DNA of 64,000 bases, taken from contig JAQTTU010000005.1 in NCBI GenBank assembly GCA_028710605.1, positions 1 through 64,000 on the forward strand, in the 5' to 3' direction. Positions 1 to 64,000 of this stretch are shown in pieces (position 1 is the first letter of the stretch; each line of letters begins with the position of its first letter). The notes under the pieces are model-generated. The model saw nothing but the letters and a program-made list of their open reading frames with translations, searched no databases and was not told the origin of the DNA. The stretch is from Sideroxydans sp. GTDB taxonomy: Bacteria; Pseudomonadota; Gammaproteobacteria; Burkholderiales; Gallionellaceae. A program made the position numbers and the translations under genes.

Positions 1-220
1 GACTTGAGGGTGAGAGTGTAATGGACGCGAGCCGGTTAAGGCGGGAAAGCGGTAGCCTTTGCCACAGCTTCCATGGTCTGACGCGGGTGATGGCTGTTGC
101 GGTGCAGGGCTTTCAGGCGTACTTCGATGTCCTGATATTGGTGCTCAATATAATTGCTTATGGCGAAGATCGGCGCGATCTGTGCATCGCGCTCGGCGGG
201 GAGGCGTTTAGTTCACTGAA

Positions 221-253
221 AAGAAGAAGCCCGGCAATGCCGGGCTTCTTCTT
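221..253. terminator. Rho-independent terminator-like hairpin downstream of the HEPN-STAND gene
   Basis: AAGAAGAAGCCCGGC-AAT-GCCGGGCTTCTTCTT perfect stem, A-tract/T-rich flanks, just past the stop of the minus-strand gene 313..3042. Confidence 0.8.
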
Positions 254-312
254 GGGAAGTATTGCGATGCTGAACCCTATATCACTCGAAGACCTGACAC
301 CTCGCCCTTCTG

Positions 313-3042
313 CTAAAGAATAATTACCTCAGTGGCTGGTACCGCTTTATTAGAATTGGCATTGGACTCAACTTGAACTGCTAGTTCAACCCCCTCTCTT
401 ATATTCAACCAGTCGGTCCATGTACCTTCAGATAAACAACTGAAGTGAACAAAATACTGTCCGTCCGTTGCATCTTTAGCGAAAACAAAAGGTGATTGTG
501 CTTTTGGTATGTGGTAAACGATAACGAACTTGTAGCCAGCATCTTTCAAGCTGAGCTTTTTGTCTGCGTCCACATATATCTGTCCCCCTCTACTTTTTAA
601 GTATTCTTGCCAAACGACATTTTGGAATGGGTTATCTTTAAGCGGGACTCTGCATAACTTCTTTGCAAACGACAAAATGCTCTCATTGCCATCCGCATCA
701 TCTTTAAAAACTTGATTGATGGTCTGGTCAACAAATTCCAGTAACTGTCTAGCTTGTTTTTGTTCTGCAAAGGTTTGAATTACCGATGTGTACGCGATTT
801 CTTCAATTACCTCTTTAAAAACTCCTCTAAAGAGTTCTGGGTAGCCGTAATGATTTAAGAGATCTTTCAAGATGACTGCTGATTTGTTAAGAGAAAAGCA
901 TCTCTTTAATAAATCCTGTTCATTTTCAATCGACCTCTTCCAAGCTCTGGCTCTAAAAGCACCCAAAATATCTTTAAGAAATTCGTTGCCTGCCCAATCC
1001 TGAGTCTCATCCAGAATCTTGTCATACCAACCTAAATAAAGCATCGCTATCAGATAGCCATTGCAGTGATATCTCATGTTCTCTACATCTGTGAACGAAG
1101 GATCCCATCCTCCCAACTCTTTAAGCATTAAATAGCAATCGTACGATAGCTGGTAATCGTGTAACTTCAAGGCAAGTCGACCTAACATTTTGAGTGCTTG
1201 CACATCTTGTGGTGATATTTCAATTGCTCGCTTTAGTTCTGTAACGGCACTACTGGAATCACCGAGTCTTTCGCTAATTTTTGCGATGTGTCTTGAAATT
1301 GCTGACACTGTGGCGTACTCATCTTTCAACTCTCTTAATCTTGAGAGAATCTGTAGTGCGTCTTCAGATGTGGCACGTTTACCCAGTTGATGTGTGATAC
1401 GAACGGTTTCAAAAAGTACATTTCTAACCACTTCTGGCAAATCAACTGCTACATAGTCCTCATGGTGTCTAGACATATTTCTCTGCCTTTGATCCGCATT
1501 ATTTATGCTGTCGCGCTGTTGAAGAATTCGGACCTGAATAGCTGACCTAAGTTGAGCATCCCGAGGATGCGCTAACAATAAATCTCGAACTGAGGGATAC
1601 AAGGAATGACGCTCCTGTTGCTTGCCACTATCTCTTGTAATCAGACTCGTCTTAGATAGTTCAAAAAGACCAGACGCGATCACATCTATGGTTGTCCCAA
1701 TGTTTTCCGCAAGTTCAATTCTGGTTTGGCTGTCTTGTAAGAACAAACACTCTAGTATTGAGATTGATTCTGGCGAAAGGACTTCCATTAGGTTTTTATA
1801 TGAGAAATTTAGAACCTCGCTCGCTGCCAGATTAATAGAGTCATCCAGTGGCTTGCCAAGCATATATGAATCAATACCCAACCGAATCGCAAGAGGGTTG
1901 CAGTGGGAGCGACAAACAATTCTTTCAACCGCATTATCTTCAACTAGTGCTGTAGCATTTCTTCGCGTTGCATAAATTCTGGCCAGATGCTTAGCTGTTG
2001 CCTCTTGTAGTGGGCCAATCGGGAGGCAGGTGGCTGAGTTTGTATTTACTCTACTTGTTGTAAGAATTCGCCAGTTCACAGGAAGTGACATTTGAAAGAC
2101 CTCGAATTCTTCTGGATTGTCGCGAAGTAGAGTTTCTAGGTTGTCAATAAACAGAAGTAATCTTCTGTCAGCAAATTCATCAAGTACTTCTGCGAAAGTT
2201 AATTCACCATCATCGCAGTCAATTACTCTGGGAATCATTTTGGCAAGTTGGTATTCGACCTCAGTGATTGTGGATGGAGCATCGAGCTTTACGACACCTG
2301 TTGCCGTTAGTTTTTCAAGTTTTAAAGAAAGAAAGATAACCGCCTCAAACAACTTATGAAACTCAGGTGATTTACATGCCTTGTCTAATACGTCAATAGC
2401 TAAAGCGGTTTTGCCAACCCCGCCTGGAGCAACTATGGAGATACAGTTGATTCTTTGGTTCACTAGAAAAGCGTGTAGATCTTTGCTTTCTTTTGGCCGC
2501 CCAATCAAGCCAGTAATTACAAAGTCATTGGTTGAGGGGAGATTGTTTGGCACTAACCATTCTGGCAAATTAATCCATTCCTCAGGGGGGATGCTTAACT
2601 TTCCTGCTAATGCCGCATCAAAACTATTCAATATTTCAACTAAGCCGAGTTGTTGAATTAATGGGTCTGAGGCAATTGCACCCATACGGTACCAATAGCA
2701 ATCAGGGAAAGGACGATTCGGGTGTGCAATAGCATTTCTGATTTCGTAGAGGCCAAGGGCGCTACAAAGATTCTTCAGCAATAACCACTGAGGATAATCC
2801 GAGGTGTTTTCTGCAATGCGAAGGGCCAGTTGAAATAAATCTTCTATGTAAGTCTCGGCAACCAAATCTCCCATTGAATTTACGACCAAACCTGGGCGTT
2901 TTAGCGATTCTCTTTGAATAATTGAATCAGCAATATCTCTAATGTGATCATCAATGTTAGGATTTCTTGATTGCACAACCGAACCCAGAGCCTGTTCCAA
3001 ACGAAACAGAACCATGGCGGACATCATTCGAAAATTATTCAA
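313..3042 (-). CDS. HEPN - STAND (NB-ARC-type) NTPase - TPR protein with cold-shock-like C-terminus; putative defence protein
   Basis: N-term EIRNAIAHPNRPF (RX4H HEPN motif); Walker A VAPGGVGKTALA; Walker B LLLFIDNLETLL; ILTTSR; CNPLAIRL; TPR-like AVTELKRAIEISPQDVQALKMLGRLALKL; C-term YFVHFSCL...IREGVELAVQVES. Start is TTG at 3042 or ATG at about 3027. Confidence 0.8.
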   Translation of the reverse strand: MNNFRMMSAMVLFRLEQALGSVVQSRNPNIDDHIRDIADSIIQRESLKRPGLVVNSMGDLVAETYIEDLFQLALRIAENTSDYPQWLLLKNLCSALGLYEIRNAIAHPNRPFPDCYWYRMGAIASDPLIQQLGLVEILNSFDAALAGKLSIPPEEWINLPEWLVPNNLPSTNDFVITGLIGRPKESKDLHAFLVNQRINCISIVAPGGVGKTALAIDVLDKACKSPEFHKLFEAVIFLSLKLEKLTATGVVKLDAPSTITEVEYQLAKMIPRVIDCDDGELTFAEVLDEFADRRLLLFIDNLETLLRDNPEEFEVFQMSLPVNWRILTTSRVNTNSATCLPIGPLQEATAKHLARIYATRRNATALVEDNAVERIVCRSHCNPLAIRLGIDSYMLGKPLDDSINLAASEVLNFSYKNLMEVLSPESISILECLFLQDSQTRIELAENIGTTIDVIASGLFELSKTSLITRDSGKQQERHSLYPSVRDLLLAHPRDAQLRSAIQVRILQQRDSINNADQRQRNMSRHHEDYVAVDLPEVVRNVLFETVRITHQLGKRATSEDALQILSRLRELKDEYATVSAISRHIAKISERLGDSSSAVTELKRAIEISPQDVQALKMLGRLALKLHDYQLSYDCYLMLKELGGWDPSFTDVENMRYHCNGYLIAMLYLGWYDKILDETQDWAGNEFLKDILGAFRARAWKRSIENEQDLLKRCFSLNKSAVILKDLLNHYGYPELFRGVFKEVIEEIAYTSVIQTFAEQKQARQLLEFVDQTINQVFKDDADGNESILSFAKKLCRVPLKDNPFQNVVWQEYLKSRGGQIYVDADKKLSLKDAGYKFVIVYHIPKAQSPFVFAKDATDGQYFVHFSCLSEGTWTDWLNIREGVELAVQVESNANSNKAVPATEVIIL

Positions 3043-3117
3043 GGTCAGATTCCTTTAAAAAAATGCAAATTAGCTTTCGTAAACCAATCAGGAGCAACTA
3101 CGGATTCTTTGCAGTCA

Positions 3118-3930
3118 TCACTTCACCCCCACCCCCAACCACGCATCCGAAGTCAGCGGCCCCTTCAGCGCAGGCAATGTCTCTTCCAACCAAGCCAGCG
3201 CCAGCTTTTCTTTCTCGCGCCACATCTCTTCGCCCAGTCCCTTTTTCATCATCTGAATCGGGGCGCTGCCCTTGACCATGTGCTCCCAGAATTCGCCAGT
3301 GCTGCCGACGGGGAAGGCTTTGGTGACGCTGCGGATTTCGATGTTGCGGAATCCGGCTTCTGCCATTTCTTGTTTGAAGCGCTCGGGGTTTTCCAGTGTG
3401 GTGACGGAGCGTTGCGGTTGCGGCAGGTCGGGTTTGATGGCGCGTAATGCGCCGAACATGGTTTGCATGGCGGGCGATTGGTCCACGGGTGCCCAACTGG
3501 TGATGGCGATGCTGCCGTCCGGTTTGAGGGTGCGGTAGATTTCGGCGAAGCCGCGTTGGCGGTCGGGGAAGAACATGAGGCCGAACAGCGAGAAGGCGGC
3601 ATCGAAGGTTGCGTCGGGATATGGCAGGGTTTGCGCGTCGCCGCAGTGCAGGGCGATGTTGCGGTGTCCGGCTTGTTCGATCTTTTTCTGGAACACGGCG
3701 AGCATGGATTCGGAGAAGTCGATGCCGTGTACTTGCTTTGCTTGGTGTGCGAGCCGCAACGCCAATGTACCCGGCCCGCAGGCGACATCGAGCACGGTGG
3801 AATGCGGTTTGAGTTTGCTGGCGGCAATGGCTTCGTCGGCGAATTGCTCGAACACGAGCATGGTGGTTTCGGCGTAGCCGTCGGCGACGAGGTTCCAGGG
3901 TTCGCTGGCGGAAAGCGGGTTGTTGCTCAT
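3118..3930 (-). CDS. Class I SAM-dependent methyltransferase (UbiE/Methyltransf_11-like)
   Basis: VLDVACGPGTLALRLAHQAKQVHGIDFSESML; start placed at MSNNPLSASEPW rather than the upstream repeat-derived extension. Confidence 0.85.
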   Translation of the reverse strand: MSNNPLSASEPWNLVADGYAETTMLVFEQFADEAIAASKLKPHSTVLDVACGPGTLALRLAHQAKQVHGIDFSESMLAVFQKKIEQAGHRNIALHCGDAQTLPYPDATFDAAFSLFGLMFFPDRQRGFAEIYRTLKPDGSIAITSWAPVDQSPAMQTMFGALRAIKPDLPQPQRSVTTLENPERFKQEMAEAGFRNIEIRSVTKAFPVGSTGEFWEHMVKGSAPIQMMKKGLGEEMWREKEKLALAWLEETLPALKGPLTSDAWLGVGVK

Positions 3931-4012
3931 GGAGTCTCCCCTCTCCCTAGCCCTCTCCCTGCAAGGGAGAGGGGATGGATGTTTAGTGCGTTCAGGTTGT
4001 TCGCTGGTTGTG

Positions 4013-4702
4013 TCATTTCTTTTCCCAAGGTGCAAAGCCGATGGGGCGTTTCTTTTTGGATTCAGGCGGGGACATCAATTCATGGATGGCTTCAAAGACT
4101 GCCTTGAAGCTGAATAATCCATTAGACCGAAAATCCGTCATACCGGCGAAGGCCGGTATCCAGATGATTGAAATATCCCACGCAAGTGGGACAACACCAA
4201 GGTTTGGCCGTACCTCGAAACTCGCCGCAGGCGGCTCGTTTTGTCCGCTACGCGGTGTATTTTTCTTGACTGGATTCCGGCTTTCGCCGGAATGACGGCC
4301 TTGGATGGCGCGCTCGCTGCGGAGGACGCTGGAGAGCATGGCTACGCCTTGTTCGGTGAAGGCGTAGGGGGCGTAACGGCGACCGCCGCGCCCGGCGCGT
4401 TTTTCGTTTGAGGTGACAATTTGTGACCTCAAGTTTGAGGTGCCATTTTGGAACCTCAAAGTTGCGAATTCCTCAGCCGAAAGCTGGAACATGAAATCAG
4501 CCGGGAAGCGTTCCAAATTGCGCTTGACCGCACGGTTCAACGCCTTGGTTTCCACCTCGTAAAGTGCGGCAAGGTCTTCGTCCAGCATGACCTTTTGCCC
4601 CCGAATCATGAACATCTTCGATTCGATCTGCGCTACTGATGCAGGTGGGTTCCGGCTGGCGGCGGGCGTGGGCGCAGGTTGTTCGCTGGTTGCGTGAGAC
4701 AA
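4013..4702 (-). CDS. ORF6N domain-containing protein interrupted in frame by a palindromic repeat element
   Basis: FMIRGQKVMLDEDLAALYEVETKALNRAVKRNLERFPADFMFQL...YAPYAFTEQGVAMLSSVLRSERAIQ then RHSGESRNP...WIPAFAGMT then FKAVFEAIHELMSPPESKKKRPIGF. Confidence 0.8.
   Translation of the reverse strand: MSHATSEQPAPTPAASRNPPASVAQIESKMFMIRGQKVMLDEDLAALYEVETKALNRAVKRNLERFPADFMFQLSAEEFATLRFQNGTSNLRSQIVTSNEKRAGRGGRRYAPYAFTEQGVAMLSSVLRSERAIQGRHSGESRNPVKKNTPRSGQNEPPAASFEVRPNLGVVPLAWDISIIWIPAFAGMTDFRSNGLFSFKAVFEAIHELMSPPESKKKRPIGFAPWEKK
4133..4300. repeat. HSGESRNP/AFAGMT-type palindromic repeat, copy 1 (inside ORF6N CDS)
   Basis: ccgtcataccggcgaaggccggtatccag ... ctggattccggctttcgccggaatgacgg; core tttgtccgctacgcgg. 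Confidence 0.85.
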
Positions 4703-4964
4703 GTGTTTCCCCTTTAATTCGTGTGCAGGCGTTCAGCCGTGCGGGTTCTTGTCTTGCGCCAGCTCCTGATCTGGGGAATTTGCCTTGAGCCTCGCGCCGT
4801 CAATGCGGTGCGATGTGCGGTTGGCAGATTTGCAAGTGGGGCGAACTGTATTGGAGCGAAGCGGGGTGTGTCAATGCGGATAGTAAAGTGATAAACAAGG
4901 TGCGGCTCGGCTCGTCATTAGTCTCGAAGCCCGAGCATGTATGGCCACGGCCTACTGCAAATTT

Positions 4965-5162
4965 TCACACCGCTCGCGCATGTTGAATTTCCATCGGATA
5001 TGCACCGTTCGCGCGCGCTTCCAGCAGTACCACTTCCACCGTGCTGCCGTCTTCGGCGTAGCTGATGTGCGTGTTCCAATTTTGCGAGACTTCGCGGGTG
5101 ATGGGTTTGTCCGACAGGCGGATGACCAGAATGTCGTCTTCATCGAAATAGGTTGTGTGCAT
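4965..5162 (-). CDS. DUF2283 family small protein
   Basis: YFDEDDILVIRLSDKPITREVSQNWNTHISYAEDGSTVEVVLLEA resembles DUF2283; 9 bp downstream of the DUF4258-like ORF. Confidence 0.65.
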   Translation of the reverse strand: MHTTYFDEDDILVIRLSDKPITREVSQNWNTHISYAEDGSTVEVVLLEARANGAYPMEIQHARAV

Positions 5163-5171
5163 GACAGCCTC

Positions 5172-5366
5172 CTACAAAACTGAAAAATGGTGCATTACTG
5201 TTTTAACGATTACCCGGTCTTCCAGCACCAGCACGGCGCACAGCAGGTTGTCGTGCCGTGAAGGAAATTCTGTGTACGCCCACAGGTGAGCTGCATCCTT
5301 GTAGCGTGTGTCGCCGGAATCGATCACTTCCAGCAACATCGCCTCGCTGATGTCGCGTTCGACCAT
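5172..5366 (-). CDS. DUF4258-like small protein (start uncertain)
   Basis: RMVERDISEAMLLEVIDSGDTRY...VIVKTVMHH; the open frame extends upstream to ISSHAKIRMVER without an ATG. Confidence 0.55.
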   Translation of the reverse strand: MVERDISEAMLLEVIDSGDTRYKDAAHLWAYTEFPSRHDNLLCAVLVLEDRVIVKTVMHHFSVL

Positions 5367-5520
5367 GCGAATTTTTGCATGGCTCGAAATGACGATGAGG
5401 CGTTAAAAGCGGTTGCTGAACATGGTTCGCTCTTCGGATGATGGACTCGGTTTCGTTGCTGAGTATAACGCCTTAGGCTATTTGATTCCCATCCCTAATC
5501 ACGCATGAAAATAAAACCCA

Positions 5521-5560
5521 ACATCGTGAAGATGCCCGTCAATAGGCGTTCTACGCGTTT
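5521..5560. repeat. GCCCGTCAATAGGC imperfect-hairpin repeat, copy a
   Basis: acatcgtgaagatgcccgtcaataggcgttctacgcgttt. Confidence 0.7.
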
Positions 5561-5564
5561 TACC

Positions 5565-5590
5565 GCAGGTCGGGCTTCAGCCCGACCTGT
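5565..5590. repeat. REP-like palindrome CAGGTCGGGCTTCAGCCCGACCTG
   Basis: near-perfect palindrome; related to 28789, 29465, 45806, 58369. Confidence 0.75.
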
Positions 5591-5637
5591 GTCACACCGA
5601 TGATCCATTTTCAATTATGGAAAGCTCAATTGCTGCA

Positions 5638-6852
5638 TCAACGCTGCGCGCTGATCCTGCGCAACATCTCCACCAGCACATCCACTTCCTCGCGCGTGTT
5701 GTAAAACGCGAACGAGGGCCGCACGCTGGATTGCAGGCCGAAGCGCGCGAGTATCGGTTGCGCGCAATGGGTTCCGGCGCGCACGGCGATGCCTTGCGCG
5801 TCCAGCAATTTGGCGACTTGCATATCCGGGATGCCGTCCAGCACGAAGGAGATGACACCGCCGCGTTCGCGCGGCATGCCGATGATGCGCAGGCGGTTGA
5901 CCTTGCGGATTTCTTCCAGCGCGTAGGCGAGCAGGTCGGTTTCGTAGCGCTCGATTGCCTCGAAGCCGATGCTGTTCAGGTAGTCGATGGCCGCGCCCAG
6001 CCCGGCGGCGGAAGCCACCGCAGGCGTGCCCGCTTCGAAGCGTTTGGGCGGGATGGCGAAGGTGCTGCCCTCGAAGGTGACTTGCTGCACCATGCTGCCG
6101 CCGCCCTGCCAAGGCGGCATTTGCTGCCATAGTTCGTGGCGGCCATAGACCGCGCCTATGCCGCAGGGGCCGAACAGTTTGTGGCCGGAGAACACGTAGA
6201 AGTCGCAGCCGATGGCTTGCACATCGACGCGGCGGTGCGGCGCTCCCTGCGCGCCGTCGATCACCACGGTAGCGCCGACCTGTTTGGCCATGCGCGTCAT
6301 TTCCTGAATGGGCATGACGGTGCCGAGCGCGTTGGAAATGTGGGTGATGGAGACGACGCGGGTGCGCGGGCCGAGCAGGCGCTGGTATGCGTCGAGGATG
6401 AGGTCGCCGTTGTCGTCCACCGGCGCGACGCGGATGACCGCGCCGGATTTCTTCGCCGCGAATTGCCACGGCACGATGTTGGCGTGATGCTCGGCTTCGG
6501 TCAGCACGATCTCGTCGCCGGGGCGCAACAGGCTTTCGCTGAAAATGGCGGCGAGCAGGTTGATGCCTTCGGTGGTGCCGCGCACGAACACGATCTCGTC
6601 CTGCGAAGCCGCATTGAGGAAAGCGGCCACGCTGTCGCGCGCATCGTCATAGGCATCGCAAGCCACCTCGGCCAGCGTGTGCGTGCCGCGATGGATGTTG
6701 GAGTTTTCCTGCTCGTAATAGCGCACCAGACGCTCGATCACGGCTCGCGGTTTTTGCGCGGTCGCGGCGCTGTCCAGCCAGATCAGCGGCTTGCCGTTGA
6801 TCCGGCGTTGCAGGATGGGGAAGTCGCGGCGTATGGTTGCTACATCGAACAT
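5638..6852 (-). CDS. sufS: Cysteine desulfurase, SufS/CsdA class
   Basis: IRRDFPILQRRINGKPLIWLDSAATAQKP; VSITHISNALGTVMPI; SGHKLFGPCGIGAVYGR; VRAGTHCAQPI. Confidence 0.92.
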   Translation of the reverse strand: MFDVATIRRDFPILQRRINGKPLIWLDSAATAQKPRAVIERLVRYYEQENSNIHRGTHTLAEVACDAYDDARDSVAAFLNAASQDEIVFVRGTTEGINLLAAIFSESLLRPGDEIVLTEAEHHANIVPWQFAAKKSGAVIRVAPVDDNGDLILDAYQRLLGPRTRVVSITHISNALGTVMPIQEMTRMAKQVGATVVIDGAQGAPHRRVDVQAIGCDFYVFSGHKLFGPCGIGAVYGRHELWQQMPPWQGGGSMVQQVTFEGSTFAIPPKRFEAGTPAVASAAGLGAAIDYLNSIGFEAIERYETDLLAYALEEIRKVNRLRIIGMPRERGGVISFVLDGIPDMQVAKLLDAQGIAVRAGTHCAQPILARFGLQSSVRPSFAFYNTREEVDVLVEMLRRISAQR

Positions 6853-6936
6853 GGTCGGGTTATTTCATGTTGGCTGAATGGGGCGAGTTTAACCGGGATA
6901 ATCCATTATCAATTTCTATTTCAAAACTGGATTTAC

Positions 6937-7049
6937 TCCCTTCTCCCGCAGGCGGGAGAAGGGTTGGGGATGAGGGTTTGTACGATGCAACAAACATGGC
7001 GAATACTCAACGACCCTCACCCTAACCCTCTCCCGCCTGCGGGAGAGGG
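6937..7049. repeat. Approx. 115-bp CCCTC...GAGGG inverted-repeat element with conserved core, copy A
   Basis: cccttctcccgcaggcgggagaaggg ... ccctctcccgcctgcgggagaggg; core matches copies at 50905 and 52278 on the reverse strand. Confidence 0.85.
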
Positions 7050-7152
7050 AACTGATAGCAGTAGGAATTCTATTTATCTATTGATCTGGAAATGGAATTA
7101 GAGCGTAGGTCGGGTTTCAACTGCCTTGAGCTTCACGCTGCCAGTTTAAATT

Positions 7153-7749
7153 TTACCGGGAGTCGGCTGCTGCCGCGCGCAGTTTTCGGCGTGCCAGCAG
7201 CCATGCTGTTGCGATCAGCAAATTGCTGGCGACGATCAGCGACTGGACGATTTCCCAGCCCGTCTGCGTCGCGTAATACGTCAGTCCGGCGGCGGGGAGT
7301 AGCATGAGGGCAACGACTCCGGCGGGCAGGGCGGCGAGGCGGACGTGGCGGGCAACCGGGGCGGTGCGCGGCGGAGCGGCGGGAATGCGCCCTCCCAGCA
7401 GTTGCAACGGGCGCTGGCTGGCATGATGCCAGACTTGCAATGTCAACAGAAACGGCGCGAGGAAGATGGCATATTGTGCCCAGCGCGGCAGCACCAGTGT
7501 CCCGCTCGCTTCCAGCAGTCCCAGCGCGATTCCCGCGCCGATTACCCAGTACACCGCGCCCCGCATCGAGTAGCGTTCCGAGCTGGCAAACTCCCCGATC
7601 AACAATTCCATTTCCGCGCGGGAACACGGCAAACCGCCCCCGTGTCCGTTCGGGTGAAAATAGATAAACGAGCCGTCATCCTGCGCTTCAAAACGCGCCG
7701 CAAATTGTGCGGCGCGGTTGCTGGCAACAATCAAATGTTCGAGAGCCAT
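7153..7749 (-). CDS. Hypothetical membrane protein
   Basis: MALEHLIVASNRAAQFAARFEAQDDG...; four hydrophobic segments. Confidence 0.65.
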   Translation of the reverse strand: MALEHLIVASNRAAQFAARFEAQDDGSFIYFHPNGHGGGLPCSRAEMELLIGEFASSERYSMRGAVYWVIGAGIALGLLEASGTLVLPRWAQYAIFLAPFLLTLQVWHHASQRPLQLLGGRIPAAPPRTAPVARHVRLAALPAGVVALMLLPAAGLTYYATQTGWEIVQSLIVASNLLIATAWLLARRKLRAAAADSR

Positions 7750-7849
7750 GGCGTATCAAGTCCTGTTTTATCCTTAAAAACTTAGTTGTCACAGAGGACA
7801 CAGAGATCGCAGAGGAGAAACAAATGGTCGTCGCGACTTAACACCCCAT

Positions 7850-7930
7850 CCCTACCCCAACCCTCCCCTTGAAGGGGAGGGAGCAAGATTCCTCCCCCTT
7901 CAAGGGGGAGGTTAGGTGGGGGATGGGGGT
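7850..7930. repeat. CCTCCCCTTGAAGGGGAGG palindromic repeat cluster
   Basis: ccctccccttgaaggggagggagcaagattcctcccccttcaagggggagg. Confidence 0.7.
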
Positions 7931-7954
7931 GTTTCATTTTGGTTCCGGCTTAGG

Positions 7955-8809
7955 TTAATACAGCACTTCCATCCAGCGCCCCGCCGCGATCAACTCGTCG
8001 CGCTTGGCTGTCCACGCCTCGGCTGATCCGGCGATGCGGCTCATTGTGTTGTCTATCATGTCATGCATTTGCTTCACGCCAGCCATATACACCTGGCTGT
8101 CCGGGCCGTTCACCATTTCCCAGACTTCTGCCGAATTTCGCTCCAGCACTTTGTCCAGCGCGATGGGTGCATCGAAGGCGGGGCGCGGGCTGAGTACCTG
8201 AAACGCTTTGAAAGTCGGCTGGTCGAAATAGTTGCCGATGTCGTTGTTGATGTCGTTCATGTACAGCGATTCCAGACCGGTGCGCGCACCGTGGAACAGC
8301 CGCACTTTGCCTTTCCAGTCGCCGTGTTTTTCGTAAATCATCCGCGCCAATCCTCGGAACGGCGCAACGCCCGTGCCCATGCCTATCATCAGCAGATCGG
8401 CGTTGGAATTTTTCGGGATGGTGAACGGGTAGCCGACCGGGCCGGAGAATTTGATTTCGTCGCCCGGCTTCAGGTCGCACAAATAGTTGGAGGCGACACC
8501 GGCAAATTCCTCGCCGCTGGCTTCGTCAATATCGAAACAGCGGCGCACGCAAATTTCGAACTGCGCGCCCGTGTCGGACTGCTCGGTGTCGGCGATGGAA
8601 TACAGCCGGGTGTGATGGGCGCTGCCGTATTCGCCGGGTGCCAGCACGCGAATGCAACTGCCTACCTGACTGTCGAAATATAGACTGTCCGTGCGAAAAA
8701 CCAGCTTCCTCACTTCCACTTTGGAAGTCTCCGGCGTGATGCGTTCCGAGCTGATGAGCTTCGCGCCAAAGATCATTGAATCGCCTGCGCCGTCTGTGAG
8801 TGAATTCAT
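7955..8809 (-). CDS. Ferredoxin--NADP(+) reductase-like flavoprotein
   Basis: HHTRLYSIAD; LMIGMGTGVAPFRGLARMIYE; C-terminal WMEVLY, typical of plant-type FNR. Confidence 0.88.
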   Translation of the reverse strand: MNSLTDGAGDSMIFGAKLISSERITPETSKVEVRKLVFRTDSLYFDSQVGSCIRVLAPGEYGSAHHTRLYSIADTEQSDTGAQFEICVRRCFDIDEASGEEFAGVASNYLCDLKPGDEIKFSGPVGYPFTIPKNSNADLLMIGMGTGVAPFRGLARMIYEKHGDWKGKVRLFHGARTGLESLYMNDINNDIGNYFDQPTFKAFQVLSPRPAFDAPIALDKVLERNSAEVWEMVNGPDSQVYMAGVKQMHDMIDNTMSRIAGSAEAWTAKRDELIAAGRWMEVLY

Positions 8810-8879
8810 GTTGGCCTCCGTTATTTGAATGTTCGTTGAACTGCATTACATTGCGGAAAAAACAAATCTTTCAATCTCA

Positions 8880-8985
8880 CATTCCCTCCCCCTTGCAGGG
8901 GGAGGGGTAGGGTGGGGGTAGAAGCGCAACCGTTCCACAACTCTACCCCCATCCTGGCCTTCCCCCTGCAAGGAGAAAGGAACTG
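8880..8985. repeat. CCTCCCCCTTGCAGGGGGAGG palindromic repeat
   Basis: ccctcccccttgcagggggaggggtagggtggggg ... cccccatcctggccttccccctgcaaggag. Confidence 0.7.
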
Positions 8986-8989
8986 GAAT

Positions 8990-10483
8990 TTACTTCACGC
9001 TCGTCACCGCTACCCGCGTCTTGGGCAAACCCTGCCCCAGAAAATATTGCTCGGCAACATTCACTGCGTCTTCCGGTCCGGCGATGTAGATGTCGCCTTG
9101 CAGCAGATTGCTGTCGGCTGCATTGATCGCAGCTAGCAGTTTCAACAATACCTCTTCGCGTTTGCCGGCCACCGTGCGCAGGTCGAATCCGGCGACGTGT
9201 TCTTCGTAGTGGAAATTATCCAGTGCATCATCCCATGCATGCGCGATGTTGGGCAGGTAAATGTTTTGCTGCGACGAGCCGACCCAGTGCAGGTGCAGCG
9301 TTTCCACGCCGAGCGACAGCGCGTGTTCGATCAGGCTTTTGACCGGGGCGAAGCCGCTGTCGAAGGCGAAGAAATAATACGGGCGCTCGGATTTTTCGTG
9401 CAGGATGAATTCGCCGTGCGGCCCTTCAATTTCCACCGCGTCATTCGTTTTGAGGTGCTCGAAAATATAATCGGAGAACAGGTTGCCGTGCTGGCGGTGG
9501 ATATGGAACAGCACGTTGCGGTCGTCGCAGGGGCAGCTGGCGATGGGCAGGTCGGCGCTGAAGGATTCGCCGACGCGCAGCATCACGCTTTGCCCGGCAA
9601 GGAAACGCAGGCGCTGGGTGCGCGGCGTTTGCAGGTGCAGCAGGAGCATGTCGTCGCTGATGTGCCCCATGGCTTTGACATGCGCGATGATCTGCTGGAA
9701 CGGAATGTCCTGCACGCTGTTCGCCACCGGCGCTTCGATCACCACATCGCTCACCGCCGTGTTGCTGCACAGCAGCACGTAGCCCTGATTTTTTTCCGCA
9801 TCGGAAATCACGAAATCGTGTTGCCGCGTTTTCTTCACTTCGCCCGACACCACGCGCGCTTTGCACAGCCCGCAATTGCCGCCGCTGCATCCGTAGTTGA
9901 GCGGGATGCCGGAACGCATCGCGGCTTCCAGCAGCGTATCGTGGCCTTCCACCAGAAAATCGTGCTTGCTCGGCAACACCGTCACTTGCGCGGTGATGAT
10001 GTGCAGCACCGTGTCCTTGATCGCCAGCGGATTGATGAAACCCGGTTCCATTGCTACCTCCACCTCGCGCGTGATCCATGTCTTGAGTTCATCCAGCGCC
10101 AAGCGCGATTGCTCGCCAGACCCGGATTGCATGGCGGAAAGTTTGTCCCACAGCCTGCCCAGCAACAGCGTGAAATGCTCGACTTGTTTTTCGCTGTAGG
10201 CCAGCGTCTTGCTGAGTTCGGTGAGGCGCGCGGCCAGCACTTCCGCGTCCGGCATGGCGCGCTCGAACACGCGCTTGCCGAACGCGCGCTCCTTGATCTG
10301 CGCGATGCGCCGCGACTCCGCGTTGTCTTCCAGTTGCGCGTCGGGATAACACGCCAGCAGGCTTTCGACGGAAATCATCCCGTCGTAAGCCACCATCTCG
10401 CCGCGCTGGATATGCTTCTGCAATTCCGCGCGCGTCGCGCCGATCAACTTCGCGGCGCGGGTCAGGCTTAACATTTCACTCAT
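8990..10483 (-). CDS. Helix-turn-helix-like N-term + 2Fe-2S ferredoxin + FAD/NAD oxidoreductase fusion
   Basis: SLTRAAKLIGATRAELQKHIQRGEMVAYDGMIS; YGCSGGNCGLCKARVVSGEV...LLCSNTA (2Fe-2S cysteines); FNR-like C-term. Confidence 0.82.
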   Translation of the reverse strand: MSEMLSLTRAAKLIGATRAELQKHIQRGEMVAYDGMISVESLLACYPDAQLEDNAESRRIAQIKERAFGKRVFERAMPDAEVLAARLTELSKTLAYSEKQVEHFTLLLGRLWDKLSAMQSGSGEQSRLALDELKTWITREVEVAMEPGFINPLAIKDTVLHIITAQVTVLPSKHDFLVEGHDTLLEAAMRSGIPLNYGCSGGNCGLCKARVVSGEVKKTRQHDFVISDAEKNQGYVLLCSNTAVSDVVIEAPVANSVQDIPFQQIIAHVKAMGHISDDMLLLHLQTPRTQRLRFLAGQSVMLRVGESFSADLPIASCPCDDRNVLFHIHRQHGNLFSDYIFEHLKTNDAVEIEGPHGEFILHEKSERPYYFFAFDSGFAPVKSLIEHALSLGVETLHLHWVGSSQQNIYLPNIAHAWDDALDNFHYEEHVAGFDLRTVAGKREEVLLKLLAAINAADSNLLQGDIYIAGPEDAVNVAEQYFLGQGLPKTRVAVTSVK

Positions 10484-10513
10484 GGCATTTCCCCATTATT
10501 CGTCTTGAACCTT

Positions 10514-10583
10514 GTTTGTGTAGGTGCGAATTTATTCGCACTAATATCAAGCTATGTGCGAATGAATTCGCACCTACAAACAC
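10514..10583. repeat. GTAGGTGCGAATTNATTCGCAC inverted-repeat element, copy 1
   Basis: gtttgtgtaggtgcgaatttattcgcac...gtgcgaatgaattcgcacctacaaac. Confidence 0.8.
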
Positions 10584-10620
10584 CGTATCTGCGGCTGTCA
10601 TGAGCAACTTGTGCTTGCCG

Positions 10621-11286
10621 TTAACCGGCAAACCCGATCTCTTTTAATCCCTCAAGAATCTTCTCCGCCAACAACGCATGTCCCGCCGCATTCGGGTGCA
10701 GCGCATCGACTTTCAAGTCGGGGTTGGAAAGCACATCGGCGATGGCATCCTCGATCAGCGGCACATGCTGCGCGTCGGCCACTTGCCGGTAAAAATCCGC
10801 CGCCGACAGCGTGTGAAACGCGGCACCCGCCAGGCTCGGCTGCGGTGTGGCCAGCAGCACCGGCTTCGCGCCGTGCGCGCGGATGAGCGCGATGATCTGT
10901 TGCAGATTGTTGATGGTCTCCGCTTGCGGCTGGTGGCGCAGCATGTCGTTGCCACCCAGCGCCACCAGCACCAGCGCCGGATCGTGCTCTTCCAGCAGCG
11001 AGGGCAAACGCTGCAACGCGCCGCCGCTGGTGTCGCCGCTGACTCCGCCGTTGATGATTGTCCAGCCCGTCTTGCCCGCCAACAGATTAGGCCACGCTTG
11101 TTCGACATTCACGCCGTAGCCCGCCGTCAAACTGTCGCCCAGCGCCAGCACGCGACTGGCGATTGGTATGGCTGGCTCCTTGTCTTGGCCGCAGGCGGCG
11201 AGCAGGAAGATGACAGCCAGCAGCAACAGCAACTGGCGCAGCGGGTTTGAGAAGTTGTGATTGAGCGCGGAGTTCATGTGATGCAA
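10621..11286 (-). CDS. tesA: Arylesterase / GDSL lysophospholipase (TesA-like), lipoprotein
   Basis: LLLAVIFLLAACGQ lipobox; VLALGDSLTAGYGV; INGGVSGDTSGG; ALGGNDMLR; DALHPNAAGH. Confidence 0.88.
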   Translation of the reverse strand: MHHMNSALNHNFSNPLRQLLLLLAVIFLLAACGQDKEPAIPIASRVLALGDSLTAGYGVNVEQAWPNLLAGKTGWTIINGGVSGDTSGGALQRLPSLLEEHDPALVLVALGGNDMLRHQPQAETINNLQQIIALIRAHGAKPVLLATPQPSLAGAAFHTLSAADFYRQVADAQHVPLIEDAIADVLSNPDLKVDALHPNAAGHALLAEKILEGLKEIGFAG

Positions 11287-11334
11287 TCTACCGCACTCGG
11301 ATGGTTTTGACTACGCGCGATTTGCGAACGCGAA

Positions 11335-11430
11335 CATCGTGAAGTACCCGCAAGGAGTAGGCCGTGGTTGTAAAACCGAAGAGTCGGCAACAACCACGCA
11401 CATGCCCGTCAATAGGCGATCTACACGATG
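11335..11430. repeat. GCCCGTCAATAGGC hairpin repeat, copy b, interrupted by a 57-nt insert
   Basis: catcgtgaag[tacccgcaaggagtaggcc...cacgcac]atgcccgtcaataggcgatctacacgatg. Confidence 0.7.
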
Positions 11431-11496
11431 TGATTGATGGAGAGTGGCGTGTTTCCTAGTGTTCATGCAAACCATTGCCGGGAAATTCGCGCCGCT

Positions 11497-12468
11497 TCAT
11501 CCGCCCGCTGTATTGCCCTTGAACTGCCGCCGATACTGCGCGGGCGAGAGCCCGGTCGAGCGTTTGAACAAGCGCCTGAATGACGACACATCTTCGTAGC
11601 CGACCTTGGCGGTGATCGCTTCGAAATCGCCGGGTGCGGACTCCAGCAATTCTTTGGCGCGCTCGATCTTGAGCGCTTGCAAATAGGTCAGCGGTGTCAT
11701 GCCGGTGATGTCGATGAAGCGCCGGTTGAGCGTGCGGTAGCTGACGTGCATGTCGCGCGCGAGGTCGTCGATGGAGACGGGCTGGGCGATGTGCTTGCTC
11801 ATCCATTCGATGGCGCGCTGCATCAGCGGTTCGTCGTATTCTTTTTGCACCGACATGAACGGGCGTTGCGAGGTGCGCGCGCCGTCCACCAGCATGATGC
11901 CGCTCACGCTGCGCGCCAGCGCCGCGCCGCCCAGTCGGCGCAGCAGATGCAGCGAGAGGTCGGTGTGCGCCGTCATTGCTCCGGCGGTGATGGCGCGCCC
12001 GCTGTCGATGAGCGTTTTGTCCGCATCGAGTTGGATGTCCGGGTAGCGCTGGCGGAATTCGTTGGCCAGCCACCAGGTCGTGGTTGCGGCGCGTCCGTTC
12101 AGCAGCCCCGCTTCGGCGAGCACGAACGTGCCGTAGCAACTGGCGGCGACCAGCGTGGTTTCGGGCAGACGCTGGAGTCTGCCGATGACCGTGCGCCAGG
12201 TGGTGTGCAGGCGGGTGACGATGTGTTCCAGCGACTCGGCAAAAAAACCCGGCAGGATGATCGCGTCGCAGTCGCCGAGGTCGGCGGGCAGGCGGCGCGT
12301 TTCAACTGAAACGGCATCGGTCAGGCGCACCGGGCCGCCGCGCGTGGAGTACAGCTGCGGCTGCCAGCCGGCATCGGGCTGGTAGCGTCGCGCGAGGTTC
12401 AGCATGTCCAGCGTGGTGGCGACGCTGGATGCGGTCGCGCCTTCTTCCAGTAACAGGGCAATTTTCAT
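11497..12468 (-). CDS. GlxA-family transcriptional regulator (DJ-1/PfpI + AraC HTH)
   Basis: DAIILPGFFAES; SCYGTFVLAEAGLLNGRAATTTWWLANEF; C-term AraC HTH VSYRTLNRRFIDITGMTPLTYLQALKIERAKELLE. Confidence 0.92.
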   Translation of the reverse strand: MKIALLLEEGATASSVATTLDMLNLARRYQPDAGWQPQLYSTRGGPVRLTDAVSVETRRLPADLGDCDAIILPGFFAESLEHIVTRLHTTWRTVIGRLQRLPETTLVAASCYGTFVLAEAGLLNGRAATTTWWLANEFRQRYPDIQLDADKTLIDSGRAITAGAMTAHTDLSLHLLRRLGGAALARSVSGIMLVDGARTSQRPFMSVQKEYDEPLMQRAIEWMSKHIAQPVSIDDLARDMHVSYRTLNRRFIDITGMTPLTYLQALKIERAKELLESAPGDFEAITAKVGYEDVSSFRRLFKRSTGLSPAQYRRQFKGNTAGG

Positions 12469-12568
12469 GTTGGCAGTTTCGGCATGGATTTGGGCAATTA
12501 TGCCACTGCTGAAAAAGTGTGGCGGGTGTCATCATGCGTTCCATTCCAAACACCAAAGGAGGCGGAGC

Positions 12569-12964
12569 ATGACAAATATCAAAGACATTGCCGACACCAT
12601 CATCGCGCTGGAACGCGCGGCACTGGATCGCTGGGGGGCGGGCGACCCGTCCGGCTATCTGGAAATCTCCGCGCCGGACGTGACCTATTTCGATCCGTTT
12701 CTGGCGCAGCGCATCGACGGGCTAGAAGCGCTGGCGGCATGGTATGCGCCGCTGCGCGGCACGATAGCCATCGACCGTTACGACTTGATCGCGCCGGCGG
12801 TGCAGGTGTGCGGCGAGGTCGCCGTGCTGACTTTCAATCTGGTGTCACACAGCGGCGCGACCGCGATGCGCTGGAACTGTACCGAGGTTTACCGCAAGCA
12901 CGAAGCGGGCTGGCGCATCGTCCACACGCACTGGTCGATCACGCAGCATTTGCAAAATCAATAA
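12569..12964 (+). CDS. SnoaL-like/DUF4440 (NTF2-fold) protein
   Basis: MTNIKDIADTIIALERAALDRWGAGDPSGYLEISAPDVTYFDP...WRIVHTHWS; rbs-like gaggcgg upstream. Confidence 0.85.
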   Translation: MTNIKDIADTIIALERAALDRWGAGDPSGYLEISAPDVTYFDPFLAQRIDGLEALAAWYAPLRGTIAIDRYDLIAPAVQVCGEVAVLTFNLVSHSGATAMRWNCTEVYRKHEAGWRIVHTHWSITQHLQNQ

Positions 12965-12977
12965 ACGGGAGACAAGC

Positions 12978-13571
12978 ATGAAACCGAAGACCTTGTTCGA
13001 AATGGCCGGGGCAAAACAGGCGGCGGTGAAGCTGTCGGATAGCGTGCTGCTCATCATCGACGCGCAGCGCGAATATGTGGATGGCGCGTTGCCGCTGCTT
13101 GGCGTGGATGCGGCGATTGCGGATATATCAGAGTTGCTGGCGCGGGCGCGCAAAGCTGACGCGCCGGTTATCCATGTCATGCACAAGGGCGGGCGCGGGC
13201 TGTTCAACCCCGAGGGCGAGTTCTTCGAGATCGTTCCGGCGCTGCAAGCGCTGAAGGATGAAACGGTAATCGAGAAGAAGCGCATCAGCGCGTTTGCCGC
13301 AACAGGTCTGGAAGAGGCGATCAAACGCACGGGTAGGAAGCGGCTCATCATCGTCGGTTTCATGACGCACAATTGCGTCAGTTCCACCGCGCGTGCCGCA
13401 CGCGACCTTGGCTACGAAGTGGCCGTTGTGGCTGCCGCCACCGCCACGCGCGACTTGCCGGATGGCAACGGCGGTGTCTTGCCCGCTGTCGCGCTGCAAG
13501 CCGCGAGTCTGGCGGCTCTCGCAGACCATAATGCGAAGCTGGTGCAGCGGGGGAACGACGTGACGGAGTGA
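12978..13571 (+). CDS. Isochorismatase-family cysteine hydrolase
   Basis: VLLIIDAQREYVDG; LIIVGFMTHNCVSSTARAARDLGYEVAVVAAATATRD. Confidence 0.9.
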   Translation: MKPKTLFEMAGAKQAAVKLSDSVLLIIDAQREYVDGALPLLGVDAAIADISELLARARKADAPVIHVMHKGGRGLFNPEGEFFEIVPALQALKDETVIEKKRISAFAATGLEEAIKRTGRKRLIIVGFMTHNCVSSTARAARDLGYEVAVVAAATATRDLPDGNGGVLPAVALQAASLAALADHNAKLVQRGNDVTE

Positions 13572-13593
13572 AGCTGGCGAAGGTTGCTCGCTC

Positions 13594-14895
13594 CTACAAA
13601 ACCATGGTCTCCAACTCGCGCCGTATCTCGGGAAACAACGGTCTTTCATTCACCACCGCGCCTGCGCAGCGGCGCTGCAATTCCCACAAGCCCGCAGCGG
13701 GCGTTGTGTCGCAACGCGCCAGCAACTCTTCCAGCAAACAGCCGAAGGCGCGCACTTCGATGCGTTGCAACGCTGCCGCTTGTTGCGCGTCTGGCGGCAG
13801 GAAGGAGGCTGCGCCGAAGTCGCCCAGCAGGCAGTCGCCTTGCGGGTTCCACAGGATGTTGTGCGCGTACAGGTCGCCATGCAGGATGCCTTGCGCGTGC
13901 AGGTGTTCGGCTGCGGCGGCGATGCCCAGCGCGATGTTGAGCGCGCTGGTCGGGGTGAAGCGCAGGTGTGGCGGATAGAGGTCGCGCGTGCAGGATGCCA
14001 GGCTGGGCGGGGCGGCGAGGTTGACGAAGCAGGGGTCGATCAGCGACATCACCAGTCCCGGCGTTTGTTCGGGATGGGCGCGGAGTTTGCCGACGACGGG
14101 GATCAATCCCGGATGCGCGCCCGCCGCGATGCAGGCGGCTTTTTCGCTGCGCGGCAGGCCGTCGCTGGTGAGCGCGCCTTTGAACATTTTCACCGCCACC
14201 GGCGCATCGTCCGCGTGATGGTGCGCGCGGTAAATGATGCCGGACGCGCCTTCGCCCAGCTTGTGCTGCATGGTGAGCGCGTGCCAATCGACATGGGTGA
14301 TGTGCAAATGTTCCAGTGCGGCGGCTTCGCTGGCATCGCTGCAAGGGTTGCCGGAATAAGCCAGCCACGCCAGACGCGGCAGGGTGAACAACCAATCGGG
14401 CAACTGCGCAAAATGGTTGGCGGCGATGCGCAGCAATTCCAGATTGGTGCAGTTGGCCAGTTGCTCCGGCAGATGCGTCAACTGATTGCCCGCCAGCATG
14501 AGTTTTTGCAGATGCGCGCAGTTGCCGAGTTGTGCGGGCAGTTCGCGCAGGCGGTTGTCGGTGAGAATCAGCCAGCGCAATTTTTCCGGCAAAGCGGCGG
14601 CGGGCAGTTCTTCGATCTGGTTGGCTTTGAAGCCGATCATTTCCAGGTTGCGGCATTGCCCCAATATTTCCGGCACGCGCGTGAAGCGGTTGTCGGAACA
14701 AAATATCACGCGCAGTTTGTGCAGGCGCGGCAAGTCGTCGGGCAAGTTGTTCAGCGCATTGCCGGAGAGGTTGAGAATCTCCAGCGAGTCGGCAAGATCA
14801 AATATTTCGCGCGGGAATTCAGTCAGTCCGCAGGAGAGATCGAGACGCTGGATACCGGCCAGTTCACCGGCGCGCAGGGAGGAAAGAGTGTGCAT
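13594..14895 (-). CDS. Leucine-rich repeat protein kinase
   Basis: multiple LRRs (LEILNLSGNALNNLPDDL, LRWLILTDNRLRELPAQL); kinase motifs GEGASGIIYRA, VAVKMF, HGDLYAHNILW, LLGDFGAASF. Confidence 0.88.
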   Translation of the reverse strand: MHTLSSLRAGELAGIQRLDLSCGLTEFPREIFDLADSLEILNLSGNALNNLPDDLPRLHKLRVIFCSDNRFTRVPEILGQCRNLEMIGFKANQIEELPAAALPEKLRWLILTDNRLRELPAQLGNCAHLQKLMLAGNQLTHLPEQLANCTNLELLRIAANHFAQLPDWLFTLPRLAWLAYSGNPCSDASEAAALEHLHITHVDWHALTMQHKLGEGASGIIYRAHHHADDAPVAVKMFKGALTSDGLPRSEKAACIAAGAHPGLIPVVGKLRAHPEQTPGLVMSLIDPCFVNLAAPPSLASCTRDLYPPHLRFTPTSALNIALGIAAAAEHLHAQGILHGDLYAHNILWNPQGDCLLGDFGAASFLPPDAQQAAALQRIEVRAFGCLLEELLARCDTTPAAGLWELQRRCAGAVVNERPLFPEIRRELETMVL

Positions 14896-14916
14896 GGTTA
14901 AATCAAAAAAACAATT

Positions 14917-15052
14917 TGCCACAGAGAACACAGAGGCCACAGAGAAAAACAAACGGATGCAATCTGGAGCGTTTCATCTTTTGGGTGAGTCAGAGAATTG
15001 AAAAAATCCACCCCTTTCTCTGTGTCCTCTGTGTTCTCTGTGGCTAGGTTTT
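14917..15052. repeat. CACAGAG-type short-period inverted-repeat element
   Basis: gccacagagaacacagaggccacagaga ... tctctgtgtcctctgtgttctctgtggc. Confidence 0.8.
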
Positions 15053-15105
15053 AGGTTTTTTTAAACGGAATATGGCGTTTGATTTTCAGCCACTGCCTAC
15101 TGCTA

Positions 15106-16107
15106 TTACATCACCCCGCTCGCCAGATACCAGCAGCCCGCCGCGATCAAGCCCGAGGCCGGGATGGTCAGTACCCACGCCCAGACGATGCGCGCGGCCA
15201 AGCCCCAGCGCACGGCGGACAGGCGGCGCGACAGGCCGACTCCGACGATGGAGCCGGTGATGGTGTGCGTGGTGGAGACGGGGATGCCGAGGTAGGTGGC
15301 GAGGAACAGCGTTACCGCGCCCGAGGTTTGCGCGCAGAACGCGCCGGTGGGGCGGATGCGGGTGATGCCCATGCCCATGGTTTTTACGATGCGCCAGCCG
15401 CCGAACAGCGTGCCCAGCGCCATGGCGCATTGGCAGGCAATCACCACCCAGAACGGCACGTGAAATTCTCCCTGCAAATAGCCGTTGGCGAACAGCAGCA
15501 CGGTGATGATGCCCATGGTTTTCTGCGCGTCGTTGCCGCCGTGTCCCAGACTGTATAGCGACGAGGAGACGAACTGGAGTTTGTTGAAGCGGCGTTCGGC
15601 CTGGTGCGGCAGCGATTTTTCCAGAATCCACAGCAGCGCAATCGACATGGCGATTGCCAGCACCAATCCCAGCAGCGGCGACAGAATGATGGCCGCCGAG
15701 GTTTTGAACAGGCCTTGCGCGACGATGGACGACCAGCCCGCTTTGGCCAGCGCCGCGCCGACCATGCCGCCGATCAGGGCGTGCGAAGAAGACGAGGGAA
15801 TGCCGAACCACCAGGTGATAATGTTCCACGCGATCGCGCCGCATAGCGCGCCGAAGATCACCGCGTTGTCAATCACCGCCGTGGAGACGATGCCGGAGCC
15901 GACGGTGTTGGCCACATGCAGGCCGAAAAACAGGAAGGCGATGAAATTGAAAAACGCCGCCCAGACCACGGCGGCTTGCGGCGTTAACAACCGGGTGGAA
16001 ACCATCAGCGCGATGGAGTTCGCCGAATCGTGAAAGCCGTTCATGAAATCGAACAGCAGCGCCACGACGACCAGCGCCGCCATAATTAAAAACGTTTGTT
16101 CGTTCAT
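15106..16107 (-). CDS. pitA: Inorganic phosphate transporter, PitA family
   Basis: DFMNGFHDSANSIA; SSSHALIGGMVGAAL; GGNDAQKTMGIITVLL. Confidence 0.92.
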   Translation of the reverse strand: MNEQTFLIMAALVVVALLFDFMNGFHDSANSIALMVSTRLLTPQAAVVWAAFFNFIAFLFFGLHVANTVGSGIVSTAVIDNAVIFGALCGAIAWNIITWWFGIPSSSSHALIGGMVGAALAKAGWSSIVAQGLFKTSAAIILSPLLGLVLAIAMSIALLWILEKSLPHQAERRFNKLQFVSSSLYSLGHGGNDAQKTMGIITVLLFANGYLQGEFHVPFWVVIACQCAMALGTLFGGWRIVKTMGMGITRIRPTGAFCAQTSGAVTLFLATYLGIPVSTTHTITGSIVGVGLSRRLSAVRWGLAARIVWAWVLTIPASGLIAAGCWYLASGVM

Positions 16108-16117
16108 CCTTAAACCT

Positions 16118-16213
16118 CAGTTAGCCACGGATTAACACGGATGAAGCACGGATAAAACACCGCTATGGAATTTGCTTTTCATCCGTGTTTCATCCGTGTT
16201 CATCAGTGGCTCA
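16118..16213. repeat. CACGGAT-type short-period inverted-repeat element
   Basis: agccacggattaacacggatgaagcacggat ... atccgtgtttcatccgtgttcatcagtggct. Confidence 0.75.
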
Positions 16214-16229
16214 ATTACGTTTTTCAGAT

Positions 16230-16886
16230 TCATATCCGTTCCAGCACGACACCGTGAATGACGTTGGCGGCATCTTCGCAGCGGTCAACCGCTTCTTCGA
16301 ACAATTCGTAAATTTCCTTGGAGCGAATCAGCGCGCGCGCATCCGACACTTCGGCAAACAGGCGTTCCATGCCGGAGCGCATGACGCGGTCCGCTTCGTT
16401 TTCGATCACGCCGATTTCCTGGCAGATATTCAAAATGCGGTCGGCGTTGCGCATGTCCGACAACAGCGCAACGGCTTCCTGGACTTTTTCCGTGGCACGC
16501 AAGGCGATCTGGCCCAGCGCCGCCATTTCGAGGGTGAAACTGCCGGGACCGTACAGGCGGGCGCGTTGCGGAATGTCTTCCATGCAGTCGATCATGTCGT
16601 CCAGCGCCTTGGCCAGATCCTTGATCTCCCAGCGGTCGAACGGGGTGATGAACGTTTTGTGCAGCGACAGGAAAATTTTTCGGGTGATTTCGTCGGCTTC
16701 GCTTTCGGTTTTCGTCATCTCGACAAAAAGCTGGTTGAAAGCGGTCTGGTCATGTACCGAACTCATGGTGGCCAGAATTTTTGCACCGCGCACAGTGCAG
16801 GCCGTTAATTCGTTGAAGAGTTTGAAGTAATTGTCGCTGCGCGGCGACACGGAGGATAAAAGTTTGCTGAAAAATACACTCGCCAT
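16230..16886 (-). CDS. DUF47 / PhoU-like phosphate transport regulator
   Basis: FFSKLLSSVSPRSDNYFKLFNELTACTVRGAKILATM; adjacent to pitA. Confidence 0.9.
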   Translation of the reverse strand: MASVFFSKLLSSVSPRSDNYFKLFNELTACTVRGAKILATMSSVHDQTAFNQLFVEMTKTESEADEITRKIFLSLHKTFITPFDRWEIKDLAKALDDMIDCMEDIPQRARLYGPGSFTLEMAALGQIALRATEKVQEAVALLSDMRNADRILNICQEIGVIENEADRVMRSGMERLFAEVSDARALIRSKEIYELFEEAVDRCEDAANVIHGVVLERI

Positions 16887-17024
16887 ATTATCTTTCTGTG
16901 GTTACTCAACGTTGATTGAATTCTTCCCGCCGCAACCGGACAAGAAGCGAACAATTTTTCGAGGCGGCAATATAACCAATTTGACAGGGCAGAGTCGAGG
17001 TGTTTTCAATAAGTAAAACAGTCG

Positions 17025-17135
17025 GGTTTCGCCCTCCCCTTCAAGGGGAGGGTTGGGGTGGGGATGGGGTTAGATGTCAATGAATTTCGCCCCCATCCCC
17101 CACCTAGCCTCCCCCTTGAAGGGGGAGGAACTGGA
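17025..17135. repeat. CCTCCCCTTCAAGGGGAGG palindromic repeat pair
   Basis: ccctccccttcaaggggagggttggggtggggatgggg ... cccccatcccccacctagcctcccccttgaagggggagg. Confidence 0.75.
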
Positions 17136-17235
17136 CAAGCTAGCGCTTGTTGGCCTGCGCCGGAATGATGGTGTTCAAGGTAAACTGTGGCGGCAGGGTG
17201 ATGAAGTTCAAGAAGTTTGATAAGGATGAACAACC

Positions 17236-18258
17236 ATGGAAATTTCCGAAAGCCAGTTATTGCAGGGCAAGAAGCTGACCCCCAGCGCGATCACCCAATA
17301 TCTGAACCAGTACGTTATCGGCCAGGACGAGGCGAAGAAAACGCTGTCGGTGGCGGTGTATGCGCATTACCGCAAACTGGGCAGGCAGCGCCAGCTCGAC
17401 GTTGAGGTCGTCAAGAGCAACATCCTGCTGGTCGGCCCCACCGGCACGGGCAAGACGCTGCTGTGCGAAACCTTGTCGCGCGTGGCGCGCGTGCCGTTCG
17501 TTACCGCCAACGCGACTTCGCTGGCGCAGTCGAAATACGTCAACGAGGAAATCGAAGCGCTGTTGTTGCGCCTGCTGGAAAAGGCGGATGGCGATATAAC
17601 GCGGGCGCAGCACGGCATCGTGTTCATCGACGAGATCGACAAACTGAAAGCGTCCGGCAATGAGCAACAAGGCACGTCGGGCGAGCGCGTGCAACACGCG
17701 CTGCTGAAAATTATGGAAGGCGCGTCGGTGCGGCTGGGCGAAAAAACTTTCGACACCACCAACGTGTTGTTCATCTGCGCGGGCGCGTTCGTCGGGCTGG
17801 AAAACATTACCGCCAAGAATCAGGCGTTCGGATTTATTTCCGTCGGCACGGGCGAAGACGAGCACATTCTCAACCGTCTGAACACGCGCGTGAAACCCAC
17901 CGATCTGTTCGTGTTCGGGCTGATCCCCGAATTCGCCGGACGCTTGCCGGTCATCGCCAATTTGCAAAATTTATCCAAGGATCAGCTGACGAAAATCATG
18001 GTCGAGCCGCGCAATTCCATCTACAACCAGTTCCGCGAAATGCTCAGGGACGAAGGTGTGGAACTGGAAATCGAACACGAAGTTTTCCGCCAGATCGCCG
18101 AGATGGCGTTCGAATACAAAGTGGGCGCGCGCAGCCTGCGCGGCATTTTCGAAGAGATGCTGATGCCGGTGCTGTACCAAGTTCCAGACCGCCCGGAAGT
18201 GCGCAAGGTGGTGATTAAATCGCTGTACGAAGAAGCGAGCCTGATCGTCGCGGCGTAG
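17236..18258 (+). CDS. ClpX-like AAA+ unfoldase lacking the N-terminal zinc-binding domain
   Basis: ITQYLNQYVIGQDEAKKTLSVAVYAHYRKL; VGPTGTGKTLL; HGIVFIDEIDKL; LIPEFAGRLPVI; GARSLRGIFEEMLMPVLY; pore-1 position reads KYVN. Confidence 0.9.
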   Translation: MEISESQLLQGKKLTPSAITQYLNQYVIGQDEAKKTLSVAVYAHYRKLGRQRQLDVEVVKSNILLVGPTGTGKTLLCETLSRVARVPFVTANATSLAQSKYVNEEIEALLLRLLEKADGDITRAQHGIVFIDEIDKLKASGNEQQGTSGERVQHALLKIMEGASVRLGEKTFDTTNVLFICAGAFVGLENITAKNQAFGFISVGTGEDEHILNRLNTRVKPTDLFVFGLIPEFAGRLPVIANLQNLSKDQLTKIMVEPRNSIYNQFREMLRDEGVELEIEHEVFRQIAEMAFEYKVGARSLRGIFEEMLMPVLYQVPDRPEVRKVVIKSLYEEASLIVAA

Positions 18259-18273
18259 GAATGTCAATCCACA

Positions 18274-18313
18274 ACCTCGTGGAGATGCCCGTCAATAGGC
18301 GTTCTACACGATG
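18274..18313. repeat. GCCCGTCAATAGGC hairpin repeat, copy c
   Basis: acctcgtggagatgcccgtcaataggcgttctacacgatg. Confidence 0.75.
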
Positions 18314-18374
18314 CGCCCGTTTGGCTGAGAAGTGCAGCTTGAGGTTGATACGCTGAAATTTACTGCTTTATGCT

Positions 18375-18442
18375 GTTTGTGTAGGTGCGAATTCATTCGC
18401 ACAGGACTTGATATTCGTGCGAATGAATTCGCACCTACAAAC
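18375..18442. repeat. GTAGGTGCGAATTNATTCGCAC inverted-repeat element, copy 2
   Basis: gtttgtgtaggtgcgaattcattcgcac...gtgcgaatgaattcgcacctacaaac. Confidence 0.8.
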
Positions 18443-18464
18443 GCTTCATCTGCGTTTTTATGAA

Positions 18465-19562
18465 TTATTTGTTCGCACTTTCGATGGTGATCAGCGTGAT
18501 CTCGGGCGCGGCGAACAGGCGTATCGGCGGCCCCCAAGTGCCCGTGCCCCGGCTGATGTACAGCCGCCTGCCGTCGGCCAGTTGGCTGAGGCCGCCCGGC
18601 ATGCGGTAGCTCAGCCGCGTGAAATAGATGAACGGAAAAATCTGTCCGCCGTGGACATGCCCGGAAAGTTGCAGATCGAACGGCGTGTCCGCATCGACCA
18701 GCGGCTGGTGTTTGAGCAAGACGATGAAGTTGTGCGCGTTGACGGCGGCGAGCGCTTTGCGCGTATCCAGTTCGGCCTGCTGTCCCGACGTGTGGTCATC
18801 GACCCCCGCCAGCACGATGCCGCCCGCCTCGACCGCTTCGCCGCGCAGCACGCCAAAGCCCGCGTTGCGCAGGAAGCGCAGGGAATTTTCCAGCCCCGCA
18901 TAGTATTCGTGATTGCCGGTGACGGCATAAGCGCCCAGCGGCGGCGAATAGGCATGGAATTGCCGCGCCAGCGCGGCAAAGTCGTCGCCCTGCCCATCGA
19001 CGATGTCGCCCGTTGCCACCACGATGTCGGGTTTGAGTTCGCGCAGTTTGACTATAACGCGTTCGAGAAATTTTTCGCTCTGCATGATGCCGAGGTGCAG
19101 GTCGGAAATCTGCGCGATGGTGATGCTGCCGGAAGCGAGCTTGGGGGTGGCGATGCGTAATTCTTCAACCTGAATCTGCCGCGCCTCGAACCCTCCGTAG
19201 CCCAGCAGGGCGAGGGCGAGCAGGCCGACCACGCGCAAAGTCAGCACCGCGTTCAGCGGCCAATTGATATGCAGCAGCGGGGCGAGCGCATGGCCGAGAT
19301 CGAACAGCAGGCCGACGCACAGAAACAGGAACAGATAGCCCATCCACGTATAGCTCACCCACGCGGTAACGACGGTCGCGCGATTCCAGTGTTGCCGCTC
19401 CATGAACCAGACCAGCAGCGGCGAGCAAGTCAGGACGAAGCCGAGCAGTGCAAGCGCCAGTCCCAGCCCGAACGAATGCGGCAAAGCCGCCCACACCTTA
19501 TCCAGCGCATACCAGTGCATGGAACCGTAAATCAGCAAGGCCACGCTCATGAAGGTCAGCAT
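18465..19562 (-). CDS. Membrane-anchored metallophosphoesterase (calcineurin-like)
   Basis: AQISDLHLG; VATGDIVDG; AVTGNHEYYAG; LSGHVHGGQIFP; N-terminal TM helices. Confidence 0.88.
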   Translation of the reverse strand: MLTFMSVALLIYGSMHWYALDKVWAALPHSFGLGLALALLGFVLTCSPLLVWFMERQHWNRATVVTAWVSYTWMGYLFLFLCVGLLFDLGHALAPLLHINWPLNAVLTLRVVGLLALALLGYGGFEARQIQVEELRIATPKLASGSITIAQISDLHLGIMQSEKFLERVIVKLRELKPDIVVATGDIVDGQGDDFAALARQFHAYSPPLGAYAVTGNHEYYAGLENSLRFLRNAGFGVLRGEAVEAGGIVLAGVDDHTSGQQAELDTRKALAAVNAHNFIVLLKHQPLVDADTPFDLQLSGHVHGGQIFPFIYFTRLSYRMPGGLSQLADGRRLYISRGTGTWGPPIRLFAAPEITLITIESANK

Positions 19563-19600
19563 TGATCGGTTCCTCGCGGCAGGGTTGCGCTTGCCAGTGT

Positions 19601-22600
19601 TCAATACGCTTCGCGCATGTAGATGAACTGGTTTGCGCCTTTGTAGATGCCGAAGGTGGCGCGACCGGGTGCGCCGGGCAGCAGATAGGTCGGCGCGTTG
19701 ACTACGGATAAATTCACGCTGCCCGCAACGCCGGGTGCGGCCAGTTGGAAAGTGCTCAAGCCATTTGCCATGGTAACCAGCCCCGGAGCGACGACACTGA
19801 CTTGACTAATCAAGAGCGGGTCTTTCGCAATCTCTGCATGCACGTTTCCGGCAACAGGTGTGGCCGTGTCCAGTCTGGAATTGAACTGGGTCAGGTTGTC
19901 GGTGTAGCTGGTGACATAGCTCGCGCCGTTCCAGTACTGGGCGAAAGCCATGAGGGTCAAACCCAGCTTTTCGGAACCGAAGGCATTGGAAATCCGAATG
20001 CGGCCATAGCGCACCTCCGTGCTGCCGCTGTTCACCTGCGCGTGATCATCGACCCCGTTGTTGTCCACATCCAGATCGGGCGCTGTGGTGACACCATCGC
20101 TGTCCACCGGCGCGATGCCGATGTCCAGTGAGGAGTAGGGGCCGTCCGCCGAGGCGGCGCGTGTGATGGCGAGCGGCAGATTGATGTCGGCAACGCCGGC
20201 ACTGAAACTGCCCGTGCCATCTGCCTTCACCAGCGATGTGTCCAGGCGGGAAGTCAGGTTGGTCGGCGCATCGCCATCCACCGCGCCGAACATCAGGGTG
20301 TTGTCCGAAACAAACGGATCGAACTTGGCGAACGCATCGGTGTAATTCAGCGTGGTATCGCTGGCGATGTTTTCCGCATTCAGCGTGAAATTCAAATCCA
20401 TGCGCTCGTTCATGTAGGAGAAAGCGGGGGCGCAGGCAGTCGAGCCGTCCGCTACCAGCACGCCGCCGCTGCACAGGTCGGAACGCTCCTCGATGGCACC
20501 TTGCGACACGCCGAAGTGATGCGGGATAAAGCGGCCGATATTGGCGCTGCCGGTGGGCGTGGCCAGCGCGCCGGTAGTCAAGTAATCGCCATCGGCGATA
20601 GTGGGCAGCATTTTCATGATGCCCACTTCACTCCAAGCCAAGTCGGTGACCGTCGTGGCACCGCTGGTGAAATTGCCTGCGCCGCCGGGCACAGTGCAAC
20701 CCGTCGTTGAATTCTTGCAGGTCAGCGCGCCCGCACTGCCGCCGGAGGGAGCCACCAGCACCGACACCAGTTTGACCCCTTCCGGCGGGGTTTCCCGTCC
20801 GTAATTCGGCGTGGCGGTGTTCAGCGCATTTTGGGCGGTGACCGTGGCGGTAAAACGCGTGGCAGCGTAGGTGGCATCGCCCGCCGCCAGGAATTTTGTG
20901 TCGTTCTCGGGGTTGGCCGAGGTCGGCGTGATCGCCGGATTGGCGAAGTTGTCGCTGGTGCGTTTGATGCTGCTGACCGTGAAATGATCCGGCTTGGCGA
21001 TGAACGAATCGTTGCCCAGAATCACCGTGCCGAGGTCGCCGTTGGCCGTGGTACCGTCGTAGCGCGTATCCACCCGCACATTGCCCACATCGCTGTAACA
21101 CAGGCTGAACGTCGCCACCGGAACGGTGGTGTTGCTGAACGCCAGGCTGAGCGTGGTGGGGCTGGCCGAACTGGTGCCCATGGCGGAATAACCGGTCACG
21201 CAATTGGCATTGCCCGTTCCGGCCACCACATTGGCCTGCAAAGTGCCGGTCGCCGGATTGGTGTAGGTTGACCAGAATTTCAGGTCGCGGGTCTTGTTCT
21301 TGAAGGTAGCCTTGCACGAGGTCACGTTCACTACCTGGCGCGTGCCGGAAGTGTGGTTCGGTACATCGAAAGTGAAACTGCCGGCGGAAAACGTCAGGTT
21401 GCAGGCCGCGCTGCCTGCCGTACCGCTGGCACCGGTATTGGCGTTGTAACATTCATAGCCGTTGGTGGGGGTCGGGCTGATCGTGCCGGACATCGACAGC
21501 GCGGCGGTGGTGGCGAGGCTGCTGGTCAGCGTGATGCCGCTGTTGATGCCGCCGCCTGCCGCCGTGATAGTTTGCGGGTTGCCCGGCGACCAGGTGTAAG
21601 TGCTGCCCCCGCCCGTTGCCGCCAGGGTGATGCCGGTGACATCGGCGGCGGTGAAATACGCGGAGCAAGCTGCATCCTTGCAGGCTATGAGCGTGATCTG
21701 GGCCGGTGCGCCAGTGCCGCTGCACGCCAGGCCGTTGTGCTGGAGGCGGATGTGGTCTATCGCCGCCGTGATGTAATCCACCCTGACCTGGATGTTATCC
21801 ACGCTGACCGTGCGGGTCGTGGTGTTGGTCGTATAGTTGGTCGCCGCGAACGCCACGCCGAAATTCGATGCCGTGACATCGGATAGCGCCCACGTTGTTC
21901 CCCACAGGCTGCTTGAGCCGCCGTGTGCCTCGATTACGTCACCCGTCGTGTACGGCGTGGTGGTGGCACCATTGGTTGCGGTGCTGACGCTGCCGCCCTT
22001 GATCAGGTAAACGAACGCATCTCGCGTGGTGTTGCTTCGGCTGGATCTGCGTTCCACATACACTGTGATGCCGGTAATGGTGGCTCCGCTTGGAATGCTG
22101 GAGAAATTAAAGCCGGTGCAGTTCAAATACACGGTGGTCTTGGCGTTCTTCAAGCCCGCCGTGGCATAAACATTGTCGCTGAGCAGCGCGCTGCCCGGAC
22201 TGGTCCAGGCAATCGTCCCGCTGCCGCCGCCGCTGGTGCAAGTGCCGGGGCTGCTGACGGCAAAACCGGCTCCTGCCGGGCACGGTGAGGTGCCGAGTAT
22301 GGTGAACGAAACCGGACAGAAGATCGCTGTCCCCGCCAGATTGTAGTAAGTGTTGGAGCTGGGGGTGAGCGGGGTCGAGGTGCCGTTGTAGGTGACCGTA
22401 TTGCCGCTGGCGGAAGCGTTGAGCGTGCCCACGGTGGTGGCTGCGGATACGGTCAGGCTGGAATTGGCACCTTGCGTCCACGAATTGGTGCCGGAATTCT
22501 GGGTAACTTTCTGTACATTCACGCTGCCGTTGTTGGTCAGCGTCGCGGTTGAAACGTTGAAAGTGATGGTTGAGTTCGCCGCATTGATGACTCCAGTGCT

Positions 22601-23182
22601 GCCGATAATGGTGCTGCTTGCTTGCAGGCGCAGCATGTTGGTTCCGGCAGTTTGCGTCGAATTGAGCGTGCCGTTGATGGTCAGCACCGAGCCGGAAACC
22701 GTGGTGCCGGCTGCGTTAACCCCGGCGTATAGCCTTGCGGTGTCGGCAAAGGTCAGCGACGAACCGGCGGCAATGGAGACCCCGGTACCCGAGGTATATA
22801 AACGCGAACTTCCTGCAAATGTTCCGCTGCCCGAAATCACCGCCGTGGCACCGGTAGAGGCTATTCTGCCGCTGTTGGTGCTGGTGAACGTGCCGTCGTT
22901 GATGATGTTGCCGGTGACGGTCAGGGTGCGAGTGGTGGCATCGGTCATCAACGTCGCACCGGAACTGATGGTCAGCGCGGCGGCGGTGTAGTTGCCATTC
23001 AGCGTGACCGTGTAGGGCGAAGCGATAACCACGGTGTCGGTTGCGGTCGGAACATGACCGCAATCCCAAGTGCCTGCCGTTCCCCAGGTGCTATTCGCCT
23101 TGCTGGTACAGACGACCGCCATGGCGCTGCCGACCCATACCAAGCCCATCAGGAATGCCAATGCCTTTATTGATTTGTGCAT
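19601..23182 (-). CDS. MshQ-like/DUF6701 secreted surface protein, paralog 1
   Basis: signal peptide MHKSIKALAFLMGLVWVGSAMA; repetitive beta-rich Thr/Ser/Gly sequence; C-term RATFGIYKGANQFIYMREAY. Confidence 0.78.
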   Translation of the reverse strand: MHKSIKALAFLMGLVWVGSAMAVVCTSKANSTWGTAGTWDCGHVPTATDTVVIASPYTVTLNGNYTAAALTISSGATLMTDATTRTLTVTGNIINDGTFTSTNSGRIASTGATAVISGSGTFAGSSRLYTSGTGVSIAAGSSLTFADTARLYAGVNAAGTTVSGSVLTINGTLNSTQTAGTNMLRLQASSTIIGSTGVINAANSTITFNVSTATLTNNGSVNVQKVTQNSGTNSWTQGANSSLTVSAATTVGTLNASASGNTVTYNGTSTPLTPSSNTYYNLAGTAIFCPVSFTILGTSPCPAGAGFAVSSPGTCTSGGGSGTIAWTSPGSALLSDNVYATAGLKNAKTTVYLNCTGFNFSSIPSGATITGITVYVERRSSRSNTTRDAFVYLIKGGSVSTATNGATTTPYTTGDVIEAHGGSSSLWGTTWALSDVTASNFGVAFAATNYTTNTTTRTVSVDNIQVRVDYITAAIDHIRLQHNGLACSGTGAPAQITLIACKDAACSAYFTAADVTGITLAATGGGSTYTWSPGNPQTITAAGGGINSGITLTSSLATTAALSMSGTISPTPTNGYECYNANTGASGTAGSAACNLTFSAGSFTFDVPNHTSGTRQVVNVTSCKATFKNKTRDLKFWSTYTNPATGTLQANVVAGTGNANCVTGYSAMGTSSASPTTLSLAFSNTTVPVATFSLCYSDVGNVRVDTRYDGTTANGDLGTVILGNDSFIAKPDHFTVSSIKRTSDNFANPAITPTSANPENDTKFLAAGDATYAATRFTATVTAQNALNTATPNYGRETPPEGVKLVSVLVAPSGGSAGALTCKNSTTGCTVPGGAGNFTSGATTVTDLAWSEVGIMKMLPTIADGDYLTTGALATPTGSANIGRFIPHHFGVSQGAIEERSDLCSGGVLVADGSTACAPAFSYMNERMDLNFTLNAENIASDTTLNYTDAFAKFDPFVSDNTLMFGAVDGDAPTNLTSRLDTSLVKADGTGSFSAGVADINLPLAITRAASADGPYSSLDIGIAPVDSDGVTTAPDLDVDNNGVDDHAQVNSGSTEVRYGRIRISNAFGSEKLGLTLMAFAQYWNGASYVTSYTDNLTQFNSRLDTATPVAGNVHAEIAKDPLLISQVSVVAPGLVTMANGLSTFQLAAPGVAGSVNLSVVNAPTYLLPGAPGRATFGIYKGANQFIYMREAY

Positions 23183-23532
23183 GATGGACCTCCTCCATGT
23201 TTCATTACGCCTGCTTTGTTTTTTTGAGTGCAAAAGCCAAGTGTTTGCGTTACTGCTTGTCGCGGCAAAATACTTGACTCCACCAGCCCGCTGCCTGACG
23301 GGCGAGTCTTGGCGCTGAAGATGATAGCTGATTAAGTGCTGACCCGTGGCAAAACGAGAGAATGTATTGGCCTCTATCATATTGATGGCAATGGATTATT
23401 TTATTCGTGTGGCGTGTCTGCCGGACGGGGTTCTTTCGTCGTCGGCAAGCCTGAGATTTCATGCCTGCTCACAGGGGGGATTTGCGAAATGCCGAAAATA
23501 TCAGTGGCTGTACAGCGTAATAACTGGCGCAG

Positions 23533-26500
23533 TTAGTACGCTTCGCGCATGTAGATGAACTGGTTTGCGCCTTTGTAGATGCCGAAGGTGGCGCGGGAAG
23601 TGGTGGAGGTGAGCCAAGGCAAGTTGGCGTTGGTGGCGGCAATTGGTGCGGGGGCGAGACAGGTGTTGCCTGCGGCAGCAGCGGTGTTGACTGTCAGGTT
23701 GACGGTGCCGGTATTTCCCGTGCCCGGCGCGGATAAACGCAATCCTCCGGCCACGACACCGTTTGCCAAAGCCAAATTGCCTGCGGGAGTCAGGACTGTT
23801 TCGCATGCCCCCAGATATTGCGAGAAGTTATCCATGCGCACGCTGGAGGCGGGCAAGGTGGTGCAGTTACTATCCAGCGCGTTGTTGGCCCAGCCGCCGT
23901 TCGACCAATATTGCGCTTGCAGCGTAATCGGCAGGGGGATGAGCTCCGATCCGTAGTTGTTCGACAAGTACAGGCGGCCATAACGCACCTTGGTGGTGTT
24001 GCTGCTATTGGTTCCCGTGATAGTCGCACTATCCGGGTCGCTGACCGAGGCGAGCAGCGCGAAGCTGTCGTAAGCCCCGTCCGGGATGGCGAGTTTGGAG
24101 AAAGTGTAAGCGCCGCCGCTCACGGTGTATGTGCCGTTGCTCCAAGCGAAGGCGGGCAGGGCGGGAGACAGGCGCGTCAGGGCTACGGCAGTGCCGCCGT
24201 TGTCTCCAGTGATGGAGAAAGTGCCCAGCGGCGCGTAACCGGCGGTGTATTTGGTCGTGGTGGTTTCATTGAAACTCTTTGCCGACAAGGACAGGTTGAT
24301 GCCGAGATTGGGTTGAGCCATGTAGGTAAAACCGTCTGCCGCGCAGGCGGGTGTCAACGTCGTTGCGTAAGTGAAATGGTGCGGGTAAAAGCGGCCATAA
24401 GGCCCGGCGGCGGCGGAGCCGACCTTGCAGCCATATTGGCCGCTGGCCAATGTGTTGGAGCTGTCGTTGGTGCAATCGTTGGGTTGATCGACAGAGGTGA
24501 AGCTGGCATCGGTGACCGCATTGGCGAGCAGCGAGATGGTGCCGACATCGTGGTACTGGAAGGCATCGCTACCTGTCGAAGTGCCTGAGACCGCCGCCGG
24601 AAATGCGCCCGCCAACGCGCCGATGGCCGCATTGTTGTGGTCGCGCATTTGGGCGGTATCAAGCACTGGCGTGCCGATGTAATTCGTATAGCCGCTCGCT
24701 GCGGTCATGCTGAAATTGAGACCTGCCGCCAATGTAGTGCTTGCGTTGAGATTGGAGGTAACGGTAAAGGCTTGCGGGCGGATGGCGAAGTTGTCGGTGC
24801 TGCACCAGGTCATGCCCAGCGGCGGACAGTTGGTCGCATCGCACACCACTTTGATGCGCGCGTCGCGGTAAACGTTCGGCACTGATATGTTGGCAAGCGC
24901 GAGATGGCCAGCCGAGAAGTTGGTGACGGCGTTGTCCAGCACTTGGGTGTAGTTCGGTGTGATGCAGTGTTGCGCATCCACAGTGCCGCCGGTTGCGGTG
25001 CGCGCGATCAGCGATACGATGGCTCTGCCGGTGAAGGTGGTGGCGACATTGTCCGCACCATCCAGCGCCACGATGTCGTAGCCGGAATTGACTCCGGCCA
25101 GTCGCGTGTAAAGCTTGCCGCTGGCGGCGGAACAATGGCTGGTTGTGTAGTCGTGGCAGGCGTTGAAGTTGCTGAAGCAAGTGGAAATGACGAGGTCGGG
25201 GTCTTCGCTGGCGCTTTCGACGATTTGCCCGTCGGTGACGTTGATGTTGACCGTCCCGGCGGCGGTGTGCGTCAAGCCGAATATGGCCTGATATTCGCCG
25301 TTGAACAAGTAGGTGGCGATGCCGTCGTTGGCCGTGCCGTTGTCGAGCACACCGTAACCGTTGAGCAATGTCCAGTCGCCTTGTGAGGTCGAGGTGGAGA
25401 GCTGAACCATGGTGGTGTTGTTTGGCATGGTGATGAAGCCGTGCGACGCATCATGCGCCGAGAGCGTGATGGGGCTGGATTGGCAAGTTTGCCCCGTGCC
25501 GGAATGGGAGATGGCGTAATGGCTGAGGCAGGCACCGGCCTGATTCATGTCGCGCTGGATCAGTGCCAGTCCGCCTTCGTAGTTGTAAATTCGGAATTCG
25601 TCCAGCGTGGCATCGGTCGCAGTCGCGGGTGTGCCCGCCGATGAGGTAGTCGGGCTGTTCGCACTGCGGTTGTCGCCGATATACAGTGTGCCGATTTGCG
25701 TTGAAATGGTGTTATTGGTGGTGAATGCGCTGGTTGTCGTCAACACGCCATTCACCCAGATTTGCACATGGTCGCTGTTGGCGGCGGCCAAATTGTTGAA
25801 ATTCCAATTGACGGCGATGTGTGACCAGCCCGTCGCGGGCAATACGTTGCCGGTGGTGGCGGTGCGGTTGGTATTGCCGCTATCGGTGACGCGGAAGCTC
25901 AATGCACCTGCACTGGTGCGAGTGAGGTAGAAATATCTGTTGCCGGTAGTGGTGGCATCGAACAGCATGCGGGTGGCACCCGGCGTATTGCTGGAATTGT
26001 TGTACCAGAAGGTGATGGTGCCGACGCTGCCTACAGAGGCTGGAATCGCGATGCCGGTGTCGATAGCACTGATGGCAGCCGTGGTGGTGTTGTTGGCGAT
26101 TCTGCCGCCGCGACAGACGTTGCCGCTTGCCACTTCGGTCGGGCGCGTACCAGATCCGGCCTGAACTGCCGTTCCATGTTGCCCATTGCCGCTGGTATCC
26201 AGCACTTCGCCCGCCGTTCCATTCCAGCTTACTTGTTCCATGCGGTATTCCGCGACCGGGCGCGGGATGTAAAACTTGAGCGCGCTGTTGCTGGCAGGAT
26301 ACCCGATGGCGGGCACATCGTAATCGCCGCTATTTACTTGCCAGCCGACCTGCGCCGTGGTGTTGCCCGGCCCCGGCGTATTCGCGCCGTACTGGTAAAT
26401 GAATTCGCCATTTTCTTGCAGGATGATCTGCATGTTGTAGTTGCCGCTGGTGGAGCCGCCGGCAGCCCACTCCGGCACATTGCTCCAGGTGACAACGAAG

Positions 26501-27018
26501 CTGCGGTAGGGCGCGCTGCCCAGTGTGGCAAAGCTGACGTAGCAGACCGTCCGGTCGGTACATACCGTGCTGTAGCCACCCACTTCGGATTGCAAGGTCG
26601 GATCGAGGTCGTTGCCGTAAATACGCATGGTGTAGTCCAGCCCGGCATCGGCATAGGGCAGTTGCGTTACCGGACTACCATAGCCACAGGTGGTGTTGTT
26701 ATTGAACTGCAAACGACCATTACTCATCACGCGCACCTGGGTGAAATTTACACCGCCGTACATGAAGGTAAAACCGATGGGAATGTTGTCGGAGAGTGTG
26801 TCGTCGAGCGTGGGAGGCGCAGTGCCGCAACCGCCGGTATTATTGAATTTGTAGAGCGGCGAATATAGTCCGCCATATACTGGGCCAAGCTTGGCGTGGG
26901 TGCTGGAATCAATCCAGTTGAAAGCAACGGTTGTATTGGCATAAGTAACCGCCTCTGCTATCGGTACAACAAGTAATGAGCAGAACGCAAAATACAGCCA
27001 ATGCATAATCTTTTTCAT
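23533..27018 (-). CDS. MshQ-like/DUF6701 secreted surface protein with LamG-like domain, paralog 2
   Basis: MKKIMHWLYFAFCSLLVVPIAEA signal peptide; LamG-like VGTITFWYNN...WSHIAVNWNFNN...VQIWVNGVL; identical 20-aa C-terminus to paralog 1. Confidence 0.8.
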   Translation of the reverse strand: MKKIMHWLYFAFCSLLVVPIAEAVTYANTTVAFNWIDSSTHAKLGPVYGGLYSPLYKFNNTGGCGTAPPTLDDTLSDNIPIGFTFMYGGVNFTQVRVMSNGRLQFNNNTTCGYGSPVTQLPYADAGLDYTMRIYGNDLDPTLQSEVGGYSTVCTDRTVCYVSFATLGSAPYRSFVVTWSNVPEWAAGGSTSGNYNMQIILQENGEFIYQYGANTPGPGNTTAQVGWQVNSGDYDVPAIGYPASNSALKFYIPRPVAEYRMEQVSWNGTAGEVLDTSGNGQHGTAVQAGSGTRPTEVASGNVCRGGRIANNTTTAAISAIDTGIAIPASVGSVGTITFWYNNSSNTPGATRMLFDATTTGNRYFYLTRTSAGALSFRVTDSGNTNRTATTGNVLPATGWSHIAVNWNFNNLAAANSDHVQIWVNGVLTTTSAFTTNNTISTQIGTLYIGDNRSANSPTTSSAGTPATATDATLDEFRIYNYEGGLALIQRDMNQAGACLSHYAISHSGTGQTCQSSPITLSAHDASHGFITMPNNTTMVQLSTSTSQGDWTLLNGYGVLDNGTANDGIATYLFNGEYQAIFGLTHTAAGTVNINVTDGQIVESASEDPDLVISTCFSNFNACHDYTTSHCSAASGKLYTRLAGVNSGYDIVALDGADNVATTFTGRAIVSLIARTATGGTVDAQHCITPNYTQVLDNAVTNFSAGHLALANISVPNVYRDARIKVVCDATNCPPLGMTWCSTDNFAIRPQAFTVTSNLNASTTLAAGLNFSMTAASGYTNYIGTPVLDTAQMRDHNNAAIGALAGAFPAAVSGTSTGSDAFQYHDVGTISLLANAVTDASFTSVDQPNDCTNDSSNTLASGQYGCKVGSAAAGPYGRFYPHHFTYATTLTPACAADGFTYMAQPNLGINLSLSAKSFNETTTTKYTAGYAPLGTFSITGDNGGTAVALTRLSPALPAFAWSNGTYTVSGGAYTFSKLAIPDGAYDSFALLASVSDPDSATITGTNSSNTTKVRYGRLYLSNNYGSELIPLPITLQAQYWSNGGWANNALDSNCTTLPASSVRMDNFSQYLGACETVLTPAGNLALANGVVAGGLRLSAPGTGNTGTVNLTVNTAAAAGNTCLAPAPIAATNANLPWLTSTTSRATFGIYKGANQFIYMREAY

Positions 27019-27168
27019 AAATATAATTTTACTCCGTCCTTCCATCATGTATAGCCTTCGTTCCAGGGATTTTCTCGTTGGTGCGAACAGGGGCGCTGTA
27101 ATAATGTGTCGTGCAAATGATATGTTCATGGTGTTGCAATTGAGGGGCTTTGCAGGTAAACAAAGCAC

Positions 27169-28764
27169 ATGAAGAACCTTTCAAATCACTTCGCCACACA
27201 GCAACAACTCATCGCCGCCCTGCGCGAGCCGCGCCGCTATCCGCATGCCGCGAAAAACGTGCGGGTGATTGAGACGCATATTTCGTGGGTGTTGCTGGCC
27301 GGGCGTTTTGCTTACAAGATCAAGAAGGCGGTCAATCTGGGCTTTCTGGATTACACGGAATTGGCGGCGCGGCGCTTTTGTTGCGAAGAGGAAATCAGGC
27401 TCAACCGGCGCACAGCGCCGGATATTTATCTCGACACGGTTGCCATCGGCGGCAGCGCGGATGCGCCGCAATTCGGCGCGCAACCGGCCATCGAATATGC
27501 GGTCAGGATGCGGCGTTTTCCTGCCGGGAAGTTAATGGATAGATTGCTGATGCAAGGTCATGTGACGGCACAACATATCGACCAGTTGGCGGCTGCGATT
27601 TTTCATTTTCACGCGGACATTTCCGTCGTGGATGCAAGCTCTGAATTCGGCACGGCGCAGGCGGTGCGCGCGGCGGCGCTGCAAAATTTCGAGCAGTTGG
27701 CGGCGCAGCTGGACGGCGAAGCTGACAGAGACAACATCACCGCGTTGCAGGCCGCGACTGAAGCAGAATTCCTCGCCTGCAAGGATTTATTCGAGGCGCG
27801 CCGCGCGCAGGGTTTCGTGCGCGAATGCCACGGCGATTTGCATCTGGGCAACATCGTGCTGGCCGGTGACACACCCGTGCCGTTCGATTGCATCGAGTTC
27901 AACCCCGCGTTGCGCTGGGTCGATGTGATGAGCGAGCTGGCGTTTACGGTGATGGATTTGCTGCATCGCCAGCATGCCGATTTTGCCTGGCGTTTGCTGA
28001 ATGCGTATCTGGAAGCGAGCGGCGACTATGCGGGCTTGGCCGTGTTGCGTTTCTATCTCGCCTACCGCGCCACGGTGCGCGCCAAGGTATGCGCCATTCG
28101 CGCCGGGCAGCCCGCTATTGCGCCACGCGCCAAGTCGGATGAACTGGCCGCGTGCCGCAGTTATCTGGCGCTGGCAAGCCAATGTCTGGCGCAGCGTCGC
28201 CCGGCGTTAATCATCACCCACGGCCTGCCCGGTTCGGGCAAGACCACGTTTTCGCAGTTGGCGCTACAACAGTTGGGCGCGATCCGCATCCGCTCCGATG
28301 TCGAGCGCAAGCGCCTGTTCGGGCTGGAGATGTTGGAAAACAGCCGCGCGCGCGGCGCGGATATTTACGGCGCTGAAGCCACGCGGCGCACTTACGCGCA
28401 TTTGCACGAACAAGCGCGCGAGCTGCTGAAGGCGGGGTTCACCGTGATCGTAGATGCCGCCTTCCTCAGGCTGGACGAGCGCGAGATGTTTCGCCGGCTC
28501 GCGCAAAATTTGTCTGTGCCGTTCGCCATCACCTCGCTGTTCGCGCCGGATACCACGTTGCGTGCGCGCATTCAGAAGCGGCGCAACGATGCATCGGAGG
28601 CCGATGTGAAAGTGCTGGAATTGCTGCAAGCGAAACAGCAACCGCTGTCGTCGATCGAGCTTGCCTGCACGGCGCGATTCACCACCGGCGAAGCGCCGAA
28701 CAGCGAACTCAATGCGCAAGGTTGGATTAGACTATCGCGGCTGCTGAACGCGGTTGCACACTAG
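27169..28764 (+). CDS. Bifunctional aminoglycoside phosphotransferase-like / P-loop kinase protein
   Basis: VRECHGDLHLGNIVL...PFDCIEF (APH-like); LIITHGLPGSGKTTFSQLALQQLGAIRIRSDVERKRLFG (P-loop kinase). Confidence 0.85.
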   Translation: MKNLSNHFATQQQLIAALREPRRYPHAAKNVRVIETHISWVLLAGRFAYKIKKAVNLGFLDYTELAARRFCCEEEIRLNRRTAPDIYLDTVAIGGSADAPQFGAQPAIEYAVRMRRFPAGKLMDRLLMQGHVTAQHIDQLAAAIFHFHADISVVDASSEFGTAQAVRAAALQNFEQLAAQLDGEADRDNITALQAATEAEFLACKDLFEARRAQGFVRECHGDLHLGNIVLAGDTPVPFDCIEFNPALRWVDVMSELAFTVMDLLHRQHADFAWRLLNAYLEASGDYAGLAVLRFYLAYRATVRAKVCAIRAGQPAIAPRAKSDELAACRSYLALASQCLAQRRPALIITHGLPGSGKTTFSQLALQQLGAIRIRSDVERKRLFGLEMLENSRARGADIYGAEATRRTYAHLHEQARELLKAGFTVIVDAAFLRLDEREMFRRLAQNLSVPFAITSLFAPDTTLRARIQKRRNDASEADVKVLELLQAKQQPLSSIELACTARFTTGEAPNSELNAQGWIRLSRLLNAVAH

Positions 28765-28788
28765 CTGGACAACGTGCAGAACGGTTTT

Positions 28789-28837
28789 GTAGGTCGGGCT
28801 TTAGCCCGACTTGTCGGGTTAAAACCCGACCTACAAA
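28789..28837. repeat. REP-like palindrome GTAGGTCGGGCTTTAGCCCGAC
   Basis: tgtaggtcgggctttagcccgacttgtcgggttaaaacccgacctacaaa. Confidence 0.85.
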
Positions 28838-28910
28838 GGGTTGTGCATAAGTGCCGTTTAGAGCAATGCATCACACTAATTTTCCATTAACTTTTTCCAG
28901 AGAGGCGATC

Positions 28911-29411
28911 ATGAGACATCAATCACACCCACCCGGATTTCATCTTGTACGCCGCGACCAGTTGTTGCAGGAAGCGCAGCACGACAGCTACAAAAACAAG
29001 GGCAAACTTTCCGAGCCGACGCTGTGTACTGGATGCGGAGCGGTATTCCATGCCGGTCATTGGCAATGGCTGGAAAAACCCGCCAAGGCGCACGAGACCA
29101 CTTGCCCTGCGTGCAGCCGCATCCGCGATAAATTCCCGGCGGGATATGTGTCGCTGGCCGGAGATTTTTTTGCGGCGCACGAAGAGGAAATCAGGAACCT
29201 GATCCAGAACCATGCGGCAAAGGAAAAATCCCAGCACGCCTTGCAGCGCCTCATGGATATCGTGACACTGCCGGTCGGCGCGGTGATCACCACCACCGAC
29301 ATCCATCTGGCGCGCGGCATCGGCGATGCCCTGCACCACGCGTATCAGGGCGAACTGGAGTTCCATTACAACCCGGGCGAAAATCTGTTGCGGGTGAACT
29401 GGACGCGCTGA
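28911..29411 (+). CDS. BCAM0308-type zinc-ribbon protein (hypothetical)
   Basis: CTGCGAVFHAGHWQW...CPACSRIRDKFPAGYVSLAGDFF; purine-rich rbs upstream. Confidence 0.7.
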   Translation: MRHQSHPPGFHLVRRDQLLQEAQHDSYKNKGKLSEPTLCTGCGAVFHAGHWQWLEKPAKAHETTCPACSRIRDKFPAGYVSLAGDFFAAHEEEIRNLIQNHAAKEKSQHALQRLMDIVTLPVGAVITTTDIHLARGIGDALHHAYQGELEFHYNPGENLLRVNWTR

Positions 29412-29464
29412 ACGGGTGTATGTTGCACGCTATCTTGAACTTATCCCATCGTGCAAAACGGCAT

Positions 29465-29536
29465 TGTAGGTCGGGTTTTAACCCGACAGCTTCGACAAGC
29501 GCAGGACGGGCTTGTCGGGTTAAAACCCGACCTACG
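29465..29536. repeat. REP-like palindrome, extended form
   Basis: taggtcgggttttaacccgacagcttcgacaagcgcaggacgggcttgtcgggttaaaacccgaccta. Confidence 0.8.
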
Positions 29537-29544
29537 AAGTTCGC

Positions 29545-30423
29545 ATGAAGAAAATTCTGCCTGTCATTGTTTTGCTGCTGGCCTTATCGTTCGTGCCGTC
29601 CTATGCCGAAGACGGAAAATATCTCGCCATCGCTTTTCAAAGCCAGGTTGATCGCAAGCTCAATGTGCCGCAGGAAGCGCAGGCGCGCTATGCGCAACTG
29701 CTGGAAGCCGCCCTGAAAAATGCGGGCACGCAGATCGCGGCTTCGCAGTACATCCTGGTGCTGGATCGCAACCCGAATGTGCAGGCGATCTTCTTGTACT
29801 GGCTGGATGCGCAGGCGGCATTCAACCGCCCGTATTTCATCGGCGCTTCTCCCGCATCGAGCGGCATGCGCGGCGAATACGATCACTTCATTACCCCGAC
29901 CGGGGTGTTCGATCACTCGCTGGACAACAAGGATTTTCGCGCGGAAGGAACGTATAACGGTTTCGGTATTCGCGGATACGGCCGCCGTGGAATGCGCGTG
30001 TTCGATTTCGGCTGGGTCATGGCCGAGCGCGCCTGGGGGCGCGGCGGACAAAGCCCGATGCGCTTGTTGATGCACGCGACCGACCCGGATCGTTTGGAAA
30101 AGCATCTGGGCAAAACCAACTCGAAAGGCTGCGTGCGTATTCCCGCCACGCTGGATAATTTCATCGACCGCTACGGATTGCTGGATGCCGAGTACGAGCA
30201 GGCGCTGGCGGGCGAGAAGAAATTATGGGTACTGCGTCCCGACCGCATTCCCACGCAATGGTCGGGGCGCTATCTGGTGATTGTCGATTCGGGCAGTTTG
30301 TCGCGCCCGGAATGGTCGCCCGCGCCAATTCCGTTACTGAAACTCAAACCCTCGCTCAAACTCACGCCCGCCGCTTCCGCGCCGCAGCCTGCGGCAAGCA
30401 TGCAAGCCGAACCGGATTGTTGA
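29545..30423 (+). CDS. L,D-transpeptidase-family (YkuD) protein with signal peptide
   Basis: MKKILPVIVLLLALSFVPSYA; LLMHATDPDRLEKHLGKTNSKGCVRIPATLDNFID. Confidence 0.8.
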   Translation: MKKILPVIVLLLALSFVPSYAEDGKYLAIAFQSQVDRKLNVPQEAQARYAQLLEAALKNAGTQIAASQYILVLDRNPNVQAIFLYWLDAQAAFNRPYFIGASPASSGMRGEYDHFITPTGVFDHSLDNKDFRAEGTYNGFGIRGYGRRGMRVFDFGWVMAERAWGRGGQSPMRLLMHATDPDRLEKHLGKTNSKGCVRIPATLDNFIDRYGLLDAEYEQALAGEKKLWVLRPDRIPTQWSGRYLVIVDSGSLSRPEWSPAPIPLLKLKPSLKLTPAASAPQPAASMQAEPDC

Positions 30424-30530
30424 GGCACGGTCGTATGCCGGTATTTCGCCGATAGCCATTTTGGGTGAGCGGGCATTCCTCAAGTATGTAAGAATTACGC
30501 CGATTTTCTCTCCGTCGCACTTTCGAAGGA

Positions 30531-31826
30531 ATGAACATGACGATGCAAAGAACCCAGGGTTATCCGGTGTTGATTATCGGAGCGGGACGCGGCGGTACTG
30601 CGCTGCTGGAAATGTTTCTGGAAGACAATCTGGTGATGGTGGTGGCGATCGCGGATTCCAATCCCGATGCGAGCGGAATCCAACTGGCCAAAAAACGCGG
30701 GATTGCCACCTTCACCGATGCCGTCGAGGCGCTGCAAGCCTGCAAGAATTATCCAGAATGCATCGTCTATAACCTGTCGCACGACGATTCGATTGCCGCA
30801 GAAGCGTTCAAGGTGTTCGGAGATAAGCGGGTGTCCAGCGGCCTTGAGGTCAAGTTGTTCTGGCAGATGGTCACCAACCTGAAGCAGATCAAAGGCGAAT
30901 TGGAGAAGAGTCAGTACCAGTTGCAATCCATCATCCACAACGCGATGGACGGCATCATCATGATTAACGAGAACGGCGATATTCACGGCTTCAATCCGGC
31001 TGCCGAGGAAATCTTCGGTTATTCGCAGCAGGAGATCATCGGCAAAAACGTGAGGATGCTGATGCCGGAGCCGGATCGTAGCGCGCATGACGGTTATCTT
31101 CATCGCTATTTGCAGACCGGGCAGGGCAAGATTCTCGGCGTGCGCGGGCGCGAGGTGACCGCCGTGCGCAAAAACGGCGAAGAGTTTCCGATGGAATTGT
31201 CCGCGTCGGAAATGATGCTGGGCGGACACCGCTATTTTGTCGGCATCATCCGCGACATCACCGAACGCAAACAGGCCGAACAAAGAATCGCGCATCTGGC
31301 GCATTACGATTACCTGACCGACCTGCCCAACCGCGCGTTGTTTCTGGACATGCTCGATCATTCCGTGGCCTTGGCCAAGCGCAACAACCTCAAGCTGTCG
31401 GTGCTGTTTCTCGATCTGGACGGATTCAAAATCATCAACGACACCTTGGGGCACGACGCGGGTGACCTGCTGTTGAAGGAGGTCGCCGAGCGGCTGAAAG
31501 AATCCTTGCGGGTTTCAGACGTGGTGGCGCGGGTGGGCGGCGACGAGTTCATTCTGGTGCTCGACAATATCGAATCGGCTGAAAATGCGGAGCATGTGGC
31601 GGGTAAAATTATCGCCTCGCTGTCGGAGCCGTTCGACTTGATGGGGAATCGGGTGCAGGTGGGAGCCAGCATCGGCATCTCGATTTTCCCCGATAACGAT
31701 ATTGATCCAGACCGGCTGGTCAAACAGGCGGATGAGGCGATGTATCTGGCGAAGAAAAGCGGGAAGAATACCAGCCGCTTTTACCGGGAAGTGGTGGCGG
31801 GAAGACACAGCAAAGAAATTGCATAA
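30531..31826 (+). CDS. Rossmann-fold - PAS - GGDEF diguanylate cyclase
   Basis: VLIIGAGRGGTALLEMF; PAS IIHNAMDGIIMINENGDIHGFNPAAEEIFGYS; RVSDVVARVGGDEF (I-site RxxD five residues before GGDEF). Confidence 0.9.
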   Translation: MNMTMQRTQGYPVLIIGAGRGGTALLEMFLEDNLVMVVAIADSNPDASGIQLAKKRGIATFTDAVEALQACKNYPECIVYNLSHDDSIAAEAFKVFGDKRVSSGLEVKLFWQMVTNLKQIKGELEKSQYQLQSIIHNAMDGIIMINENGDIHGFNPAAEEIFGYSQQEIIGKNVRMLMPEPDRSAHDGYLHRYLQTGQGKILGVRGREVTAVRKNGEEFPMELSASEMMLGGHRYFVGIIRDITERKQAEQRIAHLAHYDYLTDLPNRALFLDMLDHSVALAKRNNLKLSVLFLDLDGFKIINDTLGHDAGDLLLKEVAERLKESLRVSDVVARVGGDEFILVLDNIESAENAEHVAGKIIASLSEPFDLMGNRVQVGASIGISIFPDNDIDPDRLVKQADEAMYLAKKSGKNTSRFYREVVAGRHSKEIA

Positions 31827-31846
31827 ACAACAAACCCAAGAACCTT

Positions 31847-31997
31847 GTTTGCCCGCAGATTACACAGATTCACGCAGATTATCAGAGGCTGATTATCGAG
31901 GGATATTTCACTCGAACGGTATGGCAATGAACTGAGATTGCCTGTTGTTTAATCGGCGTTAATCTGTGTAATCTGCGGGCTGAACTGAGGTTTTAAG
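31847..31997. repeat. CCGCAGATTA-type short-period inverted-repeat element A
   Basis: gcccgcagattacacagattcacgcagatta ... taatctgtgtaatctgcgggc. Confidence 0.8.
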
Positions 31998-32034
31998 ATA
32001 AATACAAAATTTAAGAATAGGATGGAGTTGCACT

Positions 32035-33036
32035 ATGTCGCTTGAACTGGTCTGCCCCGCAGGCAGTCTGCCCGCGCTCAAGGCCGCCGTGGATAACGGA
32101 GCCGACTGCGTGTATTTGGGATTCCGCAACGTCACCAACGCGCGCGCTTTCGCCGGATTGAATTTCGACATGGAAGCCGCCAAAAAAGGCATCGCGTATG
32201 CGCGCGGGCGCGGTTGCAAAGTGTTGCTGGCGCTGAATACTTTTCCGCAAACCACGCTGTGGAATACCTGGCAAAAAGCGGTGGACGATGCGGCGGAACT
32301 GGGCGTGGATGCGCTGATCCTGGCCGACCTCGGCCTGATGCGCTACGCCAGCCGCACTTACCCCAATTTGCGCCTGCACCTTTCCGTGCAAGGCTCGGCC
32401 ACCAATTACGAAGCGATCAATTTCTACCACGAACATTTCGGTATCCAGCGTGCCGTGCTGCCGCGCGTGCTGTCGCTGGCGCAGGTGGAAATGGTCATCA
32501 AAAATACGCCGGTCGAAATCGAGCTGTTCGGTTTCGGCGGCTTGTGCGTGATGGTGGAAGGGCGCTGCGTGCTGTCGTCCTACGCCACCGGCGAATCGCC
32601 TAATACCGCCGGGGTGTGTTCTCCGGCCAAGGCGGTGAGCTGGAAGCAGACACCGAAAGGATTGGAGTCGCGCCTGAACGGCGTGCTGCTCGATCGCTAC
32701 GGTGCGGACGAGAACGCGGGCTATCCCACGTTGTGCAAAGGCCGCTTCACCGTGCAGGATGAAACCTATTACGCGCTGGAAGAACCGACCAGCCTCAACA
32801 CGCTGGAAATGCTGCCCGACATGCTGCGCATGGGGATTGCTGCCATCAAGATCGAAGGCCGCCAACGCAGCCCTGCTTATGTTGAACAAGTCACCCGTGT
32901 CTGGCGTGCCGCGATTGATTCCGCCAAACGCGATGCGGCCAACTATGCCGTGTCACCGGCCTGGATGGCGCAACTGGGCAAACTTTCCGAAGGCCAGCAA
33001 CATACCTTGGGCGCGTATTACCGCCCGTGGAAATAA
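32035..33036 (+). CDS. ubiU: UbiU (peptidase U32-like), O2-independent ubiquinone hydroxylation
   Basis: MSLELVCPAGSLPALKAAVDNGADCVYLGFRN; GLCVMVEGRCVLSSYATGESPNTAGVCSPA; followed by ubiV and ubiT. Confidence 0.92.
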   Translation: MSLELVCPAGSLPALKAAVDNGADCVYLGFRNVTNARAFAGLNFDMEAAKKGIAYARGRGCKVLLALNTFPQTTLWNTWQKAVDDAAELGVDALILADLGLMRYASRTYPNLRLHLSVQGSATNYEAINFYHEHFGIQRAVLPRVLSLAQVEMVIKNTPVEIELFGFGGLCVMVEGRCVLSSYATGESPNTAGVCSPAKAVSWKQTPKGLESRLNGVLLDRYGADENAGYPTLCKGRFTVQDETYYALEEPTSLNTLEMLPDMLRMGIAAIKIEGRQRSPAYVEQVTRVWRAAIDSAKRDAANYAVSPAWMAQLGKLSEGQQHTLGAYYRPWK

Positions 33037-33075
33037 GGCGCGAACTCATGATGAGAACATCTATAACTTTCAATT

Positions 33076-33196
33076 CCGTCATTCCGGCGCAGGCCGGAAT
33101 CCAGCGCATTTATTCAACATGCCTTTGGGTTTTGTCCACCGCTTCGCGGCGGTTTTTTTTCGTTGAACTGGATTCCGGCCTGCGCCGGAATGACGG
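33076..33196. repeat. HSGESRNP/AFAGMT-type palindromic repeat, copy 2 (between ubiU and ubiV)
   Basis: ccgtcattccggcgcaggccggaatccag...ctggattccggcctgcgccggaatgacgg. Confidence 0.85.
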
Positions 33197-33214
33197 GTTC
33201 CCCGAGGTGCAGTT

Positions 33215-34108
33215 ATGAAAATTTCTTTGGGTCCCATCCTCTACTACTGGCCGCGCGAAGCCGTGCGCGACTTCTATGCGCAGGCCGCGAGCTGGCCGGT
33301 GGACATCGTTTATCTGGGCGAAGTGGTGTGTTCGCGCCGCCACGAAATGAATCTCGACGACTGGCTGGAAGTGGCCGGGCAACTGGCCGCCGCAGGCAAG
33401 GAAGTCGTGCTTTCGACACAGGCGCTGGTCGAATCCGAATCCGACCTCAAGGCGATGCGCCGTATTGCCAACAATGCGCGCTTCGCCATCGAAGCCAACG
33501 ATATGGGCGCGGTGCGCCTGTCCGCCGGACGGCCCTTCGTGGCGGGACCGCATCTCAATATGTACAACGGCGCAACGCTGGAGATTCTGGCGGAGCAGGG
33601 CGCCAAGCGCTGGGTGATGCCGGTCGAACAATCGCGCACGCTGTTGCAGCAATTGCTGGCGCAAAAGCCCGCCAACATGGAAACCGAAGTGTTCGTGTAT
33701 GGCCGCCTGCCGCTGGCATTTTCGTCGCGCTGCTTCACCGCGCGCCGTTACAACCTGCCCAAGGACGACTGCCGATTCAAGTGTATGGAACACCCAGGCG
33801 GCATCACGCTCAACACGCGCGAAGGCCAGCCCTTCCTCGCGCTGAACGGCACGCAGACCCAGTCCGCCAGCATTCACAACCTGATCGCCGAGTTGGCAGA
33901 CATGCAACAACTCGGAGTGGACATCGTGCGCATCAGCCCGCAACCGGAACACACCGGGGAAGTGGTCGCGACGTTCAGGAAAATGCTGGATGGCGCAATC
34001 GGCGCCGCCGAGGCACAATCCGCACTCAAGCCGTATCTATTCGATGCACCCTGCGACGGTTACTGGCACGGCGTTTCGGGTATCGAACAATCAAAGGAGG
34101 CAGCATGA
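33215..34108 (+). CDS. ubiV: UbiV (peptidase U32-like)
   Basis: [45 protein letters not shown]; stop overlaps the ubiT start (ATGA). Confidence 0.92.
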
Positions 34109-34590
34109 ACCAGAAAGCATTCACAATTCCGCGCCCGTTGAGCCGTTTGATCGAACGCCTGCCCGCGTGGCCGCCGTCGTTCGTGTTCAGCCGCGTGCTC
34201 GATCTGGTGCTGGCCGATGTCATCCGCCACGGCGACCTCGAAGCGCTGTATGGCAAACGCATCGCCATCCACGTCACCGATGCCGGATTGCGCCTGCACT
34301 TCACCATCAGCGCCAGCGGTTTCTCCGCCACCGCCGCACAAGGCAAAGCGCCCGACCTGGCACTCAGCGCCACCGCGCACGACTTCTACCTGCTCGCTAC
34401 CCGCAAGGAAGACCCGGACACTCTGTTCTTCAACCGCCGCCTGGTGGTCGAAGGCGAAACCGAACTGGGACTGGTCGCCAAGAACACCCTCGACGGCATC
34501 GAACTGCCGACACTGGCCGTGCTGCATCCCAACCATCTGCTGGCGCATATCAGGGCGCGCTTGCAACTCGCAAGCCGCGCCAATGCTTGA
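34105..34590 (+). CDS. ubiT: UbiT (SCP2 lipid-binding domain)
   Basis: [26 protein letters not shown]...[29 protein letters not shown]; overlaps ubiV. Confidence 0.88.
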
Positions 34591-34687
34591 TGTGCGAGGC
34601 ATTGCCTGAAGAGCCAGTATTGACGGGCATCTTCGGGCGGTGTGTTGGAAAGCCAATATCAATGCGGTTCTACAGGTTTAGATCGCT

Positions 34688-35647
34688 CTAATCATCTTTC
34701 ATTGCTAAATGATAGTGATAACCACATAGCCCACCATAATTCTGATCGTCTGATCCAAGAGCTTCGTGACAACAGGCACATTCGTAATATGAAAGACATC
34801 CACCACAGGCTGCGCATAAGTCTTCTTGAATAATGAACGTTTCTTGGTCACACTCAGGGCAGGTACCAATCGGAGAATCGCCTCCATCCTTTACGGCTGA
34901 ATAGATTTCATAATCGAAGCACTCGCCAAGAGCCTCTTCAGCCATCTCGTCTAAGAAATTAACATGCCCACAAGACGAGCACGAAAATTCAATTGACTGG
35001 TATGGCTTTGTTTCGGGGGCAATTGGCTTTACTAATGCCGAGTGGCACTTTGAGCAACGTAGATAGCAAGCCATGGCAGACATGGCATCACTATTCCAGT
35101 CGATAGCATCTGTTGCATTCTTACACTCATCTAGCTCACGTTGGTACACCTCAGCTACTTCAAGAAGTGCGTTCCACGTGTCTTCGCCAAGCAAAATTAC
35201 TGGTTTATATCCAAGCTGACTTGATACGAAATTACTGATAATGATGAATGAGTCCGCTAATAGTTCCTTTAATCGGTCAGCGGATTCGGTTGTGCAGTAG
35301 TGTTCAATATCGTTTCTGATTGCGACAACTTTTTTAAATCGTTTCCAATCAGTTTGAATATTGAGAGAAGTGAATCGCTCCTCAATCTGAGCGACATCAA
35401 CAGTCTTTTTCCCATCACCTCGAAACACAACATTTCCGCTCGCGTCGAATTCTGGTTGAATTCTTTGCTTAATTAGAATCTCGTCAGAACCATCAGGAGA
35501 TAGTTCGCGCAGTTTTTCCTTAAAGAGAAGCAGTATCCCCGCAGTTATGTTTCGAATTGCGGATAGCGCTCTACGTGGATCGTTCGACTGGAAATCCTCG
35601 ATTCCAATTTGAATTGATTGAACTGCATTTGCAAGCACGGTATTCAT
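34688..35647 (-). CDS. HEPN-like domain protein with C-terminal zinc ribbons
   Basis: [12 protein letters not shown] (RNx3H); repeated CxxC clusters (CSKCHS, CSSCGH, CPECDQ, CAACGG); start placed at [10 protein letters not shown]. Confidence 0.65.
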
Positions 35648-35779
35648 GTAGGGGGGCTCATGTAATAGGGCAAAGTAATGTGGGTCAGGCCGCTTCTTTC
35701 CTCCAGTTTTGAGGTGGTCGCACGAAGGCACACATGATTTCGGTGTTGATGTGGATGGCGCGATCACTGCGCAACACGG

Positions 35780-36094
35780 CTACTCCTTCGTAAAAGCCAC
35801 CTGAATATCGCGCGTTGTTGCGCCGCTGGCGATGAGCGCGCGCACGATCAAATCCAGCGACACGGACGGATCGCCAGCCTCAATTTTCGCAATGCGCGAT
35901 TGGCTGGATTTCATGCGTTGCGCGAGGTCGATTTGCGAGAGTTTTCGTTTGATGCGTGATTTTTTTACCGCGCTGACGAGCGAGAGTTTGAGTGCGACAA
36001 GTCGCGCTTCTTCATCGCTTAATTGCAAAAAATCTTCCGCATTGCCAACACTCCAACCTTCGGCTTGGAGGCGTTCTAATTTGCTGGTCTTCAT
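35780..36094 (-). CDS. higA: XRE-family antitoxin (HigA-like)
   Basis: KRKLSQIDLAQRMKSSQSRIAKIEAGDPSVSLDLIVRALIASGAT. Confidence 0.82.
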   Translation of the reverse strand: MKTSKLERLQAEGWSVGNAEDFLQLSDEEARLVALKLSLVSAVKKSRIKRKLSQIDLAQRMKSSQSRIAKIEAGDPSVSLDLIVRALIASGATTRDIQVAFTKE

Positions 36095-36110
36095 GGTGTT
36101 TATCCTCCTG

Positions 36111-36479
36111 CTAAATTGATTTGTAGTGTTTCAGTCGCGCCTTGCAAATGTCGATGACCGACTGCGGCGTTTGGTTGGTGGTTTTTGCGAACACTTCAAG
36201 AATTACGATGGCTTCCGAGTCAACGTAATACACGATGCGCCAAGTGCGATTTTCGTCCGGGATTCTCAATTCGTGACATCCGCGACCAATACTGGACATC
36301 GGTCTTGAATGCGGTAGCGATACCTTGATGCCCTCTTGCAGGTGTCGCAATAAAACGCCCGCTTCAATTCTTGCCTCGGCAGAAAAGGGTGGCGTTTTGA
36401 CTTCGCCATGTAGCCATGCCAACGGTTTGCGCTGTTTGTTCACGAGGTTGAGTGTATGTCGGAAATGACATATTCGCAA
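36111..36479 (-). CDS. higB: RelE/HigB-like toxin (Gp49 family)
   Basis: GEVKTPPFSAEARIEAGVLLRHLQEG...GCHELRIPDENRTWRIVYYVDSEAIVILEVFAKTTNQTPQSVI; 5' end uncertain. Confidence 0.82.
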   Translation of the reverse strand: MRICHFRHTLNLVNKQRKPLAWLHGEVKTPPFSAEARIEAGVLLRHLQEGIKVSLPHSRPMSSIGRGCHELRIPDENRTWRIVYYVDSEAIVILEVFAKTTNQTPQSVIDICKARLKHYKSI

Positions 36480-36549
36480 GCATTGTCACCAAGCTCTGCG
36501 CTAATAATCAAAATCATCTGAGCGGCTCGCCAGCACTATTTCTCCGCAC

Positions 36550-37557
36550 TCACTCCCACTTAAACACATACGCCCCAACCGCAATAAATATCACGCTCAT
36601 CAGCGACAGCACCAGCACGTGCGGCATCACCTGCGATAGCGTTGCGCCTTCGTTCATGATGGCGCGGGCGGCGGAGATCATGTGGGTTAGCGGGAAGATC
36701 AGCGAGAGTTTTTGCACCCAGATTTGCGCGCCTTCCAGCGAGAACCACGCGCCCGATAACAGCATCATCGGCCAAGTCAGCAGGTTGAGCAGACCGCCCG
36801 CCAGTTCTTCGCTGGCGGTGCGCGCGGCGATGAGCAGGCCGATGGCGATCATGCTCATTGCGCCCAGCGTGGTGACCAGCAGCAGCGTCCAGTACGAGCC
36901 TTGCATGTTGAATTCGATGAACAGGTTGCAGCCGGAATAGACGATGGTGGTGATGACCATGATCAGCAGCAGGCGCGAGATCAGTTGCGCGAACAGGAAC
37001 TGGAACGCGCCCAGCGGTGTGGCTTTCAGGCGCTTGAGAAAACCATTCTTGCGGTAGCGCACGATCACGAAACCCACGCCGAACAGGCAGGCGAACATCA
37101 TGTTCATGCCGAGGATGCCGGGCAGGAACCAATCGACGTAACGGATTTCCGCGCCCTGCACCAGTTGCCGCTCGAAGTTTTTCCCTTCCGTGCCCCACAC
37201 GATGCGCTCCAACAGATAGCCGTTGGGCGAGCTGGAATTCACCCAATATTTCGGCGCGCCGCTCACGTCGAGCAGCATGTCCATCTGGTGGTGTTCCACT
37301 TTGCCGATGGCGAGATTCAGATCGTCGTAGGGGATGAATTGCAGGTGCTGTGTCGCTTGCAGTGCGGGTGCAACGGCGTGCAATTTTTCGATGCCGCCGA
37401 TAAGGCCGATCTTGTACAGCGCTTTATTGCCGCTGGAAAAGGTGAACGCCAACCCGATCACCAGCATAAACGGCATGGCGAGATTCCACGCCAGCGCGGA
37501 ACGGTCGCGCAGGAATTCCATGTTGCGGGCGTGCAGAACTGCGAGGAATTTTTTCAT
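36550..37557 (-). CDS. ABC-2 type transporter permease
   Basis: six-TM ABC-2 permease; GILGMNMMFACLFGVGFVIVRYRKNGFLKRLKATPL. Confidence 0.88.
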   Translation of the reverse strand: MKKFLAVLHARNMEFLRDRSALAWNLAMPFMLVIGLAFTFSSGNKALYKIGLIGGIEKLHAVAPALQATQHLQFIPYDDLNLAIGKVEHHQMDMLLDVSGAPKYWVNSSSPNGYLLERIVWGTEGKNFERQLVQGAEIRYVDWFLPGILGMNMMFACLFGVGFVIVRYRKNGFLKRLKATPLGAFQFLFAQLISRLLLIMVITTIVYSGCNLFIEFNMQGSYWTLLLVTTLGAMSMIAIGLLIAARTASEELAGGLLNLLTWPMMLLSGAWFSLEGAQIWVQKLSLIFPLTHMISAARAIMNEGATLSQVMPHVLVLSLMSVIFIAVGAYVFKWE

Positions 37558-37572
37558 TTCAAACCTTAATTT

Positions 37573-37718
37573 TAGCCACAGAGATCACAGAGGACACAGA
37601 GAACGACGGCTGTTGCCAACGTTCGGCGAAATCGTCAGAAAGATGTGAAACGCACGCTTGGTGAAGACAATCGGTATTCTCTGTGATCTCTGTGTCCTCT
37701 GTGGCAAATTGTTTTTAC
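37573..37718. repeat. CACAGAG-type inverted-repeat element within the ABC transporter operon
   Basis: agccacagagatcacagaggacacagaga ... tctctgtgatctctgtgtcctctgtggc. Confidence 0.8.
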
Positions 37719-37721
37719 GGT

Positions 37722-38606
37722 TCATGGGTTGAGTTTTTTTCCGGTCACGTTGATGAACAAATCTTCCAGCGTCCACGCGCGAATGCGCAAACGATCCAGA
37801 TTGACTCCGTTGTTTATCAACAGTTGCAGCGTGTCGTGCAGACGATTGGTTCTAATCTCAATCAGCTCTCCGGCTGGCATCGCATTCAGTCCCAGTTCGG
37901 TTAATTTGTTTTCGCCATCGGCGGCGGGAATCTGCAACACCACATCGCCGAAATGTTCCGCCAGCAAATGTTCCGGCGTGCCTTGCGCGACGATGCGGCC
38001 TTTATCCATGATGGCGATTTCGTCGCACAGCGCATACGCTTCTTCCATGTAGTGCGTGGTCAGCACGATGGTCTTGTTGCGCGACTTGACCAGTTTGATC
38101 AAGTCCCAGAAGTTGCGCCGCGCCTGCGGGTCGAGGCCGGTGGTGGGTTCATCCAGAAAGATTAATTCGGGATCGTTGATTAGCGCCAGCGCCAGCAGCA
38201 AACGCTGGCGCTGACCGCCGGAAAGTTTGCGCGTGTCGCGTTCCAGAATATCCGCCAGCGAACACAGTTCAATCAATTCGGGGATGGGCAGCGTGTGGTG
38301 ATACAGCCGTTCAAATAATTCCAGCGTTTCGCGCACCGTCAAAAATTCCTGCAACGCTGTGTGCTGAAACTGAATGCCCACTTCCTCGCGGTAGCGCGCG
38401 CCCAGCGGCTCGCCTTTGTACAACACCGTGCCGCTGCTCTGTTGCAGGATACCTTCCAGCATCTCGATCGTGGTGGTCTTGCCCGCGCCGTTGGGGCCGA
38501 GCAGGCCGAAGCAGATGCCTTGCGGAATGGCGAGGTCTATGCCCGCGACGGCGAGTACGCCGGGATAGTGTTTGACCAGATGGGTGGCGGTGATGATGGG
38601 GGACAT
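37722..38606 (-). CDS. ABC transporter ATP-binding protein (ABC-2 exporter)
   Basis: LLGPNGAGKTTTIEML; KLSGGQRQRLLLALALINDPELIFLDEPTTGLDPQARR. Confidence 0.92.
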   Translation of the reverse strand: MSPIITATHLVKHYPGVLAVAGIDLAIPQGICFGLLGPNGAGKTTTIEMLEGILQQSSGTVLYKGEPLGARYREEVGIQFQHTALQEFLTVRETLELFERLYHHTLPIPELIELCSLADILERDTRKLSGGQRQRLLLALALINDPELIFLDEPTTGLDPQARRNFWDLIKLVKSRNKTIVLTTHYMEEAYALCDEIAIMDKGRIVAQGTPEHLLAEHFGDVVLQIPAADGENKLTELGLNAMPAGELIEIRTNRLHDTLQLLINNGVNLDRLRIRAWTLEDLFINVTGKKLNP

Positions 38607-38629
38607 GAGGTTGGTAATGATAAAAAAAG

Positions 38630-38770
38630 CGTTGCCCGCAGATTACACAGATTCACGCAGATTAAACAACAGGAAATCAAATGATAGTCGCGCCACATCA
38701 TGGGCGAACTGAGGCACTGAAGTTTCAAAAAAAAATCTGCGTTAATCTGTGTAATCTGCGGGCAAACGTT
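38630..38770. repeat. CCGCAGATTA-type short-period inverted-repeat element B
   Basis: gcccgcagattacacagattcacgcagatta ... ctgcgttaatctgtgtaatctgcgggc. Confidence 0.8.
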
Positions 38771-38803
38771 TTTTCTGTTTTTCTTAAATCACAATTTGTG
38801 ATC

Positions 38804-39130
38804 TCAAGCCTGCCACACCCCGAACCCCGCCTCGCGCAGATCAATGCCCACTTCCACTTCCTTGTCGCGCGCTTCGTCGTAGCTCATCGGGTTGAACGCT
38901 TCGTACAGGTCGGGCAGCAAATGCAGGCCGTATTGTTTGACGTAACGGTTGGACTGGATGCCCGCCTTGTGTTTGTCGAAGCGCAGGTCGGGGTCAAGCC
39001 CGGTCATGCCCACGTAAACGCAGGGTTTGCCAGTCCGGTATTGCGGGTTGCACTTCTTGAACTTGGTTTCGTACAGCACGTCTTTCGACAGTTCGATTAC
39101 ATAGACGTGGTAATGGTTGCGGCGCGCCAT
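38804..39130 (-). CDS. GIY-YIG nuclease-like small protein
   Basis: YHVYVIELS...KPCVYVGMTGLDPDLRFDKHKAGIQSNRYVKQYGLHLLPDLYE. Confidence 0.72.
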   Translation of the reverse strand: MARRNHYHVYVIELSKDVLYETKFKKCNPQYRTGKPCVYVGMTGLDPDLRFDKHKAGIQSNRYVKQYGLHLLPDLYEAFNPMSYDEARDKEVEVGIDLREAGFGVWQA

Positions 39131-39136
39131 GGCGTT

Positions 39137-39279
39137 TGGCCACCTCTAAAAATCCAAATTTCGTCGCAATACTGCGTTGCTCACAAAAAATTACTCCTTA
39201 CATATCCATCATATGCTGCGTCGCAATTTTTTGTTCGCGCCTTGTCTTGCTTAGAACTTTGAATTTTTAGAGGTGGCCA
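39137..39279. mobile_element. MITE-like element (143 bp, terminal inverted repeats)
   Basis: TGGCCACCTCTAAAAAT ... ATTTTTAGAGGTGGCCA (17-bp perfect TIRs) plus an internal GTCGCAAT palindrome. Confidence 0.85.
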
Positions 39280-39293
39280 GAGAGAGGGGGGAG

Positions 39294-39548
39294 CTAGGAC
39301 AACTTCAACTGCGATTTCGATTTGCGTCCCGGTGCGGCGGGCGGGATGAATCCGGCCAGACGGCATTTCATGCCTTCGATCTTTTTGCCTTTTTCAAAGC
39401 GTGTTGAATGGCACACCATGATCTCGCGCTGTGCAGCGAGGTCGTCAAGTTGCGCGCGCACCTTGGTGAGCGGAAGCCCTACCGCTTCGGCGATTTCGGT
39501 GTCGAGACGCTCACCGTGAGTCTTTAGATATTGCAGAATTGCTTTCAA
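39294..39548 (-). CDS. Small winged-helix (ArsR/MarR-like) DNA-binding protein
   Basis: MKAILQYLKTHGERLDTEIAEAVGLPLTKVRAQLDDLAAQREIMVCHSTRFEKGKKIEGMKCRLAG. Confidence 0.65.
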   Translation of the reverse strand: MKAILQYLKTHGERLDTEIAEAVGLPLTKVRAQLDDLAAQREIMVCHSTRFEKGKKIEGMKCRLAGFIPPAAPGRKSKSQLKLS

Positions 39549-39764
39549 AATTGATTCCCATTACCCGATATTTTCAGTCACTTGCCTGACAGGATATACC
39601 TCGCGCGCGCAGATGAGGCAAATAATTGCTTTCATTTTTGAATAAATCGCTGGTTTCGGGCTGAATCCGGCCGCGAATCGCCCGGAAATTCACTCCAGAA
39701 CGGTCTTTTGCTTTTCTTGTTTGGCCGGTATCGCTACTATGCCGACCTCTATTTGTGAAGGGGC

Positions 39765-40553
39765 TTGCACATGCCCCATTTGGATTTACTCGATGGAAAA
39801 CCAGCTATGACAATCGCCCACCTCGCCCCCACCTACAACGATCCATCGCATCTTGCCGATGCCGTGAAGAGCCACGGTTTCGGCGTGTTGAGCCCGTCCG
39901 GGCTGGCTACTTTTCTGGGTTTCCCGCTGTCCGCGCTGGATGCGTTGAAAGCGGATTGGGACGATCTGCCGCCGGACAATTTTCTCAAGGACGGCGGCCA
40001 TTACCGTCGCCGCAGGCATGCCAGTTTTATCGTGAACGGCAATACATTGACGCAAGCGGCGCATCGCGCGCATTACCAGCCGCTGGAATACAACGCGCTG
40101 CACGGCGGCATGCTGCGATTGTTCGAGCCGATGAAAGCGGAAATCGTGGCGCAACCCGTGCTGGAAAAATTGATATTGTCCGTCGCGCAAGTTTGTTCCA
40201 GCGTTAAAGGCGAACGCCCGTGGTATGTGGAAGCGCACCAGTTCCGCATCGACACCAGCCACGGCATCGGCCGACCGACACCGGAAGGCGCGCACCGCGA
40301 CGGCACGGATTTCGTCGCCATCCTGTTTGCCGGACGCGAAAATATTCGCGGCGGCGAGAGCCGCATCTTTGAATTCAACGGTCGGCACGGGCAACGTTTT
40401 ACGCTGACTGAAAAGTGGACGCTGCTGTTGCTGGACGACCAGAAAGTCATCCACGAATCCACGCCGATCCAACCCACCGCAGAAGGCGGCCACCGCGACA
40501 CGCTGGTGCTGACTTTCCGCGCGGGCGGATTTCTTGAACCTCAAGCGCAGTAA
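39765..40553 (+). CDS. 2OG-Fe dioxygenase family protein
   Basis: PTPEGAHRDGTDFVAILFAGRENIRGGESRIFEFNGRHGQRFTLTEKWTLLLLDDQKVIHESTPI...GHRDTLVLTFR; ATG at about 39807 also possible. Confidence 0.85.
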   Translation: MHMPHLDLLDGKPAMTIAHLAPTYNDPSHLADAVKSHGFGVLSPSGLATFLGFPLSALDALKADWDDLPPDNFLKDGGHYRRRRHASFIVNGNTLTQAAHRAHYQPLEYNALHGGMLRLFEPMKAEIVAQPVLEKLILSVAQVCSSVKGERPWYVEAHQFRIDTSHGIGRPTPEGAHRDGTDFVAILFAGRENIRGGESRIFEFNGRHGQRFTLTEKWTLLLLDDQKVIHESTPIQPTAEGGHRDTLVLTFRAGGFLEPQAQ

Positions 40554-40576
40554 TCGCAAGTTTTAAAGTCAAAAAC

Positions 40577-40700
40577 TTTTTTGCCCGCAGATTACGCAGA
40601 TTCACGCAGATTAAAGGCAAAACCAATGTGTGCATTCTGTTTTTGGTTTTAATCTGTTTAATCTGTGTAATCTGCGGGCAAGCCGTGTTTTGTTTTTTAA
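40577..40700. repeat. CCGCAGATTA-type short-period inverted-repeat element C
   Basis: gcccgcagattacgcagattcacgcagatta ... taatctgtttaatctgtgtaatctgcgggc. Confidence 0.8.
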
Positions 40701-40709
40701 AGGACGCAC

Positions 40710-41825
40710 ATGAAAATCGGAATTCCGAAAGAGATCAAGCCGAATGAAAATCGTGTAGCTTTGGTACCGGCGGGTGCGGCCGCGCTAGTCGCGGCCGGAC
40801 ATGAAGTGTGGGTGGAAACGGGTGCCGGGCTGGGCAGCGGTATCAGCGATGCGCAGTATGTGCAGGCCGGGGCGAACATCGCGGCGGACGCGGATAGCGT
40901 TTGGAAACTTGCCGAGTTGATCGTCAAGGTCAAAGAACCGATTCGCGTCGAATGGCCGCGCATGCGTGCCGGTCAAACCATCTTTACCTATTTCCATTTT
41001 GCGGCCGACCGCGAATTGACCGAGGCGCATCTGGCTTCCGGCGCGACCTGCATCGCCTACGAAACCGTGCAACTGCCCCGGGGCGATTTGCCGCTGCTTA
41101 CGCCGATGTCGGAAATTGCCGGACGCATGGCGGTGCAGGAGGGCGCGAAATATCTGGAGAAACAATATGGCGGGCGCGGCGTGCTGCTGGGCGGCGTGCC
41201 CGGCGTGGCTCCGGCGCATGTGGTCATTCTCGGCGCGGGTGTGGTGGGCAGCAATGCCGCGCGCATGGCGGCGGGACTGGGCGCGGCGGTCACGCTGCTG
41301 GATGTGTCGCTGGAGCGTTTGCGCCATCTCGGCGAAGTGTTGCCCGCCAACGTGCAGACGCTGTATTCCAATCGTCTCAACCTGCTGGAGCAACTCGCCA
41401 GCGCCGACCTCGTTATCGGCGGCGTGCTGATCACGGGCGCAACCGCGCCCAGACTGATTCAGCGCGCGGATTTGCAAACCATGCGCGAAGGTGCGGTCAT
41501 CGTGGATGTGGCGGTGGATCAGGGCGGTTGCGTGGAAACCACGCGTCCGACCACGCATCAGGATCCGGTCTATACGGTGGACGGCATCGTGCATTACGCG
41601 GTGGCCAACATGCCGGGCGGCGTGCCGCGCACTTCCACTTTTGCGCTCACCAACGCCACCTTTCCCTATGTGCTGCAACTGGCCGACAAAGGCTGGCAAC
41701 AGGCACTGCGCGACAGCGCGCCCTTGCGTTGCGGGCTAAATATCGTGGAAGGAAAGATCAGCTACCGCGCGGTGGCCGATGCGTTTGGCTTGGCTTACGC
41801 GCCGACGGAGAGTTTTCTCCAGTAA
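40710..41825 (+). CDS. ald: Alanine dehydrogenase
   Basis: MKIGIPKEIKPNENRVALVPAGAAALVAAGHEVWVETGAGLGSGISD; VVILGAGVVGSNAARMAAGLGA. Confidence 0.95.
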   Translation: MKIGIPKEIKPNENRVALVPAGAAALVAAGHEVWVETGAGLGSGISDAQYVQAGANIAADADSVWKLAELIVKVKEPIRVEWPRMRAGQTIFTYFHFAADRELTEAHLASGATCIAYETVQLPRGDLPLLTPMSEIAGRMAVQEGAKYLEKQYGGRGVLLGGVPGVAPAHVVILGAGVVGSNAARMAAGLGAAVTLLDVSLERLRHLGEVLPANVQTLYSNRLNLLEQLASADLVIGGVLITGATAPRLIQRADLQTMREGAVIVDVAVDQGGCVETTRPTTHQDPVYTVDGIVHYAVANMPGGVPRTSTFALTNATFPYVLQLADKGWQQALRDSAPLRCGLNIVEGKISYRAVADAFGLAYAPTESFLQ

Positions 41826-41829
41826 CGCT

Positions 41830-42024
41830 TTACTGCGTCTGCTTCTCGATTTCTTTCTGTTGCTGTTCGAGCGCTTTTTGCTGTTCGGCCGCTATGGTTT
41901 TGGCTTGGTCGAGTGCTTCGCGTTGATCCGCAAAAAGTTTGGGCGGCGGCGCTTTGTCGTCGCTCGGGCTGCAAGCGCCCAGCAGTAGAATGGTGCAGAG
42001 GAGAGTGAGGTTGCGATGGATCAT
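41830..42024 (-). CDS. Small lipoprotein
   Basis: LTLLCTILLLGACSPSDD lipobox; Gln/Lys-rich coil. Confidence 0.6.
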   Translation of the reverse strand: MIHRNLTLLCTILLLGACSPSDDKAPPPKLFADQREALDQAKTIAAEQQKALEQQQKEIEKQTQ

Positions 42025-42044
42025 GCTGTGCTCCTTGGGGACGG

Positions 42045-43271
42045 TTAAATTTTGCCGCTATCCTGATCGTGCCCGTGTTTTTTGTACAGCAGGCTCATGA
42101 TGCCCGCCATCAACATGCCGAACACGAGGATGATGGCGTTGACCGAAAAGTCGAGTTTTTCCATCAGCGCGTACAGTCCCAGCATGAGGAAGATGCTGAT
42201 GTTCTCGTTGAAATTTTGCACGGCGATAGAGCGTCCCGCGCCCATCAGCAAATGGCCGCGATGCTGCAGCAGCGCGTTCATCGGCACCACGAAAAAGCCG
42301 CCCAGCGCGCCTATGGTAATCAGCAGCACGATGGCCAACAGCGGGCTGGATACCGGAATCATCATCAGCACCACCAGCCCCATGGCGATGCCGACCGGGA
42401 TGACGTTCACCGCATGTTCCAGTTTGACGAAGCGCGCGGCGAGAATCGAACCGAGCGCGATGCCGACCGCGACCCACGCGGTGAGTTTGGCCGCATCGCC
42501 TATGCTGTAATGCAGCGCCACGGCGGCCCACGCCAGCACCAGCAAGCGCAAGGTCGCGCCCGCGCCCCAGAATAAAGTGGTGACGGCCAGCGACACTTGC
42601 CCCAGCGGATCTTTCCACAGTAGCCGGAAGCAGTGCGCAAAATCCTTGACCAGAAAAGCCGGGTTGCGGCTGAGCGGTTTGTGTTCGATGGCGACCAGCG
42701 GAATATAGAGATTGAAAATTGCCGCCAGCAGATAGATGAAGAAAATGACAAAGATCGCCAGTTCGGCCGGAGTGACCTGAGCGGGGACTTGCAGTTGTTG
42801 CAGCACGGAATGGGCGATACTCGGCGTGATGAGCACGCCGCCGACCACCGCGCCGAAAATGATGGCGGCAACCGTCAGACCTTCCATCCAGCTATTCGCC
42901 CACACCAGTTTATCCGGCGGCAGAAATTCGGTGAGGATGCCGTATTTCGCGGGCGAATACGCCGCCGCGCCGAAACCCGCCAGACCGTAAGCCAGCAGCG
43001 GATTGATGCCCGCCAGCATGGCGAGACAGCCCGCCATCTTGATGCCGTTGCTGATGAACATCACGCGCCCTTTGGGCAGCGAATCGGCAAACGCACCGAC
43101 GAAAGGAGCAAGCAGAATGAACGAAACGATGAACGCTTGTTGCAGCACCGGCGTATGCCAGGCGGGCGCGTGGACTTGTTTCAACAAAGCGATGGCGGCG
43201 AACAGCAGGGCATTGTCGGCAAGCGCTGAGAAAAATTGCGCTGCGAGGATAGTGTAGAAGCCGCGTTTCAC
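42045..43271 (-). CDS. lplT: Lysophospholipid transporter LplT (MFS)
   Basis: KRGFYTILAAQFFSALADNALLFAAIALLK; RGHLLMGAGRSIAVQNFNEN; GTG start proposed at 43271 (track ORF starts at 43331). Confidence 0.85.
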   Translation of the reverse strand: MKRGFYTILAAQFFSALADNALLFAAIALLKQVHAPAWHTPVLQQAFIVSFILLAPFVGAFADSLPKGRVMFISNGIKMAGCLAMLAGINPLLAYGLAGFGAAAYSPAKYGILTEFLPPDKLVWANSWMEGLTVAAIIFGAVVGGVLITPSIAHSVLQQLQVPAQVTPAELAIFVIFFIYLLAAIFNLYIPLVAIEHKPLSRNPAFLVKDFAHCFRLLWKDPLGQVSLAVTTLFWGAGATLRLLVLAWAAVALHYSIGDAAKLTAWVAVGIALGSILAARFVKLEHAVNVIPVGIAMGLVVLMMIPVSSPLLAIVLLITIGALGGFFVVPMNALLQHRGHLLMGAGRSIAVQNFNENISIFLMLGLYALMEKLDFSVNAIILVFGMLMAGIMSLLYKKHGHDQDSGKI

Positions 43272-43394
43272 GTTATTGGTATGATTTATGGACGGCGTTT
43301 TATAACATGAAAATATGGGGGCTGCTATCATTCCAGCGGGTACGAGGAAATCTTTATCTCGCCACTATGAATTATTTATTCGGATCAAACGTGA

Positions 43395-43505
43395 GTGGCG
43401 AACTCCCTCCCTTTCAAGGGGAGGGCAGGGGTGGGGATGGGGTTAGGCTATTGTAATAGCCCCCATCCCCATCCTAACCTTCCCCTTGAAGGGGAAGGAA
43501 CGGAG
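43395..43505. repeat. CCTCCCTTTCAAGGGGAGGG palindromic repeat pair
   Basis: ctccctttcaaggggagggcaggggtggggatggggttag ... ccccatcctaaccttccccttgaaggggaagg. Confidence 0.75.
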
Positions 43506-43597
43506 CGAATGCCACTTGATGTCGCAAAATGCGATTTCAACCCGATTGCTGAAACGTGCCCTTGTCATACGAACAAAAGAAAGAACGCTAAATTCCA

Positions 43598-44659
43598 ATG
43601 TCCCGCCCCATCCACGCCCATATCGACCTTTCCGCTTTAACCAACAACCTGCGCGCCGTGCGCCGCGCCACGACTGCGCGCGTGATGGCGGTGGTCAAGG
43701 CCAACGCTTACGGTCACGGCCTGCTGCGCGTGGCGCAAGCGCTCAACGGCGCGGAAGGTTTTGCCCTGCTCGACGTGCGCGATGCCATCACCTTGCGCGA
43801 CGCGGGCTTCCGCCAAACCATTTTGCTGCTGGAAGGATTTTTCTCGCAGGATGAAGTGCCGCTGCTCGCCGAATATCAACTGACCACCGTCATTCACAGC
43901 CAGCAACAACTGGCGTGGCTGGATGCTTACCCGCGCAAGAACGGCCTCTCGGTGTGGCTCAAAATCAACAGCGGCATGAACCGCCTCGGCTTCACCCCCG
44001 CCGAATTCCCCGCCGCGATGGAGCGCCTCAAAACGCACCGCGCCGTGCGCGACATCACGCTGATGACCCACTTCGCCACGGCGGACGAAGCGGCAGGCAT
44101 CGCCGCGCAACTGCAAGTATTCAATCAGCTCGCCGCCCCCTATCACCTGCCGCGTTCGCTGGCCAACTCCGCCGCCATCCTGCGTTACCCCGCCGCGCAC
44201 GGTGACTGGGTGCGCCCCGGCATCATGCTCTACGGCAGCTCGCCGTTCGCCGACAGCAGCGCACAACAACTTGGCCTGCAAGCCGTGGAAACCCTGAGCA
44301 GCCAACTCATCAGCGTGCGTGAACTGCGCGCCGGAGACGGCATCGGCTACGGCGCACTCTTCCGCGCCGACCACAACATGCGCATCGGCACCGTCGCCTG
44401 CGGCTACGCCGACGGCTACCCGCGCCACGCCCCGAGCGGCACGCCGATCCTGGTCAACGGCCAACGCACGCGCACCCTGGGGCGCGTGTCGATGGACATG
44501 CTGGCCGTGGATTTGAGCAACATCCCCGACGCACAACCCGGCAGCCGCGTGGTGCTGTGGGGTGACGGTTTGCCGGTGGATGACGTGGCAAGTGCCGCCG
44601 GAACCATCAGCTACGAAATGCTGTGCGCGGTGACGGCGAGAGTGCCGGTCAGTAGCTGA
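43598..44659 (+). CDS. alr: Alanine racemase
   Basis: MSRPIHAHIDLSALTNNLRAVRRATTARVMAVVKANAYGHGLL (PLP lysine); GYADGYPRHAP; GRVSMDMLAVDL. Confidence 0.95.
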   Translation: MSRPIHAHIDLSALTNNLRAVRRATTARVMAVVKANAYGHGLLRVAQALNGAEGFALLDVRDAITLRDAGFRQTILLLEGFFSQDEVPLLAEYQLTTVIHSQQQLAWLDAYPRKNGLSVWLKINSGMNRLGFTPAEFPAAMERLKTHRAVRDITLMTHFATADEAAGIAAQLQVFNQLAAPYHLPRSLANSAAILRYPAAHGDWVRPGIMLYGSSPFADSSAQQLGLQAVETLSSQLISVRELRAGDGIGYGALFRADHNMRIGTVACGYADGYPRHAPSGTPILVNGQRTRTLGRVSMDMLAVDLSNIPDAQPGSRVVLWGDGLPVDDVASAAGTISYEMLCAVTARVPVSS

Positions 44660-44680
44660 TTTTCAAAACTCAACTGCTTG

Positions 44681-44757
44681 CGAAGGCGCGTCGATAGGCG
44701 ATCTAGCTCATGCACATCGCGGAGATGGCCGTGTTTATTGGCTTGCGGGTAAGGTGT
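44681..44757. repeat. Extended GCCCGTCAATAGGC element, copy e
   Basis: gaaggcgcgtcgataggcgatctagctcatgcacatcgcggagatggccgtgtttattggcttgcgggtaaggtg. Confidence 0.55.
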
Positions 44758-44776
44758 GGTTTGAGAAAGTGTGTGG

Positions 44777-44850
44777 TGGGCACGTTTTTGCCTCGAAGAG
44801 GTTCTCGCACTCTTTGGGTGTGCCCACGCTGGTTACTGAAAACGTGCCCA
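44777..44850. repeat. TGGGCACGTTTT inverted repeat (12-bp perfect arms)
   Basis: tgggcacgtttt at 44777-44788 and aaaacgtgccca at 44839-44850. Confidence 0.7.
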
Positions 44851-44865
44851 AAATTGTTCGCGGAA

Positions 44866-45672
44866 CTATATATCAAGCTCTTCCTCGGAGAATTCGAATG
44901 GGACTGCCGTTAAAGCAAGCTGTTCTGGGACTGCGGACATTTGATAGAACTCAATTCCTGTGCAGTAGCGGAGAACTCTGATCACTGTCAGGGCATCGCG
45001 TCGTGGCATCCGCAGGCCAAAAGATATTGATAAGATACGTGCGTTTAGTCGATAGCTTCGAACTTCTGTGTCTGGCGAAGTTTTCCACATGCGAAGAAAA
45101 CGCCATTCTTTCTCGTAACTCCAACTCTTGGACTTGTACTTGAAAATATTCATGAGTATTTCCTTTCCATTACTGAAAAAATCAAGCCCGCGAAAGGTAG
45201 GTAATATTGGCTCATCGTATGAAACTCTTAGACAGCTGCCTGCACGAAGATCATTATCTTGCCTTCGCTCATACTCGATGCAGAACCCACGATGTCCATC
45301 GGCGTAATGAGCCCACATAAGCGGCTCAAAGGGTGTAGCAGACAAGCAAAAAGCCCCCGCATTTTGCACACCGTTTTCAAGTTCGGTAAGTATATTTTCG
45401 AAGTGCGGGCGCTCTTGTGGGATGTCCTCTAGCGTGTACCGTTTAGTGTCACCTCTATTTTCGGCACAAAAATTCAGATGGTTCAGCAACTCCTCGTCAC
45501 TATGCAATCTATCAATGTAAAACCGACAGTCGAAGGGATCGTTGAAGCTCTCTGGAATTGCCAACCAGATTTTGTTGTCAATGAGAGACTGCATAGCCCT
45601 ATGGTCGAACGCGCGATATTTGAATAGCGTGCGTGGATTTTCTAAATCAATTTCCAACTCAGAACTGTACAT
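44866..45672 (-). CDS. DUF2971 domain-containing protein
   Basis: LFKYRAFDHRAMQSLIDNKIWLAIPESFNDPFDCRF...FCLSATPFEPLMWAHYADGHRGFCIEYE...YEKEWRFLR. Confidence 0.88.
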   Translation of the reverse strand: MYSSELEIDLENPRTLFKYRAFDHRAMQSLIDNKIWLAIPESFNDPFDCRFYIDRLHSDEELLNHLNFCAENRGDTKRYTLEDIPQERPHFENILTELENGVQNAGAFCLSATPFEPLMWAHYADGHRGFCIEYERRQDNDLRAGSCLRVSYDEPILPTFRGLDFFSNGKEILMNIFKYKSKSWSYEKEWRFLRMWKTSPDTEVRSYRLNARILSISFGLRMPRRDALTVIRVLRYCTGIEFYQMSAVPEQLALTAVPFEFSEEELDI

Positions 45673-45805
45673 AGGGAGAAATGTGGCTAATGTTCACGAG
45701 AGTACATTTATCATAGAAATAACGTGCTTGGTCTAGGTTCGTAGCTTTTCATCCAATTCACTTTCCACACCTAATAATTTTCCGGTTTTGGCAATCGATT
45801 ATCTT

Positions 45806-45881
45806 AGGTCGGGCTTTAGCCCGACTGTCGGGTTGCACCCAGAGGGTACGAGAACCCCTGCGGGGAAAACCGACCTACAAA
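45806..45881. repeat. REP-like GTAGGTCGGG palindrome carrying a short insert
   Basis: taggtcgggctttagcccgactgtcgggtt[gcacccagagggtacgagaacccctgcgggg]aaaaccgacctacaaa. Confidence 0.75.
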
Positions 45882-46909
45882 TCCCGCGCCACTTTCAGCA
45901 ACGCCTCTTCCGACAAATCACTCAACGCCACGCGCTTGGCCTGTTCCAGCTTGGCGAAGTGTTTGCCCAGCGCGCGCAGGTAGCTGGGGTCGTAGTGTAT
46001 TTCCAGCAGTTCGCGCACCAGCGCGCCGAAGTCTTCGGCCTGGATCAGGTCGCTCCAGTGTTCCAGTTGTTTGTGGCCGTGGAACGGCAGCAGCACTTGC
46101 AGTTTTTCGATAAGCAGTTCGGGGTTGTCTATGAGGTGGCGGTAGTCTTCCAGCAGCAATTCGATGCGCGCCTCCGTTGTGGTGTCCAGCAGCACGCAGT
46201 CGCTGGCGTGCATGGTTTCGACCAACGCAGCGGGCAGGGTGAGGCGGCCTATCTTGTTGCTTTCCGCTTCCACATATACGGTCTTGCTCGCATCAAAATT
46301 TTGCAGCGCTTGCACCAGCGAGGTGTCGAACCATTTTTGCGAAGGTTGGTCTTGCAGCGGCAAGCCGCCCAGCACCGAGCCGCGATGTTGCGCCAGCCCT
46401 TCGAGGTCGAGCACTTGCGCGCCGTTGGCGGCGAGTGCGGCGAGCAGGCGGCTTTTGCCCGAACCGGTCGGGCCGCAGATCACGCGGTAGGTGAATTTTT
46501 CGGGCAGGGCATCGAGCTGGTCCAGTACGTGGCGGCGATACGCCTTGTAGCCGCCTTCCAGTTTGTGCGCCGCCCAGCCCACTTGCGCGAGGATGATGCT
46601 CATCGCGCCGCTGCGTTGTCCGCCGCGCCAGCAATAGATCAGCGGTCGCCACGATTTCGGGTGCGCGGCGAAGCGCGTTTCGATGTGGTGCGCGATGTTC
46701 TTCGCCACCAGCGCCGCGCCCACTTTGCGCGCCTCGAACGGCGACACCTGCTTGTACAGCGTACCCACGGTGACGCGCTCCGCGTCCGATAACACCGGGC
46801 AATTGATCGCGCCGGGGATGTGGTCGTCGGCGAATTCGGCGGGTGTGCGCGCGTCGATGATTTCGTCGAATTCGCCAAGTTGTGATAGGTTCGCGGTTCT
46901 GAATAACAT
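45875..46909 (-). CDS. selU: tRNA 2-selenouridine synthase
   Basis: rhodanese DEIIDARTPAEFADDHIPGAINCPVL; YCWRGGQRSGAM; ICGPTGSGKSRLLAALAANGAQVLDLEGLAQHRGS. Confidence 0.93.
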   Translation of the reverse strand: MLFRTANLSQLGEFDEIIDARTPAEFADDHIPGAINCPVLSDAERVTVGTLYKQVSPFEARKVGAALVAKNIAHHIETRFAAHPKSWRPLIYCWRGGQRSGAMSIILAQVGWAAHKLEGGYKAYRRHVLDQLDALPEKFTYRVICGPTGSGKSRLLAALAANGAQVLDLEGLAQHRGSVLGGLPLQDQPSQKWFDTSLVQALQNFDASKTVYVEAESNKIGRLTLPAALVETMHASDCVLLDTTTEARIELLLEDYRHLIDNPELLIEKLQVLLPFHGHKQLEHWSDLIQAEDFGALVRELLEIHYDPSYLRALGKHFAKLEQAKRVALSDLSEEALLKVARDL

Positions 46910-46925
46910 TGAAAAATCCTAAAAG

Positions 46926-47078
46926 CGTTTTGCCCGCAGATTACACAGATTAACGCCGATTAAAAAAACAACAAACCTCAGTGAATTTTTACACCTTTCG
47001 GGTGAGGAACAACTCGTCAATTATCCTCAGATAATCTGCGTAAATCTGCGTAATCTGCGGGCTGAACTGGGGCTTTAA
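46926..47078. repeat. CCGCAGATTA-type short-period inverted-repeat element D
   Basis: gcccgcagattacacagattaacgccgatta ... ctgcgtaaatctgcgtaatctgcgggc. Confidence 0.8.
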
Positions 47079-47091
47079 TATTGGAGAAAGA

Positions 47092-48132
47092 ATGAACGAA
47101 GTGAAATTGACCCGATTGTCGCACGGTGGCGGATGCGGCTGCAAAATTGCACCGGCGATGCTGCAACAAATCCTCGGCGAAGCGCAACAGAAATTGCCCT
47201 TCCCCGATCTGCTGGTGGGCACGGAAACCAGCGACGATGCGGCGGTGTATCGCCTCAACGAGCAGCAGGCGATCATCGCCACCACCGATTTTTTCATGCC
47301 CATCGTGGATGACCCGTTCGATTTCGGGCGCATCGCGGCCACCAACGCCATCTCCGACGTATATGCCATGGGCGGCACGCCCATCATGGCGCTGGCTATC
47401 GTCGGCATGCCTATCGACAAACTATCGCCGGAAACCATTCGCAAGATTTTGCAGGGCGGCGAATCCGTGTGCCGCGATGCGGGCATCCCGCTGGCGGGCG
47501 GACATTCCATCGACTCGCAAGAGCCGATCTACGGCCTGGTGGCGCTGGGCGTGGTACATCCCGACCAGTTGAAAAAGAACAGCGCGGCGCAAGCGGGCGA
47601 TGTGCTGATCCTCGGCAAAGGGCTGGGCGTGGGTGTGCTGGCGGCGGCGCTGAAAAAAGAAATTTTGTCCGACGCAGGCTACGCGCAACTGATTGCCACC
47701 ACCACGCAACTGAACAAAGTCGGCAGCGCGCTGGCCGCGATGAATGGCGTGCACGCGCTGACCGATGTGACCGGCTTCGGCCTGTTCGGGCATCTGCTGG
47801 AAATGTGCCGAGGCTCGGGCTTGGGCGCAGAAGTGAAATTCGCCAACGTGCCCGTGTTGTCGGAAGCCTTGCCCTTGGTGCAGCAAGACATCGTGCCCGG
47901 CGCGGTGGGGCGCAACTTGGTGAGCTACGGCCACGAAGTGGATTGCGCGTTCGACATCCAGGTATGGCAACACAAACTGTTGGCCGACCCGCAAACCAGC
48001 GGCGGCTTGCTGGTCGCGGTTGCGCCGGAACATGCCGACGAAGTGCTGGCGTGTTTTCGCGAAGCGGGATTCGCGCAGGCGGCGGCGGTCGGTGTGATGC
48101 GGCAAGGCGCGCCGCGCGTGGCGGTGGTTTGA
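47092..48132 (+). CDS. selD: Selenide, water dikinase
   Basis: LSHGGGCGCKIAPAMLQQIL; DDAAVYRLNEQQAIIATTDFFMPIVDDPFDFGRIAATNAISDVYAMGG. Confidence 0.95.
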   Translation: MNEVKLTRLSHGGGCGCKIAPAMLQQILGEAQQKLPFPDLLVGTETSDDAAVYRLNEQQAIIATTDFFMPIVDDPFDFGRIAATNAISDVYAMGGTPIMALAIVGMPIDKLSPETIRKILQGGESVCRDAGIPLAGGHSIDSQEPIYGLVALGVVHPDQLKKNSAAQAGDVLILGKGLGVGVLAAALKKEILSDAGYAQLIATTTQLNKVGSALAAMNGVHALTDVTGFGLFGHLLEMCRGSGLGAEVKFANVPVLSEALPLVQQDIVPGAVGRNLVSYGHEVDCAFDIQVWQHKLLADPQTSGGLLVAVAPEHADEVLACFREAGFAQAAAVGVMRQGAPRVAVV

Positions 48133-48152
48133 TTCAAGCAAATCAATCATTA

Positions 48153-48276
48153 CCGTCATTCCCGCGAAGGCGGGAATCCAGTTGAATAAAAATCGCCGCG
48201 AAGCGGGTCAACACAAGGGTTTTGTCCGCTTCGCGGATGATTGTTTTGCTGGATTCCCGCCTTCGCGGGAATGACG
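48153..48276. repeat. HSGESRNP/AFAGMT-type palindromic repeat, copy 3
   Basis: ccgtcattcccgcgaaggcgggaatccag...ctggattcccgccttcgcgggaatgacg. Confidence 0.85.
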
Positions 48277-48302
48277 ATGTAATTGATTATGCGTATTCGG
48301 AT

Positions 48303-48377
48303 TGGTACCCCAGACCGGAATCGAACCGGTAACTAACCCTTAGGAGGGGCTTGTTATATCCATTTAACTACCGGGGC
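48303..48377 (-). tRNA. tRNA-Arg (anticodon CCT), CCA encoded
   Basis: rc: GCCCCGGTAGTTAAATGGATATAACAAGCCCCTCCTAAGGGTTAGTTACCGGTTCGATTCCGGTCTGGGGTACCA; cloverleaf foldable, anticodon loop CTCCTAA. Confidence 0.93.
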
Positions 48378-48505
48378 AGCGGCGCGCATTCTAACGTAAA
48401 ATCCCGCCCCCGCTGGTGTGGAGCTTGGTAAAAACGTGTCCGTGTCAAAACTTGATGCAGGTCGTGCTCCCGCAACGTGAAAGCAGATATTAAGAAAGGC
48501 TCGAA

Positions 48506-48955
48506 ATGAAATTTCCGAATACAAATTTGTTCGCGGCATGGTTCTTCCTGGTGCAAATGGTGGTGCAGGGCTGGGTGGTCGAGACGGGGCGCACGTTGCT
48601 GGAACTGCTGGGCGCTCAGACAGCGGAAGGCAGCGTTCCCGCCCGCCTGGTGGGCGCATTGCTGCTGATGTTTGCGATTTATCTGGTGGTGTATTTTCGC
48701 CGTTCACTGCCGCCGCAAGGCAAGCCGGAAGGCAACGGATTTAACATCGGCCACCGCCTGCTGTTGGCGGGAAATGTGCTGGCGGCGCTGTTGTTCGTGT
48801 TCCAGTTTTTTGAATCCGGCATCACCGATCACAACACCCATCTGCTGCTGGTTCAATTCACCACCGCGTGCGGTTACCTTGCCATGGGTTTGATCGCCGC
48901 CGGGTTCTCGCTCATTTATCAATCGTCGCTACCGCAGGAAGAAAAGACCCGTTAA
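48506..48955 (+). CDS. Hypothetical four-TM membrane protein
   Basis: MKFPNTNLFAAWFFLVQMVVQGWVVETGRTLLELLG...; directly upstream of the ABC-F gene. Confidence 0.7.
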   Translation: MKFPNTNLFAAWFFLVQMVVQGWVVETGRTLLELLGAQTAEGSVPARLVGALLLMFAIYLVVYFRRSLPPQGKPEGNGFNIGHRLLLAGNVLAALLFVFQFFESGITDHNTHLLLVQFTTACGYLAMGLIAAGFSLIYQSSLPQEEKTR

Positions 48956-50853
48956 TGCCGTACATCATTTTAGACAAAGCTTCTCTCGCTTTCGGTCACG
49001 TCGCGCTGCTGCATGAAGTGAATTTCCAGCTCGACGAGGGCGAGCGCGTCGGCCTCATCGGGCGCAACGGTGGCGGCAAATCCAGCCTGCTCAAAGTGCT
49101 GGCCGGGGTGGCGCACTTGGACGACGGCACGCTGTGGCGGCAACCCGCCACGCGCATTTGCTATGTGAGTCAGGAGCCGGTGCTGGATGCCAGTGCCACC
49201 GTGTTCGACGAAGTGGCGCGCGGGCTGGGCGAGTTGCATCAGATCATCACCGACTACCATCACCTGTCGCATCAGCTGGGCGAGCCGGATGCCGATTACG
49301 ACACGCTGCTGGCTGCCATGCAGCCGCTGCAAACCGCGCTGGAAGCGCAAAACGGCTGGGCGATGCAGGCGCGCATCGAGACCGCGATCCAGCGGCTGGA
49401 ACTGGATGCGGATGCGCTGGTGGGTTCGCTTTCGGGCGGTGTGCGCAAGCGTGTGGCGCTGGCGCAGGCGCTGGTGGCCGAGCCGGAAGTATTGATTTTG
49501 GATGAGCCGACCAACCATCTGGATTTTTCTTCCATCGAATGGCTGGAAGGTCTGCTCAAGGATTTTCGCGGCAGCGTGTTGTTCGTCACGCACGACCGGC
49601 GTTTCCTCGATAATGTGGCCACGCGCATCGTCGAACTGGATAGAGGAAATTTGGGCAGCTTCCCCGGCAACTTCGCCGCCTACCTGAAGATCAAGGAACG
49701 CAATCTGGCGGATGAAGCGGTGGTCAACGCCAAGTTCGACAAAGTGCTGGCGCAGGAAGAGGTATGGATTCGCCAGGGTGTGAAAGCGCGGCGCACACGC
49801 AACGAAGGCCGCGTGCTGCGCTTGGAAGCGTTGCGTCTGGAACGCGCGGCGCGGCGCGAGAAGCAGGGCAAGGTCGAGATGAACCTGGACGCAGGCGAAC
49901 GCTCGGGCAAGCTGGTGGCGGAACTGGAGAATGTGAGCAAGACCTTCGGCACGCGCAAAGTGGTGGACAATTTTTCCTGCCGCATCCAGCGCGGCGACAA
50001 GATCGGTTTGTTGGGTCCCAACGGTGCGGGCAAGAGCACGTTGCTGAAAATCATTCTGGGCGAACTCGCGCCGGACAGCGGCACGGTAAAGCTGGGCACA
50101 AAAATCAGCGTGGCCTATTTCGACCAACTGCGCGCGCAGCTCGACGACAACGCCACGCTGGCCGACACCATCAGCCAGGGCTCGGATTTTGTCGAGATTG
50201 GCGGCGCAAAGAAACACGTCATCAGCTACCTCGGCGATTTCCTGTTCGCGCCGGAACGCGCGCGTTCGCCGGTGAAATCGCTGAGCGGTGGCGAGCGCAA
50301 CCGCCTGCTGCTGGCGCGCCTGTTCACGCGGCCTTCCAATGTGCTGGTGCTGGACGAACCGACCAACGACCTCGACATCGAAACGCTGGAACTGCTGGAA
50401 GAATTGCTGGCGCAATACGACGGCACATTGTTCCTGGTCAGCCATGACCGCGCTTTCCTCGACAACGTGGTGACGCAAGTCATCGCCTTTGAAGGCGACG
50501 GCAAGCTGATGGAATACGTGGGCGGTTACGAGGATTGGGTGCGCGTGAAGAAATTCGAGGCCAGCAAGAAAGCCGCTGTTGTCATGCCCGCCAAGCCCGC
50601 TGCCAAAGTTGAAACGAGCAAACCGAAAACTTCTGCCAAGCTCAGCTTCAAGGAACAAAAAGAACTGGACGAAATTCCGCAACGCATCGAAGCACTGGAA
50701 CGCGAACAGGAAGAAATCACCGCCGCGCTCGGCAGCGGCGCACTGTTTCGTGACAATCCATCACACGCCAAACAATTGCAGCAACGCGCGGGAGAAATCG
50801 AAGCGGAGTTGTTGCAAGTGATGGCGCGCTGGGAGGAGTTGGAAGGGAAGTAA
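48955..50853 (+). CDS. uup: ABC-F family ATPase, Uup-like
   Basis: two ABC cassettes GRNGGGKSSLLKVLAGV and GPNGAGKSTLLKIILGE; SLSGGVRKRVALAQAL; LSGGERNRLLLARLF; C-terminal coiled coil. Confidence 0.93.
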   Translation: MPYIILDKASLAFGHVALLHEVNFQLDEGERVGLIGRNGGGKSSLLKVLAGVAHLDDGTLWRQPATRICYVSQEPVLDASATVFDEVARGLGELHQIITDYHHLSHQLGEPDADYDTLLAAMQPLQTALEAQNGWAMQARIETAIQRLELDADALVGSLSGGVRKRVALAQALVAEPEVLILDEPTNHLDFSSIEWLEGLLKDFRGSVLFVTHDRRFLDNVATRIVELDRGNLGSFPGNFAAYLKIKERNLADEAVVNAKFDKVLAQEEVWIRQGVKARRTRNEGRVLRLEALRLERAARREKQGKVEMNLDAGERSGKLVAELENVSKTFGTRKVVDNFSCRIQRGDKIGLLGPNGAGKSTLLKIILGELAPDSGTVKLGTKISVAYFDQLRAQLDDNATLADTISQGSDFVEIGGAKKHVISYLGDFLFAPERARSPVKSLSGGERNRLLLARLFTRPSNVLVLDEPTNDLDIETLELLEELLAQYDGTLFLVSHDRAFLDNVVTQVIAFEGDGKLMEYVGGYEDWVRVKKFEASKKAAVVMPAKPAAKVETSKPKTSAKLSFKEQKELDEIPQRIEALEREQEEITAALGSGALFRDNPSHAKQLQQRAGEIEAELLQVMARWEELEGK

Positions 50854-50860
50854 CGAGGCG

Positions 50861-50899
50861 ACCCTCGTGGAGATGCCCGTCAATAGGCGATCTGCACAC
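50861..50899. repeat. GCCCGTCAATAGGC hairpin repeat, copy d
   Basis: accctcgtggagatgcccgtcaataggcgatctgcacac. Confidence 0.7.
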
Positions 50900-50904
50900 A
50901 TCTA

Positions 50905-51019
50905 TTCCCTCTCCCGCAGGCGGGAGAGGGGTAGGGTGAGGGGCGTTGAGAAACTGCGAGTTTTGTTGCATCGCATAGACCCTCATCCCCAGCCCTTCTC
51001 CCGCCTACGGGAGAAGGGA
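50905..51019. repeat. CCCTC...GAGGG inverted-repeat element with conserved core, copy B
   Basis: ccctctcccgcaggcgggagaggg...gttgagaaactgcgagttttgttgcatcgcatagaccctcatcccc...cttctcccgcctacgggagaaggg. Confidence 0.85.
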
Positions 51020-51054
51020 GTAAGTCCGGCATGGCGCTTAGGAGAGATAAGCAA

Positions 51055-52260
51055 ATGAACAAAAAATTTCTGCTGCTAACCCTCACCGCCGGAGCGCTGT
51101 GCCTGCCCGCTTGCACCACGCAACAAGTCATGCAGATCGCGCTGGCGCATGATCCGAAGGCGGCGCTCAAGAGCACGGTCGAGCATCGCGTCAACCAGTA
51201 CAAATACAACCCCGAACTCATCCTCGCCGACTTCAAAAAAGCCAAGGCGGAATATGACCGCCTGATGGGCAACGTGCAGAAAGAGAGCGGGGCGAAGTGG
51301 GGCAAGCGCGAATCGAATACCTTGCCCAGCCGCACGCGCTACGTGAAATACACCGAGAATTACAAGAACCGAGTGGTGGTGGATTACGATGCAGGCACGA
51401 TTTTGATCGAGCATCTGGATGAAGAAAAGGCGCAGGATAAGTTGCGCAACGCGGCGGTGGTCGCGTTGCTCACCCCGGACGACCCCGGTTCGGTCGATTT
51501 GTTTTCCGATAAGGAAATCGCGCTGACCGGCAAGCCCTACCTGCAAGAGCTGGTGGTGGACCAAAACAACACGGTGCTGAAGACACGCGAGGATGTCGAG
51601 CATTACGCCGATTATCTGGTGGGCAACCAATTGAAGCGCCGCACCATTGATGCCAACGGCAGCAAGAAGAACGTGCTGTATGTCGAGATGAACATGATTA
51701 ACTCGCACCTCGACAAACGCGCGCTGCAGTATGCCGCCACGGTGCGCAAAGAGTCGGATGCCACGCAAGTCAGCCGCAGCCTGATCTACGCCATCATCAA
51801 GATCGAAAGTTCGTTCAATCCCTATGCCGTGTCCAGCGTGCCCGCCTACGGCATGATGCAGCTCGTGCCATCCAGCGGCGGACGTGAGGCCTATCGCAAA
51901 GCGCGCGGCGAGGATGTGATGCCGAGCAAGGAATTTCTGTTCGATGCCGACAACAACATCGAGCTGGGCGCGGCCTATTTGGGCGTGTTGCTCAACGACA
52001 GCCCGCTGCACAATATCGACAACGCCGTGTCGCGCGAATACTGCGCCATCGCCGCCTACAACACCGGCCCCGGCAACGTGTTCCGCGCTTTCAGCAGCGC
52101 CAAGAAAAGCAGCGAGCGGCAGACCGAAGCAATCGACAAGATCAACTCAATGCGTCCCGATGAAGTGTACGACGCGCTGCGCACCAAACTGCCGTATGAG
52201 GAGACACGCGGCTACATCGTGAACGCGGTGGCAGCGAAGAAACGGTATGCGGTGATGTGA
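51055..52260 (+). CDS. mltC: Membrane-bound lytic murein transglycosylase, MltC-like
   Basis: lipobox TAGALCLPACTTQ; ALIYAIIKIESSFNPYAVSSVPAYGMMQLVPSSGG-type SLT motif; AAYNTGPGNVFRAF. Confidence 0.85.
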   Translation: MNKKFLLLTLTAGALCLPACTTQQVMQIALAHDPKAALKSTVEHRVNQYKYNPELILADFKKAKAEYDRLMGNVQKESGAKWGKRESNTLPSRTRYVKYTENYKNRVVVDYDAGTILIEHLDEEKAQDKLRNAAVVALLTPDDPGSVDLFSDKEIALTGKPYLQELVVDQNNTVLKTREDVEHYADYLVGNQLKRRTIDANGSKKNVLYVEMNMINSHLDKRALQYAATVRKESDATQVSRSLIYAIIKIESSFNPYAVSSVPAYGMMQLVPSSGGREAYRKARGEDVMPSKEFLFDADNNIELGAAYLGVLLNDSPLHNIDNAVSREYCAIAAYNTGPGNVFRAFSSAKKSSERQTEAIDKINSMRPDEVYDALRTKLPYEETRGYIVNAVAAKKRYAVM

Positions 52261-52277
52261 GTTATTGCGGAACAAGT

Positions 52278-52447
52278 TCCCTCTCCCGCAGGCGGGAGAG
52301 GGTTAGGGTGAGGGGCGTTGAGTAATAACCAATTTTGTTGCAACGCACAGACCCTCATCCCCAGCCCTTCTACCCGCAAGGGGTACGCCGGTGGGTGCCC
52401 CGCTGCTGCGCAGCGACCCTTCCGCAGTCCCGCCTGCGGGAGAAGGG
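52278..52447. repeat. CCCTC...GAGGG inverted-repeat element with conserved core, copy C, right arm split by a 57-nt insert
   Basis: cttct[acccgcaaggggtacgccggtgggtgcccc...ccgcagt]cccgcctgcgggagaaggg. Confidence 0.8.
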
Positions 52448-52461
52448 AGTAAATGGTTGGT

Positions 52462-53652
52462 TCACCGCGCACCCGCAGGCCTGGCAGCCAACGCCATCCC
52501 CGCCACCACACAAAACCCCGCCCCCGCATAAAACGTAAACGCCGCGCCGAGTTTGTCCCACAACAACCCCGCCAACACGCTGGCTACCAGCATCGCCAGT
52601 CCGCTCATCAAATTAAAGAATCCATACGCCGTGCCGCGCAAATCTGACGGGGTTGCATCGGCCACCATGCGCGCCAACAGGCCTTGCGTGAGCCCCATGT
52701 GCACGCCCCACAACGCCACGCCGAACAGCACTGTGGTCCAATGGTCGCCGCTCGCCAGCACCAAGTCGGCAGCGATTAATACCACCAGTCCCAGCACCAA
52801 TAATTTGGTGTGGCTCATGCTGTCCGAGAGTTTGCCGAAGGGGTAGGCCGAGGCGGCGTAGATCACGTTCATCGCCACCATCACCAGCGGCACCAGCGCC
52901 ACGGCGATGCCGCCCTGCGCGGCGCGCAGCACGAGGAAGGCTTCGCTGAAACGCGCCAAGGTGAACACCGCGCCGATTCCCACCACCCACCAATAGCTCG
53001 CGCCCAGCCGTTGCAGATTGGCGCGGCTGATCGGGTTGGTCGGTTTGTGTTCTCCCTGTCTTTCCGGTTCGTGCACGCCGAACAGCAGCAGCGCCACCGC
53101 CATTAAACCGGGAATCACCGCCACCCAAAACACCGCGCGAAAATCGTTGGCCCACAACAGCATCAGTCCCACGCCCAGCAACGGCCCGAGGAACGCGCCC
53201 ACCGTATCCAGCGATTGGCGCAAACCAAATGCCGCACCGCGAATCTCGGCAGGCGTGATGTCGGCGATCAAGGCATCGCGCGGCGCACCGCGCACACCTT
53301 TGCCCACGCGGTCGAGAAAGCGCGCGCTCAACACCATGCCCATGCCCGAGGCGATGGCGAACATCGGCTTGGTCAGCGCGCCCATTGCATAGCCGAACAG
53401 CGCCAACCCTTTGCGCTTGCCCAGGTAATCGCTCAACGCGCCGGAGAACACCTTCACCAGCAACGCCGTCGATTCCGCGATGCCCTCGATCACACCTACC
53501 GCCAGCGCGCTCGCACCCAGCACCGTCACCATGAACAGCGGCAACAAACTGTGGATCATCTCCGAAGAGATATCCATCAACAGACTGACAAAGCCCAACA
53601 CCCATACGCCGTTGGGGATTTTGGTTAAAGATTCTTTAGTGATGTTGGACAT
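52462..53652 (-). CDS. MFS transporter
   Basis: PNGVWVLGFVSLLMDISSEMIHSLLPLFMVTVLGASALAVGVIEGIAE; 12-TM pattern; SDYLGKRKGLAL. Confidence 0.9.
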   Translation of the reverse strand: MSNITKESLTKIPNGVWVLGFVSLLMDISSEMIHSLLPLFMVTVLGASALAVGVIEGIAESTALLVKVFSGALSDYLGKRKGLALFGYAMGALTKPMFAIASGMGMVLSARFLDRVGKGVRGAPRDALIADITPAEIRGAAFGLRQSLDTVGAFLGPLLGVGLMLLWANDFRAVFWVAVIPGLMAVALLLFGVHEPERQGEHKPTNPISRANLQRLGASYWWVVGIGAVFTLARFSEAFLVLRAAQGGIAVALVPLVMVAMNVIYAASAYPFGKLSDSMSHTKLLVLGLVVLIAADLVLASGDHWTTVLFGVALWGVHMGLTQGLLARMVADATPSDLRGTAYGFFNLMSGLAMLVASVLAGLLWDKLGAAFTFYAGAGFCVVAGMALAARPAGAR

Positions 53653-53671
53653 GCTTGGCGTGCCTTCATTG

Positions 53672-53762
53672 AATGTAGGATGGGTTGAGCGCAGCGATAC
53701 CCATCGTTTATGGTTTGCCGAAAATTGATGGGTATCGCTGCGCTCAACCCATCCTACAAATG
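53672..53762. repeat. TAGGATGGGTTGAGCGCAGCGATACCCATC inverted repeat
   Basis: gtaggatgggttgagcgcagcgatacccatc ... gatgggtatcgctgcgctcaacccatcctac. Confidence 0.85.
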
Positions 53763-54152
53763 TTTGCCGGAAAGTCGGTAAAAGAAATACGGCGCAACCA
53801 GCACCCACAGCAGAATCAACGGCCATAGCCGCCCGTGCACAATGTCGTAATTCGCCAGCAACTCAGCCCACGAACGCCCGCCGACATAATGGAAAAACAA
53901 AAACTCGAACGCCACCGTCAGCGCCAACCAGAACAGCCCGATGAACCACGCCTCGCGCGCCGACGCGGGCGGCCAGCGGCGCACGAACTGGCGGATCACC
54001 ACGGCAAATAAAAGGATGCCGCTGACGCAGGAAATCTGGTTCGCCAGTGGTTCGGAAATCTGCGTGCCGTAAGTGAGATCGCGCAAACCGCCGTTGACCA
54101 TGGCGACCGCCAGCAACACGAACCACGCAGCCAGATAGCGAAATTTCATCAA
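53754..54152 (-). CDS. Hypothetical membrane protein
   Basis: MMKFRYLAAWFVLLAVAMVNGGLRDLTYG...; four TM segments. Confidence 0.75.
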   Translation of the reverse strand: MMKFRYLAAWFVLLAVAMVNGGLRDLTYGTQISEPLANQISCVSGILLFAVVIRQFVRRWPPASAREAWFIGLFWLALTVAFEFLFFHYVGGRSWAELLANYDIVHGRLWPLILLWVLVAPYFFYRLSGKHL

Positions 54153-54685
54153 GACATTTTGGAAGGCAACTTGATCGTCTCGCCCGCCAGCATGAACACA
54201 CCCTTGCCCTGATGATGCAGCGTGCGCGGATTTTTCTGTGCAGGATCAAGCCACGCCTTCACCACTTCCAGCACAAAGAAGTTGTACTTGTTCACCATGC
54301 GCGTATCCACCACCTTGCATTCGAGATTGGCGAAACACTCGGCGATCAGCGGTGCGGCCACCAGCGCTGCGGGCAGCGCCGTCAGCTTGAACTTCTTGAA
54401 CTTATCGACCTTGCCGCCCGAACAATTGCCAATGCCCACCACCTGCTTCGCCAGCTCCTGCGTCGGAATATTCAGCACGCATTCCTTGGTCTTCGTCAGC
54501 GCCTCAAAACTGAAATTCCGCCCGCTAATCACGCACCCCACCAGCGGCGGCTCAAACTCCATCATCGTCTGCCACGACATGGTCATGATGTTGGGTTTGC
54601 CTTTGTGGGAGGTGGTGACCAGCAGCACGGGGCCGGGTTCGAGCAGGCGATAGACTTTGGATAACGGAAAAATTTTCTTTGCCAT
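54149..54685 (-). CDS. Flavin reductase-like domain protein
   Basis: PVLLVTTSHKGKPNIMTMSWQTMMEFEPPLVGCVISGRNFSFEALTKTKECVLNIPT. Confidence 0.9.
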   Translation of the reverse strand: MAKKIFPLSKVYRLLEPGPVLLVTTSHKGKPNIMTMSWQTMMEFEPPLVGCVISGRNFSFEALTKTKECVLNIPTQELAKQVVGIGNCSGGKVDKFKKFKLTALPAALVAAPLIAECFANLECKVVDTRMVNKYNFFVLEVVKAWLDPAQKNPRTLHHQGKGVFMLAGETIKLPSKMS

Positions 54686-54854
54686 TTCAGCACCCCTTTC
54701 ATCAAAGGAAGTTTGCAGCAGCCACTTTTTTCATTGCGCCGCACTATAGCGCCGTTGCTGACGAGTAACCAATTACCGTTCGGTCTGAGCGAAATAATGG
54801 TTTTTTTGTCTTGCCAATAAGTTGCAGTGAACCTCAACGCAAATTCAAAAGTCA

Positions 54855-54935
54855 CCTTCGTCGCAAGCCAATAAATTCGGGCATCTCCATGCATCGGATG
54901 ATGCGGATCGCCTATTGACGGGCGTTCCCATCATG
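54855..54935. repeat. Extended GCCCGTCAATAGGC element, copy f (reverse orientation)
   Basis: rc gatgggaacgcccgtcaataggcgatccgcatcatccgatgcatggagatgcccgaatttattggcttgcgac. Confidence 0.6.
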
Positions 54936-54951
54936 TTTGCCGTTTGAATTT

Positions 54952-55452
54952 TCACGCCTCGCGTTTAAACATCGCTTTGAAGCGCGCGACCAGGGCTTTG
55001 ATGTTTTGTTTGATGCGCTGGTAGGCGGCCCAGTTGTCGAGGTAGGCGTGGATGCGGTTGCGGTAGTACATGACGAAGTTGTACAGGCGCACGAACCAGG
55101 CGAGTTGCATCAGCGCCGGGCGGGTGAGGTTGAAGATGCGCGCGAACAGTGCCACGCCGAGCAGCTTGGCGATGATGAAGATGACGCTGCCGATGAACCA
55201 GTGGCCGCTGGCGATGGCGTGCAGGCCGAGCAGTTTGGCGGGGATGAGGATCAGGCTGGGCAGCAGGAAGGTGAACAGCGCCCAGCGCGGCGGCAAGGTG
55301 GTGATGTGCGCCTCGACGGCATGCACCAGACGCACCGCGCCCAGGCGCGCCATGAGCTTGGCCGACCAGTCCCAGATGGCTTCTTCGATCAGGAAAATGA
55401 TGGCGGCCAGCCACGACAGCGGGATGAGTAACAAGCGTTTGATTATCTTCAC
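54952..55452 (-). CDS. Hypothetical membrane protein
   Basis: MKIIKRLLLIPLSWLAAIIFLIEEAIWDWSAKLMARLGA...; hydrophobic segments. Confidence 0.75.
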   Translation of the reverse strand: MKIIKRLLLIPLSWLAAIIFLIEEAIWDWSAKLMARLGAVRLVHAVEAHITTLPPRWALFTFLLPSLILIPAKLLGLHAIASGHWFIGSVIFIIAKLLGVALFARIFNLTRPALMQLAWFVRLYNFVMYYRNRIHAYLDNWAAYQRIKQNIKALVARFKAMFKREA

Positions 55453-55512
55453 GGGCGAGGCTCCATATACTTAAAAAACCAAGTCGGACGAACCGAAAGC
55501 AAAAAGGAATTG

Positions 55513-55598
55513 CACGCGGAGGCGCGGAGGTCGCGGAGAAACAAACTTCACTCCCGCTTTTCTTCGCGGCCTCCGCGCCTCCGCGTGAGGAATTCTTG
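55513..55598. repeat. CGCGGAGG-type short-period inverted-repeat element
   Basis: cacgcggaggcgcggaggtcgcggagaaa ... cttcgcggcctccgcgcctccgcgtg. Confidence 0.8.
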
Positions 55599-55684
55599 TC
55601 ATTTGCTTTATCCGGGTAATTTTCGTGCGGCATTCTAGCAACGGTTTGGTAATATCCGCTTCCGATTTGCACGCTGAGTCCGCC

Positions 55685-56461
55685 ATGAATCCCACACTCG
55701 TTTTCGATATTGAAACCATTCCCGACATCGCCGGGCTGCGCGCGCTGTACGAACTGGACGGCGCGGTGAGTGATGCCGAGGTGGCGGAGATGGCTTTTCA
55801 GATGCGTCGCCAGAAGACCGGCAGCGATTTCCTGCCGCATCATTTGCAGCGTGTCGCGGCGATTTCGTGCGTGCTGCGCGAGGGCGATAACTTCAAGGTG
55901 TGGACGCTGGGCGAGATGGGCGAGGATGAAGGCAGTCTCATCAAGCGCTTCTTCGATGGCATCGAAAAATTCACGCCGCAAATCGTGTCGTGGAACGGCG
56001 GCGGATTCGATTTGCCGGTGTTGCATTATCGCGGCTTGATTCACGGTGTTGTTGCTCCGCGCTACTGGGATCAGGGCGAGGACGACAAGGATTTCAAGTG
56101 GAACAACTACATCAGCCGCTATCACTCGCGCCACCTCGACCTGATGGACTTGCTGGCGATGTACACCGGACGCGCCAACGCGCCGCTGGACGAACTGGCC
56201 AAGCTGATCGGCTTCCCCGGCAAACTGGGCATGGACGGCAGCAAAGTGTGGGAGGCGTACCAGCAGGGCAAGCTGGCGGAGATTCGCAACTACTGCGAGA
56301 CCGATGTGGTGAACACCTGGCTGGTGTTCGCGCGCTTCCAACTGATGCGCGGGCAGTTCACCAAAGCGCGTTACGACAAGGAAATCGAGCTGGTGCGCAG
56401 CACATTGAGCAAATCAAGCGAGGCGCATTGGGCGGAGTATATGGCCGCATGGAAGGTGTGA
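55685..56461 (+). CDS. Predicted 3'-5' exonuclease (DEDD, PolB-like)
   Basis: LVFDIETIPD; VSWNGGGFDLPVLHYR; HLDLMDLLAMY; YCETDVVNTWLVFARF. Confidence 0.85.
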   Translation: MNPTLVFDIETIPDIAGLRALYELDGAVSDAEVAEMAFQMRRQKTGSDFLPHHLQRVAAISCVLREGDNFKVWTLGEMGEDEGSLIKRFFDGIEKFTPQIVSWNGGGFDLPVLHYRGLIHGVVAPRYWDQGEDDKDFKWNNYISRYHSRHLDLMDLLAMYTGRANAPLDELAKLIGFPGKLGMDGSKVWEAYQQGKLAEIRNYCETDVVNTWLVFARFQLMRGQFTKARYDKEIELVRSTLSKSSEAHWAEYMAAWKV

Positions 56462-56464
56462 TGC

Positions 56465-56866
56465 ATGTTGCGTAAAGTCTGGTTGGCCTGCGGCTGGTTG
56501 GGGATTGCCGGTGTGTTTTTTCTGTCGCTGACACCGATGCCCCCGCAACCTTTCACCTTCAATTTTGCGGACAAGCTGGAGCATGGGTTGGCTTACGCGT
56601 TGCTCGCGTTGTGGTTCTGCCAAATTTACGCGGGCAAGGCGCGTCTCCGCTTGCTGTTGTTGCTGGTGGCGATGGGCGTGCTCATCGAATATTTGCAGCG
56701 CATGACGGGCTACCGCTACTTTGAATATGCCGACATGCTGGCGAATGCAACCGGCGTGATGTTTGGTTGGGGATTGGCGCAAACCCGCTTGGGGCGCGTG
56801 TTAACGATGTTGGAAATTATCCTAAAAACCGCAGTTGACCGCTCCATTGAGGCCGCAAGGAAATGA
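56465..56866 (+). CDS. VanZ-family membrane protein
   Basis: LSLTPMPPQPFTFNFADKLEHGLAYALLALWF; LIEYLQRMTGYRYFEYADMLANATGVMFGWGLA. Confidence 0.85.
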   Translation: MLRKVWLACGWLGIAGVFFLSLTPMPPQPFTFNFADKLEHGLAYALLALWFCQIYAGKARLRLLLLLVAMGVLIEYLQRMTGYRYFEYADMLANATGVMFGWGLAQTRLGRVLTMLEIILKTAVDRSIEAARK

Positions 56867-56915
56867 ACATAAAAATATTTTGTTATTTATTCACGCTCAC
56901 CCATCAGGTGAGTCG

Positions 56916-57040
56916 CTACGAAGTGTATTGCACGTCCCTCGCAACGCATGGCGGCGTTACTCCTCCTTGGAATGGAATGACCATTCCTCGTCGTCGCGCC
57001 TTGCCCTGCGCCGCGATGAACGCGCACTACACTTCGTCCA
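56916..57040. repeat. Nested inverted-repeat (MITE-like) element upstream of rlmD
   Basis: acgaagtgta...tacacttcgt outer arms; ggaatggaatgaccattcc inner palindrome. Confidence 0.6.
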
Positions 57041-57058
57041 ACCACGGTTTCTAGGATT

Positions 57059-58372
57059 ATGGCAAACACTGAACACATAGTAACGATCGAATCGCTGGAT
57101 CACGAAGGGCGCGGCATCGCGCATGCGGACGGCAAGGTGATCTTCATCGAGGGCGCGCTGACCGGCGAGCGTGTGACTTATACCTCGTATCGCAAAAAAA
57201 ACAATTACGAGCAGGCCAAAGTCGAAAAAATTCTGAAGCAGTCGTTCATGCGCGTGCAGCCCAAGTGTCCGGTGTTCGGCGTGTGCGGCGGCTGCTCGAT
57301 GCAGCATCTGGAATCGCGCGCGCAGGTGGCGGTGAAGCAGCGCGTGCTGGAAGACAATTTGCAACGCATCGGCAAGGTCAAGCCGGAAGTCATGCTGCCG
57401 CCGATCTACGGTCAGGCGTGGGCGTACCGCCAGCGTGCGCGTTTGTCGGTGCGCCATGTGTTGAAGAAGGAAAAAACGCTGGTGGGTTTCCGCGAGCAGA
57501 ACGGCAAATATGTGGCCGACATGCAGCACTGCGAAATCCTCACGCCCAAGATCGCCAGCCTGTTGCCGCTGCTGGGCGAGCTGAACGAAAAATTTACCAA
57601 GCGCGACATCATTCCGCAGATCGAAGTGGCGGTAGGCGAGCATGTGGATGTGCTGGTGCTGCGCATTCTGGATGCGCTTACGCCGTCGGATGTGGCGCAT
57701 ATCAAGCAGTTCGCCGACGAGCATCAGGTGCAGTTCTGGACGCAAACCAAAGGGCCGGAAACGGTGAAGCCGTTCTATCCGCTGGACGCGCCACAACTGA
57801 GTTACAGCCTGCCCGAGTTCGCCATCACCATGCCGTTCGCGCCCACCGAATTCACCCAGGTGAACAGCGACATGAACCGCCTGATGGTCAGCCGCGCCGT
57901 GCGTTTGCTCGCACCGCAAGCGCATGAACGCATCGCCGATTTCTTTTGCGGTCTGGGCAACTTTACGCTGCCGATTGCGAGAAGCGGCGCGCAAGTGCTG
58001 GGCATCGAAGGCAGCGATGCGCTGGTGAAGCGTGCCATGCAGAATGCGCAATCCAACGGCCTTTCCGCCAACACCACATTCCAGATGATGAATCTGTTCG
58101 AGATGGATGAGGCCGCTTTGGTGAAAGCTGGCCGCTTCGATAAGTGGCTGGTCGATCCGCCGCGCGACGGCGCGATCGAATTGATGCGGTCCATCAGCGA
58201 CGAAATTGCGCCGCGCCGCATCGTGTATGTCTCGTGCAGCCCGTCAACCTTGGCGCGCGATGCCGAAGTGCTGGTGCATGCCAAGGGCTACACGCTGAAA
58301 GCGGCGGGCGTGATGAATATGTTCCCGCAGACATCGCATGTGGAGTCGATTGCGCTGTTCGAGAAGATGTAG
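57059..58372 (+). CDS. rlmD: 23S rRNA (uracil(1939)-C(5))-methyltransferase
   Basis: [86 protein letters not shown]. Confidence 0.94.
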
Positions 58373-58440
58373 GTCGGGCTTTAGCCCGATCACTTTGATA
58401 GGCTCAGGGCAGGCATGTCGGGCTGAAGCCCGACCTACAA
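58369..58440. repeat. REP-like palindrome, extended form
   Basis: gtaggtcgggctttagcccgatcactttgataggctcagggcaggcatgtcgggctgaagcccgacctac. Confidence 0.8.
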
Positions 58441-60144
58441 AACCGACAAATTCTCTTGCAGCGCCTCCAGCGCCGCCTGATCTGTCGGAAACAAATTCTC
58501 GCGGCCAATCTTTTCGTTGAGCCCGGTTCTTTCGATCACGTCCAGCGTTTGTTTTTTGAATCCGCTGAAGCACAGGGTGATGCCGCTGCTCTTGAAGCGG
58601 CTCACCAAGTTGGACAGCATATCCACGCCCGACGCGTCGATTTCGTTGATGCCGCTGCATTTGATCAGGATGTGATCGACCTCGGGGTTGTCTCGTTCCA
58701 GTTTCAGTATGGCGTTTTCAAAGTAAGACACGTTGACGAAACGCAACGCGCCGTCGAAGCGCATCGCGGCCAAGCGGTTGTGCAATTGCGGCAAGTTGTG
58801 GCGTTGCGCATCGCGCAGTGTGCCGTCCTGATGCATGCCCAGCAGGGCGATATGCGGGCGCATCATGCGGTACAGCAGCAGCGACAGCGACAGGATGATA
58901 CCGACCAGAATGCCGTCCTGGATGTTCGGTGCGAAGGCCAGCGTGGCAACAAAAGTAATAATGGAGGCGATGCCGTCGTCGCGGTTGGCGCGCCATGCGT
59001 TGCGGATGATGGGGAAATTGATGAGGCTGATGACCGCCATCATGATGATCGCGGCCAGCACCGGCTTGGGCAGGTGAAACAGCAGCGGGGTCAGGAACAG
59101 CAAAGTCAGCAGCACAAACAAGGCGGAAATGACCGAGGACAACCCCGTCTTCGCATTCGAGGCCAGGTTCAATGCCGAGCGCGAGAACGATCCGCTGACC
59201 GGCATGGAATGGCAGAACGCGGCGGCCACTTTGGCCAAGCCTTGTCCGATCAGTTCCTTGTTTTCATCCCAGGGCTGGCGTGTCTTGATGGCGATCACCT
59301 TGGCGCTGGACATGGCTTCCATGAAGCTGATCAGCGCGATCACAAAGGCGGCGGGCAGCAGCGAGATGGACGCGTTCCAATCCAGCGGCGGGATACTGAT
59401 GCTGGGCAAACCCTGCGGAATTGCGCCGACCACTTTGCCGCCCATCTCGGCAAAGCCGATGGCGTAACTGACCCAGGTCAGCAGCACAACCGTGATGAGC
59501 ACGCCGGGCAATTTCGGCGCAAATTTTTTCAGCGCCAGCAGCATCGCAATCGCCGAAGCGCCCAGCCCCAACGACCACGCGTGCAGCGTGTCGATATGCG
59601 TGACGACTTGCCAGATGTCGAGCAGAAAATGTGAAGACTGCGGCGCGGGAATGCCCAGTAATGTCGGCAGTTGCGACAGGCCGATAATCAGCGCGGCGGC
59701 ATTGATGAAGCCCATCAGCACCGGGTGCGACAGGAAGTTGAGCAGCACGCCGACACGCAGTACGCCGAACAGAATCTGGAACAGGCCGGACAGCAGCGCC
59801 AGTAGAATCACGCAGGAGTAAAACCATTCCGTTCCGTGCGCGGCCAACGGCGCGACACTGGCCGCAGTCAGCAGCGAGGTCATGGCGACCGGGCCGGTGG
59901 AGAGTTGGCGCGAGGAGCCGAACACCGCGCCGATGACGGTGGGAATCAGCGCGGCATACAAGCCGAAGTAGGCGGGCACACCGGCCAGTTGCGCGTAGGC
60001 CAGCGATTGCGGAATGGCGACCAGCGAAACCGTGATGCCCGCGAGCAAGTCGAATTTGAACGTGGATGCGAGCCTGGAAAAATGCGCAGATGTGTAAATC
60101 GTAAACGGGTTGAAAAACGACAAGGAAGTTGATGCAGATTTCAT
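58435..60144 (-). CDS. SulP-family inorganic anion transporter with STAS domain
   Basis: FKFDLLAGITVSLVAIPQSLAYAQLAGVPAYFGLYAALIPTVIGAVFGSSRQLSTGPVA; C-term STAS HILIKCSGINEIDASGVDML. Confidence 0.93.
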   Translation of the reverse strand: MKSASTSLSFFNPFTIYTSAHFSRLASTFKFDLLAGITVSLVAIPQSLAYAQLAGVPAYFGLYAALIPTVIGAVFGSSRQLSTGPVAMTSLLTAASVAPLAAHGTEWFYSCVILLALLSGLFQILFGVLRVGVLLNFLSHPVLMGFINAAALIIGLSQLPTLLGIPAPQSSHFLLDIWQVVTHIDTLHAWSLGLGASAIAMLLALKKFAPKLPGVLITVVLLTWVSYAIGFAEMGGKVVGAIPQGLPSISIPPLDWNASISLLPAAFVIALISFMEAMSSAKVIAIKTRQPWDENKELIGQGLAKVAAAFCHSMPVSGSFSRSALNLASNAKTGLSSVISALFVLLTLLFLTPLLFHLPKPVLAAIIMMAVISLINFPIIRNAWRANRDDGIASIITFVATLAFAPNIQDGILVGIILSLSLLLYRMMRPHIALLGMHQDGTLRDAQRHNLPQLHNRLAAMRFDGALRFVNVSYFENAILKLERDNPEVDHILIKCSGINEIDASGVDMLSNLVSRFKSSGITLCFSGFKKQTLDVIERTGLNEKIGRENLFPTDQAALEALQENLSVL

Positions 60145-60173
60145 TTTTTAGTCCGGGTGGCGATATTCAGTTT

Positions 60174-60383
60174 TCAGAAATTCGGCTGGAGATGCGATGC
60201 AGAGGATGCGGTGGGAGCGTGCCCGGCACGCGAGATCTCTTCATCGCGTGCCGGGCACGCTTCTATCTCCGATTCCTTGGATTTCGGCGTTTCCAGCATT
60301 GTGGTTAACGCATGCAAATTGCCCGCATTGGCGAATGCCAGCGCATTCGCTGCCCGTTTCAGTTGTTGCGATAGAGTTTTCAT
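60174..60383 (-). CDS. Small hypothetical protein (69 aa)
   Basis: MKTLSQQLKRAANALAFANAGNLHALTTMLETPKSKES...; C-terminal part encoded by a GC palindrome. Confidence 0.4.
   Translation of the reverse strand: MKTLSQQLKRAANALAFANAGNLHALTTMLETPKSKESEIEACPARDEEISRAGHAPTASSASHLQPNF
60216..60261. repeat. GC-rich hairpin AGCGTGCCCGGCACGC...GCGTGCCGGGCACGCT
   Basis: 16-bp perfect inverted repeat; each arm is itself near-palindromic. Confidence 0.75.
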
Positions 60384-60638
60384 TTTTTATCAAAACAGAG
60401 TGTGGGACTCCATTCTTTGCAGTATCCGTGCCGGGTTGGCTAAGGTGTTGATAAACAACCAAATCAGCTTGGTTTGCTGGGGTGGATTTACTGGCTGCGC
60501 CGCAATATGCAACACCTGGCAATAGGTATCTATCGTTTAACATATTGATATTTAACCGTAATAACTCGGCAGTTCGGATTGTTGCGAAGTGCGGTGTGCT
60601 TGTTGCATAATGCAACCAATTCTTACTTTTCTGACCCA

Positions 60639-62111
60639 GTGCTTCTTCTTCCCTCATTGCGCCGAAAAATCACATTCGCCTATCTGGTGGTGGCGGCATT
60701 GATTCTGGCGGTCTCGCTGTTTACCTTCGAATCATTGAAACGAGTCGAGGCGCGCATCCTGTTGAGCGAGCGCATTTCCGCGCTGTTTGAAACGGCGATG
60801 GAAATTCGCCGCTTCGAGCGCAATTATTTTTTGCATGCGCAGGCGGCGGATTTGGCCGAGAACGCCGACTACATCAATCGTCTGCAAGGCATGTTGAGCG
60901 ACGGACGCGCAGGCTTTGCGCAACTGGACTCCACCGGAAAACTCGATGAGTTAGCCGCGCTGACCGGCAAATACCGCCAGCAAATCACCCTCTATGCCGA
61001 AACACCGATACGCGACTTGCAACGCTCTGCGCGTGAACAGCAAGTGCGCGCCACGGGCAAGGAGCTGGTGTCCATCACCGAGACGCTGGTGCAGACCGAA
61101 CGCCAGTTATTGCAGTCTTCGCTGGCCACGTTTCGCGTCACGCTGGTGTTCATCGTGGTCGGGTTGGCGCTGTTCATGATCGCGCTCGGCCAGGCGCTGT
61201 CGCGCCGCGTGGCGCAGCCGTTGCAACAGATGGAAGCCAACGTCGCGGCGATTTCGGCGGGCAGCCGCGACACGCTGACGCTGCCCTCGCAAGACAGGGA
61301 GATCGTTTCGATCACGCTGGCTTTTAACCAGATGCTGAAAGAGCTGGAGGTGCGGCAAAAACACCTGCTGCGTTCGGAGAAGCTGGCATCGTTGGGCACG
61401 CTGTTGTCTGGCGTGGCGCATGAGCTGAACAACCCGCTGTCGAATATCTGGTCGTCCTGCCAGCTGTTGCAGGAAGAGTTGAATGATGCCGATCCGGCCT
61501 ATCAGCAGACGTTGCTGGCGCAGATCGACGAGCAATGCGAACGCGCTCGCCACATCGTGAGTTCGCTTCAGGATTTTGCGCGCGAACGCCATTTCAGCCG
61601 CGAGACTTTTCCTTTGCGGCCAATGCTGGAACAGACCCTGCGCTTCCTCAAAGCGGGCGTGCCCGGCCAGGTGGCGATCACGCTGGATGTCGCCGAAAGT
61701 CTTAACCTGTATGCGGACAGGCAGCGCATGCAACAGGTATTCCTGAATCTGATCCAGAACGCGCTGGATGCCATGTCCGGCAGTGGCAGCATCGCCATTA
61801 CCGCGCGGCAGCGAGGCACGGGCGATGCGGATGATTTTCCCGCCGATTGCGAGGTGAAGGGCGACACGATGGACATCACCGTGCGCGACAGCGGCGCAGG
61901 CATGACTGCGGAATGTCTGGAACGCATCTTCGATCCGTTCTACACCACCAAGGATGTCGGCCACGGTATGGGGCTGGGTCTGTTCATCGTGTATCAAATT
62001 ATCGAAGAACATGGGGGTTGCATCTCGGCGCGCAGCGTCGAAGGACAAGGCACGACCTTCTTCATCCGCCTGCCGCTGGCCGCGAAACAAACAGGAAAAC
62101 CAAATGACTGA
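60639..62111 (+). CDS. Sensor histidine kinase (HAMP, HisKA, HATPase)
   Basis: LASLGTLLSGVAHELNNPLSNIWSS (H-box); LNLIQNALDAM; VRDSGAGMTAECLERIFDPFYTTKDVGHGMGLGLFIVYQII; GTG start at 60639 preferred over TTG 60579. Confidence 0.9.
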   Translation: MLLLPSLRRKITFAYLVVAALILAVSLFTFESLKRVEARILLSERISALFETAMEIRRFERNYFLHAQAADLAENADYINRLQGMLSDGRAGFAQLDSTGKLDELAALTGKYRQQITLYAETPIRDLQRSAREQQVRATGKELVSITETLVQTERQLLQSSLATFRVTLVFIVVGLALFMIALGQALSRRVAQPLQQMEANVAAISAGSRDTLTLPSQDREIVSITLAFNQMLKELEVRQKHLLRSEKLASLGTLLSGVAHELNNPLSNIWSSCQLLQEELNDADPAYQQTLLAQIDEQCERARHIVSSLQDFARERHFSRETFPLRPMLEQTLRFLKAGVPGQVAITLDVAESLNLYADRQRMQQVFLNLIQNALDAMSGSGSIAITARQRGTGDADDFPADCEVKGDTMDITVRDSGAGMTAECLERIFDPFYTTKDVGHGMGLGLFIVYQIIEEHGGCISARSVEGQGTTFFIRLPLAAKQTGKPND

Positions 62112-63462
62112 AGCGGGATCAATTCTCATCGTTGATGACGAGGCCGTCGCCTTGCGCAATCTGGAGCGGGTGATGAGCAAAGCCGGTTACCGGGTGACTG
62201 CCGTGCAAAGCAGCGAGGAAGCGCTGACGCTGCTGGAGAAGCAGGAATTCAATTTGCTGCTCACCGACCTGCGCATGGAAAAAGTCGATGGCATGCGCTT
62301 GCTCAAGACCTGCCGCGAACTGCATCCCGACAGCGAAGTCATCATGATTACCGGCTTTGCCAGCGCGCAGACTGCGGTGGATGCGATGAAGCAAGGCGCG
62401 TTCTATTACATCACCAAACCGTTCCGGCTGGACGAGGTGCGCAAAGTGGTGGCGGAGGCGATGGAAAAGATTCGCCTGCGCAACGAAAATCGCAGCCTGA
62501 AACAGCAGATCGAGGCTTTGCAGGATCAGGTGAAAATCGTCACGCAGGATGATGGCATGCTGAGCCTGCTGAGTCTGGCGCGGCAGATCGCGCCCACCGA
62601 TTGCAACGTGCTGGTGGTTGGCGAAAGCGGCACGGGCAAGGAATTGTTCGCGCGTTACCTGCACCAGCACAGCACGCGCAACAGCGGGCCGTATGTGGCG
62701 GTGAACTGCGGCGCGTTCAGCAAGGACTTGCTGGCGAACGAATTGTTCGGGCACGAAAAAGATGCTTTCACCGGCGCGCATTCGCAGAAGAAAGGCCTGA
62801 TCGAAACTGCTTCCGGCGGCAGTCTGTTTCTGGATGAAGTGACCGAGATGTCGCCCGAGATGCAAGTCAAACTGTTGCGCGTTATTCAGGAAAAAGAAGT
62901 GCTGCGTTTGGGCGCAACGCAGCCGGTTAAAGTTGATATTCGCGTCATCGCGGCGACCAATCACGATCTTGCGGAAGCCGTGCGCAGCGGCGTGCTGCGC
63001 CAGGATTTATATTTCCGCCTCAACGTGGTGACGCTGGCCATTCCTCCGCTGGCGCAACGCAAAGGCGACATCCCGCTGCTGGCGCAATATTTCTTGCAGA
63101 AATACGCGGTGCAGATGAAGAAGACGCTCAACAACATCGCGCCCGACGTGCTGGAAATCTTGCAGCGCTACGACTATCCCGGCAATGTGCGCGAGCTGGA
63201 AAACATCATCGCGCGCGGCTGCGCCGTGAGCTCCGGCGACCGCATCGAGTTGGCGCATCTGTCCGAAGACATGCGCCAGCAAGGCGGCATCACCCTGCCG
63301 GGCAAAGGTGAAACAATGCCGACGCTGGAGCAGCAGGAAAAAACCTATATCCGCTGGGTGCTCAACGAGTTGGGCGGCAACCAGACCGCCGCCGCCAATG
63401 CGCTCGGCATCAACCGCAGCTCGCTGTGGCGCAAGCTCAAGGGCTATCAGGATGCCCAATAA
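62104..63462 (+). CDS. NtrC-family sigma-54-dependent response regulator
   Basis: ILIVDDEAVALRNLE; LLLTDLRMEKVDG; VVGESGTGKELFARYLHQHS; KDAFTGAHSQKKGLIETA; Fis-type HTH NQTAAANALGINRSSLWRKL. Confidence 0.94.
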   Translation: MTEAGSILIVDDEAVALRNLERVMSKAGYRVTAVQSSEEALTLLEKQEFNLLLTDLRMEKVDGMRLLKTCRELHPDSEVIMITGFASAQTAVDAMKQGAFYYITKPFRLDEVRKVVAEAMEKIRLRNENRSLKQQIEALQDQVKIVTQDDGMLSLLSLARQIAPTDCNVLVVGESGTGKELFARYLHQHSTRNSGPYVAVNCGAFSKDLLANELFGHEKDAFTGAHSQKKGLIETASGGSLFLDEVTEMSPEMQVKLLRVIQEKEVLRLGATQPVKVDIRVIAATNHDLAEAVRSGVLRQDLYFRLNVVTLAIPPLAQRKGDIPLLAQYFLQKYAVQMKKTLNNIAPDVLEILQRYDYPGNVRELENIIARGCAVSSGDRIELAHLSEDMRQQGGITLPGKGETMPTLEQQEKTYIRWVLNELGGNQTAAANALGINRSSLWRKLKGYQDAQ

Positions 63463-63542
63463 TATTGCGCGGTGAAGACGAAAAATACAGTCGCGCCGCT
63501 CGGGTAAAATGCGGGCGGAATTGAAACGAAAATTGGAGCCCA

Positions 63543-64000
63543 ATGATGCAACGCTACGACGATCTGATAAACGAAGCGCTCACCCGCGTGAAAGAAATCA
63601 TGCCGTGGGATTTGAGCCGTGCGCTGGCGGCGGGCAGCAAGCCCATGTTGCTGGATATACGCGAAGCGGCGGAGTTCGATCTGTTGCGCATCCCCGGCTC
63701 GATCAACGTGCCGCGCGGCGTGCTGGAGCAGTCGTGCGAATGGGATTACGACGAGACCGTGCCGGAGTTGGCTTCAAGCCGCGAGCAGGAAATCGTGGTC
63801 ATCTGTCGTTCCGGTAAACGTTCGGTGCTGGCGGCGGATGTGTTGCTGAAGATGGGCTTCAGTAATGTGGTTTCGTTGAGAACCGGCGTGCGCGGCTGGA
63901 GCGATTACGAGCAGCCGATGACCAATGCCAAGGGCGAGGAGCTGGATGCGGACGACGGCGATGTGGTGCTTGCGCCGCGATTGAGGCCGGAACAGAGAAA
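63543..64000 (+). CDS. Rhodanese-like domain protein (runs off the window end)
   Basis: PMLLDIREAAEFDLLRIPGSINVPRGVLE; IVVICRSGKRSVLAADVLLKMGFSNVVSLRTGVRGW; no stop before 64000. Confidence 0.88.
   Translation, partial: MMQRYDDLINEALTRVKEIMPWDLSRALAAGSKPMLLDIREAAEFDLLRIPGSINVPRGVLEQSCEWDYDETVPELASSREQEIVVICRSGKRSVLAADVLLKMGFSNVVSLRTGVRGWSDYEQPMTNAKGEELDADDGDVVLAPRLRPEQR

Follow-up and report, generated by a model that had tools for sequence, protein, structure and literature searches.

Proteins that join an N-terminal HEPN domain to a STAND NTPase have been on record since the 2013 catalogue of Anantharaman et al., in which HEPN domains, mostly active, were listed with "STAND-ATPase, TPR, S1" and the combination of an N-terminal HEPN, a STAND module and a C-terminal cold-shock-like OB domain was noted (PMC3710099). 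Examples with the order HEPN (Swt1/Abi2 group)-STAND-TPR-S1/cold-shock are Npun_F6454, MED222_16016, Desac_1927 and a Bacillus cereus protein, gi:229028907 (PMC3710099). No experimental test of this architecture was found in the openly accessible literature. A TIR-STAND-TPR antiphage protein of P4 satellites (PMC9122126) shares the single-gene effector-STAND-TPR design and is also hotspot cargo, but its effector is a TIR NADase and not a HEPN RNase, and the available portion of that source describes no cold-shock tail.

The gene described here lies at one end of a 64-kb stretch of DNA, which we refer to as the window. Its product has the same domain order and N-terminal Rx4H HEPN as the 2013 proteins (PMC3710099), to which it was likened from their description, whereas its own clade is set apart by the motif RNAxxHPNRPF, a divergent cold-shock domain and a new genomic slot. 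The architecture was already known in 2013, and the window gene is a new member of it in a slot that is new. Based on the anatomy of the protein and its genomic context, we infer that it probably acts alone, as an NLR-like protein that counters phages by abortive infection and has a HEPN RNase as effector. It is an intact, one-gene and testable example of an NLR-like family that was predicted in 2013 and extends across at least seven phyla.

The 909-residue protein and its domains

The gene and the parts of its product are as follows.

313..3042, minus strand: HEPN-STAND(NB-ARC)-TPR-cold-shock ORF, 909 aa, TTG start (sequence and relatives)
3051..3056, minus strand: ribosome-binding site AAAGGA (sequence)
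2569..3042, minus strand: N-terminal helical domain, predicted HEPN (Swt1-like), residues 1-158 (AF2 pLDDT 94.7; relatives matching Pfam HEPN_Swt1)
2722..2739, minus strand: RNAIAH (R102-H107) at a helix end, predicted active site of the HEPN RNase (R/N/H 37/37)
1843..2523, minus strand: STAND AP-ATPase/NB-ARC core, residues ~174-400 (profile and fold matches)
2407..2424, minus strand: Walker A GGVGKT, residues 207-212 (G208, G210 and K211 37/37; T212 35/37)
2134..2160, minus strand: Walker B LLLFIDNLE, residues 295-303 (D300, N301 and E303 37/37)
2050..2061, minus strand: TTSR sensor motif, residues 328-331 (S330 and R331 37/37)
541..1434, minus strand: TPR-like helical repeat arm, residues ~537-834 (profile and model)
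316..540, minus strand: C-terminal cold-shock/OB-fold domain, residues ~835-909 (five-strand model, family profile and relatives)

The TTG start is supported by L002, a full-length relative with 62% identity from another genus of the same bacterial family, whose ATG sits at the matching residue.

The N-terminal HEPN that the earlier note had read from an Rx4H motif stood in part. The motif is present, the domain model is all-helical (in the model the N-terminus consists of this HEPN-like domain only), R102-H107 lies at the end of helix 98-106, the HEPN active-site motif having been described at a helix end (PMC3710099), and E16, R102, N103 and H107 show no variation among the 37 aligned relatives, the set from at least seven phyla on which the conservation counts in this report are based. 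What did not follow was a structural match: Foldseek, run with the HEPN-domain model against the PDB, returned nothing with E below 0.9, a result that neither proves nor refutes a HEPN fold, which is small and divergent; the HEPN alignment, searched as a profile against the PDB, had no match either. The Rx4H motif by itself is weak evidence and could be chance, occurring in 12% of shuffled N-termini; RNAIAH has the polar residue N103 directly after R102, and RNx3H occurred in 0.8%. Pfam HEPN_Swt1 was matched by 11 of the 37 whole relatives (E up to 0.1) and, when N-terminal domains were isolated, by 13 of 33 (best 2e-4), with others matching RiboL-PSP-HEPN or Abi_2. The window protein's own N-terminal domain had no Pfam HEPN match, and at the level of sequence its candidate HEPN is recognised only through these relatives; the N-terminal profile of its clade scored 92% in hhalign against that of clade B, a better-scoring HEPN clade. 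The RNase activity of the domain is predicted from what is known of HEPN families.

The switch and the arm behind it were as the earlier note had them. All the motifs it had named for an NB-ARC-type STAND core are in place, among them a GLPL-like NPLA at residues 382-385, the P383 of which is invariant or nearly so among the 37 relatives, and the TPR-like helices make up a repeat arm. For the window protein alone the profile scores are weak (TPR 8e-5, AAA_16 5e-4 and NB-ARC 0.0043, the last below the Pfam cut-off); among the relatives, 35 of 37 matched the NB-ARC profile at E up to 0.1 (best 2.2e-13), and TPR-family profiles were matched within the same limit. The full-length AF2 model (pLDDT 86.8; three plasmid-derived sequences were left out of its alignment) is apoptosome-like, its best structural matches being the APAF-1 apoptosome (E 5e-9), CED-4, plant NLR resistosomes, SAMD9 and EfAvs5; the PDB entries behind the APAF-1/CED-4 fold match are 5juy (E 5e-9) and 8jol (E 1.1e-7). 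A BFVD search gave only generic AAA/TPR matches.

The C-terminal cold-shock/OB domain is a further module, of which the earlier note made no mention. Its modelled strands (838-844, 852-857, 862-866, 886-891 and 901-908) have the five-strand OB topology, and the family cold-shock profile matched CspA/CspB-type structures in the PDB at E 1.3e-10. The profile of the window clade itself was weak against the PDB (best E 0.1) and scored 70% against CspA and 95.5% against clade B in hhalign. Pfam CSD was found in 10 of the 37 relatives (E up to 0.1, best 1.8e-19); at the level of sequence, this predicted domain too is recognised in the window protein only by way of its kin. F854 is conserved in every one of the 37 aligned relatives; variation occurs at several of the aromatic/His positions that are canonical for CSDs. 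Three tandem cold-shock domains were seen by eye at the C-terminus of a relative in L053 (7491-10595). A subfamily of about 775 aa with HEPN-STAND-TPR (L025, L026, L027, L029, L046 and L087, one of them on a viral contig) has no recognisable CSD, so the domain is not essential to the design.

These features bear on a reading to which we give a minority chance, that of an RNA-sensing resistosome. Here RNA of a phage, or unusual RNA of the cell, would be bound by the CSD, which would itself belong to the trigger or would hand substrate to the HEPN, in the manner of the NTPase-TPR-OB half of SAMD9. The presence of the CSD with its invariant phenylalanine, the triplicated domain of L053 and the place of SAMD9 among the top structural matches are consistent with it; SAMD9 has an NTPase-TPR-cold-shock-like OB core (PMC5445408) and an N-terminal tRNase (PMC12331169). 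In L051, a distant relative with a comparable chassis, the N-terminus looks AlbA_2-like by eye, and an RNA-binding role has been proposed for the CSDs of CoCoNuT defence systems (PMC11090510). Against this, the CSD-less subfamily keeps the remainder of the architecture, and several of the canonical positions of the CSD are not conserved. Somewhat more doubtful again is the fuller proposal that the CSD recognises phage or infection-altered RNA, the AP-ATPase assembles into a wheel like that of the apoptosome, and tRNA or mRNA is cut by HEPN dimers brought together in clusters. If true, prokaryotes would have in this RNA-sensing, RNA-cutting resistosome a functional counterpart to SAMD9 that relies on another nuclease.

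A variable slot and a scattered family

Comparison with sister genomes placed the gene in a variable slot with the following landmarks.

3118..3963, minus strand: putative class I SAM methyltransferase-like gene, the conserved anchor of the slot
1..276, no strand: the other conserved flank, 91% to L106, with parts in L101, L102, L103 and L105; it starts at the contig edge
221..253, minus strand: intrinsic terminator hairpin (-29.6 kcal/mol, z -6.4) within the shared flank, common to L101, L105 and L106

In eight genomes of the same genus (L101-L108), homology ends at about 3082-3127, no more than about 40 bp from the stop codon of the methyltransferase gene, and different genes follow; the slot boundary is at window position 3098. 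The first cargo gene is co-directional with the methyltransferase and close to its stop in seven of the eight (L101-L106 and L108), and in L107 it is co-directional at a distance of 324 bp. Because the flank with its hairpin recurs directly after the cargo in L106, and in part in the four other genomes named above, the cargo seems to be bracketed by the methyltransferase gene on one side and a shared terminator on the other. In the window, the 909-aa gene is the only cargo. The "own terminator" that the earlier note had given the gene was therefore partly right: a strong hairpin does lie downstream, but it is part of a flank that other genomes also have at this locus (a simple consensus terminator scan did not list it). 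A promoter scan found no minus-strand sigma-70-type promoter for the ORF, so the gene may be transcribed from the methyltransferase side.

The cargo of the sister genomes, identified with PADLOC/Pfam, made the slot a defence-rich one.

L102: fused AriAB (PARIS), 1.9e-262, and a NERD-UvrD helicase
L106: PycC and PycTM (Pycsar; 2e-86, 1e-21), and DarT and NADAR-DarT1 (6e-18, 1e-87)
L105: LmuB-like ATPase (Lamassu-like, 4e-37) and a CTD9/ABC-3C esterase
L108: PDC-S46 (3e-232) and PDC-S73
L101: PDC-S01
L107: PD-Lambda-5_A-like
L104: Hp1/Hp2
L103: no PADLOC/Pfam defence identification

When the region upstream of the methyltransferase was scanned with PADLOC as a control, two genomes gave SoFic, and there were also matches to a KilA-like PDC-S05 and to SspA/DndA, the last on a cysteine desulfurase. 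Since this control was not clean, single PADLOC matches are of limited specificity, and the slot argument draws on the paired or strong full-length matches only. The methyltransferase-to-terminator slot is a place to seek further defence genes in the genus.

The methyltransferase gene recurs, as further copies or as 3' fragments, elsewhere in these loci of L099, L101, L104 and L108, in some of them beyond the cargo (e.g., window 3100-3237 is matched again in L104 at 5294-5430), which suggests that recombination between copies may move the cargo. Elsewhere in the window, an ORF of KilA/ORF6N type upstream of the methyltransferase (4016-4702, minus strand) matches PDC-S05 (3e-46), and the stretch RHSGESRNP...IPAFAGMT in its C-terminal part has the look of a dispersed repeat that has entered the reading frame. 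A 359-aa gene (34691-35767, minus strand) in a lower-G+C stretch (47%) matches the phage-defence candidate PDC-S64 (2.3e-56), and a 268-aa gene (44869-45672, minus strand) in or beside a low-G+C stretch (47%) matches the phage-defence candidate PDC-S31 (1.5e-56).

The relatives of the protein are mobile. Their tree mixes phyla, and in the order Burkholderiales they occur in 2 of 300 genomes, a patchy distribution; close homologues sit on Acinetobacter plasmids, more distant ones on two viral contigs, and by eye integrases lie beside L008, L012 and L017 and DNA methyltransferase genes near L011 and L021. No recurring partner gene was found in the neighbourhoods of relatives, and a phage collection contained no relative. 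One STAND-TPR relative (L051, Anaerolineae, ORF 7353-9704) has by eye an AlbA_2/Schlafen-type N-terminus in place of the HEPN, recalling the tRNase domain of SAMD9. A role in plasmid conflict instead, in which the same switch and RNase would work against plasmids or for addiction and would respond to a plasmid, to another mobile element or to the loss of a partner, is unlikely, though not far-fetched; the residence of relatives on viral contigs and on small Acinetobacter plasmids, there adjoining a toxin-antitoxin pair, would fit such a role, but an antitoxin-like neighbour is not conserved among the relatives and most of what fills the slot in the sister genomes belongs to known or candidate antiphage systems.

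Less probable still is a signalling or regulatory STAND-TPR protein with a non-catalytic, RNA-binding HEPN (acting, e.g., in growth or stress control). The RNase role of the HEPN is a predicted one and some HEPN families are inactive (PMC3710099), but the active-site R, N and H and the upstream acidic residue vary in none of the relatives, and the patchy distribution is that of an accessory gene.

The G+C content of the ORF is 41.4%, against 57.8% for the remaining window taken as baseline, some 6.9 sd under other 2.7-kb stretches, which bears out the remark in the earlier note that the gene is much more AT-rich than its neighbours. Defence genes are typically low in relative G+C (PMC13092281). 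The gene is horizontally acquired, and a paralogue search of the source genome found no second copy of the protein. A decayed or non-functional acquired ORF can practically be set aside, as the low G+C, the contig edge and the single copy are outweighed by an intact 909-codon frame with ribosome-binding site and terminator, by the retention of all motifs and by the full-length 62% relative elsewhere in the same family.

Proposed mechanism and comparison with known systems

That the gene encodes a self-contained HEPN-STAND-TPR defence protein, as had been proposed, is thus favoured by its domains, the lack of a conserved partner gene, the cargo slot of the sister genomes and the G+C content. 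Where the proposal had pointed to a PADLOC check for known defence systems, the window protein matched no model at E up to 1 (Avs, bNACHT, etc.), and relatives matched PADLOC part-domains only, i.e., CSD_V, the mad8 ATPase and the HEPN region of PDC-M34B. Membership of MADS was rejected, the mad8 matches spanning only the ATPase core and arising on unrelated ATPases as well.

For an antiphage protein of this kind, family precedents for the RNase, the trigger and cell death would suggest the following course. At rest, the AP-ATPase/STAND module would be held off by the winged-helix and TPR arm. This arm, perhaps together with the C-terminal cold-shock domain, would sense a ligand that comes from the phage or is altered by infection, and ATP-dependent oligomerisation would then gather the N-terminal HEPN domains, which could dimerise and cut RNA through R102/N103/H107. 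Cleavage of RNA would bring translation and phage growth to a stop, probably at the cell's cost.

Several immune proteins are built along comparable lines. AVAST type 5/Avs5 (PMC12931631; PDB 9jap, 9nc9) shares the STAND switch and C-terminal repeat sensor and is among the structural matches, but it has a SIR2 effector and a different sensor, and the window protein has no PADLOC Avs match. The bNACHT proteins (PMC12169576) share the tripartite effector-NTPase-sensor plan; they are of the NACHT clade with other effectors and C-termini, whereas the window NTPase is closer to NB-ARC/AP-ATPase. APAF-1, CED-4 and the plant NB-ARC NLRs, the best structural matches, have the AP-ATPase core in common with it and differ in their adaptor or TIR/CC N-termini and their WD40 or LRR sensors. 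SAMD9/SAMD9L (PMC5445408, PMC12331169) shares the STAND NTPase-TPR-cold-shock-like OB core, an N-terminal RNase effector and a structural match, but has an AlbA_2 tRNase and SIR2-like regions and is without a HEPN. As the NTPase-TPR-OB half of the window protein matches that of the human antiviral SAMD9, it could show how such a receptor switches on an RNase. In its plan, in which a probable RNA-cutting domain is joined to a switch of apoptosome type, an arm of repeats and a tail of RNA-binding type, the window protein resembles the immune receptors of animals or plants.
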